Shown here: in pieces, positions 1-64,000 of the stretch | Position numbering within the stretch: position 1 is the first letter of the stretch | How the letters are laid out: every line of letters begins with the position of its first letter | Origin: Planctomycetales bacterium 10988 | GTDB taxonomy: Bacteria > Planctomycetota > Planctomycetia > Pirellulales > Pb10988 | Length of the DNA: 64,000 bases | Direction of reading: 5' to 3' | NCBI GenBank assembly: GCA_009664345.1 | Contig: CP043547.1 | Coordinates: 1,178,001 to 1,242,000 of the forward strand | Notes under the pieces: generated by a model | What the model was told of the DNA's origin: nothing | What the model saw: the letters and a program-made list of their open reading frames with translations, nothing else | Database searches by the model: none | Translations under genes and position numbers: made by a program

Positions 1-1
1 G

Positions 2-55
2 ATCGACGTTGTTGCCAAGGGCCTCGCTCAAGCAGATCGTCGAGCCAAGAAATAA
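2..55 (+). CDS. C-terminal end of an unidentified protein (partial)
   Basis: The first bases are open in frame 2 and end in TAA at 53-55, giving a 17-residue basic C-terminus ending ADRRAKK. A gene entering the window from the left is the simplest reading, and a terminator lies about 180 bases downstream. Too little sequence is present to name a family. Confidence 0.5.
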   Translation: MDVVAKGLAQADRRAKK

Positions 56-59
56 CGTT

Positions 60-236
60 CCTACTCAGGTGAGGGCATTTGCCAAAATGCTAGGACCTAC
101 CCTTGGCTGCCAGGCCGTGCTAAGGGAGAGCGTCGTTGATCGATGGCCGACACTTCCATCTTCGTGAACCAACAACCGCGCGGATGAAGGCCACGTGCAG
201 CATCACCCTGGGTAGAAACTTGGAGCTCGTTGCACT
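60..236 (+). other. Structured intergenic segment (long 3' UTR or small RNA candidate)
   Basis: This stretch follows the stop at 55 and runs into the terminator at 237-267. It has no convincing reading frame. A hairpin pairs CCCTTGGC (100-107) with GCTAAGGG (119-126), with one G-U pair and an 11-base loop. It could be a 3' UTR of the upstream gene or an independent small RNA. I could not match it to tmRNA, SRP RNA, RNase P or 6S RNA. Confidence 0.3.
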
Positions 237-267
237 AGCGGGGAGATCATTCTTCCCCGCTTTTTTT
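237..267 (+). terminator. Rho-independent terminator
   Basis: A perfect 8-base-pair GC-rich stem, AGCGGGGA (237-244) with TCCCCGCT (254-261), has a 9-base loop and runs into a tract of seven T. It should end the transcript entering from the left edge. Confidence 0.8.
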
Positions 268-593
268 ATGCGCGTTGTGCTTGAACGGTTCATATCACAA
301 ACATCGCTTCTACGACAACGCGAATAGAAATCGTCGTGAAGAACTTCTCGAAAGCAGGTTCGCTTCCTATAAAGAAGAAAGCCCCGTGTAGCGGACTTTC
401 TCACCATCTCACCTCGGAGCGGGGAACCGATCTTGCTACAATTCAGTAGACAACTTCCAGGTCAGATGTTTGCAGTGAGCTAGCAGTGTTCCACACGGGG
501 AATGACCGCTTCCATCAACCATCGAATGTATTGGCTTCGACGGCGGGCTACCTAGACACGTTGCTCGCAACGACACCGATTAAAGAGACGCTT
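268..593. other. Intergenic region before the MFS gene
   Basis: No gene, RNA or clear repeat is seen here. The frame of the downstream transporter is open back to an ATG at 486, but the first 36 residues so gained are not transporter-like. The region probably holds the promoter of the transporter, though no convincing -35/-10 pair was found. Confidence 0.4.
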
Positions 594-2180
594 ATGAGTT
601 CAGAGAACCGAAACGATGAACGCTTTACCAAGCAAGAGCGATGGACCGTCCTGACAACGGTACTCGGCTCGGGGCTTGCTTTTATCGAAGGCTCAGCGGT
701 CAACCTCGCCGTGCCTGCCTTACAGGAGACCTTCGGGGGAGACGTGCTTGGCCCGCAATGGGTCATCGAGAGCTACGCCCTGGTATTGGCAGCTTGCATG
801 CTCCTCGGTGGTGCGCTCTGCGATCGCTGGGGAACAAGGCGAGTCTTTGGCTGGGGCGTTGCCATCTTCGCCGCGGCATCGTTATGGTGTGGCATTGCCG
901 GCTCGTTAACGAACCTTGTCATCGCGCGGGCGCTGCAAGGACTCGGCGGGGCGCTGCTCATGCCGGGAAGTCTTGCCCTGCTAGGCAATGTGATTGCCAG
1001 AGAGCGAAGAGGCAAGGCGATCGGTATTTGGTCCGCGTTCTCTGCGGTGAGTCTCGGCCTTGGACTAGTCGCCGGAGGATGGCTGATCGACAATGCCGGC
1101 TGGAGGGCGATCTTCCTCATCAATGTCCCTCCGGCACTCTTCATCTTATGGATCTTACGAAGCTCGGTGCCCGCGGACAAAATCGATCCGGATCATGATA
1201 AGGTTGACTGGATCGGGGCCATTACCGCGACCCTCGCTTTGACCTTGCTCACGTATGGCATCATCGAAAGCTCGCGGCTCGGTTGGAAGGACCCACAAGT
1301 GATTTTCTCTTTGCTGGGTTGCCTTCCTCTCTTTGTTTTCTTCTTTTTCTGGGAGAGCCGAACCCGTGATCCGATGCTACCGCTTGCATTATTTCAAGAT
1401 CGAAATTTCACCGGGGCGAACTTGCTCACACTGTTGATCTATAGTTCGCTTGGGGCGAGTCTGCTCTTCATGCCGATGAACTTTCTTCAGATACAGCACT
1501 ACACGGCGACCCAAGCCGGATTGGCTATTCTTCCTTTTGTCTTCATTATGGCCTTCGTTTCTCAATATATTGGGAAGATCGTCGACAAGGTCGGTGCGAG
1601 GATTCTCTTGACAGTCGGGCCGACGATTGCGGGGCTAGGTTATTTCCTCCTTGTAATTCCCGGCACCGACGCGCACTACTGGCGTGATCTCTTTCCGGCG
1701 ATTTTTCTGCAAGGGATTGGCATGTCGATGACCGTGACTCCGCTGGTGACAACGGTTCTCTCGGCAGCTCCCACCTCGGAGCTAGGGATTGCTTCGGGGA
1801 TCAACAACGCTGCCAGCCGTCTGGCGATGGTCCTTTCGGTCGCGATTGCTGGACCGATCGCGATTGCGGTCTTCGGCATGGACTTACAAAAAGACCTGGA
1901 AAAGATCGGGGTTTCCGAAACCATCAAGCAAGAAATTTTAGAGAAGCAAACCGATCTAGCCGCCATTGAACTTCCGACGGACCTTCCCGAGTCGCAGGCA
2001 GAAGCGGTCAACGCGACGATCGCGGATGCGTTCATTGCCAGCTTTCGAGCCATCATGATTCTCTCCGGCGGGATCGCTATCCTTGGCGTCGTCCTTGCCT
2101 ACTTCATGATCGGGATCAAAAAGAAAGAACTTGTCGAGCAAAAAGAAGAGATACAAAATCTCGATGCACACGCGATGTAA
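594..2180 (+). CDS. MFS drug exporter, DHA2 (14-TM) family
   Basis: A 528-residue polytopic membrane protein of the EmrB/QacA type, expected to export drugs or other toxic compounds in exchange for protons. The N-terminal half has the typical order: a first helix with GSGLAFIEGSAVNLAVPAL, the motif WVIESYALVLAACMLLGG, the loop GALCDRWGTRRVF (MFS motif A) and an ARALQGLGGALLMPGSLAL helix (motif C-like). Length and helix count (about 14) fit DHA2. I start at ATG 594 (MSSENRNDERF), preceded by AGAGACG, rather than the earlier ATG 486 that would add 36 unusual residues. The substrate cannot be read from sequence. A single gene with no regulator or HlyD-type partner beside it. Confidence 0.9.
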   Translation: MSSENRNDERFTKQERWTVLTTVLGSGLAFIEGSAVNLAVPALQETFGGDVLGPQWVIESYALVLAACMLLGGALCDRWGTRRVFGWGVAIFAAASLWCGIAGSLTNLVIARALQGLGGALLMPGSLALLGNVIARERRGKAIGIWSAFSAVSLGLGLVAGGWLIDNAGWRAIFLINVPPALFILWILRSSVPADKIDPDHDKVDWIGAITATLALTLLTYGIIESSRLGWKDPQVIFSLLGCLPLFVFFFFWESRTRDPMLPLALFQDRNFTGANLLTLLIYSSLGASLLFMPMNFLQIQHYTATQAGLAILPFVFIMAFVSQYIGKIVDKVGARILLTVGPTIAGLGYFLLVIPGTDAHYWRDLFPAIFLQGIGMSMTVTPLVTTVLSAAPTSELGIASGINNAASRLAMVLSVAIAGPIAIAVFGMDLQKDLEKIGVSETIKQEILEKQTDLAAIELPTDLPESQAEAVNATIADAFIASFRAIMILSGGIAILGVVLAYFMIGIKKKELVEQKEEIQNLDAHAM

Positions 2181-2230
2181 TCCCGTTGACTCTTCTACGA
2201 AATCGTCATCTTCAAAGAGACCCACTCACT

Positions 2231-3016
2231 ATGTTACCACAACTTCGTGTTGCCGTTCCCTTGCGTGTCTTCGGGCTTCCCTTGCGAAAGGCCATCGAGT
2301 CCGCCGCTCGGTTGGGTGCCCAGGCCATCGAGATCGATGCACGGCAGGACCTTCGCCCTCACGAGCTTTCCGAAACCGGAGTGCGTGAAATCCGTAAGGT
2401 TCTCGATGATCTTCAACTGAAGGTCGCCGCGCTCCGCTTCGAGACACGCCGGGGTTACGATATGCTGCAAGACTTGGATGCCCGCGTCGAGGCAACAAAA
2501 CAGGCGATGAAGATGGCATATCGACTCGGCACGCCGCACGTTTTCAATACCGTCGGCAATCTCACTTCAAGCGATGAAACGGCGAACGATCTCCTCGTTC
2601 AGGTCTTGACTGATCTCGTCCACTTTGGAAATCAGACCGGTGCCTGGCTTACCGCGCGTACTGGTTACGAAAGTGGCGAAGAGTTGATGGAATTAATAAA
2701 GCATCTGCCCGAAGGCGGACTTCCGGTCGCTTTTGATCCCGGGAGTCTCTTGATCAATCGCTATTCGGTTTCCGAAGCCCTGGAGAAACTTGGCCCCTCG
2801 ATTCAGTATGTCATCCTCAAGGATGGGGTCCAAGACTTGTCGCGAGGTCGCGGCATGGAGGTCCCCCTCGGGCGTGGCAGTGTTGATTTCTTCGCACTGC
2901 TCGGGGTGTTGGAAAATTACAACTATCAAGGGTTTTTAGGGTTAGGCAAAGAACAATACGAGTCCGAACGGGAACTTTCCAACGCCATTCAATACGTCAA
3001 AAATCTTTGGACATAA
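2231..3016 (+). CDS. Sugar phosphate isomerase/epimerase-like TIM-barrel protein with altered metal site
   Basis: A 261-residue protein of the xylose isomerase-like/AP endonuclease 2 TIM-barrel superfamily, recognised by repeated beta-alpha units and by the C-terminal block ILKDGVQDLSRGRGMEV and VPLGRGSVDF. Family members usually bind a divalent metal through Glu, Asp, His and Glu. Here Asp169 (AFDPG) remains, but the Glu expected before TGYESG is Arg143, the His before KD is Ile195, and the final Glu (TIERE in relatives I recall) is Gly239. Loss of metal-dependent isomerase activity is therefore likely. Start ATG 2231 follows AAAGAGA; an upstream ATG at 2186 would add 15 residues. It lies 50 bases after the transporter gene, so co-transcription is possible. 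Confidence 0.75.
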   Translation: MLPQLRVAVPLRVFGLPLRKAIESAARLGAQAIEIDARQDLRPHELSETGVREIRKVLDDLQLKVAALRFETRRGYDMLQDLDARVEATKQAMKMAYRLGTPHVFNTVGNLTSSDETANDLLVQVLTDLVHFGNQTGAWLTARTGYESGEELMELIKHLPEGGLPVAFDPGSLLINRYSVSEALEKLGPSIQYVILKDGVQDLSRGRGMEVPLGRGSVDFFALLGVLENYNYQGFLGLGKEQYESERELSNAIQYVKNLWT

Positions 3017-3174
3017 TGTTAAGGAGTGTCTGCCTAATACTTACAATTGGTATATCCTTCTCTTCGAGCTTTCCTAAAAGTCTGCCTTTCTCTTCAACCG
3101 AAAATATCACTGTTGTCATTGATTGAAATTCATTGCCACTAAAACAATTGCCAACGGTTGAGGGAGTGTAGAGA

Positions 3175-4893
3175 ATGACGAAAGTGGCTCCACTTTCTCG
3201 GGCAGAATATGAACAGCTTATCTTGAAAAGTAGGTTGCTCTCGAAAGATACGTTGGCCTCCGCCTATCAATCCTGCCTGGATTATTTAGATGCGGAAAAA
3301 GTTTCTCAGCCACGATTCGCCCGTTGGTTAGAGAATCAGGGCTTGCTCACGGCGTGGCAAAATCTTCATTTGCAAGAAGGTCGGCACAAAGGTTTTTTCC
3401 TTGGCCGTTATAAACTGTTGCGTTTTCTCGGGGCAGGTGCGTCGAGCCGTGTCTATCTCGCGGAGCATCCGACGTTACGTCGGCAAGTGGCCATCAAGCT
3501 GTTGACCCCACGTGGGCAGAATGCCTCGCGACAACTCCGCCGCTTTCAGCGTGAATGCGAAGCAATCGCCTCGCTCGATCATGCCAACATTGTTCGCGCT
3601 TACGACTTCGATTCGGATAGCAATCGTTGGTTCCTCGTCATGGAATATGTCGATGGTCCCGACCTCAATCAAGTCGTGAAGAAGCGTGGACCGCTGCCAT
3701 TCCTCTTGGCAGCCGATTGCATTCGTCAAGCCGCACTCGGGTTGCAACATGCTCACGAGAACGGCATCATTCACCGCGATATCAAGCCTTCCAACTTGTT
3801 GCTCGATCGGGGCACGGTCAAGATTCTTGATCTTGGAGTCGCCCGCTTGCTCAATCATCGTGATTCTTCGATGACCTTGGAGGAAGGCATTCAGGTCATT
3901 GGGACAATCGACTTCTTGCCGCCGGAGCAGTTCCTTAATAGTCATGAAGTCGATGGCCGGGCGGACTTGTATAGCCTTGGTTGCACCATGTATTTGTTGC
4001 TAACAGGGAAAGCCCCTTTCGCCGAAGGGAGCCAAGGTCAACGGATCGTTCAGCATCAAACCATCGAGCCCAAGCATTTGCGAGAGGTGCGTCCTCAAGT
4101 GCCTGCCTCGTTAGCGGCGATTTGTCATCAGCTCATGGCGAAGCGTCCTGAAGATCGCTTTCAATCTGCCCAAGAAGTTGCACATCATCTGAAGGCATGG
4201 ATCAAAAGTGAGGTAGAAGCACGGCGTACCGGCAGTGTCGAAGGAAGTGAAGAGGCGGTTGAACTGCCGACCAAACGTGAAGCGATCTTGGCTCCACTTG
4301 CGGATCTAACCTCTCCGCTGTTGTACGCCCGGATCGATCAGGCAACGCCTAACGATCAGCAAACCCCCAAACCCAAAAACCAGATTTTGCTTTCTGGAGG
4401 GAATCTTGAAACGGCTCTCGACAAGCAACTGATCAGCAAAGAGGGTTCACAACAAGCGATTTTGCAGCAATTAATGCATGACTTATTGGATACGGCACGA
4501 TCGCAAGAGAAGGGGCAAATGCATCACCTGATTAATCAATTGGTGTTGCCGCAGCCCGCGACGTGGTTTCGAGAAGTCTTTGGGGAGAATCAAGGTGGGG
4601 AAGCCGCATGCGAATACATCATGCGACTTCCACATCTAAAAACTGCTTTTGGAAGGTTCATCGAGCGAGTTGCTCAGCGAAAGCTCAACCAAATTGAAGC
4701 TCGTCCTCTCTCCGCCGCTGCCCAAGATATTGAACTCATGGGCAAGTTGCTGGAGAAGATTCAAAGCCCGGTGCCGTTTTACTCCATTCGTTTGCAGCAG
4801 AATGAGAAAGCCAACGGCGGGGTTTCTTTGGCGGCCTTCGCACTAGTTGATAATCAGTTTCGCTTTTTAGGCCCGCTGAAGTCGGTTGCTTAG
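3175..4893 (+). CDS. Serine/threonine protein kinase (Hanks type) with N-terminal planctomycete segment
   Basis: A 572-residue cytosolic kinase. Residues about 1-75 form an alpha-helical segment ending LLTAWQNLHLQEGRHKGFFLGRYKLL, a module common before planctomycete kinases. The kinase domain spans about 79-343: glycine loop GAGASSRVY, VAIK with Lys108, HRDIKPSN with Asp202, DLG with Asp219, the PPEQ activation-segment end and GRADLYSLGC. All catalytic residues are present, so activity is expected. The C-terminal 230 residues have no recognised domain and no transmembrane helix. SD GAGGGAG precedes the ATG by about 10 bases. It converges with mtnD. Kinase 2 at 44421-45770 shares the architecture. 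Confidence 0.92.
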   Translation: MTKVAPLSRAEYEQLILKSRLLSKDTLASAYQSCLDYLDAEKVSQPRFARWLENQGLLTAWQNLHLQEGRHKGFFLGRYKLLRFLGAGASSRVYLAEHPTLRRQVAIKLLTPRGQNASRQLRRFQRECEAIASLDHANIVRAYDFDSDSNRWFLVMEYVDGPDLNQVVKKRGPLPFLLAADCIRQAALGLQHAHENGIIHRDIKPSNLLLDRGTVKILDLGVARLLNHRDSSMTLEEGIQVIGTIDFLPPEQFLNSHEVDGRADLYSLGCTMYLLLTGKAPFAEGSQGQRIVQHQTIEPKHLREVRPQVPASLAAICHQLMAKRPEDRFQSAQEVAHHLKAWIKSEVEARRTGSVEGSEEAVELPTKREAILAPLADLTSPLLYARIDQATPNDQQTPKPKNQILLSGGNLETALDKQLISKEGSQQAILQQLMHDLLDTARSQEKGQMHHLINQLVLPQPATWFREVFGENQGGEAACEYIMRLPHLKTAFGRFIERVAQRKLNQIEARPLSAAAQDIELMGKLLEKIQSPVPFYSIRLQQNEKANGGVSLAAFALVDNQFRFLGPLKSVA

Positions 4894-4921
4894 TCAAAAA
4901 GTGCTTTTCGCATTTAGCAGG

Positions 4922-5515
4922 CTAATCAAGTTGCACGGCGGAACTGCCTTGCGTTCCCTTTTCGGCATCTTGGATAAAGCTTGGTCCCCAGCAGAGCGGA
5001 GCGTATTCGGCATGCACTCCGTCTTCCATATATTCCGGCGTCCAACCTGACGGATCAAGGAAAAGACGGATAGCGCGAATCGCACGATCTTCGCAGAGAT
5101 TGAACCAGTGCTTGGTTCCGGCGGGGACGTTGATCAAATCACCAGCGACCGTTTCGATCGAGAAAACCGGGCCGTTGTCGGGATGAATGTGGAAAATGCC
5201 CCGGCCTTTGACAATGAAGCGAACCTCATCTTCCGAATGGGTATGCTCTTTCTTGAACTTGTCGAGCATCGCATCCAAGTTCGGAGTCTCCGGCGTGACG
5301 TTGATCACATCCGCAGTAACATAGCCGCCTTGCTCTTTCAGCCGATCCACTTCCGCGGCATAGGCTTCTAAAATCTCCTCGCTGGAAGCATCGGGATCGA
5401 CTCGCTCACCGACTTCCCATTGTTCATACCAAATGCCGTAGGGTTTGAGATAAGCAACAATTTCTTCGGTCGCTTCGATGCGTCGATCTTCGCTGGGAAT
5501 GGTAATCAGTGCCAT
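4922..5515 (-). CDS. mtnD: Acireductone dioxygenase
   Basis: A 197-residue cupin of the methionine salvage pathway. It oxidises acireductone (1,2-dihydroxy-3-keto-5-methylthiopentene) with O2 to 4-methylthio-2-oxobutanoate and formate, the last oxidation before transamination to methionine. Metal ligands are all visible: His91, His93 and Glu97 in HTHSEDE and His136 in PAGTKHWF. The bound metal (Fe or Ni) decides the product and cannot be told from sequence. It lies 60 bases downstream of mtnB on the same strand and probably shares its transcript. No mtnC or other enolase/phosphatase is in the window. Confidence 0.95.
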
Positions 5516-5575
5516 GGTTTCTCTTCTTTAAATAAGTTCGAGGAGATCGGTACCTTCGTGATCAAGGTTATCTAA

Positions 5576-6265
5576 TTAGGTACCTTGTAGTTGCCGCTTA
5601 CGATACAGGACCTCGAAGAGGAATTCGAAAATTTCAATATGTCGTCGGGCGGCAAATAAATCTTTTCCCCAAGTATACAGTCCGTGGTTCCTAATGAGAA
5701 ATCCATGCTGAATGGGATTCTCCGGATGTCGCAATCGCGTGCGAAGCTGCTGGGCGAGTTGGGGAATGTCTTGGGTGTTGTCAAAAATTTCAACCCACTC
5801 CCGATGCTCATGGGTTTTGATTCCTTCCAGGCCCTTCAACATTTCGTAGCCTTCAATGGAAAAACCACCCTCTTTGAAATAGAGGTCCGAAAGGAGGGTT
5901 CCCCAAATCGAATGGGTATGCAAGATCGCCCCAACCTCGGAAAGTTCTTCCGCGATCGCAACATGTAGCAAGGTTTCCGCAGAAGGCTTAGGAAATCGGG
6001 GGTCCATTCCCTTCCCTTCGGCATCAACAACCACGAAATCGGATCGCGATAGTTTTCCTTTATCTTTGCCGCTAGCTGTCAGCAAAAGTTGCAAAGGGTC
6101 TTGTTGAAGGAGGACACTATAGTTGCTGCTGGTGCCGACGGACCAACCGCGTTGATGGAAAAAGGCACCGACATCGCGAAGCCCATCGATGGCAGCAATG
6201 TCAACTTGGCAACCGAGCAGTGGGGTGGCGGATTGATCCGAAGGGGGTGTCTGAAGGCTCGACAT
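5576..6265 (-). CDS. mtnB: Methylthioribulose-1-phosphate dehydratase
   Basis: A 229-residue class II aldolase/adducin-family protein. It dehydrates 5-methylthioribulose 1-phosphate to the diketone used by the enolase/phosphatase step of methionine salvage. The substrate block SVGTSSNYSVLL, the TASGKDKGKLSRSDFVVVD segment, the metal-site HTHS (residues about 117-120) and the later IRNHGLYTWG histidine match MtnB. MtnB and other short-chain aldolases are similar, but the neighbouring mtnD settles the assignment. The gene sits between speA (upstream, 122-base gap) and mtnD (downstream). Confidence 0.92.
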   Translation of the reverse strand: MSSLQTPPSDQSATPLLGCQVDIAAIDGLRDVGAFFHQRGWSVGTSSNYSVLLQQDPLQLLLTASGKDKGKLSRSDFVVVDAEGKGMDPRFPKPSAETLLHVAIAEELSEVGAILHTHSIWGTLLSDLYFKEGGFSIEGYEMLKGLEGIKTHEHREWVEIFDNTQDIPQLAQQLRTRLRHPENPIQHGFLIRNHGLYTWGKDLFAARRHIEIFEFLFEVLYRKRQLQGT

Positions 6266-6387
6266 GGTGATACTTAAATATGAGAAGCGTTGAGGAAAAC
6301 TGTATCATACGAAGCGAAAAGCAAATTCTGCAAGCGGGTCCTTCGCAGGTTCTTTTTTTGTTTACTAGCTTGTTCGACAAAATCACG

Positions 6388-8331
6388 CTAATGAGAAGAA
6401 TCCCCTTCCAAATAAGTGTACCCTCCGAGTCCTTCTTGGAAAAATCGCAGCAACCGCCCGGCACTCGCGTCATCGATATGCCCGGCCCGCACGGCGGATT
6501 CAATTTCCGTACGCATTTGCGTGACCAAAAGTTCCCGTGAATAATCGACATAGGCCAGGACTTCTTCGACCGTATCTCCTTGCACCACCGACTCAATGAC
6601 CGTTTCGCCCCGCTCATCCAAACCGATATGCACGGCGTGTGTGTCTCCGAAAAGATTATGCATATCGCCGAGGATTTCTTGGTAAGCTCCGACCAAAAAT
6701 GCTGCCATATAATAAGGAGAACCTGTCCAGGGATGCACGGGTAACGTGGAGCGAGCGGAACCGTGGCAGATATAACGATTGATTTGCCCATCGGAATCGC
6801 AAGAAATATCACCAAGGATCGCTTGCCTGCTCACGGGTTCATTCAGGCGATGGATAGGCATAATCGGGAACAGATGCCCAATCGCCCAGCTATCCGGCAC
6901 ACTTTGGAAGACAGAGAAATTGGCGAAATACCGATCCGCCAGCAGAGTATCCAAATCTCGAAGTTCCCCAGAGTGCGCCTCTTCGTCAGAGAGCAATTCT
7001 CGTATCTTCGAACAAATCGCCCAGTAGAGCTTCTCCGCTTTTCCCCGTTGTTCTAGATTGAAATAGCCCGCACTAAAGAGCGCGAAGGCGTTATCCAATT
7101 CTTGTTGAGAATCGTGAAAAAATTCGAGGGCGTTTTCCGCCGTCAAATCATGATAGGTTTCCCAAAGGTCTTGTAAGGGCAATGGATCATCCCGGGTGGG
7201 CTTCTCCCAAGTCGCGATTTCCTCGGGATGAATGGCAAGTTGCGACGTTCCGACAATGTTGAAAATGAGCATGCTCGGGTACGCTACCAAAGCCCGGCCA
7301 CTCTCGGAAAGCAACTGTGGATGCGGAACGCCGGCGTCATTGCAGACCTTGGCAACATGAAAGACGACGTTGTTGGCGTATTCCTGCAAGGTGTAATTCA
7401 AACTCGAATCGCCGACGGATTGCGAGCCGTCATAATCAATTCCCAGCCCACCTCCGACATCGAGATACTTCACCTCGGCACCCATCCGATGCAATTCCGC
7501 ATAGATGCGGGCAGCCTCGACCAAGGCCCTTTTGATCGGTCGAATATCAGGAATTTGACTGCCTAGATGGAAATGCAAAAGCTGTAGGCAATCTTCCATT
7601 CCCAACTTTTTTAAATGCTCAAGTAGGTCTACCGTCTCACTGATCGTGAGTCCGAACTTGGAGTGAAAACCTGCCGAGGTTTGCCATCGCCCGGCTCCTC
7701 GTGTTGCTAGTTTCACCCGAACGCCGATAGTGGGTCGCAAAGAAAGCTTGGCGGCTTGCTGAAGAACAATCTCCAGTTCCGAGGCTTTTTCAATGATCGG
7801 AAAGATGGAACGCCCCATCTTTTGGGCCAACAGAGCCATTTCGATGAACTCTTGATCCTTGAAGCCATTACAAAAAATCGGCGTGTTCGCATCGGCGCTG
7901 GCAAGCACCGCGATCAATTCCGGCTTTGAACCTGCCTCGAGTCCGAGCGGGGTTGATTTGCTAAGCTCGACGATCTCTTCAACGACTTGGCGTTGTTGAT
8001 TGACCTTGATGGGATAAATACAGCGATAAGGTTGCTGGTAGTCGAACTCTTCGATGGCTTGGGAAAACGCCTGAGTGATGGAGTTGAGTCGATGTTCCAA
8101 AATCCCCTGAAACCGCAGAAGAATCGGAGTTTGTAAGTGGCGATCTTCGAGCCGCTTGATGAGCTGATAAAGATCAATTTGGCGATCGGGGTTTCCTTCA
8201 GGACAAACAACAAGGTGCCCTTCTTCGTTGATTGCGAAATAATCTTTGCCCCATCGCGGCAGATCATAAATCTGTCGGTTCTGCTCGAGAGGAGAGAGTT
8301 GGCTTTCTGGGCCAAGGCCCGTCTGTTCCAT
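6388..8331 (-). CDS. speA: Biosynthetic arginine decarboxylase (PLP-dependent)
   Basis: A 647-residue SpeA-type decarboxylase that converts arginine to agmatine, the first step of one polyamine route. Length and order match the family: an N-terminal stretch with the WGKDYFAINEEGHL motif, the PLP-lysine segment YPIKVNQQRQVVEEI, GLEAGSKPEL, the glycine-rich LDVGGGLGIDYDGS, SESGRALVAY, and the C-terminal GDISCDSDG substrate motif. It precedes mtnB and mtnD on the same strand. Spermidine synthesis releases methylthioadenosine, so this order links polyamine production to recovery of the methylthio group. No agmatinase or aminopropyltransferase is in the window. Confidence 0.95.
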   Translation of the reverse strand: MEQTGLGPESQLSPLEQNRQIYDLPRWGKDYFAINEEGHLVVCPEGNPDRQIDLYQLIKRLEDRHLQTPILLRFQGILEHRLNSITQAFSQAIEEFDYQQPYRCIYPIKVNQQRQVVEEIVELSKSTPLGLEAGSKPELIAVLASADANTPIFCNGFKDQEFIEMALLAQKMGRSIFPIIEKASELEIVLQQAAKLSLRPTIGVRVKLATRGAGRWQTSAGFHSKFGLTISETVDLLEHLKKLGMEDCLQLLHFHLGSQIPDIRPIKRALVEAARIYAELHRMGAEVKYLDVGGGLGIDYDGSQSVGDSSLNYTLQEYANNVVFHVAKVCNDAGVPHPQLLSESGRALVAYPSMLIFNIVGTSQLAIHPEEIATWEKPTRDDPLPLQDLWETYHDLTAENALEFFHDSQQELDNAFALFSAGYFNLEQRGKAEKLYWAICSKIRELLSDEEAHSGELRDLDTLLADRYFANFSVFQSVPDSWAIGHLFPIMPIHRLNEPVSRQAILGDISCDSDGQINRYICHGSARSTLPVHPWTGSPYYMAAFLVGAYQEILGDMHNLFGDTHAVHIGLDERGETVIESVVQGDTVEEVLAYVDYSRELLVTQMRTEIESAVRAGHIDDASAGRLLRFFQEGLGGYTYLEGDSSH

Positions 8332-8405
8332 TACAGTGTTCTCAAGAGTAAATCAATCAGGCCGTACGGCTAACAAGAATGAAAAAGTACTTTTTAGATT
8401 GGGCT

Positions 8406-9491
8406 TTATCGCAAAGCGATGGGGCGAAGTGCGAAGCCTCCCGTGGTTCCTCGAAGCTTGTTTGTCGTACAGATATAACAAAATTCGTAGATCTTTTTCT
8501 GGGCGAGCATTTCGAGATTATGCAATTTCGCCAAGGGGATTCCTTGCTCCACTAAGAGATATTGATGGACCGGCAAAAGGCTTCCGTTTCCATCTTGAGG
8601 GGCTTGAACTTCGACGGAACTATTGTCCGACCCGATCATCATGACCCCGAATTGTTGTACCAAATACTTCGCGGTTCCCAGCGTGATACCGGAGGTATTC
8701 GCATCGAGAAACTCCTGGTTCTCTTTGCTCGCTTCTCCCCACTTTCCAGCCGTTCCGGTTCGAAAAAAGACAATGTCGCCAGGGTTGATGCTCACCTTTT
8801 GGTTTTGCATCGCTTGTTCGACATCCGCCCGCGTGATGCCGTAATTTTTGGGGAGCGGACCATCACCATGCAATGCGGAGATATCCAGGAGGACCGCTCT
8901 AGCGACAATGGGCGGAATACTTGTTGCATCGCACTTTCGAATGCCAAAGTCGCCCCCCCATTCCGCTTCTTTAAAACCATTGTACCAATGATTATCCAAC
9001 CCAACGGTAATTAGGCCGAGACCACTAATCTGCGTTCCGATGCTATCCGAAATGAAAAGTGAAGTACTATGCCAACCGACCCCATTTGGGTTAACTTCCG
9101 GCAAAGTGAAATCCAAATCTCGCTGACGTTTGATTCCTTCCGGCGAACGAAAGGAAATAATTTCGCAAGGGCTGTGGCCAATCCATTGATAGCTATTCCG
9201 ATCGACGGTGACGCCTAAATCGTAGACTTCTCCTTTTTTGACGAGGCTGAGGGCCTTCAATACCGACTTCTCATTCATCACATTGAGAGCGCCCTGCTCG
9301 TCGGCTTTCCCACGACTTTGCCAACCTTCACCCTGCTTCCAGCCGATCTTTTCAGCTTCCGAAGGGGCTGCCGATTCCGGCTTGGGCTGACCGGCCGCTT
9401 GAGGCAAAGGAGCACTGTTCGTCCACCAGAGGACGAACACAAGGCAAGTAATAGACCAAGGGATCCAAGTTCGCAACGCAGGCCCCATCAA
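8406..9491 (-). CDS. Secreted or membrane-anchored cyclase-family protein (kynurenine formamidase fold), probable pseudoenzyme
   Basis: A 361-residue protein with a hydrophobic N-terminus (about residues 8-27) that should send it across the membrane. The rest resembles the cyclase family PF04199, with the WYNGF block, the FFRTGTAGKWG segment and the closing PVHQYLL and LRGTTGGFALRPIAL. Active members carry HxGTHxDxPxH. At the matching site (residues 150-160) this protein reads S-I-GTQISGLGL, so the positions usually His, His, Asp, Pro and His are Ser150, Gln154, Ser156, Leu158 and Leu160. The later ENL glutamate position is His324. Metal binding as in KynB is unlikely. It lies just upstream of speA but 74 bases away, and function is unknown. 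Confidence 0.75.
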   Translation of the reverse strand: MMGPALRTWIPWSITCLVFVLWWTNSAPLPQAAGQPKPESAAPSEAEKIGWKQGEGWQSRGKADEQGALNVMNEKSVLKALSLVKKGEVYDLGVTVDRNSYQWIGHSPCEIISFRSPEGIKRQRDLDFTLPEVNPNGVGWHSTSLFISDSIGTQISGLGLITVGLDNHWYNGFKEAEWGGDFGIRKCDATSIPPIVARAVLLDISALHGDGPLPKNYGITRADVEQAMQNQKVSINPGDIVFFRTGTAGKWGEASKENQEFLDANTSGITLGTAKYLVQQFGVMMIGSDNSSVEVQAPQDGNGSLLPVHQYLLVEQGIPLAKLHNLEMLAQKKIYEFCYICTTNKLRGTTGGFALRPIALR

Positions 9492-9692
9492 TTGACTCCG
9501 TTTTCTCTGGTAGGAAGATTTGCAGGGAGGCTGTGAGCGGGTTCCCGGGGAGAGAAGTTGCCCACCGATGCAAGTTGAGTGATCAACAAGCGTGATTAAT
9601 TTTAGGGAAGAGAAATCATATTCGCAATTCGCAAAGGTCTCTCACTTGCCGGAATTTGCGGTTCTTTCGGGAATCACAAAGGACGAAAGGCC

Positions 9693-10172
9693 TCATTTGG
9701 ATTTCAAAGCTTCGATCGCTTCCAGCACTTTTTGCTCATGCCCATCCACCCGAACCCGCTTCCAAACCTTGGCAACTTTTCCTTCTTGATCAATGAGGAA
9801 GGTGCTTCGCTGAATCCCTAGGCTAATCTTTCCGTACATATTCTTTTCTCGCCAGGCTCCGTATTTCTCAGCGACTTTGTGATTGGTATCAATCAATAAA
9901 GGGAAATTAAGGTTGTATTTATCGCGGAATTTTTGATGGCTCTCTGCATCATCTGGACTCAGTCCAAGCACAACCGCCCCGGCGTCTTTGAGCGGTTTGC
10001 TGATATCTCGGAAAGCACAAGCTTCCTTCGTACACCCTGGCGTGTCATCTTTGGGATAGAAATAGACGACCACAATCTGACCGACTAAATCTTTTAAAGC
10101 AACTTTCTCGCCGGCATCCGATTTCAACGTAAATCGCGGAGCCTTTTCGCCAGTTTCTACCCAATCTCCCAT
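9693..10172 (-). CDS. bcp: Thioredoxin-dependent peroxiredoxin, Bcp/PrxQ type
   Basis: A 159-residue cytosolic peroxidase that reduces hydrogen peroxide and organic hydroperoxides using thioredoxin. The signature YPKDDTPGCTKEAC contains the peroxidatic Cys47 and the resolving Cys52, five residues apart as in PrxQ. The later block GIQRSTFLID is also typical. Length is normal. It starts 31 bases after the TauE/SafE gene ends on the same strand, so the two are probably co-transcribed. Confidence 0.95.
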   Translation of the reverse strand: MGDWVETGEKAPRFTLKSDAGEKVALKDLVGQIVVVYFYPKDDTPGCTKEACAFRDISKPLKDAGAVVLGLSPDDAESHQKFRDKYNLNFPLLIDTNHKVAEKYGAWREKNMYGKISLGIQRSTFLIDQEGKVAKVWKRVRVDGHEQKVLEAIEALKSK

Positions 10173-10203
10173 GATGTTCCCTCTCGCTTTCTATATGTTT
10201 GAT

Positions 10204-11067
10204 TTAAAAAAGTGTTGGAAATAATCGAATGCCAACCATGATCGCGGCACCGAGAACGACTAAAGTAAAATATCCTCGCAACCGCCGGGCCGCCCATCGT
10301 TCTCCTAAAATCGAACCTATTTTTGCTCCGATCGTTCCGCCAACTAACAGCAGACAAACTAAGCGAAGATCGACGTTTCCTTGCCAAGCATGTCCACACG
10401 TTGCGACCGATGCGGAAAACCACGTTAAAGCCAGTGCGGCGGAAATGGCTTCATGGGTTGAAATGCCAAGCAAAAAGATAAACGCCGGCACAAGAACGAC
10501 CCCGCCTCCGATTCCCATTCCACCACTTAAAAAACCGATCAGCGTCGCCAGTAGTCCCAGGATCGGAAGCGAACATTGTTTGTTTTTTAGTTCAGGAAAA
10601 GTGGCAATCGGGGGAAGTTGTAATTTGCTCAGAAAACCCTTCGATCGTTGACTTCGATCTTTGGTGGCAAAAATCCACTCCGAAGAGAAAAGGAGCGTGA
10701 GGCTACAAAGCAGCACGAAATAGCTAATTAAAAGAATCTGATCGACTTCGGGGCCTTCCGCCCAATCAAGAAATACAAATCCCCAATAAAGCCCCACCAA
10801 AAGTCCCCCGATCATTGTGACGGGTAATTGAAGAATCAGATGGCGGCCTTCATAACGATGCAGTAACCCGGTTGTTGCTGGTCCCAACATTTGACAGATC
10901 GTCGCCCCGAGGGCCAGAGGTCCGGGGATTCCTGCGAGAATATTCAAGGCAGGCACCATGAGAAATCCCCCACCTACGCCAAACATGCCGGACAACAGAC
11001 CGACGAGCAAGCCAAGAAGCAAGACGATGGAGCTTTGCCCCATGGTGAGATCGGGCATGGTGATCAA
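10204..11067 (-). CDS. TauE/SafE-family membrane permease
   Basis: A 287-residue protein with about eight membrane helices in two repeats. Each repeat begins with the family's glycine-rich pattern: GMFGVGGGFLMVPALNIL near residue 25 and SGGMGIGGGVVLVPAFIFL near residue 180. Family members export or import sulfite, sulfoacetate, taurine-derived or other organic anions, and the substrate cannot be predicted here. The start used is ATG 11067; the in-frame ATG at 11058 is an alternative. It precedes the bcp gene by 31 bases on the same strand. Confidence 0.88.
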   Translation of the reverse strand: MITMPDLTMGQSSIVLLLGLLVGLLSGMFGVGGGFLMVPALNILAGIPGPLALGATICQMLGPATTGLLHRYEGRHLILQLPVTMIGGLLVGLYWGFVFLDWAEGPEVDQILLISYFVLLCSLTLLFSSEWIFATKDRSQRSKGFLSKLQLPPIATFPELKNKQCSLPILGLLATLIGFLSGGMGIGGGVVLVPAFIFLLGISTHEAISAALALTWFSASVATCGHAWQGNVDLRLVCLLLVGGTIGAKIGSILGERWAARRLRGYFTLVVLGAAIMVGIRLFPTLF

Positions 11068-11158
11068 TGGGTGCTGGGGAAATTAGGAACGAATGGCACT
11101 CGGAGGAACGGTTTTTGCGAGGAAAAGCTTCAACATTGATATCAAAACATTCGGAGCG

Positions 11159-11311
11159 TCAAATTTGGTAATCCATAAAATTAGAAGTCTTCCGACGGCG
11201 GCGTTTCTGGCGATTTTGCCATCGGCTGAAGACCCAATGGATAGCCCATCCCCAAGCAATGGGAATGACCAGAGAAAGGATCACCCAAGACCCTCGTTCG
11301 ATCCAGACCAT
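11159..11311 (-). CDS. Small single-pass membrane protein (hypothetical, 50 aa)
   Basis: A short frame encoding one tryptophan-rich hydrophobic segment (residues about 8-28, GSWVILSLVIPIAWGWAIHW) followed by a strongly basic tail (residues 30-41, RWQNRQKRRRRK). This positive-inside layout is what a small anchored protein would show. It lies 91 bases upstream of the TauE/SafE gene on the same strand. No good Shine-Dalgarno site is visible and the upstream stop leaves ATG 11311 as the only normal start, so it could be chance. Confidence 0.4.
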   Translation of the reverse strand: MVWIERGSWVILSLVIPIAWGWAIHWVFSRWQNRQKRRRRKTSNFMDYQI

Positions 11312-11465
11312 GTTTTGAATCCATCTGCTGGGGAGAGTGCAAGTATCTCATCTAGACAATAGCTTCCGGTGGAAAGCTGGTTATGATTGTAATGAAACCG
11401 TTTGCCCTTGGTAAGCTGCAATGCGAAAGCAGGCGGACCTGAAGCAGAAAGATGAGGAAGACAAG

Positions 11466-11828
11466 ATGTCACTTTTAGTAATTACAGCGGATATGATGTT
11501 TGGTTCGCAAATTCGGGTTACGACCAAACAGTTGGACGTTCCTGTGCAATTGATCGCTACTCAGAAACGGCTTCCCTCCCCAGAGGAAGTGGATTCCCAG
11601 GTCATTCTGATTGATCTCGAATTCCCTTATCCAGAACTATTGGATTGGATCGCGGAAGTTCGCCGGCTGAATCATTCACTGGAAAAAATGCTTGCCTTCG
11701 GGCCTCATGTTCATACGGAAAAGCTAGCAGCAGCCAAGGAGGCAGGGTGTGATGAAGTCTGGCCTCGTGGGAAGATGGTCACTTCCTTACGAGGACTTCT
11801 AGAAAGTTGGCAGCAACAGAATCGTTAA
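11466..11828 (+). CDS. Receiver-like single-domain protein (hypothetical)
   Basis: A 120-residue protein with the alternating beta-alpha pattern of a response-regulator receiver or flavodoxin-like fold: SLLVITADMMFGSQI, VILIDLEFPYPELLDWI, KMLAFGPHVHTEKLAAAKEAGCDEVWPRG. The segment VILIDLE places Asp at the position where receivers are phosphorylated, and the C-terminal AAAKEAGCDEV is typical of receivers, but the N-terminal acidic pair is missing. It may be a pseudo-receiver. Start ATG 11466 follows GAGGAAG; a further ATG at 11421 would add 15 charged residues. The stop overlaps the stop of the convergent gene. Confidence 0.7.
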   Translation: MSLLVITADMMFGSQIRVTTKQLDVPVQLIATQKRLPSPEEVDSQVILIDLEFPYPELLDWIAEVRRLNHSLEKMLAFGPHVHTEKLAAAKEAGCDEVWPRGKMVTSLRGLLESWQQQNR

Positions 11829-13105
11829 GTCGTGGAATTCTGCTCGGGACTGCCGGTTCCGATGGCGGAAAGCCCACTTGCAATTCCCTCTAAAGGAGGC
11901 AAATCCTCGAATTGATCTTCATGCTCGATATGAATGTCATCGATTTCAGTGCCGTCGTTGTCTTGTCGCAACAAGAGATAAACCGCCGTCGCCGCCGTCC
12001 AAAAGTAACTCAATGCATAACCGAGTAATAATAGATAGAGGACACAATACCAAACGACGATGATCATCGCGCCGGCATAACCGGGTTGCTTGATCGTCTC
12101 AGAGGTACCGTTCTCGGAAACCAACCAATCCCCACCTAGCAAATGTTGAGCGATCGGTGGAAAGAGTTCCACAATTTGCTTGATCCGTTCTTCTCCGGCT
12201 CCCCAGGTCGCCGCCCAGAGGCAGAAATACCCAACAAGGTAGAAGAACCAACTTACCAAGATCCAAGTCAATGCCCCGAATCCAATCGCTAACGTAACAT
12301 AAAACAGAAAGGAAAACGGTCGTTGATAGACATAATTAAAGGAACGGCTGAGAGCATCGAAGGCATCGCTTCCTTCCACACCGATCGTGGCCCACATCAA
12401 TGGCCATCCCAACGCAGTTCCAATAAATAAAAGGGCGAGAAACACCGCTCCCAACAGGTGCAAAGGCCATAAGATTCCCGCAATGAGCAACCCGACATCC
12501 GTTTGCATCATCAGGCCGATCAACCCTAGCAACACCGTCAGGCCAATCATTCCACTTAATGGATAAAGAGGAGCGGTAAAATAGCCCATCCATTTTTGTA
12601 AAGAATGTTGAAACCCTTCACCCAGGGAGGTTCGTTCTTCGCGGCCCAATTGTAAAGCAGCCATCCGCACGAGGACTCCGCCGGAAAGACTCCAAACAAC
12701 CAAGGCCCACAACCCGCAAAGCGAATAAAACAAAAGTCCCCAGAAATCAAATTCCAAAGAGAAAAGCTGACGGAAAGGGGCGGTCAGGAGTTGCCAGGCG
12801 CCGAAGATGGGATAAAAAACTGGTTGAAACAAGGAGGTGACTGGATTATCCGGCCCGGCTTGCGGAACCGATGCCTGCTCCCAGGGCCAGAATTGATAGG
12901 CTTCAAACCTGGAATTCCCGAGGATGCTTCCGCCAAACAACCAAGCTAAGCCCCACCAACCAGCGATCATGATCATCAATGACGAGGCCGAAAGGAACAG
13001 CTTGCGAAATTCAATCGCCACCGGAAAGGTCTGCAAAATCAAACGAAACCAGGGAAAAATCTCTCGCCAGACGATACGTCGAATTGTTCCCGGTTCCTCG
13101 GGCAT
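11825..13105 (-). CDS. Polytopic membrane protein (hypothetical)
   Basis: A 426-residue protein with about seven to eight hydrophobic segments, among them ASSLMIMIAGWWGLAWLFG near residue 45, LFYSLCGLWALVVWSL near 125, a pair near 190-245 and two near the C-terminus. The C-terminal 45 residues are acidic and cytoplasmic in character (DIHIEHEDQFEDLPPLEG). The pattern SDAFDALSRSFNYVYQRP recalls the membrane proteins of the YIP1/DUF4013-like group, in which a cytosolic helix lies between membrane helices, but I cannot name the family. No catalytic motif is seen. Confidence 0.75.
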   Translation of the reverse strand: MPEEPGTIRRIVWREIFPWFRLILQTFPVAIEFRKLFLSASSLMIMIAGWWGLAWLFGGSILGNSRFEAYQFWPWEQASVPQAGPDNPVTSLFQPVFYPIFGAWQLLTAPFRQLFSLEFDFWGLLFYSLCGLWALVVWSLSGGVLVRMAALQLGREERTSLGEGFQHSLQKWMGYFTAPLYPLSGMIGLTVLLGLIGLMMQTDVGLLIAGILWPLHLLGAVFLALLFIGTALGWPLMWATIGVEGSDAFDALSRSFNYVYQRPFSFLFYVTLAIGFGALTWILVSWFFYLVGYFCLWAATWGAGEERIKQIVELFPPIAQHLLGGDWLVSENGTSETIKQPGYAGAMIIVVWYCVLYLLLLGYALSYFWTAATAVYLLLRQDNDGTEIDDIHIEHEDQFEDLPPLEGIASGLSAIGTGSPEQNSTT

Positions 13106-13582
13106 CTGCCAATCTCCTCACAAAACTTGTCACGCCAACCATGTGTTCTTTGTTAAAAAAGCGAAAAGGATCCCCCTTCCGCTTTGAATATTAGGTCTAA
13201 GGTTCTCCAGTTATACTCATTTCTCCAGGGGAAGAAACGGCTTCTTTCAGAAATCCCTTGCAAATCTGTCAATCGGGCGACGCATTATACGTCTCTCAAC
13301 TCATCACACAACCACGAATCTTCGCCTTGGGATGAATTGCAGCCCGGAGACTTCCTCAGAGAATTGAGAAAAAGTCCCAGAAGAAGCTGAGTGGAAGTTT
13401 CCAGGACCCTTTTCAAAAGCGATCTTTTTTTTTAGACTTACTGATAAGTCCATTTCGATGGAATAATTTTTTGAAGTCATGCGTTTATTGATGGTAAGTA
13501 TTCAACGTTTGACTTTGTTGTAGTTTGGTTTGGTGCATCTGGGTCTTCATCCTCCCAGAACAAGAATGTAGGGGTAAGATCA
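13106..13582. other. Intergenic region between divergent genes
   Basis: About 480 bases without a convincing gene. The frame at 13184-13390 lacks any recognisable character. The segment should hold the promoters for the membrane protein (left) and the S1-domain protein (right). Just before the S1 gene the sequence has AGGGG about 8 bases ahead of the ATG, a good ribosome site. No terminator or repeat was seen. Confidence 0.4.
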
Positions 13583-15289
13583 ATGAGTAGCGAAGTGCCG
13601 CAAACTCCCGCCGGCCAACCCGCTCCGGATTCCGAGACTCGCGTGAAAGAACCGAACGAGTCACCTGTCGAGCAAGAGCAAACCCCTGCAGAATCGGCCG
13701 AAGCGAACACCTCGGAATCACAACCGGAAACGCCGGAAGACACCGCCGAGGCGACGACTACCGAATCCACCGCTGCTCCGGTTGGGGAAGCCTCTTCCGA
13801 ACTAGAGGTTCCTGCGGAAAGTCCCGCGGTTGAAGCACCGGCTGACGAAGGGGCAAGCAGTGAAGAGCCTCCACAAGAAGAAGCCAAGATTAAGATTGGC
13901 TCTCAACGTGATGGGGCAAGTCAAGAAGTTTCCGCGACTCCCACTGTGGCTCCCACTCCGCTTCCTCCTGTCGAGGAGTTGCTGGAGTCCCAAGATGGAA
14001 CCCCAGCTGGTTCCACTTCCAAGCCTGATACACCTGCTCAAAAAACTCCGCTTCCAAATCTGAGAGAATCGGATGCTGAAATCGAAAGCGAACTTTCCGA
14101 AGCGATCGGTTCGCAATCCCTGGAACAAATGTTGGCGAAACCTGCCGATTCCAAAGAAGGAGCAGACGCCAAAGGGGAACGTCTTCGTGCCCGAGTCCTG
14201 AAAATCCACGGCGATAATGTCTTCGCGGATATCAAGAAACGAAATGAAGGGGTCTTCGCCCTCAAGCAATTTGGCGATCAACCCCCGAAGATTGGTGACT
14301 ATATCGATGCGGCAGTTGAAAGCTTCGATGAAGAAGAAGGTCTTTACAAACTTCGCCGTCCTAACAAGGCGGTGGAAGCCGAAGAATGGGAAGAATTGAC
14401 TGTTGGAACAGTGGTTTCGACCTACGTTGTCGGATTAGTGAAAGGGGGCCTTGAGGCACGCGTTGGCAAAATCCGAGGGTTTATTCCAGCCAGCCAAACT
14501 TCTCTAATTCGCGTTGAAGACCTTTCCGAATTCCTCGGTCAAACCTTTGATTGCCTCGTTACCGAAAGTAAACCGCAACGCCGCAATCTGGTCCTTAGCC
14601 GCCGAAAAATTCTCGAACGAGAACGTGACGAAGCCCGTAAGAAATTGCTGGAAAGCCTTGAAGCTGGGCAAACCATTGAAGGAACCGTCCGCACAATTAA
14701 AGACTTTGGGGCTTTTGTTGATCTAGGCGGGGTCGATGGCCTGTTGCCTGTCAGCCAATTGAGTTGGGCTCGCGTTCGACACCCCAAAGACTTGCTGGAA
14801 GTTGGCCAAGGGGTCAAGGTGAAGATTCAAAAGATCGATCCCAAGACCCGAAAAATCAGCCTTAGCTTGCGGGATTTAGAAGCCAACCCTTGGAGCGATG
14901 TCGAATCAAAATACCCTGTTGGCGAAAACGTCAAAGGGAAAGTGACCAAAATCATTCAACACGGGGCTTTGCTTGAATTAGAGCCGGCCGTTGAAGGAAT
15001 GATCCATATTTCCGAACTTGATTACACCCATGTCAAACGAGTCGGAGATGTCGTCAAGGAAGGCCAAGAGCTGGAAGTTCAAGTCCTTTCCGTCGATCCT
15101 TCCAAACGCCGCATCGCTCTTTCGCTCAAGGCGACCAAAACCGCCCCTGAGCCGAAAGAGGATGAAACTTATGGAAAAGTTCCTGACGGGAAAAATGCTC
15201 CTAAGGTCAAAAAGAAACGAAATGCCCCGCTCAAAGGCGGTTTAAAAGGGGGCGATTCCGATGGTTCCCAATTTGGTCTCAAATGGTAA
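13583..15289 (+). CDS. S1 RNA-binding domain protein (ribosomal protein S1-like) with long acidic N-terminus
   Basis: A 568-residue RNA-binding protein. Residues 1-190 are low-complexity and rich in Glu, Ser, Thr, Pro and Ala. Four S1/OB-fold repeats follow at about 199-260, 273-342, 363-431 and 447-517; repeats three and four are the most canonical (GTVRTIKDFGAFVDLGG and GKVTKIIQHGALLELEP). The tail is basic (KVKKKRNAPLKGG). Bacterial S1 proteins usually have four to six repeats and bind mRNA on the 30S subunit, so this is probably the S1 homologue or a paralogue. The gene is monocistronic. Confidence 0.88.
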   Translation: MSSEVPQTPAGQPAPDSETRVKEPNESPVEQEQTPAESAEANTSESQPETPEDTAEATTTESTAAPVGEASSELEVPAESPAVEAPADEGASSEEPPQEEAKIKIGSQRDGASQEVSATPTVAPTPLPPVEELLESQDGTPAGSTSKPDTPAQKTPLPNLRESDAEIESELSEAIGSQSLEQMLAKPADSKEGADAKGERLRARVLKIHGDNVFADIKKRNEGVFALKQFGDQPPKIGDYIDAAVESFDEEEGLYKLRRPNKAVEAEEWEELTVGTVVSTYVVGLVKGGLEARVGKIRGFIPASQTSLIRVEDLSEFLGQTFDCLVTESKPQRRNLVLSRRKILERERDEARKKLLESLEAGQTIEGTVRTIKDFGAFVDLGGVDGLLPVSQLSWARVRHPKDLLEVGQGVKVKIQKIDPKTRKISLSLRDLEANPWSDVESKYPVGENVKGKVTKIIQHGALLELEPAVEGMIHISELDYTHVKRVGDVVKEGQELEVQVLSVDPSKRRIALSLKATKTAPEPKEDETYGKVPDGKNAPKVKKKRNAPLKGGLKGGDSDGSQFGLKW

Positions 15290-15373
15290 CTTTACTCTGA
15301 CTTTTCCGCATGGTAGTCTATTTTTAGATTTTGGCGGAAGTCAGTTATTGTTCTCCATTTGAATCGAGAATCC

Positions 15374-16786
15374 ATGAAGCCTACCATTGCATCTTTACTT
15401 TTGCTTTCGGTAGGCTTTTTTTCTGGACTCTCCCCCGAGTTCACCTTCGCCCAAGCGAAACTCCGTCCGCAATATCTCAAGGTTGCCGGAGAGTATTACG
15501 ATCATTTGCTCTCACAAACGCAATCCCATTCGTCGGCAATTCCGTGGTGGGGAGTCAAGTCGGATTTCTTGACTACCACGATTCAAGCCAAATCCTCCCT
15601 TTGGCCTCTTCCCACGAATGCTCCCCAGAAACAGGCCAATCTTGCCTACGAACTTTCGATTCTCCATGGGATGCGGGTGCTGGCGGAGTTGACCGATCGA
15701 GGTAGCTATCGACTTGCTTCCAATCGCTATCTTTCGTTCTACCTTCAACAAGGTTTCCCGAAAGGCTCCAATCGACTGGCCTGGGGGAAGGCAAATTACT
15801 TTGATTTTGCTAAAAATTGCCCTGTCTGTGATTCCTCAGAAAGTCTTTCGATCTTTAACCGTCCGGTTCCTTGGGAGATGCTGTGGGATGTTTCACCGGA
15901 GCGAACCAAGCTAGTCATTCTCGACTTGGAATCTCAGTTGCAACCGCTCTGGCCGGTCCAAGCTTCTGAGTCGAAAAAGGAAATTCCGAGTGCGGACATC
16001 CCTAAGATCAGTGCCGTTCAAATCGGAATCTCCATGCAAGCCTTTGCTTTTCTTTATCACAAGTCCGGCGACTTGCACTGGCTTCAGCGAGCGCGGCATT
16101 GTGGGGACCTTTTGAATCAATCTCAAAAGAAAAATCAATCAACGCAAGGAAACCTCCAATGGCAACATTCCTTTGACCAAGTAACGGTTGCCTATTGTTT
16201 TATGAAGAGTTGGCGAGAGGTTGCAGGAGAACAGAATTGGGGGGGCTCCGCTAAAGAAATGATCCTCGCTTTCGATCAATCTGCATTCGAGGACGAGGAA
16301 GGTCGTTGGAACTCCGTGGATTGGAATGCGGAATCTCACCCGATTCCTTGCTGGGAAAGCCTTCGCTCTTCGGAGGTAGATTTCACCGAACCATCGGTCG
16401 GAGAACTGGGAAGAATCGCCGCTTATGTCGGGGGAGTTACCCGAGACCAACGGTGTCTGAATATTGCGAATCGAGCCTTCCAACAACTTGAAAGAGCTCC
16501 CATTCCTACACGGATGGATCTGCATTGCGGCGCAACGGGCTTGGGGCTTGCCTTGGATTTGTACGATCTCCAAGGCGAAAAGCGGTATTTGGAATTTGCG
16601 AGCAAGATCGCTCAAGCACTTCACAAACAGGATGCCCTTCGATTCGCCATGAGCCCCACCCAAACAGAACAAAATTCAGCAGGGCTGCAAAGGAGTCATG
16701 TCGGAGATGTCCTTCTCGGCCTGATCCGGTTGGATCACCGTACGTTGCGGATGCGATCCGTTCGCACCACCGATTGGACGTACTAA
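15374..16786 (+). CDS. Secreted protein, possible alpha/alpha-toroid fold (hypothetical)
   Basis: A 470-residue protein with a signal peptide (MKPTIASLLLLSVGFFSGL, ending near FTFAQA). The body consists of helix pairs with aromatic and Gly residues, for example ELSILHGMRVLAELT, YLSFYLQQGFPKG, MQAFAFLYHKSGDLHWLQRARHCGDLL and GATGLGLALDLYDLQGEKRYLEFASKIA. This looks like the six-hairpin fold of secreted glycan-degrading enzymes or lectin-like proteins, but I cannot identify catalytic acids with certainty. I choose ATG 15374 over the TTG at 15359 because the signal peptide then begins normally. It starts 84 bases after the S1 gene and its stop overlaps the next, convergent gene. Confidence 0.7.
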   Translation: MKPTIASLLLLSVGFFSGLSPEFTFAQAKLRPQYLKVAGEYYDHLLSQTQSHSSAIPWWGVKSDFLTTTIQAKSSLWPLPTNAPQKQANLAYELSILHGMRVLAELTDRGSYRLASNRYLSFYLQQGFPKGSNRLAWGKANYFDFAKNCPVCDSSESLSIFNRPVPWEMLWDVSPERTKLVILDLESQLQPLWPVQASESKKEIPSADIPKISAVQIGISMQAFAFLYHKSGDLHWLQRARHCGDLLNQSQKKNQSTQGNLQWQHSFDQVTVAYCFMKSWREVAGEQNWGGSAKEMILAFDQSAFEDEEGRWNSVDWNAESHPIPCWESLRSSEVDFTEPSVGELGRIAAYVGGVTRDQRCLNIANRAFQQLERAPIPTRMDLHCGATGLGLALDLYDLQGEKRYLEFASKIAQALHKQDALRFAMSPTQTEQNSAGLQRSHVGDVLLGLIRLDHRTLRMRSVRTTDWTY

Positions 16787-16953
16787 CTCTCTTTCAGCTT
16801 TTCGATTTGTGCTTCCATCTCAGCGATCTCCTTCTCAAATCGCTCCACTTCACTTGGATCGTCCATTTGTTGCCGTGCCCCGGAAAGCTGCTTTTGGGCA
16901 GTTTGAATTTTCGTACGTAGGAGCTGAATCTTTTTCTTCGCCTTTTTATCCAT
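16783..16953 (-). CDS. Small coiled-coil protein (hypothetical, 56 aa)
   Basis: A 56-residue highly charged protein beginning MDKKAKKKIQLL and continuing with heptad-like positions (VERFEKEIAEMEAQIEKLKES), predicted to be an almost unbroken helix or coiled coil. Composition is unlike a chance frame: almost no Cys, Pro, Gly or Trp. It ends in TAG sharing three bases with the stop of the convergent secreted-protein gene. The Shine-Dalgarno site is weak. I recall similar short coiled-coil proteins in planctomycetes but cannot name one. Confidence 0.6.
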   Translation of the reverse strand: MDKKAKKKIQLLRTKIQTAQKQLSGARQQMDDPSEVERFEKEIAEMEAQIEKLKES

Positions 16954-17051
16954 TCTTAACTTTCAAAATAATTGCTTGGAATCTCAGTTGGGAACCTGGC
17001 ACTATTAAAGTGGATAAGCTGCAAAATTGCAAAAGGCAATGGAAAAACAGA

Positions 17052-18884
17052 CTAAGCCGCCACGTCAATTTTTCCTTGCGGCCCCCGGATGTCGAACAGC
17101 CCAAAGAGTTCTTCCTGACAAAGCCCCATCGAAGAGGGCGATGGTTGGTCCGAGAAAATCGTATCGAACATCTCTCGCTTTTCGGTCAGGATTTCGTCTA
17201 TACGTTGCTCAATGGTATTGGCGGAAATAAAGCGGGTCACGGTCACCGGACCGGCAGCCCCGATCCGATGCGCTCGGTTGATCGCTTGATCCTCAATCGC
17301 GGGATTCCACCATCGATCAAAGAGAAACACATACGTAGCGAATTGAAGATTGAGACCAACGCCACCTGCCCCGTAACTCATCAAGAGCACTTTGTGGCGT
17401 TTGTCGTGCTTGAACCGATCAATGATATCGTTCCGTTTCTTATGCGGGATTCGACCGTGATAGGGCAGGGGATTAAAACGTTTGAGCCGTTCTTCAATGA
17501 TATCCAGGGAATCCACCCATTGACTGAAGACCAACATCTGCTGACCACTCGCGGCGACTTCTTCCAACTCGGCTTCCAGTTGATCGAGTTTGCTGCTTTC
17601 TTTGGTTACCGGTTCGAAGTTACAAATTTGCTTCAGGCGAGTCACAAGGACGAAAACGTGCTGAATCGTTAGCTCATGCCCTAGATCGTTGAGCTTGAGA
17701 ACGCCTTTGTCCTCCGCCAAGTCGTAAACTTCTCGCTGGGTAGGTCCGAGGTCGATCTCCATATCTCGAAACATCTTCGGCGGCATATCGTCAAGAACTT
17801 CCGGCTTCGTTCGCCGCAAAACATAGTCGCTCGTCAACTCCGCCAACTTCGCACTTTTCATCGAAGGTGTGATATAACCGGGCGAAAGATATTCAAAAAT
17901 TCCGACCAAATCATCCGGTCGATTTTCCACCGGGGTTCCACTCAAGGCCCAGCTTCGCTTTCGTTTGATGGCACGAATGACCTTCGCGGTGCTATTCGAG
18001 GTATTTTTGATGCGTTGAGCTTCGTCCAAAACAACCAGATCAAAAGTCCGGTCAGGATCAAGAACATAATCGCGATCACGCATGATCAATTCGTAATTGG
18101 CGATCTTCACCGGAACATCCACGACATTCCATTGATATTCACGCTTTGCGGAATCGCCCCCGAGGATGGTAATCGGAATCTCAGGTGCCCACAGTTGGAA
18201 TTCGCGTTCCCAGTTCTTCAGCAGCGGCTTCGGGCAAATGAGCAGCACCGACCGGACTTCTCGGGATCGCAACAACAAACGAATCGTTGAAATCGTTTGC
18301 ATCGTTTTCCCGAGGCCCATCTCATCCGCCAACAAGGCAGCATAGCGGGCGTAAAGAAAAGCAATCCCGGCAAATTGGTAAGGGAACGGCTTGAAGGGGA
18401 ACTCCACTTTTAAGTCCCGTGCCCAAGTCTCCAGCGGTGGCTGCAAGACATAATAGAGCCGGTCCTCCAGCTTCACAATATCTTGAGGCGGTTTGATCCG
18501 CGTGTATTGCTCAGGCCGCTCGTACTCCTCTTTCAGTTCCTCTTCTTCCTGGACTTCCGCGTTTTCAGCCTCCTTTTCATCGGATGCTTCTTCCTCAGGA
18601 GGCGCGGACTTCCCCTCATCGGGAATAAATGCCAAGCTGAAGGTTTTAAACTTTGGATGACCCAAAGGTAATTTCACCGCACGAGGGCGTTCCTGTTGCA
18701 CTGGAATCGAGACCAAATCGAATTTTGGGTCTCTTTCCAAGGCGGAAGTCATTCCGGTGGCAAAAAGTTCTGCGGACTTGGGGATTTCCTCAGATAGCTC
18801 TTGTGTATCCTTCCCAGCTTCTTCAACTTCCTTCGAAGATTGGGGATCAGAGGGGACGGCGGGATGTGAATGGGCATCGTCCAT
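17052..18884 (-). CDS. SNF2-family DNA-dependent ATPase/helicase-like protein
   Basis: A 610-residue SF2 ATPase. Residues 1-125 are acidic and low complexity (EEEELKEEYERPEQ near 113-126). The helicase core begins near 160: PFPYQFAGIAFL, Walker A ADEMGLGKT (186-194), DEAQ box (287-290), SGTPVENR (motif III region), and the C-terminal lobe with VFSQWVDSLDIIEERLKRF, GAGGVGLNLQ and DRWWNPAIEDQAINRAHRIG. All key motifs are present. Such proteins remodel protein-DNA complexes or assist transcription; the target is unknown. It lies 90 bases downstream of the 190-residue hypothetical gene, which may be its partner. Confidence 0.92.
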   Translation of the reverse strand: MDDAHSHPAVPSDPQSSKEVEEAGKDTQELSEEIPKSAELFATGMTSALERDPKFDLVSIPVQQERPRAVKLPLGHPKFKTFSLAFIPDEGKSAPPEEEASDEKEAENAEVQEEEELKEEYERPEQYTRIKPPQDIVKLEDRLYYVLQPPLETWARDLKVEFPFKPFPYQFAGIAFLYARYAALLADEMGLGKTMQTISTIRLLLRSREVRSVLLICPKPLLKNWEREFQLWAPEIPITILGGDSAKREYQWNVVDVPVKIANYELIMRDRDYVLDPDRTFDLVVLDEAQRIKNTSNSTAKVIRAIKRKRSWALSGTPVENRPDDLVGIFEYLSPGYITPSMKSAKLAELTSDYVLRRTKPEVLDDMPPKMFRDMEIDLGPTQREVYDLAEDKGVLKLNDLGHELTIQHVFVLVTRLKQICNFEPVTKESSKLDQLEAELEEVAASGQQMLVFSQWVDSLDIIEERLKRFNPLPYHGRIPHKKRNDIIDRFKHDKRHKVLLMSYGAGGVGLNLQFATYVFLFDRWWNPAIEDQAINRAHRIGAAGPVTVTRFISANTIEQRIDEILTEKREMFDTIFSDQPSPSSMGLCQEELFGLFDIRGPQGKIDVAA

Positions 18885-18974
18885 GATTATAAAACTCCCT
18901 ATATAGTGCGATTAAATGGAAATGACGATCGCGAGAGAGTGTCCGAGCGGCCATCAGGCCAGAGCAGCAAGAGA

Positions 18975-19547
18975 TTAAGCTGCGGGTCGGCTGCCTTGAT
19001 GGGCCTCCTGAATGGCATCTCGAATGCGTTCAAACGGTTCGCTGAGATCAAACGACTCCAGCATCTCCTTGAATTGATCCGAGACATTGCGTTCATCGGA
19101 TGGATAGCTAGAGCTGACTGCAATTTGATTACACCCACGTCGAAACTGCAACGTATTTTCCGCAGCCGATTGAGGTTCCCAAGGGATAAATTCTTGCGTT
19201 TCTTCCTTGGGCGAAGGGGGCGTCTGTAAAATTTGTAACACTGGGAGATTGAGGGACTCTCGAACGGAAAACATCGCAGGATGATCAATACATAGAAAAT
19301 CGGGTTTCTGCGAGGCTTTCTCTACTAAAGTTACGCCAATCACTTCTCCTAAGAGATAACTGTCGAGTGTGGGACCGTACAGAATCTCCTGGGCACGATT
19401 TGCCTTTACAGGAGCCGTACAATGAAATTCAAGTGGGCGTCCATTTGCATTGAGAATCAAATAACCACCAAAGTTTCCTCGTTGAGGATGGCTCAGTGCG
19501 GTTAAGAATCCAAATGCAGATGACGTTGCGACCTTCCCCTTGGACAT
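18975..19547 (-). CDS. Hypothetical protein upstream of the SNF2 gene
   Basis: A 190-residue soluble protein with an N-terminal alpha/beta region (GFLTALSHPQRGNFGGYLILNA, VTLVEKASQKPDFLCID) and an acidic, helical C-terminus (SDQFKEMLESFDLSEPFERIRDAIQEAH). No known domain was recognised. The start at ATG 19547 is preceded by GAGGAA six bases away; an upstream ATG at 19769 would add 74 residues of poor quality. It is followed on the same strand by the SNF2 gene, so a shared role in DNA handling is possible. Confidence 0.7.
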   Translation of the reverse strand: MSKGKVATSSAFGFLTALSHPQRGNFGGYLILNANGRPLEFHCTAPVKANRAQEILYGPTLDSYLLGEVIGVTLVEKASQKPDFLCIDHPAMFSVRESLNLPVLQILQTPPSPKEETQEFIPWEPQSAAENTLQFRRGCNQIAVSSSYPSDERNVSDQFKEMLESFDLSEPFERIRDAIQEAHQGSRPAA

Positions 19548-20030
19548 CCAGTTTCCTCGTCTTCTAAGTTGCGCAGTTCCTCTTGCTTCCAGATCTTGCC
19601 ATTGTCCCCTCTCTATAAAAGAGAACAGCCAAGGCGATTCATTGAATTCCAGAAGCAAGAAGTAGATCAAATGAAGCTCCGAGTTTCCTCGGGATGCAGC
19701 TATGCCCCCATTGCATCGGGTCCGCGATGGCCCGATCTTTAGCCAGGATTCAAGGTCTGGGCAGAGCAAAAGGTTTCTTTTTCCTGGAAAAGAACTACGA
19801 CCGGTCCATTTTCTCCAGCTTGGCAGAATCTAGCTGTAATGATCAAAGATACCAGGAAGAACAAGCTGTAATTACCTTCTTTTCCTCTGAAATGATGGAC
19901 CGAAATCGCCCCGTTCTTTCTCACATTTATGAGAAAACCATCACCTTTCTATGAGAGATAGTTCTCCTATTTTCGCATAGATGTGAATACCTATCATTTT
20001 TGTGGTAGATATCCTCCTTCGCCAAAATCA

Positions 20031-20120
20031 AACCCCCTCATCCTGGTCGCCCCTTTGTGAGGGGGTTAAAAATTCTTTTTTATTTCTCCGATCCCCCTCC
20101 CTTTAGGGAAGGTGAGAATC
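20031..20120. repeat. Palindromic intergenic repeat (REP/MITE-like)
   Basis: A perfect 10-base-pair inverted repeat, AACCCCCTCA (20031-20040) and TGAGGGGGTT (20058-20067), is followed by an imperfect palindrome around CCCTCCCTTTAGGGAAGG. The CCCCTCA...CCCTCCCTTTAGGGA style resembles dispersed intergenic palindromes in many bacterial genomes. Only one copy lies in the window, so the repeat nature is inferred. It might also act as a terminator, but no strong T tract follows directly. Confidence 0.4.
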
Positions 20121-20426
20121 CGAAAGAAAGTCGGGGGTTATTCCTTTCCGTCATGAGAATCACATCACGTTTTCAATCGCCTATACCAATTGGACCTGCG
20201 AGTATCTTTTCATATAAATGCATGTAAGAAAACATCTTATGGAAAACGTCAATTTTATGAAGAATCAAAGAACTTGCTTCATTTCGAGACTCCGGCGAGT
20301 TTTTTCCTTCCGAAGAAAATATGCGGCAGCAGCCCAAGTAAGTGGACAATAGGATATATCAAAAATCCTTTTATTAGCGAGAAAATTTAATTTTGCAGTA
20401 AAAAGATAACCTAGTTCAGTAATGTT

Positions 20427-20441
20427 TGGCATAGCAATCGC
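20427..20441 (+). promoter_or_regulatory. Possible sigma-54 promoter
   Basis: TGGCAT at 20427 and CGC at 20439-20441 place the GG and GC pairs exactly twelve bases apart, as in sigma-54 promoters (TGGCAC-N5-TTGC). Three of the other consensus bases differ. The downstream gene starts at 20602, about 160 bases on. Chance occurrence is quite possible. Confidence 0.2.
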
Positions 20442-20601
20442 ATTATGTCTTTCCCATCGAACGGAGCACGAAACAGCATGAGTTACTCAACTCAATGTCT
20501 TGGTTCTCAGAAGGCACTGTTTCGAAACGTTAAATGTAAAAATGATGGACTCATTTTCTTTTTAAACCTCATCTCATTTCCATTCTCATTGAGGTACTAC
20601 G

Positions 20602-21951
20602 ATGACTAAGCAGCGAATTGGTTTTTTGGGCAACAACATTTCCGAAAATTTGGAACTTCAAGAAGAACTTCATTATTTAAATCAAAAAGGTTTACCTTTG
20701 GCGATCGCCTCCTTGAAAGGAGAAACCGCCATTAACAATCGAGACCTGAACGGCTTTCACGGACGAGTCACCACCCTCAGCTCGACCTCGCTCGTTTCTC
20801 TTCTTTTCACTGCCATGATGGCTCCGGTGGTCTTCAAGGCTCGCTTCTTCACCTCGCTCGTCAAAGCGATGTTCATGCCGACCACCAACTGGGGAGCCAA
20901 ATTCCAACTGTTCGGTTCGCTCTTTCCTGCCATGCAACTTGCTTGGAAATGGAAATCGATGAACTTGACCCACGTTCATGCTGAAGATGCCGAAGCCGCT
21001 GGCACGGTTGCCCTCCACATTAGCGAACTGTTGGGAACGGGCTACAGCTTCACTCAAGAAAGCACCAATCAACAACAAGAACCGGTTGCCATGGAATGGA
21101 AGATGCAAGCCGCCCGATTTGTGGTTTGCCGATCGACTTTCCATGAAGTTTTCTGCCGTTCTTTCACCGATATGGAATATGACATGAATCGTACCCAAGT
21201 TGTTTATCCTGGGGTTGATCTGTCAGAATTTGCTCCCGAGTCGGAAGAACTTCAACATCTGTTAAATGAATCTGACAAACCGACGATCCTCGCCGTCAGC
21301 GATTTGGTGGAAGAAGAAGGCTTGTTAAATTTAATTCTCGCTTGTGGAATTCTAAAAGAACGTGGTGTTGATTTTCAATGCATCATCGCTGGTGAAGGTC
21401 GCATGGAAACAACGTTGATGTGGCACATCGCTCAACAAAAATTGCAAGACGATATTCTGTTGACGGCTCAACCTGTCGATGCAATGGAGCTTCCCTATCT
21501 GATGCAATCGGCCACTGTCTTGGTTGCCCCGACCGTTGCCTTGCAAGAAGGTTGCACCTTGCCTCTTCCGCCACAATTGATCCAAGCTGCTGCCTGTGGC
21601 GTGCCTTGTGTCTCGACCAACCTGGCCAGCATTCCGGAAGTGGTTCAACACGGCTTCAATGGAAAACTCGTCGGTGCCTTCGATGTCCGCAAGCTGGCTG
21701 ACACGCTTGAAGGAATGTTTGAAGATCGTGAAAGCCTCGTGGAAATGGGACAATCGGCACGTCAATGGGCTGAAGAAAACTTTGATAAAGATCAAGCTTT
21801 CGATCGTATGAAAGACCTTTTCAAGTTTGTCCTCGAAACCCCTGGTACGGCTGCTCCCGAGTTTCACTTCCAAGGAGTTACCCCTCGCAAAACCGCTCCG
21901 GTCACTCGTCCCAAACGCCGCACGGCCTTGTCGCTTGTAGCTACAAACTAA
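20602..21951 (+). CDS. GT4-like glycosyltransferase-fold protein lacking donor-site residues
   Basis: A 449-residue two-domain GT-B protein clearly related to GT4 glycosyltransferases (THVHAEDAEAAGTVALHI, VYPGVDLSEF, IIAGEGRMETTL, ACGVPCVSTNLASIPEVV, GFNGKLV). Family members use nucleotide-sugar donors. Here the phosphate-binding Arg and Lys of the GRLV--KG motif are Asp234 and Glu239 (SDLVEEEG), the catalytic His of the FTAHA motif is replaced in SFTQES (Glu153), and the second Glu of EX7E appears as Gln328. It is probably not an active transferase in the usual sense. The C-terminal 30 residues are basic. The gene is monocistronic, with a strong terminator behind it. Confidence 0.75.
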   Translation: MTKQRIGFLGNNISENLELQEELHYLNQKGLPLAIASLKGETAINNRDLNGFHGRVTTLSSTSLVSLLFTAMMAPVVFKARFFTSLVKAMFMPTTNWGAKFQLFGSLFPAMQLAWKWKSMNLTHVHAEDAEAAGTVALHISELLGTGYSFTQESTNQQQEPVAMEWKMQAARFVVCRSTFHEVFCRSFTDMEYDMNRTQVVYPGVDLSEFAPESEELQHLLNESDKPTILAVSDLVEEEGLLNLILACGILKERGVDFQCIIAGEGRMETTLMWHIAQQKLQDDILLTAQPVDAMELPYLMQSATVLVAPTVALQEGCTLPLPPQLIQAAACGVPCVSTNLASIPEVVQHGFNGKLVGAFDVRKLADTLEGMFEDRESLVEMGQSARQWAEENFDKDQAFDRMKDLFKFVLETPGTAAPEFHFQGVTPRKTAPVTRPKRRTALSLVATN

Positions 21952-21987
21952 CTTGAAAATTAACGAAACCTTCTATCTTTAGAAAAG

Positions 21988-22028
21988 AAAGCGATGGACT
22001 TTTTAAACAAAGTCCATCGCTTTTTTCG
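21988..22028 (+). terminator. Rho-independent terminator
   Basis: A perfect 15-base-pair stem pairs 21988-22002 with 22009-22023 across a 6-base loop, and is followed by T residues and TTTTTTCG. It ends the glycosyltransferase-like transcript. The AAA at the 5' side could let it work on the other strand as well. Confidence 0.9.
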
Positions 22029-22194
22029 TTTGTCAGATTTCTATATAAAACAGAATTTGAAAGTGATAGTTAGCCGAGCATTCAGATGGAGTGGAGCAAC
22101 CCCGATGGCAAGTAGCACCGTTTCCTGCGGAAAATTAAAGTGTTAAGCATAGGACGTATTTCTGTTTGAACCGACCCTATTCAATAATTACTTT

Positions 22195-22593
22195 TTAGTA
22201 GATGCATCCCCCACGCTTTTTTATTATTCCTTTCTTGCACGCCATGCAGGTGGAGCCACTTTCTATCTCTTGTTCTAGGAAGGACCCTTCGGGGCAATCT
22301 GGATAATTTATCTTTTCAAAGTTGAGATGATAAACTCCGTCCCAATCCTCCTCTTTCTTCGGAAATACAAGTTGAACCGATCTGGTGATGTTTAAGGGCA
22401 CTTCTTCGTCCGTGGTGTATTTATACAATCGAAGTGTTTCTCCAGTTTTCGGACCAAAATTTTCTGTACCGAAGCCTAACACATACTGATTTGCACAAAC
22501 TAAACAGATTAAAGCCTGTCCACCTGCATGATGTGACCACCCAGAACTAAAATCAAATTCACATCGACTACATCGATAAACATTTCCAAACAT
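22195..22593 (-). CDS. Zinc-ribbon-like hypothetical protein
   Basis: A 132-residue protein with Cys pairs typical of zinc ribbons: Cys8-x2-Cys11 and Cys30-x2-Cys33 at the N-terminus, and Cys116-x2-Cys119 near the end, plus Cys100 and Cys130. The central part is an acidic alpha/beta stretch. I do not recognise a family. GGAAG lies 5 bases before ATG 22593. It begins 18 bases downstream of the sulfatase stop on the same strand and may be in its transcript. Confidence 0.6.
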   Translation of the reverse strand: MFGNVYRCSRCEFDFSSGWSHHAGGQALICLVCANQYVLGFGTENFGPKTGETLRLYKYTTDEEVPLNITRSVQLVFPKKEEDWDGVYHLNFEKINYPDCPEGSFLEQEIESGSTCMACKKGIIKKRGGCIY

Positions 22594-22611
22594 TGTGCTT
22601 CCAAAGTTTGT

Positions 22612-24516
22612 TCAATCTTTCGTAATCACCCGGTGCTGATGAATCTTTCCATTGAAAGGATGGGGGCCTTCGTAGTCCCCGACGGCATCGCCAAAGTCTT
22701 CGCCAACGGTGAACTTCCCAACCGGTTGCTTCAGGAGCAAACCCGGTGAAGGGGCTTGAGCGAGGAGTTTGCCATCGGATTGTAGGGTGATTTTCTGGGC
22801 ATCAAGCATTGCCAAGATCGTCACTTTTCCCTGGAGACGCTCCTTCGATTTCAACGTCGTTAGCTTTCCATCGTTGCGAATGGAAAAGACAGGGAAACCT
22901 TCCTCAAAGTGCAACGAATATCCAAAGCGGTATCCGCCATGGGCCAAGACGACGCCGTGAGGGTTTTGGCTTTCGACTGTTGCTTGAATGCGAAGTGGCT
23001 TTTGTTCCACCTGAGGACCATTGTTTTGGGCGGCCTTCTGCTCTGCTTTCTTCTGAGTAGTTTTGATCTGACGGGCTTGACGAATTTTACCCAAAAGTTG
23101 CTTGTGCAATTGGGTTTCAATCGCAGCATATTCCTCTTGTCCACTGAGATTGCTTTGAAAAAGCGGGTCTTGCTTGCGATCGATGAGCAGGGCATTTTCC
23201 TTCTCTCCGCTCGGTTGCCAGAGGACATAGAAGTAATCATCCGTCGTGAGTGCATCCCCAATGCCGAATCGTGTGTAGGCCGCATCTCGATGTTTCGCTT
23301 TCGGCTTTTGAAGGACTTTGGCAAAACTTTTCCCGTGGATTTTTCGGGAAGGGAGCTCAATCGAGGCCAATTCACAAAGGGTCGGATAGACGTCGACGAA
23401 TTCCACCTGGCTTGAAACCTCCGCATCTTGAGCGATCCCCGGCCCTTTCATCCACATGGCGGTTCGCAGGGCATCATGCAAAAGTTGATTCTTGGCCCAT
23501 TCATTATGCTCTCCCAAGAGAAATCCGTGATCACCCAGAACAATGACGATGGTCTTCTCGTCTAATTGCAACTCTTCCAGCTTGTCTAAAATCCGACCCA
23601 ACAGATTATCCGCGTGCGTCACACTGGCATAATACCCTTGCCGCATATAACGGTGAAACTCCGGAGTGTTGTACTCCAATTGTCGCTTCAAATCGGGCGT
23701 CATAAAGGAATAAGAAAACTGTTCGCGGACCGTGCGAATACTCTCAGGAGTCGGCTGAGGAAGTTCTCGAAATTCCGCAAGTTCGATTCCATCAACCGGG
23801 TAAGGGGTCCAAGTGGGAGCCGGAGAATAGAACGGCATATGCGGCTTGGCAAAACCGCAGGCGATGAAAAATGGCTCCTTTTCCTTGGATAATCGCTCCA
23901 GATCGTTCATTGTCTTTTCGGCAATCAGCCCGTCGTTGGTCTTCATCGGATCGACGAGACCCGGCTCGAACATGGGGACTTTCTTTTGAAGCTTGCCGTT
24001 TCGAAGCCTTCTTGTATCCGTCTGAGTTTCCATGAACTCGGCGGTCGCTTCATTGTAATAAGTCCGCCCATTGATCTCTGGACGCCAGGCGGGTTCCGAC
24101 CAGCTACGCTTTTGCGTATCCGTTTGATGATGAAAGATCTTGCCATTGGAGATCGTGGTATAGCCGGAGTCTTTAAACCGTTGCGGTAAGGTCGCTCGGC
24201 CGGGGGCATCTCGCTCCGCCCAGGTCAAAAAGTCCGGAAATCGCAGCCGCGTGGGATAGATCGAAGTCATCAAACTCGCCCGAGAGGCCCCACAAGTCGG
24301 AACTTGGCAATAGACATTTTCAAAGCGAAGCCCGCTCTTGGCCAAACGATCGAAGTTCGGCGTTTGCATCTGCGGATGCCCGTAATCGCGGGTCATCGGT
24401 CGCAAATCGTCGACATAAATCATCAACACATTCGGGCGATCGTTCGCGAGAGAAAGTTTCGCCAGTAAACAAAGGAGGAAAACAAAACCGAGCGACTTGT
24501 AAAAGGATTTGGGCAT
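22612..24516 (-). CDS. Secreted sulfatase (iduronate-2-sulfatase-like) with C-terminal LamG-like domain
   Basis: A 634-residue enzyme expected in the periplasm or outside. A signal peptide (residues 1-24, LGFVFLLCLLAKLSLA) precedes the alkaline-phosphatase-like core: DRPNVLMIYVDDLRP with metal-binding Asp36 and Asp37, the sulfatase signature CGASR (Cys75 to Arg79) whose Cys must become formylglycine, HMPF and LGDHGFLLGEHNEW near 330. CGASR is less common than CxPSR but still allows modification. Residues from about 530 contain beta-strands and the GPHPFNGKIHQHRVI ending of concanavalin-like domains, suggesting glycan binding. I start at ATG 24516 because the upstream 34 residues spoil the signal peptide. 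Substrates are probably sulfated polysaccharides. The maturase is not in the window. Confidence 0.9.
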   Translation of the reverse strand: MPKSFYKSLGFVFLLCLLAKLSLANDRPNVLMIYVDDLRPMTRDYGHPQMQTPNFDRLAKSGLRFENVYCQVPTCGASRASLMTSIYPTRLRFPDFLTWAERDAPGRATLPQRFKDSGYTTISNGKIFHHQTDTQKRSWSEPAWRPEINGRTYYNEATAEFMETQTDTRRLRNGKLQKKVPMFEPGLVDPMKTNDGLIAEKTMNDLERLSKEKEPFFIACGFAKPHMPFYSPAPTWTPYPVDGIELAEFRELPQPTPESIRTVREQFSYSFMTPDLKRQLEYNTPEFHRYMRQGYYASVTHADNLLGRILDKLEELQLDEKTIVIVLGDHGFLLGEHNEWAKNQLLHDALRTAMWMKGPGIAQDAEVSSQVEFVDVYPTLCELASIELPSRKIHGKSFAKVLQKPKAKHRDAAYTRFGIGDALTTDDYFYVLWQPSGEKENALLIDRKQDPLFQSNLSGQEEYAAIETQLHKQLLGKIRQARQIKTTQKKAEQKAAQNNGPQVEQKPLRIQATVESQNPHGVVLAHGGYRFGYSLHFEEGFPVFSIRNDGKLTTLKSKERLQGKVTILAMLDAQKITLQSDGKLLAQAPSPGLLLKQPVGKFTVGEDFGDAVGDYEGPHPFNGKIHQHRVITKD

Positions 24517-24696
24517 GGCAATCAAACTTTCAGGGGTGATTAGATAAAAGGATCGGCAGGCATTAAGAGGAAGACAGTTGAACTTACCCTCGCATCTCTC
24601 TTTTATACTCTCAACCAAACGAATCGCAACTAGAGCAAACGATCTCAGACCTTTCGCGACTTCGTGGGAGTTCCATCCCTAGATTTAAAATTCTTC

Positions 24697-24725
24697 TTGA
24701 CTCCTATCGTTTACGCCTGTAATCT
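24697..24725 (+). promoter_or_regulatory. Sigma-70-type promoter of the blaI-M56 operon
   Basis: TTGACT at 24697-24702 and TAATCT at 24720-24725 are separated by exactly 17 bases. Both are close to the housekeeping consensus. The -10 box lies inside the operator dyad, so bound BlaI would cover the promoter. Confidence 0.7.
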
Positions 24726-24741
24726 AATTACACCTGTAAAC
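24709..24741 (+). promoter_or_regulatory. BlaI-type operator (33-bp dyad)
   Basis: The dyad has outer half-sites GTTTAC and GTAAAC and inner half-sites TGTAAT and ATTACA, with three-base spacers between them and a three-base centre (CTA). BlaI/MecI repressors bind TACA/TGTA dyads of this size as dimers. Its position over the -10 box suggests autorepression. The sequence is direct; the binding is inferred. Confidence 0.75.
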
Positions 24742-24758
24742 AGAAAGGAGAAGACGTC

Positions 24759-25145
24759 ATGCAAATTTCGGATGCCGAGTGGCAAGTGATGAATCTCGTT
24801 TGGGAGTCCTCGCCGGTGGAATCCAACGAAGTAATCGAAGAGTTAGCCCAGCTCAACAACTGGTCTCCGGCAACCGTGAAAACCATGCTTCACCGCTTGG
24901 TCAAGAAAGGAGCACTCAAGACAGAATCCGTCGGAAAGAAGTATCTCTATCGGGCATCCGTGCGGCGGTATGATTGCGTCCGTCGTGAAAGTCGTTCATT
25001 TTTGGAACGCGTTTTCGATGGCCAAGCGGCCCCTGCCCTGATGCACTTTGTGAAGTATGCCAAGCTTACTCCCGAGGAGATCGCGGAGATTCAAGAGTTG
25101 TTAGATACCAAGGCTGCTAAAAAGAAGGATCAATGGAATGATTGA
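24759..25145 (+). CDS. BlaI/MecI/CopY-family transcriptional repressor
   Basis: A 128-residue winged-helix repressor. The N-terminal 75 residues follow the family closely: MQISDAEWQVMNLVWE, then the recognition-helix region WSPATVKTMLHRLVKKGALKTE. The C-terminal part (about 75-128) should form the dimer interface and hold the site cleaved by the partner protease in BlaI homologues. SD AGGAG lies eight bases before the ATG. Its last eight bases overlap the M56 gene start, so the two are translated as a pair. Signal and regulon are unknown; no beta-lactamase lies nearby. Confidence 0.93.
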   Translation: MQISDAEWQVMNLVWESSPVESNEVIEELAQLNNWSPATVKTMLHRLVKKGALKTESVGKKYLYRASVRRYDCVRRESRSFLERVFDGQAAPALMHFVKYAKLTPEEIAEIQELLDTKAAKKKDQWND

Positions 25146-27273
25146 TGATCTCATCGAAGTACTCATCGTACCGATTTATTGGACAGGAATCGCTGCTTGG
25201 CGAGCCTTGCCACTTTTTCTCGTGGTTTCGCTTTTGAGTTATTGTTTACGCAAGCGACTTGCTCCCAGAGTGCAGGTTTTTCTTTGGATGCTTGTTTGCT
25301 TGCGATTTCTGCTTCCCGTTTCTCTTGCGAGCCCGTTGAGTTTGCACGGGTTCATGGATCAATGGACGGCCTCGCTGATGACTGACCAACAGCGTGACGT
25401 TCCGATGGATATGAAAATTCAAGAAGTGCCCTACGCGATCCCTGAGGAGGAAGTTGCCTGGCAGCATGACCCACTTCCAGAGACAGAATTTCGTCCGCAA
25501 CCACAAACGGCCCCGGTCGTGGAAACTCTCCATTGGGAAGAAATCCTCTTGCTTGTTGCATTCATGCTCTGGGCGATCGTCGCAATGGGGATGATCGTTC
25601 GAGCAGTTGGCTCCCAGCTTTGGTTTGCATGGAGGTTACGTAGTTGCCGAGAACTTTCAGATTCGACTGTTCTTGATCTCGCTTTGAAAGAAAGTGATGA
25701 AATCGGAGTCCGTCGTCCGCGACTTAAAGAAGTCCCCTTTCTAAAAAGTCCGGCGGTTTTCGGATGGTGGCGGCCAACAATTTGCCTTCCTCCATCGAGT
25801 GTTGCAGAATTATCGCCTACTGAATTACGCTGGATCATTCGCCATGAGTTGGCTCATATCCGACATCATGATGTTTTCATTCTCTCGATTGCTCACTTGA
25901 TGCGGGCCGTCCACTGGTACAATCCGTTCGCTTGGATCACGGTTTCTCAATTGGCAAATTCCATGGAGCAAGCAAGCGACGCCATTGCACTGCGCGACAG
26001 CTCCGACGCAAGCATTGCAGAATATGGCCGTTTGCTACTGCGTTGCGCTGAAAAATACAATCGATGCCCTCCCAATGGTGCCTTGGGACTTCTTTGCATG
26101 GCGAAGAATAAAGGGCTTCGTCGTCGAATCGATCGCCTCGTTGCTGAGCCTACTGGGTTCTTCACGTGGGCGAATTGTCTCGCGATGGCAGGTCTGCTAC
26201 TGCTGGGATTGTCCGGATTGACGGACGCCCAGGTAAAAAGTCCGGAAAAAAACTCCCCGCGTTTTGAAGACCAAGCTTGGTTGAAGAATTCCCCGATCAT
26301 TACCACGGACCCAGATTTCTATCCGCTAGGTGAACAGTCTCCGAAAGACTCAAAGCTTTACGTTTATGATGTACGCAAACTCATTGAAAAAATAAAGGAA
26401 CAAGACCCTGATACTGATGTTGAATTGCTTTTAAAATCGATCGTTGGACATAACGGCACAAGGACAGTGGAGATCAAGGATGGAAAGTTATTTGCCTGGT
26501 TGTCCCCCGCTGCATACCAATCCGTTACCAGGATGTTGAAGGCGATGGAGAGTACAGGACTTTATCAAATCACAATTGAACTCCACATGATTAATTCACG
26601 CTTTCCTGCAGACCAAGACTTTGATTGGTTTGCAACTTCCACACTAACCTCTCCTTCAAACAGTGCAAAAGGAGATTGGGAATCATCCACTGAGGAGAAC
26701 TCAATAAAAGTACAGGATTTTTCCATATCCACGCGTCCTGGTACCGCCGCCAAGCTCACCGAACAGCAAGTAAAGCAGTTCATTCAAAGAGTGCAAGGCG
26801 ACACAAGGGATTCCATTTACTTTGCACCTAAAGTGACCTTATTCAACGGTTTAGAAGCAATCGTGATGGATGAAGTCCAACGACCTTTTGTAGTTGATGT
26901 TAAAAAAGAAGAAGGTAACTTACGACCCGTCATTAAAATTTTCTCAGAAGGAAGACGGTTTAAATTACAAGCAGAAGTTACTGAACAAGAAGAAGTAAAA
27001 CTTCAATGTGCTTTAATTGAAACCGACATTGTTGAAGAAGTTTATACAGTGGCATTACCCTATCGAACCTCGGGCTTAACAAATTCAAGTGTTAGAGTAC
27101 AACTACCGATTGTATCCAATTCACAAGTTCAATTGGGCACGACTTTAAAAGCGAAAGAAAGTTTATTGATTGCCATTCCGCAAAAGTATAAAGAGTCGGA
27201 TTCAGACAATGCCGAAAGGGTCTTCTACTATTTACTTACTCCACACATTTTAAAGGAAATGAATCAACGTTAA
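25138..27273 (+). CDS. M56-family (BlaR1-like) membrane metalloprotease with secretin-like C-terminal domain
   Basis: A 711-residue integral membrane protease. Helices lie near 10-35, 44-64, 134-156 and 343-362. The zinc site is HELAH (His236, Glu237, His240) with Glu277 in MEQASD. In BlaR1 the last helix is followed by a penicillin-binding sensor. Here residues about 385-711 instead show YVYDVRKLIEKI, a repeated-strand region with ITIELHMIN, and VTLFNGLEAIVMDEVQRPFV, which resemble the N-terminal and pre-secretin domains of planctomycete type II/III secretion-like proteins. So this protease probably senses something other than beta-lactam and then cleaves BlaI. The C-terminal third is more AT-rich than its neighbours. 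Confidence 0.85.
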   Translation: MIDDLIEVLIVPIYWTGIAAWRALPLFLVVSLLSYCLRKRLAPRVQVFLWMLVCLRFLLPVSLASPLSLHGFMDQWTASLMTDQQRDVPMDMKIQEVPYAIPEEEVAWQHDPLPETEFRPQPQTAPVVETLHWEEILLLVAFMLWAIVAMGMIVRAVGSQLWFAWRLRSCRELSDSTVLDLALKESDEIGVRRPRLKEVPFLKSPAVFGWWRPTICLPPSSVAELSPTELRWIIRHELAHIRHHDVFILSIAHLMRAVHWYNPFAWITVSQLANSMEQASDAIALRDSSDASIAEYGRLLLRCAEKYNRCPPNGALGLLCMAKNKGLRRRIDRLVAEPTGFFTWANCLAMAGLLLLGLSGLTDAQVKSPEKNSPRFEDQAWLKNSPIITTDPDFYPLGEQSPKDSKLYVYDVRKLIEKIKEQDPDTDVELLLKSIVGHNGTRTVEIKDGKLFAWLSPAAYQSVTRMLKAMESTGLYQITIELHMINSRFPADQDFDWFATSTLTSPSNSAKGDWESSTEENSIKVQDFSISTRPGTAAKLTEQQVKQFIQRVQGDTRDSIYFAPKVTLFNGLEAIVMDEVQRPFVVDVKKEEGNLRPVIKIFSEGRRFKLQAEVTEQEEVKLQCALIETDIVEEVYTVALPYRTSGLTNSSVRVQLPIVSNSQVQLGTTLKAKESLLIAIPQKYKESDSDNAERVFYYLLTPHILKEMNQR

Positions 27274-27333
27274 TCGTCTTGATAGAAACCTTTAATATTC
27301 AAATATTTGTTTTTTAAAATTTGTTACTAAAGT

Positions 27334-27387
27334 CAAAGCCGGCTTATTTATTGAAACGTTTTTGTTTTCTTTAACTCGCCGGCTTTG
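27334..27387 (-). terminator. Inverted repeat at the end of the MORN-like gene
   Basis: CAAAGCCGGC (27334-27343) is a perfect inverted copy of GCCGGCTTTG (27378-27387) across 34 bases; the right arm is inside the gene's last codons. No T tract follows, so terminator function is uncertain. It lies between the convergent M56 and MORN-like genes. Confidence 0.35.
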
Positions 27388-27725
27388 TCATACTCTTTCC
27401 ATTCACCCTTTTTCTTTCCGGCTTCATAATGGCCGATGTCCCAGAGCTGGCCGTTTTCGTAGTAGCGTTTCCAAAGCCCGGTTTGTTTCCCCTCCGAGAA
27501 GGCCCCCTCCTGTAAGGGCTGGCCGTTCGCTCGCCACCACTGCCATTCCCCATCAAGTTCATCTTGCAGATAACTTCCTTGTGCCTTTAGTTTGCCACTA
27601 CGATGGTAAAACTTCCAGGCACCATGCCGTTTGCCATTCTTAAGCGGTCCCTCGCCAGAAACCTTGCCATCTGCAAAGTGTTCTTCGTGATGATCGGCGT
27701 CTCCGGTGGCGGCTTGTTTCTTCAT
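27348..27725 (-). CDS. MORN/YwqK-like repeat protein
   Basis: A 125-residue protein of repeated aromatic-glycine strands: GPLKNGKRHGAWKFYHRSGKLKAQG, LDGEWQWWRANGQPLQEG, KQTGLWKRYYENGQLWDIG and KKKGEWKEYDKAGELK. This is the YwqK/MORN-like toroid type, often associated with protein binding; a toxin-antitoxin role has been proposed for some homologues but is unproven here. The ATG at 27725 overlaps the stop of the VOC gene by four bases (ATGA) and AGGAAG lies upstream. An earlier ATG in frame at 27767 is less likely. Third gene of the ArsR operon. Confidence 0.75.
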   Translation of the reverse strand: MKKQAATGDADHHEEHFADGKVSGEGPLKNGKRHGAWKFYHRSGKLKAQGSYLQDELDGEWQWWRANGQPLQEGAFSEGKQTGLWKRYYENGQLWDIGHYEAGKKKGEWKEYDKAGELKKTKTFQ

Positions 27726-28117
27726 GACACTTCCTTGAGCTGAGCGATTTGAATGAGATTCCCACACGTGTCATCGAAGACCGCCGTGATCACCGGACCC
27801 ATATCGGTCGGCCCTTGAGTGAAACTCACCCCGGAAGTTTGAAGGCGTTCATATTCTTGTTGCAAATCAAGGACTCCGAAGGAGGTGTAAGGGATGCCGT
27901 CTTCAACAAGGGCTTTCTTGAAAGGTCCGGCGGCTGGGTGCTGATCTGGCTCCAACACAAGTTCGGTGCCGTTCGGGTCATCCGGATCGACCACGGTGAT
28001 CCAACGAAACTCTCCCATCGGGATATCGTTCTTAAACTGAAAGCCTAACACCTCGGTGTAGAACTTGAGGGCCTTCTCCTGATCATCGACCAAAATACTT
28101 GTCAGTACAATTTTCAT
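27722..28117 (-). CDS. VOC-family (glyoxalase/bleomycin-resistance fold) protein
   Basis: A 131-residue protein: MKIVLTSILVDDQEKALKFYTEVLGF, the central WITVVDPDDPNGTELVLEP, and the second module VLDLQQEYERLQTSGVSFTQGPTDMGPVITAVFDDTCGNLIQIAQ. It has the paired beta-alpha-beta-beta-beta motifs of the vicinal-oxygen-chelate superfamily. Ligand unknown. ATG 28117 overlaps the ArsR stop by four bases, so translation is coupled to the regulator, and the product could be the effector or detoxifying arm it controls. Confidence 0.88.
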   Translation of the reverse strand: MKIVLTSILVDDQEKALKFYTEVLGFQFKNDIPMGEFRWITVVDPDDPNGTELVLEPDQHPAAGPFKKALVEDGIPYTSFGVLDLQQEYERLQTSGVSFTQGPTDMGPVITAVFDDTCGNLIQIAQLKEVS

Positions 28118-28404
28118 GAATCGCTTCCTTCCTGTTCTTCCTTTAACCACCGCTTCACGACTTCTTTAAGTGGCTCGGGATTCAAAAAGTGGTATTTGTA
28201 TCTACCTTGCCGCTCGAACGTGACCAATCCCGCGGAGGCCAAGACCTCTAAATGCTGAGAAATCGCCTGCCGCGAAAGGCCAAGTCCGTGCTTCATGGCC
28301 AATCGGGAGCAGATTTCAAAGAGGGTCTGGCCGTTCTTCTCGGTGAGTTCGTCCAAGATCGCCCGACGAGCCGGGGCAGCAAGTGCTTCGAAGAGATCAC
28401 TCAT
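28114..28404 (-). CDS. ArsR-family winged-helix regulator
   Basis: A 96-residue DNA-binding protein with the family opening SDLFEALAAPARRAILDEL, the recognition region LSRQAISQHLEVLASAGLVTFERQGRYKYHFLN, and no Cys pair typical of metal-sensing ArsR members. It is close to the type that regulates VOC or SRPBCC genes. The frame starts at ATG 28404, directly at the predicted transcription start, so the mRNA is probably leaderless. Confidence 0.92.
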   Translation of the reverse strand: MSDLFEALAAPARRAILDELTEKNGQTLFEICSRLAMKHGLGLSRQAISQHLEVLASAGLVTFERQGRYKYHFLNPEPLKEVVKRWLKEEQEGSDS

Positions 28405-28410
28405 AACAGG

Positions 28411-28440
28411 ATCATAGGCAAGTCATCACTTGCCTGTCAA
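28411..28440 (-). promoter_or_regulatory. Promoter and ArsR operator of the arsR-VOC-MORN operon
   Basis: Read on the minus strand, TTGACA (28440-28435) and TATGAT (28416-28411) are 18 bases apart, near-perfect sigma-70 boxes. The spacer contains the operator AGGCAAGT-CATC-ACTTGCCT (28416-28435, perfect 8-base arms), which would block RNA polymerase when occupied. The ATG at 28404 is six bases beyond the -10 box, implying that transcription starts at the A of the start codon. Confidence 0.85.
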
Positions 28441-28497
28441 TATCTAGAAATTTTGACAGAGGAAAGAAAACAATACGGATACTTGGGAAAGAATGCT

Positions 28498-29295
28498 TTA
28501 AGTAGGAGCCACGGAGAGTCGGGTGACCTTCACTTGCATGTTGATTAATTCGAGCGGCTCGCCGAATTGCGTATAGATCGCGACATCGGCGGCATCCCGG
28601 CCATAGGCAATGGCGACGCGACCGCCTTTGAGATTCGCTTGCGTCGGATCAAACGTGTACCAACGCCCACCGATATAAGCCTCGAACCAGGCATGGAGGT
28701 CCATCGGCTCCAAATTTTCGAGATACCCAACGACCAAGCGGGCAGGAATACAAATCGCTCGACAAAGAGCAATCCCCAGATGGGCCATGTCTCGACAGAC
28801 CGCTTGCGAACGCTGATGCACTTCGGTGGCACTGATAATTTCCTGACCGCTACCAGGCACATATCGCAATTTTTGACGAATATAGTTGACGATGGCGACT
28901 ACTTGATCGTAGCCCGGTTCATTGTATGCAACCACGTCACCAACCATTTCGGAAAAGCGATCCGACTCACAAAAACGGCTAGGGAGGAGAAAAGGTAGAG
29001 TATCATCCGGCAGTAGCTGGACTTCCACAAACGGAGCACCGGGGGCGACGTCAGCCGCATCGGCAGCTTGAATATCGGCGGAAGTTCGAATCGAAAACGG
29101 ACCCTCTGGAGCAACCAACCGCTGACAGAGATTGCCGAACGGATCGGTGAACTCCACCGCCGGCACACTCGGAACGAGCACATATTGCTCACGCGCGATC
29201 CATTGTTGCATCCCACTGCGAGGCCGCAACATCAGCAACAAAGGCGTCGGAGCCTGCACATTAAATTCAAACGAACACGACGCCTGCAACCACAT
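28498..29295 (-). CDS. Transglutaminase-like (transglutaminase core) protein
   Basis: A 265-residue protein with an N-terminal beta-rich segment (about 1-80, bacterial transglutaminase N-like) and a papain-like core at about 120-240. The catalytic triad is visible: Cys in [15 protein letters not shown], His in [17 protein letters not shown] and Asp in TFDPTQ. Such proteins are often cysteine peptidases or amidases rather than crosslinking enzymes. There is no signal peptide. It lies 93 bases upstream (by transcription) of nothing obvious on its strand; its neighbours point elsewhere. Confidence 0.88.
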
Positions 29296-29423
29296 AAGAC
29301 ATACTTTCGAGCAGAGGAATGAATCAGGATCTCACTTTCAAGAACATTCCTGCATTGTGGCTCGATTAGGAAGTTTGTTCAATCCAATGGCTTCTTCCAA
29401 AAAGATGAATCCTGTTGATCGCA

Positions 29424-30143
29424 TTAATGATCCAATGGTAATTTCATGATAAAAGTCGCGTTGTGATAGATACTTGAATACGATTCGCCTCCCTCTTGTC
29501 CACTGACGGATTCTTCTACCCGGGTGCGAAAGGTATACTGGCCTGGTTCGGAAAAAGTGAATTCCACTTCACCTTGATCATTGGTGTCCAATTTTTTTCG
29601 AAACTGCTTGGGCCCCCGAATGGTGACCGTCCGACCGGCTGCGGGTTTTCCTTCCCAAAGGACTTTCAACTCTACCTCGTTGCCGTGATCGTGCGGGACA
29701 ATATCCAATCGCATCTGTTTTGCTCGATCGAGCTTATGAAGGTCCGAATGGGAATCAACGTCTAGATAGCGAGCATAGTAATGGAGTAAAACCGTTTGCT
29801 TTCCGTAGCGATAAGTCCCGAATTTTCCATGGCACTCGATACTTCTTGGCCCAGCGTTGGGCAAAGCCGCCGACAACCAGCGTTGCTCTTTGAATTGAAC
29901 TTCTTCAAGTGAAAGGGGCTTCGGCTCCGGGGATGAAACAGTGCGAATCCAAGTTTCTTTAGTGTTCGCAAAATGATCCAAGTAGTGCCCATCACTAGGA
30001 CTTGGATTTTCCTCGAAATAAATATTTACCCTGCCATGATCGCCGCTGGATTCCTCCACGGTCACCCAAAGATAATGCGCGAAGACCGGCGAAGAGCAAA
30101 AGGTAGTCAGTACGAAAAGAGAGAGCAACTGAATAGGCTTCAT
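29424..30143 (-). CDS. Secreted DUF4198-like protein
   Basis: A 239-residue protein with a signal peptide (MKPIQLLSLFVLTTFCSSPVFA) and a His directly after the predicted cut (HYLWVTVEES), as in DUF4198/nickel-uptake-related proteins. The C-terminal part (about 150-235) has Ig-like/CarboxypepD_reg strands: GKPAAGRTVTIRGPKQF, TNDQGEVEFTFSEPGQYTFRTRVEE. Metal binding is possible because His residues are frequent (SHSDLHKL, PHDHGNEVE) but not shown. Confidence 0.75.
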   Translation of the reverse strand: MKPIQLLSLFVLTTFCSSPVFAHYLWVTVEESSGDHGRVNIYFEENPSPSDGHYLDHFANTKETWIRTVSSPEPKPLSLEEVQFKEQRWLSAALPNAGPRSIECHGKFGTYRYGKQTVLLHYYARYLDVDSHSDLHKLDRAKQMRLDIVPHDHGNEVELKVLWEGKPAAGRTVTIRGPKQFRKKLDTNDQGEVEFTFSEPGQYTFRTRVEESVSGQEGGESYSSIYHNATFIMKLPLDH

Positions 30144-30632
30144 AATTGAACTCCTGTTTAATTAAAATCAACCTAAAGGATTTGTACTTTACAATCTCAT
30201 CAATTTGTTTACCAGCGGCGGAATGCGGAAGGTCGGTTTCTTTTTTTACATCTACAAGTTTTTCCTTTATTCCGATTAGGGGAGTTGGTAGAAAAAGATA
30301 GATTGTGTGCCGGTGATGTTGCTGAAACGCCGGAGATTCCCCCCATTTTTCCCTGCCCTACTATCTTCCTAAGCTAGGATTCCTAGAGACTTTCCTTTGG
30401 ATAAACTTTGATGGATTTCAGTGCCGATGATCCGTTCGGGCGAGGGCTGCGTTGGTAAAGATGCACCTCTTAGCGAACGTAGAGCAGGAATCACCCACGT
30501 ATCATTCTTACAGATCGCACTTTTCGAAAGTTAGCTGAACGGGATGGGAAGCTAAGAGAAATAGCGAAGCTGGAGAAGGTAAAATCCATTGCGGCCAACT
30601 ATGCTATTCTCCTAAGAACGGGACCTATCATT
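30144..30632. other. Intergenic region before asnB-like gene
   Basis: About 490 bases without a convincing gene. A short perfect palindrome, CTAGGA-T-TCCTAG, lies at 30374-30386. The region should contain the promoters of the divergent DUF4198 and asparagine synthase genes, but none is clear enough to annotate. No clear Shine-Dalgarno site is seen before the GTG start of the latter. Confidence 0.4.
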
Positions 30633-32615
30633 GTGTGTGGAATTGCAGGCGTCATCGATTTACGAAGAGAACAAGAGATTGATCCTCAAGTCGTGCAACG
30701 GATGGCGGCGGCAATTGAACATCGTGGACCAGACGAAGAGGGCTATTTTTACGAAGACGGGCTTGCTCTCGCTTCGAGGCGGTTGAGCATTGTGGGTTTG
30801 GCTGATGGGCAGCAGCCGATTCATAATGAAGACCGCACCGTCACGGTGGTTTTCAATGGCGAATTCTTTGATTTCCCCGAAAAACGCGCGTGGCTTGAAT
30901 CCCGCGGCCACCACTTTCGAACCTCCTGCGATACCGAAATTCTGGTCCATTTGTGGGAGGAATATGGCGAAGAAATGCTCACGCATCTGCGAGGGCAATA
31001 CGCTTTTGCCCTCTATGATGCTCGCCAGCAGAAGCTATTGATCGCTCGGGATCGGATTGGTATTGTTCCGCTGCATTGGGCACGTCGTGGGAACTTTTTG
31101 TATTTTTGTTCGGAAATCAAGGGGATTTTGGCCTCTGGCGAAGTCAAAGCGGAAGTCGATCACCGAGGGCTGGATCATATTTTCACCTTCTTTGCGATGC
31201 CAACGAAGCGGACTTGCTTCCGTGGGATTTCGGCCCTGCTGCCGGGGAGTTGCCTCTCGATCCGTTTTCAAGATGCCGGGCAACTTGCTGATATCAATGA
31301 GCGAACGTATTGGGATTTGGACTTTCCCGATCAAGGGGAGGAGTTCAATCCGAAGGATGAAAACGAAGTCATCGAAGGTTTCAAGGAAAAATTTCATCGT
31401 GCGACCGAGATTCGCCTCCGTGCCGATGTTCCGGTGGTGAGTTATTTAAGTGGCGGCGTTGATTCTACGACGGTGCTTTCCGTTGCGTCGAGGATTAAAG
31501 GTTCGCCGGTCCCTTCCTTTACGATTGATATTCCGACGCCGGAGTTGAGCGAACTCGATCGGGCTTTGGCCGCAGCGAAGACGGTGGGGAGCAAGCCGAC
31601 CGTTGTCACCTGTGGGAGCGAAGCCGTCTCCGGAGCGTATCCGAAATTGGTCGAAGCCTCCGAAAGTCCGGTGACGGATACCTCATGTGCGGCGATGCTT
31701 TGCTTAGCGGAAGAAGTCCGAAATCAAGGATATAAAGTCGCCCTGACCGGCGAAGGTTCCGATGAGGCCCTGGCCGGATACCCTTGGCTGAAAGTTAACC
31801 GCCTGCTTTGTATGTTTGATCGCGATGGTTTACGTCCGAGTAATCTGCTGCGGCAATTCTTCTTGAAAATTAGAAATCCCAAGCGGAAATGGTCGGAAGC
31901 CCGGCGATATCAGGACCATATCGGCGGCCCTTATGGAATCACGGATCTCTATGCCTTGATTTCCGTCGCCCGATTTATGTTTTATTCGGAAGAGATGTTC
32001 GACCACCTTGATGGCCATAGTCCTTTCCAAGATTTGCCAATTAATCTCGATCGAATCAATCAATGGTCGCCCCTGAATCGGGCGATTTATATTGGCTACA
32101 AAACGATGCTGCCCGGCTTGTTGATGCATCACAAGGGGGACCGTCCTGCGATGCACAACTCGGTCGAAACCCGATATCCTTTCCTTGATGAAGAGGTCGT
32201 CGATTACTGTGCGAAGCTGCATCCGAAGTACAAACTCCGAGGTTTGTTCCGCGATAAGTATCTCTTGCGAAAGTTCTCTAGCGATTTCTTGCCTGAGTCG
32301 ATTACCAATCGCCCCAAAACGATGTTCCGGGCACCGTTTGCCAATTCGTTTTTTGAAAATCCTCCTGCCTATGTCAATCAACTTTTGAGCCAAGAGTCAT
32401 TGCGAAAGACGGGCTATTTCAATCCGGAGAAGGTACAAAAGGCCCGCGATACTTACAATGCTCAATATCAACTTGCCGGAAAACGACTCTTGGTCGAGAT
32501 GGGGCTGACCGGAGTGATGGCGACGCAAATCTGGCATCATCTCTACTTTGGCGGGGATTTGTGCGAACTCCCCTCGTGGACGGCCCCGGAACCTGAAGTT
32601 CTCTCGAATACCTAG
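30633..32615 (+). CDS. Asparagine synthase (glutamine-hydrolysing) family protein
   Basis: A 660-residue two-domain amidotransferase. The N-terminal class II glutaminase begins MCGIAGVIDL with nucleophile Cys2, then HRGPDEEGYF and VVFNGEFFDFPEKR; the C-terminal synthetase has the pyrophosphate loop YLSGGVDST (near 270) and ALTGEGSDEALAGYP. It uses ATP and glutamine to amidate a carboxylate. The GTG start at 30633 is chosen because it places Cys at position 2 after Met removal. The family includes AsnB and envelope-associated amidotransferases, so the true substrate may be other than aspartate. Confidence 0.9.
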   Translation: MCGIAGVIDLRREQEIDPQVVQRMAAAIEHRGPDEEGYFYEDGLALASRRLSIVGLADGQQPIHNEDRTVTVVFNGEFFDFPEKRAWLESRGHHFRTSCDTEILVHLWEEYGEEMLTHLRGQYAFALYDARQQKLLIARDRIGIVPLHWARRGNFLYFCSEIKGILASGEVKAEVDHRGLDHIFTFFAMPTKRTCFRGISALLPGSCLSIRFQDAGQLADINERTYWDLDFPDQGEEFNPKDENEVIEGFKEKFHRATEIRLRADVPVVSYLSGGVDSTTVLSVASRIKGSPVPSFTIDIPTPELSELDRALAAAKTVGSKPTVVTCGSEAVSGAYPKLVEASESPVTDTSCAAMLCLAEEVRNQGYKVALTGEGSDEALAGYPWLKVNRLLCMFDRDGLRPSNLLRQFFLKIRNPKRKWSEARRYQDHIGGPYGITDLYALISVARFMFYSEEMFDHLDGHSPFQDLPINLDRINQWSPLNRAIYIGYKTMLPGLLMHHKGDRPAMHNSVETRYPFLDEEVVDYCAKLHPKYKLRGLFRDKYLLRKFSSDFLPESITNRPKTMFRAPFANSFFENPPAYVNQLLSQESLRKTGYFNPEKVQKARDTYNAQYQLAGKRLLVEMGLTGVMATQIWHHLYFGGDLCELPSWTAPEPEVLSNT

Positions 32616-32628
32616 TTTCGAGAGTTTT
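32601..32628 (+). terminator. Terminator spanning the asparagine synthase stop codon
   Basis: CTCTCGAA (32601-32608) pairs with TTCGAGAG (32617-32624) across an 8-base loop, followed by TTTTC. The TAG stop is in the loop region. The short T run suggests only partial termination. Confidence 0.6.
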
Positions 32629-32733
32629 CTACGCAGGTGGCTCGACTTCGAGTGGGGGATTCCTACAATACATGAAATCTTCAAACTGAACATTAAAAGA
32701 ACCAACGTAGAGAATCTCGAAATACAGGTAAGA

Positions 32734-33984
32734 ATGACCGCACCTTGGCGAGAACAACTTGATAAAACGGTAGACAATCTTTTTGATGAAATCGTGTCGC
32801 TGCGGCGGCATTTGCATCAATATCCCGAGCCGAGCGATGAAGAGCATAAGACCAGTATGTATCTTTATCAGCGGCTGGCGGATCGAGGATTGCATGTGCA
32901 ACTCATCCCTTCCGGACGCGGCGTTTTGGCCGATCCGCCGAAGGCTTTCGAAGATGACTCGCTTCCTCGCGTGGCCTTGCGGGCGGATATCGATGCCTTG
33001 CGGATTCAAGAAGCGAACGATGTGCCCTATTGTTCTCGCGTTCCAGGGGTGATGCATGCTTGCGGCCACGATTGCCATACCTCGATGGTTTACGGAGCGA
33101 TTTGTGCATTGACGGAGATGAGCCAAGGGGGGTTGCTACCGTGGCCCGTTCGCTGGCGAGGAATTTTTCAACCTGCCGAAGAGACTGGGCATGGTGCCCC
33201 GGAGATCATCGCGGCCAATGGGTTGGAAGATGTGCAAGCGATCTTTGCCCTACATGTTGATCCGATGCATCCAGTGGGCAATGTCGCAACCAAGCCCGGC
33301 GTGCTTACTGCGAATTGCGATGCTCTGGAAGTCACGATCTCCGGTGAAGGCGGACATGCCGCCCGACCGCATCTCACCCATGACCCGATTGCGGCCGCCG
33401 CTCAGTTTATTCAAGCGGTCTATACCCAAGTTCCTCGCGTGATCGATTCGCAAGAAGCCGTCGTTGTGAGCTTTGGTTCTTTGCAAGCCGGAGAAAATCC
33501 GAATGTGATCCCCGGGCAGGTTTCGCTAAAAGGGACGATCCGTACTTTGACCGACGAAGTTCGAGAGAAAACAATTGCTTGCTTGGAACGACTCGCCAAA
33601 GGCTGGGCGGAAGCCAGCCAAACTTCCATCGAAGTAAAGATCCAGGCAGGTGCCCCAGCCGTTTATAATCATCCGCGAGCTACGGCGATGATCCGTCAGG
33701 CGGCTGCGGAAATTTTGGGCCTGGAGCATGTGACGGAACTGAAGCGTCCGAGCATGGGGGGTGAAGATTTCTCGCATTATCTCAAACATACTGCGGGGAC
33801 GTTGCTCCGGCTCGGTTGTGTTTCGGAAACGAAGAATGCGGCGATGCTTCATTCGCCTCACTTTAATATTGACGAATCGGCGCTCGCGATCGGGGCCAAA
33901 ATTCTCGCTCGGTCGGCCTTGCTTTGGTCGAATCCGAGTCGAAAGGAAAATCGCGAAGCCGTCCAGAGGACTGCCTCTCCATGA
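32734..33984 (+). CDS. M20-family amidohydrolase (N-acyl amino acid hydrolase type)
   Basis: A 416-residue zinc peptidase-like enzyme of the aminoacylase/IAA-amino-acid hydrolase group. Motifs are present in order: RRHLHQYPEPSDEE, VALRADIDALRIQE, VMHACGHDCHTSM (metal site), FQPAEETGHGA (catalytic and metal acids), GEGGHAARPH (dimer/lid) and the end HSPHFNIDESAL. It should cleave an amide bond in an N-acyl amino acid or peptide. The ATG at 32734 is preferred over the upstream 32548 start, which reaches into the asparagine synthase gene. Its stop overlaps the ATG of the next gene by four bases. Confidence 0.92.
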   Translation: MTAPWREQLDKTVDNLFDEIVSLRRHLHQYPEPSDEEHKTSMYLYQRLADRGLHVQLIPSGRGVLADPPKAFEDDSLPRVALRADIDALRIQEANDVPYCSRVPGVMHACGHDCHTSMVYGAICALTEMSQGGLLPWPVRWRGIFQPAEETGHGAPEIIAANGLEDVQAIFALHVDPMHPVGNVATKPGVLTANCDALEVTISGEGGHAARPHLTHDPIAAAAQFIQAVYTQVPRVIDSQEAVVVSFGSLQAGENPNVIPGQVSLKGTIRTLTDEVREKTIACLERLAKGWAEASQTSIEVKIQAGAPAVYNHPRATAMIRQAAAEILGLEHVTELKRPSMGGEDFSHYLKHTAGTLLRLGCVSETKNAAMLHSPHFNIDESALAIGAKILARSALLWSNPSRKENREAVQRTASP

Positions 33985-35102
33985 AGAAGATTAGCTTTGA
34001 ATCCAGTGCGGAACCTACCCTGGGAGTTGAGATCGAACTCGGGTTGGTAGACGAAAAAACGATGGGCCTCGCCAGCAAGTTCAATGAGGTCGTCGGACGA
34101 CTGCCGGAGGAATTCGGCAATCAAATCAAACCCGAGTTGATGCAGTGTTACCTTGAGATCAACACCGGCGTTTGCCATACCGTCGCCGAGGCGGAAGAAG
34201 ATTTACGATCGAAATTGCTCCTCGTGCAACGGGCTGCCGATGAAGTCGGCGTTCGGCTCCTCTGGTCAGCCACGCATCCTTTTTCTTCTTGGAAAGATCA
34301 AAAGCTAACGCAGAATGACCGCTACGAGATGATTCTCAATCTGCTGCAAGATATGGCCCGGCAGCTGATCACCTTCGGGCTGCATGTCCATGTGGGCGTG
34401 GATTCCGGCGATAAGGCGGTCATGCTCTGCGATCGCTTGATGCGACATTTGCCGCTTTTGCTGGCGGTCAGTGCGAATAGTCCTTGGTGGGAAGGACGCG
34501 CGACCGGGCTGCGAAGTCACCGCTCCAAAATCATGGAGGCCCTGCCGACTGCTGGGATGCCGACCTTTATGCGGAATTGGAGTGAATACGTTTGGCTTGT
34601 GAAACACCTGATCGATACCGGTTTTATCAATACCATTCGTGAAATCTGGTGGGATGTCCGACCCCATCATAATTTTGGCACGGTCGAAGTCCGCATCTGT
34701 GACATGCCAGGCAATCTCCAAGACACCATGGCCGTCGTCGCCTTGGTCCATAGTCTCGTCAAAGCCCTGTCGGATGAAATCGATCAAGGGACCTATCAGC
34801 ACGATTGCCACCCTATGATGGCTCGGCAAAACAAATGGCGTGCCTCCCGCTACGGGATGGAAGCGGAACTAGTCGACGAATTTACTTTAGAAGTGATGCC
34901 CGTTCGCCAACGCCTGCAACGGCTCGTGGCTTCCTTGTGGCCGGCGGCGGAACAGCTTCAATGCACGACCTATCTGGAGCAGATGCTCCGCATGGCGGAA
35001 GGACCAGGCTGGGCCGACAAGCAATTACAACTTTTTGAGGAACGTAAAGACATCGCCGAAGTGGTCCGTTCCCTCACGGCTCGCTCACGTATTGAGGATT
35101 GA
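33981..35102 (+). CDS. Carboxylate-amine ligase, glutamate-cysteine ligase 2 (YbdK) family
   Basis: A 373-residue ATP-dependent ligase of the GCS2/YbdK group: opening TLGVEIELGLVD, central FGLHVHVGVDSGDKAVM, the SANSPWWEGRATGLRSHRSKIME segment and RPHHNFGTVEVRICDMPG. Such enzymes join a carboxylate to an amine, with weak gamma-glutamylcysteine synthetase activity reported for some. The natural substrate is not known. ATGA overlap with the M20 gene indicates translational coupling, so one enzyme making and one breaking amide bonds are produced together. Confidence 0.9.
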   Translation: MKKISFESSAEPTLGVEIELGLVDEKTMGLASKFNEVVGRLPEEFGNQIKPELMQCYLEINTGVCHTVAEAEEDLRSKLLLVQRAADEVGVRLLWSATHPFSSWKDQKLTQNDRYEMILNLLQDMARQLITFGLHVHVGVDSGDKAVMLCDRLMRHLPLLLAVSANSPWWEGRATGLRSHRSKIMEALPTAGMPTFMRNWSEYVWLVKHLIDTGFINTIREIWWDVRPHHNFGTVEVRICDMPGNLQDTMAVVALVHSLVKALSDEIDQGTYQHDCHPMMARQNKWRASRYGMEAELVDEFTLEVMPVRQRLQRLVASLWPAAEQLQCTTYLEQMLRMAEGPGWADKQLQLFEERKDIAEVVRSLTARSRIED

Positions 35103-35130
35103 AACCTTCCTCCATTCAAATCCTAAAATC

Positions 35131-35148
35131 GCTTTTTAACTAAAAAGC
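35131..35148. terminator. Weak AT-rich hairpin between convergent genes
   Basis: GCTTTTT (35131-35137) pairs with AAAAAGC (35142-35148) across a 4-base loop. It could end either the ligase gene or the small membrane protein gene on the other strand, but the stem is AT-rich. Confidence 0.35.
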
Positions 35149-35171
35149 AAAAAGCACTTTTGAAATTCAAC

Positions 35172-35411
35172 TTAAACTCTTTCAATCGTCCCTTGTCGAC
35201 CAGAAATACACATCGCGGCGAGCGGCAAAATCATAAAGAGTTCACCGAGGAAATAAAGTTGAAACGCGGTCTCACCGGAAGGATTTTCAGTGAATACATA
35301 GACGAGAACGACGAGAAAATAAAACATCCCCAAAAGAAAAGGGACGAAGGACCAAAGCTTCCAGCCTTGCCGCCAAGCCACGACGACCAGCAACACTTCC
35401 AAAATAATCAT
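35172..35411 (-). CDS. Small membrane protein (hypothetical, 79 aa)
   Basis: A 79-residue protein with two to three hydrophobic segments: LEVLLVVVAWRQG, SFVPFLLGMFYFLVVLVYVF and LYFLGELFMILPLAAMC. AAAGG lies just before the ATG. The opposite-strand frame at 35160-35453 is hydrophilic and unsupported. It is 75 bases after the redoxin gene on the same strand (transcription right to left); role unknown. Confidence 0.55.
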   Translation of the reverse strand: MIILEVLLVVVAWRQGWKLWSFVPFLLGMFYFLVVLVYVFTENPSGETAFQLYFLGELFMILPLAAMCISGRQGTIERV

Positions 35412-35485
35412 CGTCCTTTGTCCCTCTCCTATATGGCGAATGTTAACTCATAATGAGGCCACTATTGTATGAGAAGGGCGGGCCA

Positions 35486-36169
35486 TTAGGAAATGCCTTG
35501 CGGATTAAAATATTCCGGCTCGTTGTTGGCTTTCCATTTAATATTGCAACCGATGCTTGGCTTTTGTTCGGCGGGTAAGGCTTCGCCGGCAAGAATGGTA
35601 TCGACGGCCTTTCGCATATCCTCGCCGGTCACCGGAATGCCGGAGTTCGGGCGACTGGCATCGAATTGCCCGCGATAGACGAGCTTTTGATTTTCATCAA
35701 ACAAGAAGAAATCCGGCGTGCAGGCCGCATGGTAGGCATGGGCGACCTTTTGCGATTCATCATAAAGATAAGGGAACGTATAGCCGCGGGCTTCGGCTTC
35801 TTCCTTCATCTTTTCAAAGGAATCATCGGGATAGTTGTCGGCATCATTGGAACTGATGGCAACGATCCCAAGACCTTTGTCTTGATAATCTTTGCCGAAG
35901 GTGGCGAGTTCATCCGCAATATGTTTTACAAACGGACAGTGATTGCAAATGAACATCACCAACAGGGCTTTGCTTTCGGAGAAGTCGCTGAGCGAAACCG
36001 TATGCCCATCAAGAGCGTTCGGCAACGAGAAATCTGGGGCTTGCGTTCCTAACGGCAACATCGTACTGGGGGTTTTAACCACAGGAGCCTCCATCATGGG
36101 AAGTAAGGTTGATGACAGTCGTTTAAAGAGAAAAAGAAAGACGCCTCCTTGAAGCGCCTTTCCGATCAT
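35486..36169 (-). CDS. Thioredoxin-fold redoxin (AhpC/TSA-like)
   Basis: A protein of about 227 residues with the thioredoxin-fold blocks LGTQAPDFSLPNALDG, KALLVMFICNHCPFVKHI and AHAYHAACTPDFFLFDENQKLVYRGQ. The N-H-C-P-F motif carries a single redox Cys near the helix start, typical of the planctomycete thioredoxin family that has one Cys here. The N-terminus is uncertain: ATG 36169 is used, but starts at 36097 (MMEAPVV) or 36058 (MLPLGTQ) are possible, and the first option adds a hydrophobic stretch that could act as a signal or anchor. Confidence 0.8.
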   Translation of the reverse strand: MIGKALQGGVFLFLFKRLSSTLLPMMEAPVVKTPSTMLPLGTQAPDFSLPNALDGHTVSLSDFSESKALLVMFICNHCPFVKHIADELATFGKDYQDKGLGIVAISSNDADNYPDDSFEKMKEEAEARGYTFPYLYDESQKVAHAYHAACTPDFFLFDENQKLVYRGQFDASRPNSGIPVTGEDMRKAVDTILAGEALPAEQKPSIGCNIKWKANNEPEYFNPQGIS

Positions 36170-36242
36170 CCTCTTCAAAACTCTATCGCTTGGGGCAACC
36201 CTTTTCCAGTCCCCGGAGTTTCCTTCATCGTCTCTTTACAAG

Positions 36243-37880
36243 CTAAGCCGAGCGTGAATGTTGCCCGAATGGAGAATTCGGAAAGGGCTCCTGCGGTGCG
36301 GAGGCCCGCCAACTTAAACTCAACTGACTATCGAAGACCTGTTCGAACATTTCAGCACGTTTGCGAACGCCCCACAGATCAACTTCAGGGTGCATCGCAC
36401 TTTCCAATTCCAGTTGAATCCCGTCTTTCAGCGAGTTCACCCACACCCGATTTACCTGTTGCGAATGGCTCCGATCCAGACCATCGGCCAACCGCAAGAT
36501 CGCCGCCAAGCGTTGCACCCGCTGCTTGTCACGAAGGGAAAGAATCCGGTAATTATCGTGCTTATTCTTCGGAAAAGACTTCCGGTGATACCGAACAATA
36601 TTGGCAATGAGACGAAGTTCGGAAGGGCCAAAACCGGGAAGCTCACTATTTAAAATCAAGTGGTAACTGTGTTTATGGTGTGACTTGTAATTGATAAGAT
36701 AGCCGACATCCTGCAACATCCCGGCGGCTTCCAGGTAGAGACGATCTTTACTTGGCAAATCAAATCGATCCGCTAGTTGCCGATACATTTCCCCGGCGAT
36801 TCGAGCGACATGCCGGCAGTGAGCGAGGTTCGCTCCGCAACTGGCCACGAACCGATCAATGGCCGGGCTAAAGGCAGGATTCCCTTGAAAGGATTCTTGC
36901 TTGCCGCCGAGGGCTTCCACCATCTCGATCAGCAACCCATCACGAACCCCGCCGGTATGCACTTGAAGGCGATTGATTTTGAAATGTTTCATCATCCGAT
37001 CAATGATCGCCAGCCCCGCCACAATGATATCGGCACGGTCGGTGCTTAGCCCCGGAACTTGCCGACGAGCCTTATAGGACATTTTGGAAAGATAGTCCAA
37101 GAGGTGCGAAATCTCCGCCCTGAGGATCGGATAACCCCGTAGCGGCAGGCCTTCCTCCTTCTTCATCGCCTGAATCATTTCGGCAATCGTCGTGAAGGTT
37201 CCACCGGAGCCAATCAACAATTGCGGCACGAAAGGTGGTTTGCTCGCAGTCCGTTTTAGTTCTTTTTCGATCGACTTTTTCAACTTTTGCAGAGTCTTCG
37301 CTTTGACTTTCTGATCGGTTTTGAATTTCTCGGTATAGCGAACGGCCCCCATTGAGGTCGCATAGATCGCTTCGATCATACTATCCGCCGAAAGGACAAT
37401 CTCCGTGCTTCCGCCACCGATGTCGGCCAGCAAGACTTCACGCTGATGAAGTTGAAAATGCTGCTGAGCACTTTGGAAAGCAAACTTGCCTTCCTGTCGG
37501 GCGGAAATGATTTCGAGGTCGAGCCCGACTTCTTCTTTGACTCGCTGGCAAAAAGAGAGACCATTTTGAGCTTCACGAACCGCACACGTGGCAATTGCCC
37601 GCAAGGTCTTCACGCGATAGCCTTCCACAATCGCCATCATTCGACGCAGCGCGGAAAGCGTTTGTTCCATCGCTTGCGGATCAAGATTCCCCGTGCTCCC
37701 CAACTGACTGCCAAGCCGCGTCATCTCTTTTTCATCGTCGAGAATGCGATACTTTCCCCCTCCGAGACCTTCGGCTATGACAAGCCGGACACTATTGGTT
37801 CCTACATCGATGGCTGCTAAAGGATTGTGTTGTTGAAGCTGGGCTGCTGACGAGAGGACCGCATCCACCGACTGAATCAT
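36243..37880 (-). CDS. Ppx/GppA-family exopolyphosphatase/pppGpp phosphatase
   Basis: A 545-residue protein of the actin-like ASKHA superfamily. AIDVGTNSVRLVIAE is the phosphate-1 motif, ADIGGGSTEIVLS the second, and SGGTFTTIAEMIQ the third; residues from about 330 form an HD-like domain as in longer Ppx proteins (HCRHVARIAGEMYRQL). It should degrade polyphosphate or pppGpp. AGGAGG precedes ATG 37880 by nine bases; the frame extends upstream to 38102, but that part is unlikely to be translated. Confidence 0.9.
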   Translation of the reverse strand: MIQSVDAVLSSAAQLQQHNPLAAIDVGTNSVRLVIAEGLGGGKYRILDDEKEMTRLGSQLGSTGNLDPQAMEQTLSALRRMMAIVEGYRVKTLRAIATCAVREAQNGLSFCQRVKEEVGLDLEIISARQEGKFAFQSAQQHFQLHQREVLLADIGGGSTEIVLSADSMIEAIYATSMGAVRYTEKFKTDQKVKAKTLQKLKKSIEKELKRTASKPPFVPQLLIGSGGTFTTIAEMIQAMKKEEGLPLRGYPILRAEISHLLDYLSKMSYKARRQVPGLSTDRADIIVAGLAIIDRMMKHFKINRLQVHTGGVRDGLLIEMVEALGGKQESFQGNPAFSPAIDRFVASCGANLAHCRHVARIAGEMYRQLADRFDLPSKDRLYLEAAGMLQDVGYLINYKSHHKHSYHLILNSELPGFGPSELRLIANIVRYHRKSFPKNKHDNYRILSLRDKQRVQRLAAILRLADGLDRSHSQQVNRVWVNSLKDGIQLELESAMHPEVDLWGVRKRAEMFEQVFDSQLSLSWRASAPQEPFPNSPFGQHSRSA

Positions 37881-38108
37881 TCTGGTCTTCCTCCTGAAGA
37901 AACGGGGAGATTTCGAACTCGTGGTCAAAAGATCCTTGGGTGCTGCCTTTTCCGGGAGCCTAACGGTATCCTTCGGGCTCTGACCACTGGCTCGGAGTGC
38001 AAAGGGAAATCCTTGGCGAAACTGCACACCCCAGCATCGACCAGTTTGCAAACGTTTGATAAAAAGAACGTCAAGGCAGCTTAAAACAACCATTTCCCGC
38101 AAGCCTTC

Positions 38109-38300
38109 TCAACCTTGCCCGGCCTTTGGAATTGGAACGCTGTCGGCCTTCATGAAGCGTGGGTTCTTCGGATCACGAAAGCTACATAAGTTGTTGACAG
38201 GCCCGCCGCTCGGTTGACCATCGAAAGGGGATTTTCCATAATAAGAGATAGCATTCATTTTCATCGCGTGGCCTGCACTTCGCTCCGCTCGCTCTTTCAT
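38109..38300 (-). CDS. Short hypothetical protein (63 aa, uncertain)
   Basis: A 63-residue frame with Pro, Gly and Asn richness at the C-terminus (YYGKSPFDGQPSGGPVNN). GGAGG lies 8 bases before ATG 38300, a good ribosome site, but this site is inside or next to the ribF start on the other strand, and only 13 bases separate the two starts. A promoter would have to lie within ribF. It may be chance. Confidence 0.3.
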   Translation of the reverse strand: MKERAERSAGHAMKMNAISYYGKSPFDGQPSGGPVNNLCSFRDPKNPRFMKADSVPIPKAGQG

Positions 38301-38313
38301 TACTGGAACCTCC

Positions 38314-39276
38314 GTGGCACTTTTCCGTCAGCTTACTGAACTTCCTCCCCAACTGCGGCTGGGAGCGATTTCGATCGGGAATTTTGATGGAGTCCATCGC
38401 GGTCACGCCGAGCTAATCGCCCAGCTTCTGAAACAAAGTCAAAAGGTGGAAGGCCCGGCGGTGATCATCACTTTCGAACCGCACCCTGCCCGACTTTTAC
38501 GCCCTGATTCGGCTCCGATCCCGCTCACCACCATTGAGCGAAAAGCGGAACTCCTGCACGAATTGGGAATTGATGGGGTCTTGGCTTATCCCACAACCAA
38601 AGAACTCCTGGAACTCTCGGCGGAGTCCTTTTTTCATGAGGTGATTTTGGAAGGCTTCGGAGCCAAAGCAATGCTGGAAGGGCCGAACTTTGCCTTTGGA
38701 AAGGATCGAACCGGGACGATTGACCGCTTGGAAGAACTTTGCGCACAAAATGAAATCGACCTGGAGATCGTCACGCCTTGGGAATTTGAAGGGGAACTTT
38801 GCTCTAGTTCCCGCATCCGAAAATTGTTGAGTGAAGGCCACCTTTCGAAGGCGAATACACTTTTAGGACGGCCCCATCGGGCTACGGGAAAAGTGGTGAC
38901 AGGGGCCAAACGCGGCCGTGACATCGGTTTCCCCACCGCCAATTTGGCAGAAGTGGCAACCTTATTGCCAGCCGCGGGCGTCTATGCGGGGATCGCTCAT
39001 CATGGAGAAGATTCCTGGCCTGCCGCCATTCACTTGGGACCCAATCTCACTTTTGATGAGGAAGAGCGAAAGCTTGAAGTTCACCTGCTGGACTTTCAAG
39101 GGGACCTCTATGACAAAACCCTCAGCGTTGACTTTATCGAAACGATTCGAGGCGTGCAGCGATTCGAAAGCCTCAATGCTTTAAAAGAACAACTCTCCAA
39201 AGATATCGCCCAAGTCCGGGCCAGGATGGCGAGAGAAAAAATCGCCTTGCCGATGATGAAGGAACCGCTCGAATGA
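38314..39276 (+). CDS. ribF: Bifunctional riboflavin kinase/FMN adenylyltransferase
   Basis: A 320-residue enzyme making FMN and FAD from riboflavin. The N-terminal nucleotidyltransferase has GNFDGVHRGHAELI and the C-terminal flavokinase has GRDIGFPTANL, the PTAN signature. Both halves are complete. The GTG at 38314 gives the expected short leader before the nucleotide motif; the ribosome site is weak. The stop overlaps the start of the next gene by four bases, so ribF and nrnA are translationally coupled. Confidence 0.94.
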   Translation: MALFRQLTELPPQLRLGAISIGNFDGVHRGHAELIAQLLKQSQKVEGPAVIITFEPHPARLLRPDSAPIPLTTIERKAELLHELGIDGVLAYPTTKELLELSAESFFHEVILEGFGAKAMLEGPNFAFGKDRTGTIDRLEELCAQNEIDLEIVTPWEFEGELCSSSRIRKLLSEGHLSKANTLLGRPHRATGKVVTGAKRGRDIGFPTANLAEVATLLPAAGVYAGIAHHGEDSWPAAIHLGPNLTFDEEERKLEVHLLDFQGDLYDKTLSVDFIETIRGVQRFESLNALKEQLSKDIAQVRARMAREKIALPMMKEPLE

Positions 39277-40277
39277 CCATCGATTGGGAAGCATTTACCA
39301 AGCGTATTCAAGAAGTCCCCCGCTGGACGTTAACCACGCATGTCAATCCGGATTGCGACGCTTTGGGCAGTGAACTCGGCGTGGCGGCGATCTTGCGGAA
39401 ACTTGGCAAAGAAGTACAGATTCTGAATGCCGATCCGGTGCCGCATCGGCTGGAATTTCTCCTCCAAGGCGAAACGATTTACAACTTCGAAGAACATCTC
39501 GAAGAGCTGATGCCGCTTACGGGTGGGATTTTGATCCTCGATACGAGTGCTTGGAAGCAACTCAATAGCATGGGCCAAGTGGTGCGAGAGTCGGAGTTGC
39601 CGAAGCTCGTCCTCGATCATCATGTCAGTGAAGATGACCTGAAAGCCACTATGTTCAAGGACTCCACTGCCGAAGCAACGGGGGCCTTGGTCGTTGATTG
39701 GCTCGATTACCTGGGATTGGAAATCACCCCGGAGATGGCGTTTCCGCTCTTTGCCGCCATGGTGACCGATACGGGTTGGTTTCGTTTTCGCTCCACCACA
39801 GGAAAAACCTTTCGCAGAGCCAGTAAACTCATCGATGCCGGCGCTCGCCCCGAAGCGCTTTACCATCAACTTTACGAGCAACAAACGTTGAATCGTCTGC
39901 ATTTGGTTGGTCAAGTCACCACCACTTTGCGACTTTCCTATCAAGGACGTTTGGCAGATTGCTATGCTCGCTTGCAGGATTTCGATCGCTTTGGGGCTTT
40001 GCCATCGGATACCGAAGAAGTCGTGAATCAAGGGCTTCGCATTCAGGGAACCGAAGCCGCTTTCATTTTGGTTGAAGTGAAACCGAATGAGTGGAAGGTC
40101 AGCTTCCGTAGTCGGGCGGAGGTGGATGTGAGCAAAATCGCCGGGATGTTTGGAGGGGGAGGTCACCGCAATGCCTCTGGGGCGCGGATGAGTGGCGAGT
40201 TTCTCGAAGTTCGTGATACCCTGATGAAAGCCTTTTCTCCCTATTTTCTAAGCAAAACGGACTCGTCCAGCGAGTGA
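39273..40277 (+). CDS. DHH-family phosphoesterase, NrnA-like (nanoRNase/pAp phosphatase)
   Basis: A 334-residue protein with the DHH motifs: HVNPDCDALGSELGVAAILRK, ILILDTSA, LVLDHHVSEDD and MVTDTGWFRFRSTTG. The C-terminal DHHA1 motif GGGGHRNASGARM is present. NrnA-type enzymes degrade very short RNA and convert 3'-phosphoadenosine 5'-phosphate to AMP. Adjacent to ribF in many bacteria, consistent with this identity. Confidence 0.92.
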   Translation: MTIDWEAFTKRIQEVPRWTLTTHVNPDCDALGSELGVAAILRKLGKEVQILNADPVPHRLEFLLQGETIYNFEEHLEELMPLTGGILILDTSAWKQLNSMGQVVRESELPKLVLDHHVSEDDLKATMFKDSTAEATGALVVDWLDYLGLEITPEMAFPLFAAMVTDTGWFRFRSTTGKTFRRASKLIDAGARPEALYHQLYEQQTLNRLHLVGQVTTTLRLSYQGRLADCYARLQDFDRFGALPSDTEEVVNQGLRIQGTEAAFILVEVKPNEWKVSFRSRAEVDVSKIAGMFGGGGHRNASGARMSGEFLEVRDTLMKAFSPYFLSKTDSSSE

Positions 40278-40311
40278 CTTTTTGAAATCACTCGCCGGAA
40301 CAAGTCCGTTT
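40255..40311. terminator. Nested palindrome at the nrnA 3' end
   Basis: An outer stem AAACGGACT/AGTCCGTTT (40255-40263 and 40303-40311) encloses an inner stem GCGAGTGA/TCACTCGC (40270-40277 and 40288-40295) that includes the stop codon. No T tract follows. It probably terminates or protects the mRNA and separates nrnA from the convergent TM2 gene. Confidence 0.65.
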
Positions 40312-40380
40312 CACAATGCCCACTTCTTTGATCGACTGAATATCGGGCAGAACAAATTTTAAGGCAGTCTATTGGTATCT

Positions 40381-40824
40381 TTATAAACCACGGTTGATGC
40401 GATCAACTTGTTCGTTGAGCGTCCACAAGTCGTAGAGCCAACCGATCAAAAACAAACCACCAGTCAAGAACCAAATGATCGCCGTCAGGTATTTACCCAT
40501 ATAAAGACGGTGAACTCCAAAAATCCCTAAAAAGGTCATCAAAAGCCAAGCGACAGTGTAATCAATCGGGCCTTCCTGATAACGCATATCGGCATTGTGG
40601 TCCATCGAGGGAATCAGGAACAAGTCGATCAACCAACCAATTCCCAATAAGCCCAGGGTAAAAAACCAAATCGTTCCGGTAATCGGTTTTCCATAATAAA
40701 AACGGTGTGATCCCGTGAATCCAAAAATCCACACCAAATACCCCACCAAAATCGAGTGAGTATTCATGTGATTCGGATTAGTCGTCATATATTGATCAAA
40801 TTTTGAATAAGACGTCGTAGACAT
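40381..40824 (-). CDS. TM2-domain membrane protein with two TM2 modules
   Basis: A 147-residue membrane protein with two copies of the TM2 pattern: GSHRFYYGKPITGTIWFFT plus GIGWLIDLFLIP, and GVHRLYMGKYLTAIIWFLT plus LIGWLYDLWTL, giving four helices. Most TM2 proteins carry one module. The start is the third ATG of an ATG triplet (40824), with AAGGAG six bases upstream. Function of TM2 proteins is not established. Confidence 0.85.
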   Translation of the reverse strand: MSTTSYSKFDQYMTTNPNHMNTHSILVGYLVWIFGFTGSHRFYYGKPITGTIWFFTLGLLGIGWLIDLFLIPSMDHNADMRYQEGPIDYTVAWLLMTFLGIFGVHRLYMGKYLTAIIWFLTGGLFLIGWLYDLWTLNEQVDRINRGL

Positions 40825-41130
40825 CATCATCTCCTTGTAAATCAGCCTGAAATTGCTGTCTTCAATCTCTCTAATAATAAAGACGCAACTCAAAGGCGAA
40901 AAATTTCAGATCGTCAAACGGTTGTTTCCAGGATACCAAAATAACTTGCAATTCCTGTACCAATCGTAATGGTTCCTCTCACACAATTTCATTGACCAAT
41001 TCGATAACCTATCTGGTTAAGCTTTTGATTCATTTTTAGAGAATTTTCTGTCCCTGCCCCCGATTCGGTTGGCAATAACCCCTGTAACGCAAATTTTTTG
41101 CATTCGACACTTTTCCATAGGGGGTAAAAC
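40825..41130. other. Intergenic region between divergent genes
   Basis: Roughly 300 bases without a gene. It should hold promoters for the TM2 gene and for the secreted RG-rich gene. The latter has the strong ribosome site AGGGGG 6 bases before ATG 41131. No other feature recognised. Confidence 0.4.
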
Positions 41131-42285
41131 ATGAATCGTTTTCGCTGCGGAATCTTTGTCTTTTCCATTCTCGCTGTGTTTAGTGCTGCCGACTTGTTCG
41201 CCTTTCCACCGGGTCGCGGTGGTCGCGGCGGGGTCTCTGGTCGAGGAAGTGTCAGCCGTTCGCCACAGCGACCCTCTCGACCAAGCCCTAATCTTCAACG
41301 GCCTAGCATGCCTTCGCCATCAAGTCGGATTCCGAGTAAGCGTCCCAATGTGAGCGAGCGGCCAAATCCCTTTGGGCAACGGGAAATGCCTCAACGAAAT
41401 CCTGGCAATTCCGGCTTGGAACGTTTCCGCGAGGCGAATCCGAATGGAGAACTCGGACAGAATCTCCGCGACCGATTGCCGGAATCATTTAACAATCCTG
41501 AAGCCCGCCAAGCAGGCCAAGCCCGCCTTGAATCCTTACAAGAACATTTAGGAATTGCCCAAGAAAAAGTCGGCTCTGGAGATTCCGTGCAACAAATTCA
41601 AGCCAACGTGAATACTTGGATCAACACGCAAAATCATCAACCTTTTACTGCGGCTTGGTATTTGGATCATCCCAATGCTTGGCAAGCCACTCACCCGCAT
41701 GCCGATGCCTGGGCGATGGCCACCTGGGGGCGAATGACAACTTGGCTGGCTTTGGGAACTTCGGCAACGCCTGTTTATTACAGCAGTGCGGTTCCTACCA
41801 CGGCGTATTATGAAACAACCGCTGCCGGCACCCCATCCGAGGTGAATGTCAATATTGATGAAGTCACGGTCGTTCAACCTTCCACAACCGAGGAAGTCGT
41901 TAAACTCGCCAAAGTGGACAGCACCATGCCCGACCCCAATGATCCTTCGTGGATGTCCTTGGGTGTTTATGCCTTGTCACCTCCGAACAGTTCGGATAGC
42001 GACCAATTGCTGCAAATTTATCTCAATCAGAATGGGCAAGTCACCGGGACGTATCTCGATTTGACCGCTGATACTTCGATGCCTTTCCAAGGTTCTGTCG
42101 ATAAAGAAACGCAACGCGTTGCCTGGAAGCTCGGCGAAACCGCTCCAATTTACTTCGAATCGACCTTGGCACAACTGACTCAACCGCAATCGCCAGTGAC
42201 ACTCTATATTGATTCACGTGAACCGGAAATCTGGATGATGGTGCAAATTCCTGCTGAATCGTTATCCGGTGCAACGAAACAATAG
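41131..42285 (+). CDS. Secreted RG/PS-rich protein (hypothetical)
   Basis: A 384-residue protein with a signal peptide (MNRFRCGIFVFSILAVFSAADLFA), then Gly/Arg-rich (GRGGRGGVSGRGSVS) and Pro/Ser-rich segments to about residue 80, a middle helical region, the block AWYLDHPNAWQATHPHADAWAMATWGRM (residues about 175-205) typical of planctomycete surface proteins, and a beta-rich C-terminal domain (TGTYLDLTADTSMPFQGS). It is a probable cell-surface or envelope protein of unknown function. A terminator follows at 42372. Confidence 0.75.
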   Translation: MNRFRCGIFVFSILAVFSAADLFAFPPGRGGRGGVSGRGSVSRSPQRPSRPSPNLQRPSMPSPSSRIPSKRPNVSERPNPFGQREMPQRNPGNSGLERFREANPNGELGQNLRDRLPESFNNPEARQAGQARLESLQEHLGIAQEKVGSGDSVQQIQANVNTWINTQNHQPFTAAWYLDHPNAWQATHPHADAWAMATWGRMTTWLALGTSATPVYYSSAVPTTAYYETTAAGTPSEVNVNIDEVTVVQPSTTEEVVKLAKVDSTMPDPNDPSWMSLGVYALSPPNSSDSDQLLQIYLNQNGQVTGTYLDLTADTSMPFQGSVDKETQRVAWKLGETAPIYFESTLAQLTQPQSPVTLYIDSREPEIWMMVQIPAESLSGATKQ

Positions 42286-42659
42286 GAATCTTTCGTTCTT
42301 GAAATTCATTCCTTAACCTCATGACGTCAAAAACTCGCTGTAATCCCTATAATCAATTTCTAGATTCTCCTTAACCAAGCTGTTCCTCGGGCAGCTTGGT
42401 TATTTTTATGGTGGAAAGCGAACAGAATTGCCTATGATGTCTCCAACCGAAGAGTGAATGCTTCGGGGACAAAATCGTTTTCTTCTGCTGGTCAGCCGGA
42501 AAACTACTCCTTATAACAAAAGCAAGTAAACGGAATCCCGGTTATTCTTCCAGGAGCCGAATCAATCAACCACGGCGAGAAGCACCCAATCAATGTTTCT
42601 TTGCTTATTTGTTTCTACACTCTATCTACCGTCAACATTTCGAAGTGAGTTAAGAACTG
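42286..42659. other. Intergenic region with terminator, before the STAS gene
   Basis: Apart from the terminator at 42372-42407 nothing was recognised in these 370 bases. The region should also hold the promoter for the STAS and GspE-like genes. Confidence 0.4.
42372..42407 (+). terminator. Rho-independent terminator
   Basis: TAACCAAGCTG (42372-42382) and CAGCTTGGTTA (42392-42402) form a perfect 11-base-pair stem with a 9-base loop, followed by TTTTTA. It ends the secreted-protein transcript. Confidence 0.88.
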
Positions 42660-43025
42660 ATGCAACTTGAATTTCAAGGCGATGAAGGGGATTTTCTAAA
42701 AATAGCAGCTCAGGAAAGTCTCAAAGGTGCTGGGCTGATGAATCAAATTGACCCGATGGATCAAGTGCTTGGCATCGGTGGCTATCGACGCAACGTTTTG
42801 TTCGACTTGACCGAAGCCGCTCTGATTGACTCTGCCGCGATCGGCTGGCTGTTGCAAAAACATAGAAAATTCGAAGAAGAAGGCGGTTGCCTTGTGCTGC
42901 ATTCTCCGGCACCAGTGGTCATGCAATCCTTGAAGATGTTGCAAATGCATAAAATTTTTAACATCCACAAAGATTTTGAAGCGGCCAAGGACTGGTTAGC
43001 CTCCAAAGATTCTGAAACAGAATAA
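42660..43025 (+). CDS. STAS-domain protein (anti-sigma antagonist type)
   Basis: A 121-residue STAS protein with the central DLTEAALIDSAAIGWLLQKHRKF segment, where Ser after Asp matches the phosphorylated Ser of SpoIIAA-like proteins. The CLVLHSPAPVVMQSLKMLQMHKIFNIHKDFEAAKDWL ending is typical. No paired anti-sigma kinase lies in the window, so its partner is unknown. It precedes the GspE-like gene by 117 bases. Confidence 0.88.
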   Translation: MQLEFQGDEGDFLKIAAQESLKGAGLMNQIDPMDQVLGIGGYRRNVLFDLTEAALIDSAAIGWLLQKHRKFEEEGGCLVLHSPAPVVMQSLKMLQMHKIFNIHKDFEAAKDWLASKDSETE

Positions 43026-43142
43026 ACCCGAAACCCATTTGAGTAACCCAGCCCAAATCAAGCGGAGCGGATCGAAGCAAGCAGTGCCCTTCAGACGATC
43101 AAGAACAGCTTCGATTCCCATAGAAAGAGGAATGATTGCAAG

Positions 43143-44411
43143 ATGGCCAAGCGACCCAAGCCCCTGACGGAAGACCCCATCACTTTTGAACCTGTCAATG
43201 TCGACGATCTTGATGCGAGTGAAGCGGTGGATCAACTCATCGAACAAGCCGCTGCCATGCAAGCCAGCGACCTCTGCTTTCACCCCAATGAAAACAACTG
43301 CGAGGTTGTCGTCCGACATAATGGGCTGATGAAACGGCTTGCCCTGCTCACTTTGGATCAAGGGCACCGGCTGGTCTCTTATATTAAATCGCATTGTGGA
43401 ATGAACTTGGCCGAGCGCCGCAAGCCTCAAGATGCCCGCTGGAAGATGACGTTGCCGAACGACTCCGTGATTGATTTGAGGGCATCACTCTTGCCGAGTC
43501 TTTACGGCGAAGATTTGGCAATTCGTCTGCTGTTGCGAGATACACAACTTCGCGACATCGAACACGTCGGCATGAGCGCGAAACAACATCAAGAACTCGA
43601 AGGACTTTTGAATACTCCGAGTGGGCTGATCTTGGTCACCGGCCCAAACGGTTCAGGAAAAACGACCACCCTATATGCGTGTCTGAAGTATCTCGTCAAC
43701 GGCGAGCGAAAAATCAACACAATTGAAGACCCGGTAGAATATGCTTTGGCGGGGATTCGGCAAACTCCGGTCAACGAGCGGGCTGGGTGTACTTTCTCGG
43801 AAGTGTTGCGGAGTGTGCTTCGGCAAGCCACCGATGTGATTATGGTCGGGGAAATTCGCGATGCGGAGACCGCGCAAACGGCGGTTCGTGCCGCGAATAG
43901 TGGTCATCTCGTCTTTGCCACGCTTCATGCTCCGACCGCCGTGGGTGCCGTTCAAAGCATGCTCGGTCTGGGCGTAAACAATCATTTTCTCTCGACGGCT
44001 CTTCTTGGGGTCATTTCGCAACGGCTGTTACGTCAACTTTGTGATCGCACGAAAATCCCTGTCGATCTTTCCATGGCTCCGCACACGTTTGACGAAATCA
44101 AGCACCTTGTTTCTCCGAATGAGCGGCTTTCGATGTATAGCCCCGCTCCCGATCCGGATGGGCCGAGTTCGGATTGCGACGAAATGGGTTACAATGGGCG
44201 AGTGGGTTGCTTCGAGATTCTTCGACTTGATCGAAAGATGCGAGATTTAATTTCGAAAAATGCGGACAGCCGCACGCTCTCCGAACATGCCCAAAAGTCG
44301 GGAATGCTGAATTTCCGCCAAGCGGCCCTTATTAAAGTCGCCGAAGGGGTCACGACCATCGAAGAGGTGATGCGGGTCGTTTCAGGCGAAGACCTCGATT
44401 TGGAAGATTAA
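43143..44411 (+). CDS. GspE/PulE-family secretion ATPase, short form
   Basis: A 422-residue hexameric ATPase of the type II secretion/type IV pilus superfamily. The core is complete: Walker A TGPNGSGKTTTLYACLKYL, Asp box INTIEDPVEYALAGIRQTPVN, the His box ATLHAPTAVGAVQSM and VMVGEIRDAETAQTAVRAANSGHL. The N-terminal N1 region is short. The usual zinc-binding Cys quartet before GY-GR-E is missing apart from single Cys residues (RQLCDRT and SSDCDEM). It may power a secretion or pilus system encoded elsewhere. It runs towards kinase 2, with only 9 bases between their ends. Confidence 0.9.
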   Translation: MAKRPKPLTEDPITFEPVNVDDLDASEAVDQLIEQAAAMQASDLCFHPNENNCEVVVRHNGLMKRLALLTLDQGHRLVSYIKSHCGMNLAERRKPQDARWKMTLPNDSVIDLRASLLPSLYGEDLAIRLLLRDTQLRDIEHVGMSAKQHQELEGLLNTPSGLILVTGPNGSGKTTTLYACLKYLVNGERKINTIEDPVEYALAGIRQTPVNERAGCTFSEVLRSVLRQATDVIMVGEIRDAETAQTAVRAANSGHLVFATLHAPTAVGAVQSMLGLGVNNHFLSTALLGVISQRLLRQLCDRTKIPVDLSMAPHTFDEIKHLVSPNERLSMYSPAPDPDGPSSDCDEMGYNGRVGCFEILRLDRKMRDLISKNADSRTLSEHAQKSGMLNFRQAALIKVAEGVTTIEEVMRVVSGEDLDLED

Positions 44412-44420
44412 GAAGCGAGC

Positions 44421-45770
44421 TTATTTGAGAAGGCGGGGGAGTAAAAAAAGGGCGACCAGCAAACTCCCGCCGGCGGTGATTAAAAAAAGCAACGCCACAC
44501 GCCAGAGGTTTTTCTTCCAATCGGCAGGCTGATTCCGCGACGAACGGATCTCCGCATCCGCCAGTTCGTTAGCAGAGCTTGAATCGAGAAGCACCGTCTT
44601 GGCTTGTTCAAAGCGTTTCTTTGAGCTTGGGCTTCTGAAATGTTTCCCTGAGTTGTTTGAGCCGTGCTGCACATTCCCAACCACGGTCGGTCTTTCCGAC
44701 ATGCTGGAATCTTGGCTGAAGATCGGCGGTTCCGCCTCGGGAAGATCACAGGCATCAATCGCCTCGACGACTTCCTCCATCCGTTGATAGCGTTCGTTGA
44801 CTTTTTTCGCCAGCATCTTTTGGAGGATTTTCTTGACCTCATCGGTGATGCCGGGAATCTCATTCAAGGAAGGAAGAATCGGCTGCACACGATGAGCGAT
44901 GATCGTCTCCGTGAAGGTATTTCCCCGAAAAGGCGGCCTTGCCCTCAACAAGAAATAAAAGGTACAGCCGAGACTATAGATATCCGCGCGGTGATCAGCG
45001 TGCTTGGTATGGGCCGCTTGTTCCGGCGACATATAGGCACTCGTTCCGAGAATCTCGCCCGTTCCGGTGAGGGTCTCGCCTTCATCGCCCCCTTGGAGAA
45101 ATCGGACCAAGCCCAAATCCAGCACCTTGATCGAGCCATCGGTACTCAATTGAAGATTGCCGGGTTTCACGTCGCGATGGACTAAACCCTGCCGATGGGC
45201 ATAGCCGAGCCCGAGGGCTGCCTGCTTGATGTAGTCTGCCGCGCGACGGAAAGAAAGAACCCCTTGTCGTTTGACCAACATGCTCAGGCTGATCCCTTCC
45301 ACATATTCCATGACCAAGAAGGGTCGCCCGTCGTGTTCGTCCGCATCATAAGCGGTGGCGATATGAGGGTGGACAAGCTGAGCGGCAGCTTTGACCTCCC
45401 GTTGAAAACGTTGCATCGCCTGGCGATTAGACTTGAGGAGTTCATCTGACAACAATTTTAAAGCGACGATCCGATCCATCGAGCGATGATAGGCCCGGTA
45501 AACGACGCCCATTCCGCCTTCGCCGATTTTATCCAGCAAGAGGTATTTCTTGCCGAAGAGCTGCCATTCCTTTGCATCGGACTGCAAAACGATGGCCAAT
45601 TCGCGGGAGATCACCCCGTCACTAATGAACTTGTCCAAGTATTTATCAGCAGTCAATCGATGAGGAATACGCCGCAAGCGTGTGCGAATGACTTCTAATC
45701 GCTCTTCTTCCAACAGCTCGAAATCTTCCAGCTTGGTGAAGAGTTCCCCGATCGAAAGCGTAGAAGTCAT
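44421..45770 (-). CDS. Serine/threonine protein kinase with C-terminal membrane anchor
   Basis: A 449-residue kinase. Residues about 1-70 share with kinase 1 (3175-4893) an alpha-helical segment (YLDKFISDGVISRELAIVLQ). The kinase domain is at about 75-340: glycine loop KIGEGGMGVVYRA, VALKLL with Lys105, HRDVKPGN with Asp200, DLG with Asp218, MSPEQAAH and HRADIYSLGC. The C-terminus has a disordered, Ser-rich linker and a membrane helix (RVALLFLITAGGSLLVALFLL). So it is a membrane-anchored kinase with an unknown signal. The ATG at 45770 is chosen over 45824. Confidence 0.92.
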   Translation of the reverse strand: MTSTLSIGELFTKLEDFELLEEERLEVIRTRLRRIPHRLTADKYLDKFISDGVISRELAIVLQSDAKEWQLFGKKYLLLDKIGEGGMGVVYRAYHRSMDRIVALKLLSDELLKSNRQAMQRFQREVKAAAQLVHPHIATAYDADEHDGRPFLVMEYVEGISLSMLVKRQGVLSFRRAADYIKQAALGLGYAHRQGLVHRDVKPGNLQLSTDGSIKVLDLGLVRFLQGGDEGETLTGTGEILGTSAYMSPEQAAHTKHADHRADIYSLGCTFYFLLRARPPFRGNTFTETIIAHRVQPILPSLNEIPGITDEVKKILQKMLAKKVNERYQRMEEVVEAIDACDLPEAEPPIFSQDSSMSERPTVVGNVQHGSNNSGKHFRSPSSKKRFEQAKTVLLDSSSANELADAEIRSSRNQPADWKKNLWRVALLFLITAGGSLLVALFLLPRLLK

Positions 45771-45892
45771 TGAATGATTGCTTATTACAAGGAAGGTAAT
45801 TATCTTAGACCATTTGACCGACAACTTGCCACATTATAGGCAGACGAGCAGAAGTAATACCAGCGGCGAAAGACGACTACCTAAATTCTTCA

Positions 45893-46372
45893 TTAACGAA
45901 TAGTTTGCAATTTCTTCCAACGCTTGAGAATCCTCGCCCAAGCCTTTTGCATCGAGTCGGAGACTTCCAATTCTTGAGGGTCTCCGAGAACCAAATCTTC
46001 CGGCAGTGGGGCAGGCCGTCCTTCGCGATCCGTTTGGGCAAAGCCCATCAAACCCTCCAGCCAAGCCTCCTCTTCAACGGAACGGGAGGTCTTCCAAGGT
46101 TCCCCGACGAGGCCAATCACCAGATAGGCCCTGGCGGCATAAAGCGGCATTCCTTGAATGGTCACGGTCGTTCCCAACGGAACCGGGCGGCGACATTCAA
46201 TGTTCAGCACGCGGCGTAGAACGAGATTTGCGGAAGGGCCCACGGTTTGCGAGGCGGTAACATAGGCGGCTTCCAGGGCATATTTCAAAAGGCTCCCGGC
46301 ATAGAGCGTCTGGTGATGATTGACATCCTGAGGAAGTACCAGACGATGGCTCAACGTTAATGGCGAGGACAT
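45893..46372 (-). CDS. Acyl-CoA thioesterase-like hotdog-fold protein
   Basis: A 159-residue protein with the hotdog features NHHQTLYAGSLLKYALEAAY (Asn/Asp active region) and VLRRVLNIECRRPVPLGTTVTIQG. It resembles YciA/YbgC-type acyl-CoA thioesterases, which release fatty acids from CoA. Start ATG 46372 with AGAGAG upstream; an earlier frame to 46468 is unlikely. It follows the oligoendopeptidase gene by about 100 bases on the same strand. Confidence 0.8.
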   Translation of the reverse strand: MSSPLTLSHRLVLPQDVNHHQTLYAGSLLKYALEAAYVTASQTVGPSANLVLRRVLNIECRRPVPLGTTVTIQGMPLYAARAYLVIGLVGEPWKTSRSVEEEAWLEGLMGFAQTDREGRPAPLPEDLVLGDPQELEVSDSMQKAWARILKRWKKLQTIR

Positions 46373-46474
46373 AAACAGCTCTCTAATCGAATCACGACCG
46401 CATCGCAATAAATGATCAAGGATGAAAGATCGCCCAACGGCAATCAAGTTTAGAACACATGCGGTCATAATACG

Positions 46475-48301
46475 TTAAGGAACGCTTTTTGCCAACGCGA
46501 CAAATCGATCAACTTGTTCTGTCACCAAACGAAGCGAACCTTCCCAGAATTCCGGCGATCGAATATCCAAGCCAAAACGCTCCGCCAAGGGAGGAGCATC
46601 GGCCTGTCCGGTGTCTCGAAGAAGCTGGCGGTAGCGTTCGATGAAGGCCCCGGCTTCCTGCCGATAGATGGCAAACAGCCCCAATCCAAAGAGGTGTCCA
46701 AAGGCATAAGGATAGTTGTAGAAATGATGATCGTGGGTGTAATAATGCGGTTTCCAAAGCCACATGTAAGGGTGATAGGTAGCGGGATCGACTCCATCCC
46801 CGTAATTGTCTGCCTGAGCTTGCAACATCAAATCGCAAATCTCTCTGGCGGAAAGTTCCCCAAGTGCACGCTGTTCGAGAAAGCTTTGTTCGAAAAGGAA
46901 ACGAGAGCGAATATCCACACAAACTTGAGCAGCCCCGGAGAGCTGCAATTCGAGGATCGACAGTTGTTCCTCAGGGGTCGCCTCCTTCAAAACGGCATTC
47001 GCGACCAAGGTTTCACAGAAGATACTGGCTGTTTCCGCCAAGGTTGCCGGCGAACCACGTCTTAGCCCTTCCAAACCCTTTTGGCAATCATTGTGATAGC
47101 CATGCCCCAACTCATGGGCGAGGGTCATCACTTGTTCAAAACTCCCGTCAAAGTTCATCAAGATGCGGCTTTCTTCGACTCCTGGAACTTCCATGCAGAA
47201 GGCACCACCCCGCTTGCCCGATCGAGGCGTGACATCGATCCAATCTTCGTCGAAGGACCGCTTGGCGAAATTACCCAAGGAATCATCAAAACTGTAAAAA
47301 TGCTTGAGGATAAATTCCTTCGCTTCCGACCAACTGAAATGCCGTTCGGTTTTTCCCACCGGGGCAAACAAGTCCCACCAAGGAAGTTGCTCTTTTCCCA
47401 GTAACGAGGCTTTTTGCTTGAGATAACATTGGAATTCTGGCAAGAAGGTGGCAATCGAATCCATCATCGCGGTTAAAGTCGGCTCGTCGATTCGGTTTTG
47501 ATCGAGCGATTCGGCCAGCAAACTCCCTCGATTCCGCTTGGCAGCCAAGGTCAACGCGGTTCCTTTGACGCCATTCAAACAGGCCGCGACCGTGGTTTGA
47601 ATCGATTTCCAACCTTCGATTTCCGTATAATAGGCCCGCTCACGCACTTCCGGGTCGGGATCGAAACGGAGATTATTCACCACCGTGATCGGCTGGGTTT
47701 CGTTGGGATCGTCACTTCCCTTCATGACAAAAGGAACAACGAGTTGGCTTGTCACATTGCCTTGCAGTTTTCCAAAGGCTTGGCCCCCATCGAGACACAA
47801 CACAGAAGCCAGGGCTTCCAACTCTTCCGTCATCAAATACTTCGCTTGCCGGGCTTGGTCTTCCCAAAAGTAGGCATGAGCGGCAATTTCAGAGGATTTA
47901 TCTTTGAGTTCAGGAAGATGGTCAATCCACCGAATGGTCCAAACTTGCAGCTTCACAAAGAGTTGTTGCTGTCTGGTTCCGATCTGTTCGATTTTGGAGA
48001 GTTCCCGATTGGCGAGTTCGTTATAGCTATCGGTACTGACATAGCCATAGATAAACGCCACCAGGGTTTCGGCCAAAATGACCAAGTCATTCAGTTGAGC
48101 TTGCAATGATTCAAGTTGTTGGGCAAAGGCCGCCAAGTCTTCGATGTCGAGCGGTTCCCCACCACCGATCGAGTCCTTTTCAAAAGTGGCTTCCAGCTCG
48201 GAAAGCTTCGTTTTTAACTCCGACACGGCTGCGGCATACTCAGGGGATTCGAGCCCAGGATAGATGGACTCCATATTCCACGGGATGACCTCCGTTGTCA
48301 T
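46475..48301 (-). CDS. pepF: Oligoendopeptidase F, M3 family
   Basis: A 608-residue zinc metallopeptidase that cuts short peptides in the cytosol. Zinc motif HELGHGYHND is at about residue 395, with the downstream Glu in TASIFCETL. N-terminal coiled region and length match PepF. No signal peptide. The gene is flanked by the thioesterase (downstream) and a small membrane protein gene (upstream). Confidence 0.93.
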   Translation of the reverse strand: MTTEVIPWNMESIYPGLESPEYAAAVSELKTKLSELEATFEKDSIGGGEPLDIEDLAAFAQQLESLQAQLNDLVILAETLVAFIYGYVSTDSYNELANRELSKIEQIGTRQQQLFVKLQVWTIRWIDHLPELKDKSSEIAAHAYFWEDQARQAKYLMTEELEALASVLCLDGGQAFGKLQGNVTSQLVVPFVMKGSDDPNETQPITVVNNLRFDPDPEVRERAYYTEIEGWKSIQTTVAACLNGVKGTALTLAAKRNRGSLLAESLDQNRIDEPTLTAMMDSIATFLPEFQCYLKQKASLLGKEQLPWWDLFAPVGKTERHFSWSEAKEFILKHFYSFDDSLGNFAKRSFDEDWIDVTPRSGKRGGAFCMEVPGVEESRILMNFDGSFEQVMTLAHELGHGYHNDCQKGLEGLRRGSPATLAETASIFCETLVANAVLKEATPEEQLSILELQLSGAAQVCVDIRSRFLFEQSFLEQRALGELSAREICDLMLQAQADNYGDGVDPATYHPYMWLWKPHYYTHDHHFYNYPYAFGHLFGLGLFAIYRQEAGAFIERYRQLLRDTGQADAPPLAERFGLDIRSPEFWEGSLRLVTEQVDRFVALAKSVP

Positions 48302-48366
48302 GACATTTCCTTCAGGCTAAGTAAGGGTTGGATTCTTGGAAGGTTAGATATCCCCCGAGATTAGCT

Positions 48367-48570
48367 TCACCAAAGCCTTAGAGCAAGAACAAGGAGAAAC
48401 ACGTTGAAAAGAATCCACCCGAATAACCCAACCATCAGAAATCCGGGATGGCAAGGCGAAGGAGTTGCTGGACAAAGAAAAATGGCAGAGGTGACAGGGC
48501 CAGCTTGAGACGTGACCGCAGGTTGCGTCGAAGAGGCTTTTTTCCGCTCCTTCTGAGAATTTTTAGCCAT
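48367..48570 (-). CDS. Small membrane protein (hypothetical, 67 aa)
   Basis: A 67-residue protein with a polar, Ser/Lys-rich N-terminus (MAKNSQKERKKASST) and one C-terminal helix (GFLMVGLFGWILFNVFLLVLALRLW). GAGGAA lies 8 bases before ATG 48570. The tail-anchored layout is reasonable for a real protein, but no family was recognised. Confidence 0.55.
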   Translation of the reverse strand: MAKNSQKERKKASSTQPAVTSQAGPVTSAIFLCPATPSPCHPGFLMVGLFGWILFNVFLLVLALRLW

Positions 48571-48615
48571 CGCTGGATTCCTCATCTCGGAGTTAGCTTT
48601 CGAGGGAATGAACGC

Positions 48616-49020
48616 TTAATTTTCCAGAATTTCGTAAGTCGACTTCAAATCTTTTTCGAAATCGAAAACATCGTCGAAATCTTCTCGCTTATCTCGGTCG
48701 GTACGCCGCATGCGATTGATCTGAATCAGGTTATAAACGATCTCTCCAAAGTCCCCGGTGTTATAAACCCCCCAGCGATTGAGAACACATTTGGCCATAA
48801 ATCCAAACTGTTCCTGTGCATAAACTCGAATCGCCTGGCAAAGTTCCTGCCCAGAAACATGCCGTTCCTCTTCCGTTTCCCCTGATCCCATTCCCATTTT
48901 CTCTTGGGCATATTGCAAAGCCTCAAAGACGAAATAGTAGGCAGGAGGAGCGTACCGATGATCTTTCATCAGGATTTCGGCAAAAGGATGGGAAGGAGAG
49001 ACCATAATGTTATGCGACAT
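48616..49020 (-). CDS. Minf_1886/TIGR04138-like protein
   Basis: A 134-residue soluble protein with the conserved features HPFAEILMKDHRYAPPAYYFVFEALQYAQ, ETEEERHVSGQELCQAIRVYAQEQFGFMAK, and LNRWGVYNTGDFGEIVYNLIQ, the pattern I recall for the planctomycete/verrucomicrobial family TIGR04138. Function unknown. It sits 42 bases downstream of the RicT-like gene on the same strand. Confidence 0.8.
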   Translation of the reverse strand: MSHNIMVSPSHPFAEILMKDHRYAPPAYYFVFEALQYAQEKMGMGSGETEEERHVSGQELCQAIRVYAQEQFGFMAKCVLNRWGVYNTGDFGEIVYNLIQINRMRRTDRDKREDFDDVFDFEKDLKSTYEILEN

Positions 49021-49062
49021 CTTGCTTTCACGAACTAGAGATTAAATAGAACGAATGGGGAA

Positions 49063-49941
49063 TCAATTCTCTTTGGGGGGAGAGGACTTCGAGGATTTCG
49101 ATTTCCGTGAGGAACCTTTAGAGGAATTCTGGTTCGGATGAATGGTCGAAAGGACCTCATCCGCGGAAATGATTATTCTGCGATTATCTTCGGTTTCGAC
49201 AAGGAGCTGAGCGGCCAAAATTTCTTGACTGAGGACGCGAAACTTTCCTTGTCGCGTCAGCACCGTGGAGCCGACGGATGGCAACTCCCGCTTCATTTCC
49301 ACATAGGTATCGTATTCATAACGCAGACAACATTTCAATCGACCACACCGACCAGAAATCTTGGAAGGATCAAGCGTCGCCCTTTGCAGCTTCGCCATCT
49401 TCATCGAAACAGGCGGCATCTGGGAAAGATGCGTATTGCAGCAAACGGGCTTTCCACAATCTCCATAATCAGCCAACAATCGAGATTCATCCCGAACGCC
49501 AATTTGCCGCATTTCGATCCGTGTTTGAAATTCCGAAGCGAGCTTACGAACCAATTCGCGAAAGTCCACTCTTTGATCAGCCAGATAATAAAAGATGATG
49601 CGTTCGCCTCCGAAGAGATGTTCTACATCGACCAGTTTCATATCGAGGCCAAGTTGTTCCACGAATTGATTGCAAACTTCAAAGGCTTTGAGGTGTAAAG
49701 CTCGAAGACGATAAATCTCATTCTCATCATCAAGTGTCATGGACCGGAGAATCTGCCCTTTTCCAGGATTGGCGATTTGGGCAATCGCTGCATCGGTTGC
49801 TTCGCAGAGAACTTCCCCGGACTCCATGCCACGATCGGTACGCGCGATGACCTTCATTCCTCGCGAGGGTTTATCCTCTCGGGAAGCGGTGAACACACCA
49901 AGCATTCGCATGGAACCGTAGCGGACTATATATTTTGGCAT
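49063..49941 (-). CDS. PSP1-domain protein, RicT (YaaT)-like
   Basis: A 292-residue protein with the PSP1 C-terminal domain and the Cys-rich block of RicT: KPVCCNTHLSQMPPVSMKMAKLQ and SGRCGRLKCCLRYEYDTY. In Bacillus the RicAFT complex, which binds iron-sulfur clusters, affects RNA processing and sporulation; the Cys residues here would allow similar clusters. The C-terminal tail is Ser/Lys-rich and probably disordered. It precedes the Minf_1886-like gene in the same direction. Confidence 0.9.
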   Translation of the reverse strand: MPKYIVRYGSMRMLGVFTASREDKPSRGMKVIARTDRGMESGEVLCEATDAAIAQIANPGKGQILRSMTLDDENEIYRLRALHLKAFEVCNQFVEQLGLDMKLVDVEHLFGGERIIFYYLADQRVDFRELVRKLASEFQTRIEMRQIGVRDESRLLADYGDCGKPVCCNTHLSQMPPVSMKMAKLQRATLDPSKISGRCGRLKCCLRYEYDTYVEMKRELPSVGSTVLTRQGKFRVLSQEILAAQLLVETEDNRRIIISADEVLSTIHPNQNSSKGSSRKSKSSKSSPPKEN

Positions 49942-50038
49942 AAAAGTAGTTTAATCGATCTGTTTCTAAAAATCACACGACCCGCAACTTTGCTTGACCA
50001 TCGGCGATGTCAAACGAGCCTCCGACCGCATGAGAATC

Positions 50039-50066
50039 ATCCTAAAAGTAGGGGATACTTTAGGAT
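50039..50066. terminator. Hairpin at the 3' end of epmB
   Basis: ATCCTAAAAGTA (50039-50050) pairs with TACTTTAGGAT (50056-50066) apart from one bulged A. It lies between the epmB stop and the RicT-like gene on the minus strand. No T tract follows, so termination is uncertain. Confidence 0.4.
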
Positions 50067-50104
50067 ACGCTTTCACAAGCAGCTTTCAATCCTCATAGGG
50101 AATC

Positions 50105-51148
50105 CTAGCCGATCACAACTTTATTTTTCTCATAGGGAACTTCTTGTACGTAACGAGGAACTGCATAGCCAGGCACGCGCGTTCGTAATTCTTGGATGAG
50201 GGCTTTTCCCTGTTCGATCGGTACTTCAAAATGGCTCGCCCCACTGACACGATCCAGTTGATGCAGATAATAAGGCATCACTCCTAATTCAATCAGCCGC
50301 CAACTCAACCCTTCCAAAGCCTCCACTGTGTCGTTTACGCCTCGCAAGAGAACCGCCTGATTGAGTAATGTCGCCCCTGTTGATTTTAACTTTTGAATCG
50401 CATCGGCTACCGAATCATCAAGTTCCTGAGAGTGATTCGAGTGCAACACGAAATGGACCTGAAAACGGGTTCCCGAAAGCCATTGTAATAACTGATCATC
50501 AACCCGTTCCGGAATCATGATCGGCAACCGGGTGTGAATCCGCAGCAATTGAAGATGCTTGGCTTGTTCCAATTCTTTGACAAACCAACTCAGCCAACTA
50601 TCCTGCCGGGTCAGCGGGTCTCCTCCACTGAGGATAATCTCTCGCAAAGAATGATCCGCGTGAATTGCTTGCAAGACGGATTTCCAAGCTTCTTTCTTGC
50701 GTGGCCCTTCCGCATAGGGAAAATGTCGGCGAAAACAATAACGGCAATGAATCGCACAGGCCCCTGTTGTGATCACCAAGGCCCTGGCAGCATATTTTTT
50801 TAAGTACCCCGATTGTTTTTGCTGAGATTGTTCTTGAAGCGGATCTTCGGTAAATTCAGAAGAAGCGTAAAATTCCTCCTGCAAAGGAAGGACTTGACGC
50901 AACAGCGGGTCCGCTGGATTGCGGGGTTGAATCCTGGCCAAATAGCCGGAGGGGACCAGAAGTGGGAACAATTGACTTGCCCGCTTGGCGGCTTCGATTT
51001 GTTCCTGGGATAAGTCCAACGCTTGCCCTAGCTCGACCGGATCGCGAATCGCCTCTTGCAAAATTCGCAACCATTTCGGAACTTCACCCCTAGCATTTGA
51101 AGGGGTCTTTCCGTTAGAAAATGCAGAAAGCGTGGAGGCATTTTTCAT
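50105..51148 (-). CDS. epmB: EF-P beta-lysylation protein EpmB (radical SAM lysine 2,3-aminomutase)
   Basis: A 347-residue radical SAM enzyme of the KamA group. The cluster motif CAIHCRYC (Cys131, Cys135, Cys138) binds the 4Fe-4S cluster, followed by FRRHFPY and the IILSGGDPLTRQD SAM segment. It makes (R)-beta-lysine, which EpmA attaches to elongation factor P. Position next to efp and epmA distinguishes it from degradative KamA. Start ATG 51148 is used; an earlier frame to 51214 is unlikely. It is divergent from efp with 174 bases between. Confidence 0.92.
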   Translation of the reverse strand: MKNASTLSAFSNGKTPSNARGEVPKWLRILQEAIRDPVELGQALDLSQEQIEAAKRASQLFPLLVPSGYLARIQPRNPADPLLRQVLPLQEEFYASSEFTEDPLQEQSQQKQSGYLKKYAARALVITTGACAIHCRYCFRRHFPYAEGPRKKEAWKSVLQAIHADHSLREIILSGGDPLTRQDSWLSWFVKELEQAKHLQLLRIHTRLPIMIPERVDDQLLQWLSGTRFQVHFVLHSNHSQELDDSVADAIQKLKSTGATLLNQAVLLRGVNDTVEALEGLSWRLIELGVMPYYLHQLDRVSGASHFEVPIEQGKALIQELRTRVPGYAVPRYVQEVPYEKNKVVIG

Positions 51149-51322
51149 AAAGGTCTCAAATCCCGTCCTTTGGCTTTCCTTGCCCGATTGCCATTTTGCG
51201 GGTTTCTTGCACAATAAATAGCTTACTGTCCTGCCTCGGCAGTTCGAACCGAACCGTCGATAGGAAAACGTTCTTGTTATCAGCCTACTCAGTTTTGGCT
51301 ATCTTTCTAGGTGGAATGAACC

Positions 51323-51892
51323 GTGCCGACATATAGTACCAGCGACTTGCAAAAAGGGATGAAGTTAGAAATCGACGGCGAACCGTACTTGATCGTCGAG
51401 CGAAATTTCCGTAAACCCGGAAAAGGTCAAGCTTTATATACCTTGAAGCTCAAAAACCTCATCAAGCAAACTGTCCTTGAGCGTACGTATCGTAGTAGCG
51501 ATTCGCTCGAAGGGGCCGATGTTTCCGAAAGTGAAGTGCAATATTTATATGCTCAAGGAGACGATTATGTCTTCATGGACAGCACTTCTTTCGAACAATA
51601 TGAACTGAGCAAAGATCAACTCGATGGAGCCGACCGCTTCTTGAAAGATGGCATGCTCTGCTCGGTCACCTTCTGGAATGGAAACCCGATCAGTATTGCC
51701 CCGCCGAATCATGTGGTTTTGAAGGTCGAATATTGCGAACCGAGTGCCCGAGGAAATACGGCCACGAATCTCAGCAAGCCGGTCACTTTGGAAACCGGAG
51801 CGGAAATCTCGGCCCCTGCCTTTATTGAAATCGGCGACTTGCTCAAAATCGACACACGAACCGGCGAATACATCGAACGCGTCAAAGAATAG
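51323..51892 (+). CDS. efp: Elongation factor P
   Basis: A 189-residue translation factor that stops ribosomes stalling at polyproline. The modification site is present: RKPGKGQA with Lys34, the residue beta-lysylated in Escherichia coli. The three OB-like domains are recognisable (TYRSSDSLEGADVSESEVQYLY, FLKDGMLCSVTFWNGNPISI, TNLSKPVTLETGAEISAPAFI). The start is GTG 51323, with AGGTGG upstream; the close ATG at 51316 is out of frame. Its neighbours epmB and epmA complete the modification route. Confidence 0.96.
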   Translation: MPTYSTSDLQKGMKLEIDGEPYLIVERNFRKPGKGQALYTLKLKNLIKQTVLERTYRSSDSLEGADVSESEVQYLYAQGDDYVFMDSTSFEQYELSKDQLDGADRFLKDGMLCSVTFWNGNPISIAPPNHVVLKVEYCEPSARGNTATNLSKPVTLETGAEISAPAFIEIGDLLKIDTRTGEYIERVKE

Positions 51893-51909
51893 TTCGTGAT
51901 TTGTCATTG

Positions 51910-51969
51910 AAAAGCTCTGACAATCGGTTTGGGGAAATCTCGAAACCACCAGTTGTCGGAGCTTTTTTT
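51910..51969 (+). terminator. Terminator between efp and epmA
   Basis: A 13-base-pair stem (51911-51923 with 51953-51965, one G-U pair) encloses a second small hairpin, and a run of seven T follows. It should end most efp transcripts before epmA, letting efp be made in larger amounts than its modification enzyme. Confidence 0.8.
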
Positions 51970-52005
51970 ATTTCCCATGCACCGTTTCAATCGAGTAACT
52001 CATTA

Positions 52006-52986
52006 ATGGATAAGGACTTTCGATCTTCGGCCACTTGGGAAACCCTCCGCCAAAGGTCCGAGTTACTGCAAAAACTCCGGGCGTTTTTCCTTCAGTCCGG
52101 TTATGTAGAAGTCGAAACTCCGCTGCTTCTTTCCGAATCGATCATCGATTGCTATCTTGATCCGCTGGTTACGCAACTTCGTTCGCCCCATGTCAGAAGT
52201 TTACAAGGAAAATCGCTCTATCTTCAGACTTCACCAGAACTTGGGATGAAACGTCTTTTGGCATCCGGGGCGGAATCTATCTTCCAAATAGGTAAAGCCT
52301 TCCGAGATGATGAGTTCGGGGACCTTCACAATCCGGAGTTTACTCTCTGCGAATGGTATTGCCTGGGTGACAAGATGGCCGATCAAGTGAACTTCCTAGG
52401 GGAACTTTGCCAAACGATGCTAAACTCAGCTGAGCCCGAAGTGCTGACCTACGCGGAGGCTTTTCAGCGAAGTCTCGGCTTGAATCCGCTCGATTGCGAA
52501 CTGGCTGACTTATTAAATGCAGCCGCCAATGGAAATACGCCGTCTTCTTTTGCGGAAGAAGAAATGGATCGCGACGATGTGCTGAATTGGCTATTATCCG
52601 AGAAAGTCGAACTGAGCCTGGGTCAAGATCGCCCTACAATTCTGACCAATTACCCTGCTTCCCAGGCAGCCCTGGCTGAGCTTGATCCGGAGCTTCCTGG
52701 GACCGCTTGCCGATTTGAACTCTATGTAAAAGGGATCGAACTCGCCAACGGCTATCAAGAATTGCTCGATAGTCAGGCTCTCCGAGAGCGATCGCAACTT
52801 CAACAAAAGAAGCGGATCGAAAACGGCAAGGCAAAACTCTCTCCCCCGGAATCTCTCTTCGCGGCGATGGATGCCGGTCTGCCGACTTGCTCGGGCGTGG
52901 CTTTAGGATATGACCGGCTGGCGATGTTGGCTTTAGGGAAAACAACTATCGCCGAGGTCATTCCCTTTCCTGCCGATCGTATTTGA
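52006..52986 (+). CDS. epmA: EF-P--(R)-beta-lysine ligase EpmA (GenX/PoxA)
   Basis: A 326-residue class II aminoacyl-tRNA-synthetase paralogue that attaches (R)-beta-lysine to Lys34 of EF-P. Motif 2 region (GKAFRDDEFGDLHNPEFTLCEWY) and motif 3 (GVALGYDRLAMLALG) are present, with no anticodon-binding domain, as in EpmA and unlike LysRS. Length matches E. coli EpmA (325). It starts 114 bases after efp. Confidence 0.93.
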   Translation: MDKDFRSSATWETLRQRSELLQKLRAFFLQSGYVEVETPLLLSESIIDCYLDPLVTQLRSPHVRSLQGKSLYLQTSPELGMKRLLASGAESIFQIGKAFRDDEFGDLHNPEFTLCEWYCLGDKMADQVNFLGELCQTMLNSAEPEVLTYAEAFQRSLGLNPLDCELADLLNAAANGNTPSSFAEEEMDRDDVLNWLLSEKVELSLGQDRPTILTNYPASQAALAELDPELPGTACRFELYVKGIELANGYQELLDSQALRERSQLQQKKRIENGKAKLSPPESLFAAMDAGLPTCSGVALGYDRLAMLALGKTTIAEVIPFPADRI

Positions 52987-53279
52987 TCCCCTTATTGGCC
53001 TACGCACTACCAAGGGCATCGGCAAATCATTTCTGAAAACCAACACGTCGGTTGGCCAACCACCGAAGACGGCAGTGTCGCCGCCATGCTTGGTCTCAGG
53101 CTATGCCAATCTTCATGAATATAAGGATCGTCACGCCGAATCTCCCTCGATTTGACGGCCTTCTTGTCATTTGGCACACAATATGCTGTGTACTTAATCA
53201 TCAAAATGATCATGCTTCAGGATTTTAGTGAAGCAGTTTCAAACGAGCTTCAATCCGAAACTATAAAAGGAACTTGACG

Positions 53280-53462
53280 ATGAGTACTGTCACCATCTCC
53301 CCGAAAACAGAAACTTTTCCTTCACCTGAATACATCGCCAACGAATGTCGAAAAATTCGTGCTCGCTGGTCTAAAAAGACCCGTCAAGAACGACGTAGAG
53401 TCCGAAATACCAACGTCTTAGAAGTTCCTGAGTTCTTAGCAAAACGTCTCATGGAAGACTAG
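53280..53462 (+). CDS. Small basic protein (hypothetical, 60 aa)
   Basis: A 60-residue protein with a Thr/Pro-rich start (STVTISPKTETFPSPEY) and a basic helical stretch (IRARWSKKTRQERRRVRNT). AAAAGGA precedes ATG 53280 and a good terminator follows, which supports a real gene. Function unknown; the basic region could bind nucleic acid. Confidence 0.6.
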   Translation: MSTVTISPKTETFPSPEYIANECRKIRARWSKKTRQERRRVRNTNVLEVPEFLAKRLMED

Positions 53463-53485
53463 ACACAATAAGAAATTTTGAAATC

Positions 53486-53531
53486 AAATGCCATCGTAAC
53501 CGGCGAGAGCCCAAGTTTCGATGGCATTTTT
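53486..53531 (+). terminator. Terminator after the small basic protein gene
   Basis: AAATGCCATCG (53486-53496) and CGATGGCATTT (53519-53529) form a perfect 11-base-pair stem around a 22-base loop, and T residues follow. Confidence 0.8.
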
Positions 53532-53707
53532 GTTGATGAGTGGTTTGCTAAAATCCATCTTAGGATTGGTGGAGCGATAAAGACTTATTATCTCTATCAT
53601 TGCAGCAACTCTTAGCTGTTGGTTGACGCGGTCGAGCTTCCGGTGGATGAAATAAGGAAAAAATTAGAAAATCTAAAAAATTCTTTGATCCATACTATTC
53701 CGCTACT

Positions 53708-54619
53708 TTAGATAGGCATCGTCCCTAACACGATCTGGCCATTTCCTTCTTGCTTCGCTTGCCGTAAGGCAGAACTTGCGATCTGAAAGAGAAAATCCTC
53801 AAGTGGTTGGGGGACGCGGTCAGTTAAGTTCCCCCAGTATGCAACGCCCCCGCTCAGTTGAAGTTCCTTCACAAGCGGAATCTTTTCGGCAACTGGATGC
53901 TGATGCAAGTTCCTTTCCAACTTTCGGGCTACCTCTTGGGCATGTTGTAAAGCCTCCTCGCTGGAGTTGCTTTGAAAGGCATACCCAAACTCATCTCCTC
54001 CCAATCGTGCCCAAAATCCCGGCGGCTGAGCCATTTTTCCAATCACTTCCGCCAACGACTGAAGTACTTGGTCACCCGCCAAAAAACCAAGTTGTTGGTT
54101 GATCGACTTAAAACCATCCAGATCGAACATTGCCAAACCGATCGGACTTTTGGCTGTTTGTGACTGATAAACCCGATGCCTGAGGGTATGATTCCAAGCC
54201 CGACGATTCGGCAGCTTCGTCAAATAATCCTCAAGAGCCGCCGTTCTTAACTTCCAAACCAGTTGATTTCGCCTTTCCAGCCGGGCATCCAACTGAGCAA
54301 GTTGGGCAATCAGCTGGCTGGTCTGAAGAAAAATCTCTTTTGAGCAATCCGTCGGCAACCAATAATACGGAACAGTAGTATCCGGCGGCGTTGGCGGTTC
54401 CTGTCCAGAAATACAGAGCAGCGCCAGAATTTTCTCGGAAGATGTATCGAATGGAGGAACCGAATCCTCATAGATATAAAGGTACGGCTCCGTCGAATCT
54501 TGTTGCGAATCAATTAGCTGAAACCCAGCCATCTCACACACGTTCCGCCAATGACGATGAAACGAAGGATTCTTCGAATCGATAAACAATGTCGGTGCGA
54601 GGGGCAAACGTGGATTCAT
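53708..54619 (-). CDS. GGDEF-domain diguanylate cyclase
   Basis: A 303-residue protein. Residues about 1-130 have no recognised sensor and include a coiled segment (SQLIAQLAQLDARLERRNQLVWKLR). The C-terminal GGDEF domain (from LEDYLTKLPNRRAW) has the active-site RLGGDEFGYAF and the metal-binding FDLDGFK. An inhibitory RxxD site upstream of GGDEF is not seen. It should make cyclic di-GMP. ATG 54619 is used; a start at 54649 would add ten residues. Confidence 0.9.
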   Translation of the reverse strand: MNPRLPLAPTLFIDSKNPSFHRHWRNVCEMAGFQLIDSQQDSTEPYLYIYEDSVPPFDTSSEKILALLCISGQEPPTPPDTTVPYYWLPTDCSKEIFLQTSQLIAQLAQLDARLERRNQLVWKLRTAALEDYLTKLPNRRAWNHTLRHRVYQSQTAKSPIGLAMFDLDGFKSINQQLGFLAGDQVLQSLAEVIGKMAQPPGFWARLGGDEFGYAFQSNSSEEALQHAQEVARKLERNLHQHPVAEKIPLVKELQLSGGVAYWGNLTDRVPQPLEDFLFQIASSALRQAKQEGNGQIVLGTMPI

Positions 54620-54856
54620 TGTTGGAAAAAATAGAGGGGTTTTGAACACAAAACTATTTCATTTCTGCGGAATTTAGGAGACTTCGCTCTTTAAAATTAT
54701 GCAACCTCCGTCAAGGAAGGGCTAGAGAGAGAGCCTGAGAAGTGGTATCTTGTGACAGTTTTTTATAGGAAACGAACGCGATTTCAACAAACATAGGAGC
54801 TAGTCGGAAAGTAGCGGACCGCTCTCTCCCGACCTCCCCGCCGATTGTAGAAAGAA

Positions 54857-55840
54857 ATGATGTCTTCTTCAGAAACCGAAATCACTTCATTTCATCAACA
54901 ATGGACTCGCCCTCATCTGCTTGGTCTTGAAGAACTTTCGGCTGAGGAACTCACGCTGATTTTGAATCAAGCCGCTGAGTTGAAGCGGCAGACGAATCAG
55001 TGTAAGACCAAGATTTCCCTCCTCCAAGGCGTGACGATCGCCAATCTCTTCTTTGAAAATTCCACCAGAACGCGGACAAGTTTTTCGCTGGCTGCTCGAC
55101 GGCTGGGGGCGGATACCATCGATTTTTCCTCCTCTGGAAGCAGTCTTTCTAAAGGAGAAACCTTTATCGATACCGCCAAGAATATCGAAGCGATGGGGGT
55201 CGATCTGATCGTTGTCCGACATCGTTCACCCGGAGCCCCGCATCTCTTGGCTCAAAATGTTCGTTGTGGAATTCTCAATGCCGGCGATGGTCCTCATGAA
55301 CACCCCACGCAAGGGCTGCTGGATATCTTTTCCATTCGCGAACGACTGGGCCGCATCGAAGGGCTAACCGTGGCTTTAGTGGGAGATATTGCCTTTAGCC
55401 GCACTGCTCGTTCCAATATTTGGGGCTTGCAAAAACTGGGGGCACACGTGATTCTTTGCGGTCCGTCAACCTTGGTTTCTCGGGATTGGGAGAAAGTCGG
55501 CGTCGAAGTTTGCCATGACTTGGATTCGATTTTACATCGGGTCGATGTGTTGAATTTACTCAGGATTCAATTTGAACGTCAGGCCACTCGCCCTTTTCCT
55601 TCCGTGCATGAATACGCTTGGCTCTATGCGATGAATCGCCGAAGAATGGCCTTGGCAAAGCCGGATATTTTGATCATGGCACCTGGGCCCATTAACCGCG
55701 GGGTTGAGCTGACTCCCGATGTCGCGGATGGTTCGCATTCCATAATTCTCGATCAAGTGACCAACGGGGTGGCGGTTCGCATGGCAGCTCTATGGCTCAT
55801 TGCACAACGAAATCAAGAGCTTGTCCCCTCCCAAACCTAA
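54857..55840 (+). CDS. pyrB: Aspartate carbamoyltransferase catalytic subunit
   Basis: A 327-residue enzyme of pyrimidine synthesis that joins carbamoyl phosphate and aspartate. The carbamoyl-phosphate motif [12 protein letters not shown], the [12 protein letters not shown] block, and RIQFERQ are intact, as is the [11 protein letters not shown] aspartate loop; the Lys/Ser loop ([14 protein letters not shown]) is present. It is therefore expected to be active. The dihydroorotase-like gene starts 49 bases later and probably forms a complex with it. Confidence 0.95.
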
Positions 55841-55889
55841 GGCAACCCAGCGACATTCCTCCCACCATTTCAGGCAGAAAGTGGCACAG

Positions 55890-57203
55890 ATGGCAGATGT
55901 ACTCATTCGTGGCGGTCGCATTATCGATCCTGGTCGGGGCCTGGATGCTGTTTCCGATCTCTTGGTGCTCGATGGTAGAATCGCCGAACTCCGCCCTGAA
56001 ATAACCCTTCCCGAAAATTTTCGTAAGGTCATCGAGATTGATGCAACGGATAAGCTTGTCTCGCCGGGGTTTCTTGATCTCCATACCCATTTACGGGAGC
56101 CGGGTCGAGAAGAGGAAGAAACGATTGCCAGTGGAACGGCCGCCGCGCTCGCTGGTGGATTTACCTCCATTGTCTGTATGCCGGATACCGATCCCCCGAT
56201 TGACAGCCCTGCCGCGGTGGAATTCATTCGACTTCAAGCGGATCGAGCCAATCACTGCAATGTCCATGTCTTGGCCAATGTTAGCAAAGCCGGAAAGGGG
56301 GAAGAACTTGCGGAAATCGGCCAGCTTGTTGAAGCCGGGGCCGTGGGTTTCAGTGATGCCACGCAACCGATCCAAAACGCAAACCTCATGCGGCGAGCTT
56401 TAGAATATTGTTTGATGTTTGACCGGCCGATCTTCAATGTTCCCGATGTGCAAGAGCTAAGCGGCAGTGGAATTATGCACGAAGGAATGACATCAATGCT
56501 ACTCGGCTTGCCTGGAATTCCTGCCGCCGCCGAAACCGTCATGGTCGGCCGAGACATTATTCTAAGTGAACTCACTGGGGGAAAAATTCATCTGCAAAAT
56601 CTCTCCGTGGCGGAAAGTGTCGAATTACTGCGACGAGCAAAAAGTCGAAATGCCTTGGTTACCGCCGACATTTGCCCGCAACATTTCACATTAACGGATG
56701 AATCACTACGGAGCTTCGAATCCAATTTAAAAGTCCGTCCGCCTCTTCGCTCGGCGAATGACGTTACGGCTTGTATCGGAGGACTTCAAGATGGAACGAT
56801 CGACTGCATTGTGAGCGGCCATTCTCCGTTGGCAATCGAAAAGAAGATGCAAGAACTGGATCAAGCACCGTTCGGCATGGTCGGGTTGGAGACCGTCCTT
56901 CCTCTCGTCATCACAGAATTGATCCGACCCGGTCATCTTTCTTGGCTTGATGCCCTGGCGAAGTTGACGTGTAACCCCGCGAGGGTTCTCGGAAGTGACC
57001 GAGGTTCACTTGAACCAGGGGCCATCGCGGATATCACCATCGTTGATCCAGAAGCAGCTTGGCAAATCGACGCCGGTAACTTTGTTTCACTCAGCCGGAA
57101 TACCCCTTTTCATGGAAAAAGTGTTTACGGAAAAGTAGAAAAAGTCTTTGTCCAAGGGGAATTACGCTTCAATTCAACCGAGCGAAGAACCATGGATGTT
57201 TAA
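55890..57203 (+). CDS. Dihydroorotase-like subunit (PyrC' type), probably non-catalytic
   Basis: A 437-residue amidohydrolase-fold protein homologous to bacterial type I dihydroorotase. The HxH motif (DLHTHLREPG, His65 and His67) is kept, but other expected metal or catalytic residues have changed: the SDD motif is SDA (Asp156, Ala157), the His of HAED is Asn183, the His of AHVS is Asn237, and DHAPH is GHSPL (Gly310, Leu314). Such losses are known for the inactive pDHO subunits of class A aspartate transcarbamoylases, which help assemble PyrB. The start is ATG 55890; the frame continues upstream to 55800 within pyrB. If this is inactive, an active dihydroorotase must be encoded elsewhere. Confidence 0.8.
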   Translation: MADVLIRGGRIIDPGRGLDAVSDLLVLDGRIAELRPEITLPENFRKVIEIDATDKLVSPGFLDLHTHLREPGREEEETIASGTAAALAGGFTSIVCMPDTDPPIDSPAAVEFIRLQADRANHCNVHVLANVSKAGKGEELAEIGQLVEAGAVGFSDATQPIQNANLMRRALEYCLMFDRPIFNVPDVQELSGSGIMHEGMTSMLLGLPGIPAAAETVMVGRDIILSELTGGKIHLQNLSVAESVELLRRAKSRNALVTADICPQHFTLTDESLRSFESNLKVRPPLRSANDVTACIGGLQDGTIDCIVSGHSPLAIEKKMQELDQAPFGMVGLETVLPLVITELIRPGHLSWLDALAKLTCNPARVLGSDRGSLEPGAIADITIVDPEAAWQIDAGNFVSLSRNTPFHGKSVYGKVEKVFVQGELRFNSTERRTMDV

Positions 57204-57228
57204 AGAAAAAAGCCAATAAAATCTGACA

Positions 57229-58389
57229 CTAGCGAAGACGTTTCATATAGCGAAGAAATTCTCGCTCACGAATTTCTAAATCTCCAACATAGTGTTGAAA
57301 TTCGTGAATCCGCTCCTGAGGATCGTCCCATATCAAACGCGGCTTCTCGGAGAGCATTGACAAATATTCAATAAACTCTTCAGGATGATTCCGCAATAAA
57401 AAATAAGTAAACGCCCAGGCTTCACTATAGGCGTCTTTCATCTGTTGAGGATTCTTCATTCGATTGTCATCACGAAGAAGTGTCTCGATAGAATCCTCAG
57501 GTCGATACGAAAGGTACTTTTTGAATTGATTCAGTCGGACGCGATTGACCGCACCAATCGTCCGCCAACCTCGGCTGCTATTCAGGTCCGGGGTTTCAAA
57601 ATAAAGCGCAATCCCTTCACTTACCCACAGCGGATTATCGGCATAACGCGTCTGAAGCCCGCAATTATAGGCGATTTGATGCGTTGCTTCATGAATGATC
57701 GTAGCAACCGTCCGCTCCGCCAAAGGTCGCGATAACACCCTGGCAATCTCCGAGGCTTTGGTTGGATTTCTACTCACCGGATACTGTCCGGGAACCGCCG
57801 TCAAGTCATACATAATCATATGATTGGAACGAAAACTATAATAACCAATGATATGTTCTACAGCCGATCCCAATTCTTGTTTTGCAAATTCTTGATAAGA
57901 ATCTCTATCAGAAAAGATAATCGCAACGAGTGGAAATTCCGGTTCAGAAAGTGTCAGACCTTTCTGTGACCAAAAATTTAAAAAGGCCATTTGTAATCGT
58001 TCAAACAATGCCCCACACCACTGCGCATAGGCAGGTGTTGTATTATAACAAATGACATAATGTCGGGTGGTGTGAATACGGAAATTCTCCGGCATTTCGT
58101 TTAACAACCGCCGGGAGGTCTCTTCAACGGTAAACGGTTGAAAGGGACTTTCGTCTTGCCGAACTTCCGCAATTTGCCCAGGTTGCAACGGCCAGATCTG
58201 CCCATCACGCGAAAGAGCCAAGATCCCTCCATCTTCAGCTTCCACTAAGATTTTCCCGACGACTTCGCCAGGACGGTCCTCAATACGAACCGCGATGCGG
58301 TCCAAGCCGTAAGCACAAGGCGAAAGCGAAAGAATGCAGCAAACCACAAAAAGAAGTGAATGCTTTGTTAAATCGTGCGTCCCAAACAT
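57229..58389 (-). CDS. DUF1570 secreted gluzincin-like protein
   Basis: A 386-residue protein of the DUF1570 family, abundant in planctomycetes. The N-terminal hydrophobic segment (HSLLFVVCCILSLSPCAYG) is a signal peptide. HEATHQIAYNCG (about residue 236) is a zinc-peptidase-like HExxH with WVSEGIALYFE supplying a third ligand. It probably acts outside the cytoplasm; substrate unknown. ATG 58389 is used; an upstream GTG at 58413 would add eight residues. Confidence 0.85.
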   Translation of the reverse strand: MFGTHDLTKHSLLFVVCCILSLSPCAYGLDRIAVRIEDRPGEVVGKILVEAEDGGILALSRDGQIWPLQPGQIAEVRQDESPFQPFTVEETSRRLLNEMPENFRIHTTRHYVICYNTTPAYAQWCGALFERLQMAFLNFWSQKGLTLSEPEFPLVAIIFSDRDSYQEFAKQELGSAVEHIIGYYSFRSNHMIMYDLTAVPGQYPVSRNPTKASEIARVLSRPLAERTVATIIHEATHQIAYNCGLQTRYADNPLWVSEGIALYFETPDLNSSRGWRTIGAVNRVRLNQFKKYLSYRPEDSIETLLRDDNRMKNPQQMKDAYSEAWAFTYFLLRNHPEEFIEYLSMLSEKPRLIWDDPQERIHEFQHYVGDLEIREREFLRYMKRLR

Positions 58390-58534
58390 AAGATTATTAC
58401 CAGATAAGATCACAGGCGGTTGTAGAAGAGTGTCCCTTATTTAGTATCACGAATTTTTCAGAACCTCTCAAGCCCAGCTTTTCAAGTCAGCTTTCCCCGG
58501 CAAGCTTCATGAGTCTGGTGAAGAATCTAAACCT

Positions 58535-59857
58535 TTATCCCTGAATGGTTTGCAAAAAAGATTGATAGGCTTGTTCGACCTGTTTTTGATCCGTTGAGGC
58601 AGGAAGTTTCTGCTGCGCGACTTCCATCACGGCCTCGGCCTGTGTTTTCAGAGCAGTGTGAAACTCCGTGGCTTTTGTGCTCTTAGCAATCGCTGTCAAC
58701 GCTTCCATGAACCGACAACAAAATTCCAAATTGTCATTTCCACTCTGTCGAAGTTGATTGAATGCGGAAAGTGTCAACTCGGTATAACTAGGAATTCTGG
58801 CCACCACTCGGATTTGCTTTTCTTGATCAAGATGATAGTTCCGCGGGAGGTCCGCTTCGGCCAAGGCAACAAACGCCTCTTCCAACCGATCAAGGACCAT
58901 GGTGCCTGTAATCGGATCATTGATGGCCGGAGACAAGGCTCGCAAACCTAATTGAACAAGCTGATTGATAGGAAAACGGATATCTTGACCGCGGGTGCGT
59001 TCCCATCCAAAAACAAAAGCAGCATTGACCGTGTTTACGATCTTTTCATGTTCGTCGGTCGCCCCTTGATAAGTTAGTAAACATTGATCACGAATAATAT
59101 AATCACCAACGATTACCTTGACAGTAAATGTCAGATGATGACACTTAGCCGCATGGACCAACCCTTCATAATCAATCGCTTGAATATAACCTCGGGCCTG
59201 AGATGGAATTTCGGTAAACTTTGAATGTGCTACAGATTCTAGTTGTTCTTTCTCTTCGTTTGTTAATTCAAAGACATTCTTTTGTGAAGAGCATTTATTG
59301 CAAAATCGTTTGATGGAAACGTTTAATTCTCGGCTAACATGATCAATGACACTTCCTGCCTGAAGTGCTAAAGAAATATGATTGATAAAGAGTACCAAAA
59401 TTCCCATACATAGCACTGCCAAAATAATCCCTACGGTTACAGATAGATGGGGGACAAAGGCATTTTCCCCTTGTCGAATCGTTCTCAAAATTAATAAACA
59501 ATAAATAAAGGTTCCATTGAAGACACCAAAGGCGACTTGTGAAATGGTGTCGCGAAAAAAGGTTTTCAATAAACGGGGACCAAATTGCGAGGAGGCAACC
59601 GTGAGCGCCACCATGAGAATAGAATAAACAACTCCGGCCACGGTAATCATGGAAGCGGCAATGGTTGCTAAAACTTGTCTTGCCCCTTCTGGTCCTCCTT
59701 CAAAACCGAGTAGCGTCGTCCATTCGTCCGCAGAGGGGATATAATCGATTAACATCATCGCGTTGGCCAACATCATCGCTGCCACGCAGATCGCCGCAGG
59801 TACAAACAAAAAACTTTCCTGCAAGCTGTTCCAAAGATTTTCTAATTTTGTCCACAT
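58535..59857 (-). CDS. DUF2254 membrane protein
   Basis: A 440-residue protein with about four membrane helices in the first 170 residues (SFLFVPAAICVAAMMLANAMM, ITVAGVVYSILMVALTVASS, FNGTFIYCLLIL, VTVGIILAVLCMGILVLF). The remaining 270 residues are soluble. The block SSQFGPRLLKTFFRDTISQ is typical for DUF2254. Function unknown; homologues occur in many bacteria. Confidence 0.88.
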   Translation of the reverse strand: MWTKLENLWNSLQESFLFVPAAICVAAMMLANAMMLIDYIPSADEWTTLLGFEGGPEGARQVLATIAASMITVAGVVYSILMVALTVASSQFGPRLLKTFFRDTISQVAFGVFNGTFIYCLLILRTIRQGENAFVPHLSVTVGIILAVLCMGILVLFINHISLALQAGSVIDHVSRELNVSIKRFCNKCSSQKNVFELTNEEKEQLESVAHSKFTEIPSQARGYIQAIDYEGLVHAAKCHHLTFTVKVIVGDYIIRDQCLLTYQGATDEHEKIVNTVNAAFVFGWERTRGQDIRFPINQLVQLGLRALSPAINDPITGTMVLDRLEEAFVALAEADLPRNYHLDQEKQIRVVARIPSYTELTLSAFNQLRQSGNDNLEFCCRFMEALTAIAKSTKATEFHTALKTQAEAVMEVAQQKLPASTDQKQVEQAYQSFLQTIQG

Positions 59858-60008
59858 AGTTTTTTATTGAGATGAGGGCATAGTTTATAAAATGAAAGAC
59901 GGGATTTTATTCCCCTACTTGATTGAAGGAGTAAAGTAACGCTATTTTATCTAGTTTCTGACAGAAAGCTAGTTGTTGTTCCATGGTGGTATCCGGAGTC
60001 GTCAAAAT

Positions 60009-60572
60009 ATGCAATTTACACTTCCCGAAGACTTTCCCGAAATCGCCTTCTTTGGGGATTTAACAGACCAAGAAGGAGAGCTTGCGGATAAACTACTTTC
60101 CGTTGAGCCGGGGGAAGAGTGTTTACTTTTCTTTAATTCACCCGGCGGGAGTCCCTATGGGGGGATTGCCTTGATGTCGCTCATTCAGTTAAGAGGTTTA
60201 AAAGCGACAGGCATTGTCATTGGCGAATGTTCTTCTTCCAGCCTTTGGCCCTTTGCGGCATGTCAACGAAGGATTGTCACTCCGTGGAGTGTCCTTTTAT
60301 TTCATCCCATGCGGTGGCAAAGTGAAGAACAAGTCGGCGTGCGGGAAGCCGCGGAGTGGTCTCGACACTTTCAATATTTAGAAGAAGAAATGGATCAACT
60401 GTTAAGTGATCTCTTACCACTTCCAACCGAGACTTTGCAGCAGTGGACGCGACCTGGACGGTTTGTGTCAGGAAAGGAATTTGCCGAAGCTGGGTTGGCG
60501 GAATGTGTCAGTATTGATCCCATTATTGCCAGAGCAAAGAAAAAAACTCGGCGAAGAAAATCAAGTTCTTAA
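60009..60572 (+). CDS. ClpP/crotonase-fold protein (ClpP-like), catalytic Asp not conserved
   Basis: A 187-residue ClpP-like serine protease-fold protein: NSPGGSPYGGIALMSLIQ, IGECSSSSLWPFAA (nucleophile Ser76) and VLLFHPM (His99). In ClpP the third residue is an Asp in RDTxRDRF; the matching segment here reads QQWTRPGRF, with Trp146 instead. It might still work with a Ser-His dyad, or bind without cutting. The frame extends upstream to 59973, but ATG 60009 fits the family length. No ClpX or Lon gene is nearby. Confidence 0.8.
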   Translation: MQFTLPEDFPEIAFFGDLTDQEGELADKLLSVEPGEECLLFFNSPGGSPYGGIALMSLIQLRGLKATGIVIGECSSSSLWPFAACQRRIVTPWSVLLFHPMRWQSEEQVGVREAAEWSRHFQYLEEEMDQLLSDLLPLPTETLQQWTRPGRFVSGKEFAEAGLAECVSIDPIIARAKKKTRRRKSSS

Positions 60573-60592
60573 AAGCATTTAAACAAATAAAA

Positions 60593-60628
60593 AAAGTCGC
60601 TCTCCGAATAATGTCAGAGTGCGACTTT
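60593..60628. terminator. Bidirectional terminator
   Basis: AAAGTCGC (60593-60600) and GCGACTTT (60621-60628) form an 8-base-pair stem around a loop with its own short pairing. The A tract on the left and TTTCTATT on the right let it act in both directions, for the ClpP-like gene and the convergent small gene at 60667. Confidence 0.75.
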
Positions 60629-60666
60629 CTATTTATTATTTTGCTTCGTATGAAACGTCTTTTTAT

Positions 60667-60996
60667 TTAAAATACGTCTAACACGAAATGATGTCCTTTG
60701 TGGAAAGCTCGGCCTTCAGGATAATAGTTGTGCCATTTTCTGTTGTAAACAGGGATGCGTAATTCTTGCGGATATCGCCAGTACAGATGTTCCGCACTGC
60801 GATAGTAATCCGACCCGTAAAAGTTTTGCGGATAGTAAACATACGGGTAATGGTAAAACCGCATCCAATCCTGAGTATTGTAGGTCCGGCCCCATTGTCC
60901 TCCGTAAGCGGGAGGATATTGTTGAGCTTCTGCCGAGGAAGGGGTGAGTGACAGCCCTACCAGGCAAATAACGAGAAAAATGATTCGACGAATCAT
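60667..60996 (-). CDS. Small secreted Tyr-rich protein (hypothetical)
   Basis: A 109-residue protein with a signal peptide (MIRRIIFLVICLVGLSLTPSSAEA) and a Tyr/His/Pro-rich mature part (QQYPPAYGGQW, FYHYPYVYYPQNFYGSDYYRS). Such aromatic, small secreted proteins occur in planctomycetes. AAGGGA lies before the ATG. A frame extends to 61026, but the signal peptide sets the start at 60996. Confidence 0.7.
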   Translation of the reverse strand: MIRRIIFLVICLVGLSLTPSSAEAQQYPPAYGGQWGRTYNTQDWMRFYHYPYVYYPQNFYGSDYYRSAEHLYWRYPQELRIPVYNRKWHNYYPEGRAFHKGHHFVLDVF

Positions 60997-61300
60997 GTGA
61001 GTCCCTTCTTTTTTCCTCTGACGCACGACACCGCCTCCGGCGTGCGGTCCCTCCGCGCGCAGAGCCTGTCAAGCTTATCACCCTTTTCATCGGAAGAACT
61101 GAACCGCGATCTGAAGGGAATCCCACTCCGCCATCGACTTCCTTTCGACTTTTTTCAATTTTTTGCAACCGAGATCCAGTCTCAAGTTGAAAATCACCGG
61201 ATTTTTTGAATTCTTAGGAGCAAAATTCAGATTGAACGAACCAACGGCATTCTCTACATTGAATTTTATGTCTTCCTTGTCGCCTCCGAAGGAGTTGTGG
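60997..61300. other. Intergenic region between divergent genes
   Basis: About 300 bases without a gene. A short GC-rich hairpin, CGCACG with CGTGCG, lies near 61022-61046. It should contain the promoter for the M28 peptidase gene; the ribosome site AAGGAG precedes ATG 61301 by six bases. Confidence 0.4.
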
Positions 61301-62512
61301 ATGTTGTTTCGAACAGCGAATTTTTTGCTCATCTTGCTCTTTCAACCTGTCCTTCTCCCGACTCTTTCTGCTCAATCGGAGCCCCTGCTAAGGAATTCCG
61401 TTGCTTCGGTTGTTAAGAAGGCCGCGCTTCAGGAACATGTTCAGACCTTAGCAAGTGAAGCCTATTTAGGAAGAAGCGGCAAAGCTTGCGAGAAAACGAG
61501 GGCTTATTTGGAGCGACACTTCAAAGACCTAGGTCTCGAGCCAGCTTTTCAAGAGGGAACGAGTTATTCACAGAGGATTTTCGCTCCAGGGACACTTGCC
61601 GGAACTGGTGCTCCTCGGGTTTTGGGTAGAAATGTTGCTGCGAAGCTGATTGGAAGTGATCCAAAGCTGAAGGACGAAGTGATCATTCTCAGTGCCCATT
61701 TCGATCACCTCGGCGTTGTCGAAGGCGTGCTCTATCCCGGTGCGGATGACAATGCCAGTGGCGTCAGCATGCTGCTAGAGGCGGCTCGCTACTTTGCGAA
61801 ACTTCCCGAGAAATCGCGGCGAACGATTTACTTCGTCGGTTTCGATCTGGAAGAGGTAGGCTTGATCGGTTCCACCTATTTTGCGGAGAATCTCCCTTTC
61901 GAAGAATCCAAACTTAAGCTTTTCATCACGGCCGATATGATCGGTCGCAATGCGGCGGGGCTGAGTCGAAACAGTTTATTCGTTTGTGGGAGCGAATATG
62001 CCCGGCCTTTGCGTACTACTTTACGAGACTCTGCCGAGGCTCAATCTTTGACCATTAGCTATGCTGGAGCAGATTTGATCGGGCCGAGGAGCGATTTCGC
62101 TCCCTTTTGGCAGCGGGAGATTCCGTTTCTATTCTTTTGTAATGGATTGCATCCTGACTATCATGCCCCGACCGATACGGTGGATCGGATTGATTTTGAG
62201 AAACTCACCCGAGTCACCGAGTTGATCATTTCTGCCTTGCAAACATGGTCGGACGAGGATACGTTGCCGGATTGGCATGCCCCAGAAAGTGACCTGGAGG
62301 AGATTCGCACCGGGCGTCGGGTCTTGGCCAACCTCCTGGCGGCTCCGCATCAGTTTCAACTTTCTTCCACGCAAATGATGATGGTAAAGCAAATCGACTT
62401 GATGTTTGCCTCGATCGAAGAAAAAGGCACTTTCTCTCCGCAAGAGCGGCAATCGCTTATCCAATTGGGTACGATGGCCTTGAAGATGTTGCAAACGTTC
62501 CCTCTGCGATAG
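61301..62512 (+). CDS. Secreted M28-family peptidase
   Basis: A 403-residue protein with a signal peptide (MLFRTANFLLILLFQPVLLPTLSA) and the M28 zinc-aminopeptidase core: SAHFDHLG, ADDNASGVSMLLE, FDLEEVGLIGS, ADMIGRN and YHAPTDTVDRI. All five metal ligands appear present. The C-terminal 90 residues lie beyond the core. It probably acts outside the cytoplasm on peptides. ATG 61301 is chosen for the close AAGGAG; an earlier ATG at 61268 and further frame to 61163 would precede the signal peptide. Confidence 0.93.
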   Translation: MLFRTANFLLILLFQPVLLPTLSAQSEPLLRNSVASVVKKAALQEHVQTLASEAYLGRSGKACEKTRAYLERHFKDLGLEPAFQEGTSYSQRIFAPGTLAGTGAPRVLGRNVAAKLIGSDPKLKDEVIILSAHFDHLGVVEGVLYPGADDNASGVSMLLEAARYFAKLPEKSRRTIYFVGFDLEEVGLIGSTYFAENLPFEESKLKLFITADMIGRNAAGLSRNSLFVCGSEYARPLRTTLRDSAEAQSLTISYAGADLIGPRSDFAPFWQREIPFLFFCNGLHPDYHAPTDTVDRIDFEKLTRVTELIISALQTWSDEDTLPDWHAPESDLEEIRTGRRVLANLLAAPHQFQLSSTQMMMVKQIDLMFASIEEKGTFSPQERQSLIQLGTMALKMLQTFPLR

Positions 62513-62537
62513 CCACTCAAGCTGAAGTCGATCTTGT

Positions 62538-63326
62538 TTAATCTTGAGGGAGTTTACCTTCGGCGAGTTCGCGCTGCCATTCATCCATCAGCGGCCAATC
62601 AATGGCACAGGTCCCGAAATCCGCCATATGTAAATAGGTTTCCAATCGGGCGATGGTCTTGTCGAGTTGATCGCTGCTTTTCCGAAAAATCGGCCCGTGA
62701 CTCGGGAGCAACCACTCGACATCGCTCTCTTTAATACGTTGCAGCGAGCGAATGAACGCGGCGATATCACTACCATGGTGGGCATCAATCGCCCCGACGC
62801 AGCCATCGCGGTAAATATTGTCCGCACTGAACAGCAGATTCCCCATCTTCAAAGAAATCTGATTAAAACAGTGCCCCGGAGTATGCCAAACTTCCAGCGT
62901 TTGATTTCCGACCTGGAAAGTATCTCCCTCTTCAAACAAGTTATCAAGCTCGACGGTCGGCATCTCCATATGGATGTTTTGAGCTTTAATCTCGGAAAAG
63001 GTCACCACCGGATCGGCGGTCTTCAAAGGTTCGGCGGCCAGCTTATGTCCGCTTGCCTTGGTTTTGAGAATCTGCTTGGCTTTGGCCAGCCCTTGCACAT
63101 GATCTGCGTCGGCATGGGTGGCAATTAGCTGTTGACATTGAGAAAGTGGAAAATCGAGATTGCGAATCAGTTCAATAATCTCATCGACCGTGTCTTCGTA
63201 GCCAATATCAATCAAAATCCATTCATTTTCATCATAAACCAAATAAACATTACAGCCGATCATTTCACGGGCTTGGACATTCATTTCGATGACATGAGGG
63301 AAGACAGGCCTCCGTTTATCGATCAT
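62538..63326 (-). CDS. MBL-fold metallohydrolase
   Basis: A 262-residue protein with the THADADHVQGL motif (His71, Asp73, Asp75, His76), VWHTPGHCFNQ, LFSADNIY and LPSHGPI, matching the metallo-beta-lactamase superfamily. The HxHxDH second His is Asp, a variant found in many members. Substrate unknown. It converges with the M28 gene. Confidence 0.9.
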   Translation of the reverse strand: MIDKRRPVFPHVIEMNVQAREMIGCNVYLVYDENEWILIDIGYEDTVDEIIELIRNLDFPLSQCQQLIATHADADHVQGLAKAKQILKTKASGHKLAAEPLKTADPVVTFSEIKAQNIHMEMPTVELDNLFEEGDTFQVGNQTLEVWHTPGHCFNQISLKMGNLLFSADNIYRDGCVGAIDAHHGSDIAAFIRSLQRIKESDVEWLLPSHGPIFRKSSDQLDKTIARLETYLHMADFGTCAIDWPLMDEWQRELAEGKLPQD

Positions 63327-63858
63327 GGTTCCCCTTCTTGAAACCCTGAACCAGGGATTGTTCGTTTTTTGGACAAAGCCGGAAGCGAATCAAATTCCTT
63401 CCACTAGCTGGTGAGTTGCATTTGCCCCTATTTCTATTCGGATAAGTATCCTCTCATCGTAAAAGAGGGGAATCCTTTCGGCAAGGATGAAGCGTTTGAG
63501 AATTACTTGAAATCGAGTCTCAATATTTATCCTTATATTCCGACATTTCTTCCTACTCAGGAGCCGAAATCGAGAGCCGCCGGACTTTCTTTTGGGGTTT
63601 AATCAGATTAAGCTGGTCCTATATTTCGACTTATCGTTGTGAGTTCACTCTTTTTGGGACGCTCCCATTGCGAAAGGTGTTCGGACGCCACAAGAGTCGG
63701 AATCCCCCGAAGATACCTATTCGGCTGGCTGATCCCTCCAGTCGAAACTCCATTCATTGCGAGTTGCCAACCCATACCAAGGGAGCCTACGGTAGAACAG
63801 GTTCTCTTCCCTAACAAGCTGTTATCAACTGCTTTCCATACGCAAAAAGGTTACAGAC
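63327..63858. other. Intergenic region before the second sulfatase
   Basis: About 530 bases with no convincing gene. The frame at 63411-63602 and the minus-strand frame at 63608-63817 have no domain and no good ribosome site. It should hold promoters for the sulfatase and the MBL gene. Confidence 0.4.
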
Positions 63859-64000
63859 ATGAAAATCACTACGACCTCTACCTTCCTTTGGTTAGTCGTC
63901 CTGCTCATCCCGCCACTGGGGAATCTTGTCAACGCTCAGGAGAAAGCCGCAAAACCCAATATTTTATGGATCTCCAGCGAAGACAACGGCCCGGAGCTTG
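63859..64000 (+). CDS. Sulfatase, N-terminal part (cut by the window edge)
   Basis: Begins with a signal peptide (TSTFLWLVVLLIPPLGNLVNA) followed by KPNILWISSEDNGPEL. The PNILWISSED block, with the metal-binding acid pair, is typical of the sulfatase family. The rest lies beyond the window. AAGG is present upstream of the ATG. Confidence 0.85.
   Translation, partial: MKITTTSTFLWLVVLLIPPLGNLVNAQEKAAKPNILWISSEDNGPEL

Follow-up and report, generated by a model that had tools for sequence, protein, structure and literature searches.

A probable dihydroorotase-like partner of aspartate transcarbamoylase with a degraded active site in a planctomycete

The pyrB locus and its adjoining gene

The window (the whole 64,000-nucleotide stretch of the Planctomycetales bacterium 10988 chromosome analysed here) contains pyrB followed on the same strand by a gene for a homologue of type I dihydroorotase (DHO). 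The features of this locus are:

54857..55840, + strand: pyrB, aspartate transcarbamoylase (ATCase) catalytic chain, 327 residues, active-site motifs intact (NF002032, TIGR00670)
55841..55889, + strand: spacer of 49 bases between pyrB and the pseudo-DHO gene
55890..57203, + strand: pseudo-dihydroorotase (pseudo-DHO), 437 residues, type I DHO homologue (Aquifex DHO, E 6.7e-90)
56082..56096, + strand: codons of the HxHxR motif, His65-Thr-His67-Leu-Arg69, located by sequence and alignment

With its stop codon, pyrB extends to 55840, and the 437-codon frame opens with an ATG at 55890 and ends at 57203. A first-pass annotation had placed the second gene here, 49 bases past an intact pyrB, and the frame, the spacing and the PyrB motifs agree with that description. 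The two genes are flanked by a GGDEF gene and a DUF1570 gene on the other strand. A promoter and terminator scan listed no promoter- or terminator-like site in the spacer.

The window PyrB scores above the cut-off for both NF002032 (376 bits) and TIGR00670 (302 bits) and retains the motifs STRTRT, SKGE, HPTQ, SRTARSN and LLRIQFERQ. These active-site motifs are conserved across 68 aligned PyrB sequences of the window genome's order. At PyrB residues 274–282 (window 55676–55702), the best PDB match, 6pnz, reads MHPAPVNRG, and sequences of the order have MAPGPINRG or LAPGPINRG; alanine replaces the histidine in 68 of the 68 aligned sequences.

The downstream protein is homologous to type I DHO over its full length (TIGR00857, 355 bits; cut-off 279), and among solved structures its closest match is the DHO subunit of the Aquifex ATCase–DHO complex. 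Given the similarity to 3d6n, the predicted fold is clear. Because this protein passes the TIGR00857 cut-off, naming pyrC genes by family score alone mislabels proteins of this kind. The pairing of pyrB with a full-length type I DHO homologue is also seen in most of the order.

Loss of active-site residues

Residues are numbered here as in Aquifex DHO, for which the six metal ligands are H61, H63, D153, H180, H232 and D305. In the alignment to that enzyme, the window protein retains H61, H63 and R65 as His65, His67 and Arg69, and four of the six ligand positions have changed: D153 is Ala157, H180 is Val184, H232 is Asn237 and D305 is Gly310. Two substrate residues are also lost (N95 is Asp99 and H309 is Leu314), as is N278 (Arg283). 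Of the six ligands expected in an active type I DHO or class A1 subunit, H61 and H63 alone remain. Most relatives at 57–61% identity carry all of the lost residues, so the pattern of loss is not due to chance.

The first-pass annotation had reported a retained HxH and four substituted positions. The alignment bears out His65 and His67 as well as the losses at Asn237, Gly310 and Ala157; the fourth loss stands, but its position had been given as Asn183, and the equivalent of H180 is Val184 (PIMDHCED aligned with PIFNVPDV).

The lost positions differ in the weight they carry. Aquifex DHO holds a single zinc on His61, His63 and Asp153, with Asp305 the next closest residue, and its activity is unchanged when His180 and His232 are replaced by alanine (PMC3880350). 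The losses of D153 and D305 therefore speak more strongly for inactivity than those of H180 and H232. With the HxH pair and Arg69 kept, the pseudo-DHO may still bind metal or have a residual or different activity.

A second dihydroorotase in the genome

A search of the rest of the genome found exactly one other type I DHO gene (P0003, G000:C1:227640-228839; also delimited as G000:C1:227589-228887), at about 227.6 kb of the chromosome, and it is nearly canonical. It belongs to the PRK07575 type (675 bits; cut-off 529), and its nearest PDB match is the Porphyromonas DHO 2gwn. The encoded protein carries R62, N92, K142, H174, H228, D298 and H302, a nearly complete active site whose sole deviation is Gln58 in place of the first histidine of HxH. 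Glutamine at this position is common to 37 of 41 same-type sequences in the order and to 2gwn. No type II DHO above its cut-off was found in the window genome. A separate DHO elsewhere in the genome, a feature of class A2 ATCases, is thus present by sequence.

Intact and degraded orthologs among relatives

A contig search with the pseudo-DHO protein alone returned two alphaproteobacterial relatives only. Across the order, the ortholog was examined in 81 genomes, the window genome among them. The linked ortholog is intact in 30 of these (all six ligands together with R65, N95 and H309) and degraded to a varying degree in the other 51, three of them only marginally; the window genome belongs to the degraded set. 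A PRK07575-type DHO above cut-off occurs in none of the 30 intact genomes and in 44 of the 51 degraded ones, with a partial gene in two more. Four of the five degraded genomes that lack the gene are 62–83% complete, and the fifth (G133) is 96% complete. The presence of a PRK07575-type DHO thus goes with a degraded linked DHO, and the association is strong among genomes that are related and hence not independent. A phylogeny-aware pair test gave two starred independent pairs, both in the expected direction and too few for significance.

The degraded copies range from slight to extensive change. In G038 and G085 the sole difference is D153E, and G007 has all six ligands present but carries N95D and H309L. 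The residues that survive also differ between lineages. Family f21, from the same class and outside the order, retains D305 and, in most cases, H61 but lacks H63, whereas the window protein has both H61 and H63 and lacks D305; family f15 often retains H180. A PRK07575 gene is missing from 8 of 20 f21 genomes. Another DHO must therefore serve in these genomes and in G133, and, as f21 illustrates, the second DHO may belong to a type other than PRK07575. The f21 genomes with a degraded pyrB-linked DHO in which PRK07575 was not found are G432, G448, G513, G532, G537, G564, G545 and G572.

These comparisons bear on whether the window protein could still be an active DHO with an altered site, its metal held by the HxH pair and other ligands. 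The retained R65 equivalent and the tolerance of Aquifex DHO for the loss of H180 and H232 (PMC3880350) lend this some appeal. It is nevertheless highly improbable: D153, D305, N95 and H309 are all gone, the genome encodes a nearly canonical second enzyme, and in near-complete assemblies without a PRK07575 DHO the linked ortholog never shows these changes, G133 excepted.

Constraint on degraded copies

Among 182 positions conserved in the intact orthologs, 75 are also conserved in the degraded ones, and the window pseudo-DHO retains 74 of these 75. Nineteen positions are lost in most degraded copies, and seven of them are catalytic (D153, H63, H232, D305, H309, H61 and H180). Estimates of dN/dS are about 0.03–0.14 among the listed close pairs of degraded genes, all from relatives, the window gene falling in no such pair. 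The degraded proteins are therefore maintained, and these ratios indicate that the degraded copies in relatives are under purifying selection.

Joint presence of the partner and PyrB

In 19 genomes (families f6, f11 and some of f15), no PyrB of the window type exceeds the TIGR00670 cut-off, and there is no close partner ortholog either. The same search found the partner in 11 of 11 genomes with this PyrB type, and no genome with this PyrB and without the partner was seen among those sampled. That the two genes occur together or are missing together is the best in silico evidence suggesting that the subunit serves PyrB. A PRK07575-type DHO is present in 10 of 10 of the 19 genomes that were checked.

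The 19 genomes carry another ATCase-like open reading frame, mostly of about 400–480 codons and scoring about 200 bits on TIGR00670, below the cut-off; examples are G005:C1:1421977-1422996 and G103:C52:19759-20814. This alternative ATCase apparently replaced the whole ATCase–DHO pair. In family f9 (G008, G026, G041, G050 and G060), the degraded DHO gene and pyrB lie on different contigs, and both are kept.

A dependence of PyrB on such a partner has a precedent in Pseudomonas aeruginosa, where PyrB without pDHO is monomeric and inactive and mixing the two yields a dodecamer (PMC7053772). It is very unlikely that the window subunit is an amidohydrolase that has acquired another substrate and is unconnected to PyrB assembly. 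Its HxH, its full-length fold and the purifying selection on degraded relatives would suit such an enzyme, but the residues retained vary by lineage, which is unexpected for a shared new chemistry, and the gene is missing in the 19 genomes that lack this PyrB type. That the gene is decaying toward loss beside a PyrB independent of it, as the lost catalytic residues and a duplicate function elsewhere might suggest, is scarcely credible given the open 437-codon frame with nearly all of the generally conserved positions, the low dN/dS among degraded relatives and the sampled genomes with this PyrB, none of which was seen to have lost the partner.

Number and independence of losses

An AU test on an rpoB tree covering 60 genomes rejects the grouping of all genomes with a degraded DHO or no partner into one clade (p 0.0002). 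In a tree of DHO and PyrB, with f14 left out, intact orthologs from other parts of the phylum set the root, and the starred branches require three changes or more. The trees themselves thus show that the degraded state arose more than once. Losses alone were counted because regain of a whole active site is implausible; on the DHO and PyrB tree this gives six degraded groups, namely f21, the window genome (f1), f9, part of f3, f8 and f15. Family f14 falls among intact families in other trees, on branches left partly open. There were at least three losses in the class, and probably six or seven when loss is taken as irreversible.

The window genome takes different positions in different trees. 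On rpoB, grouping with f15 and grouping with f8 are both not rejected (p 0.34 each); in the concatenated tree it pairs weakly with a long f9 branch, and in the DHO and PyrB tree it is sister to the remainder of the order.

The first-pass annotation had taken the retained HxH as a possible sign of either an intermediate or an independent loss. The second alternative is supported by the intact orthologs within the order, by the rejection of a single origin on rpoB and by the other residues lost in other lineages. The first fits less well: besides two substrate residues, the window protein has lost D153, which binds the alpha zinc, and D305, the near ligand; G007 and G038 are better intermediates. 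A separate loss is the most likely meaning of the retained HxH. The intact orthologs and the rejected single origin also speak against common descent of the inactive state with that of Pseudomonas pDHO.

A proposed class A2-like assembly

We consider it very likely that pyrB and the DHO-like gene encode a class A2-like ATCase, composed of an active PyrB and an inactive pseudo-DHO scaffold, that DHO activity comes from the PRK07575-type enzyme, and that a former DHO of the class A1 kind was inactivated on this lineage. PyrB would be the catalytic chain, and the DHO-like chain, predicted to lack DHO activity, would hold PyrB trimers in a larger assembly, by analogy 6+6 as with Pseudomonas pDHO; PyrB would in turn depend on this chain. 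Dihydroorotate would be made by the separate, free PRK07575-type enzyme encoded at 227.6 kb. The first-pass annotation had likewise read the protein as an inactive subunit, a view that the lost ligands, the second DHO, the purifying selection in relatives and the joint absence of PyrB and partner all favour.

The ancestor of the subunit would be an active, Aquifex-like DHO of class A1. Catalysis by the subunit was probably lost on this lineage separately from the losses in other degraded lineages of the class, and we infer that the loss came once a second DHO had made the activity dispensable. Against this reading we count the retained HxH and Arg69, the unlinked genes in f9, and the missing PRK07575 gene in G133 and 8 of 20 f21 genomes.

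Viewed across planctomycetes, it is likely that an active DHO bound to ATCase becomes a pure scaffold repeatedly, as a nearly predictable outcome, once a second DHO is present, with at least three losses in the class (probably six or seven), surviving intermediates and different remaining residues in each. Pseudoenzyme subunits are usually known in their final state only; here, one order spans fully equipped to stripped forms, and the presence of a substitute enzyme accompanies the loss repeatedly in several lineages. The order of events from enzyme to scaffold is therefore testable, and the comparison reveals the residues that the scaffold role keeps.

Relationship to known ATCase–DHO systems

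A search of the literature turned up no publication on ATCase partners in planctomycetes, which is weak evidence of novelty as subscription journals fell mostly outside its coverage. Class A2 ATCase is a 6+6 dodecamer of about 480 kDa. The window pair most resembles the class A2 ATCase with pDHO of P. aeruginosa and its relatives, in which PyrB is likewise accompanied by a full-length, apparently inactive type I DHO homologue and DHO activity can be obtained from elsewhere (PMC7053772). The window protein appears to differ from Pseudomonas pDHO in retaining HxH, and the intact orthologs within the order indicate an independent origin. In two alphaproteobacterial homologues, L040 and L041, the HxH positions are occupied by Arg and Phe.

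The closest solved relative of the window subunit comes from the class A1 ATCase–DHO of Aquifex aeolicus (PDB 3d6n, 4bjh), from which the window protein differs by the absence of four metal ligands and two substrate residues. Many intact orthologs in the order keep all of the Aquifex catalytic residues and would be class A1-like. The PRK07575/PRK09236-type DHO of Porphyromonas gingivalis (2gwn) is of the same type as the second DHO of the window genome; unlike the pseudo-DHO, it is not the PyrB partner, and it retains the lysine and, apart from Gln in place of the first His, the remaining catalytic residues. The CAD-like Ura2 of fungi also retains an inactive DHO within an ATCase protein (PMC7053772), as a fused domain of a multifunctional polypeptide there and as a separate subunit in the window.
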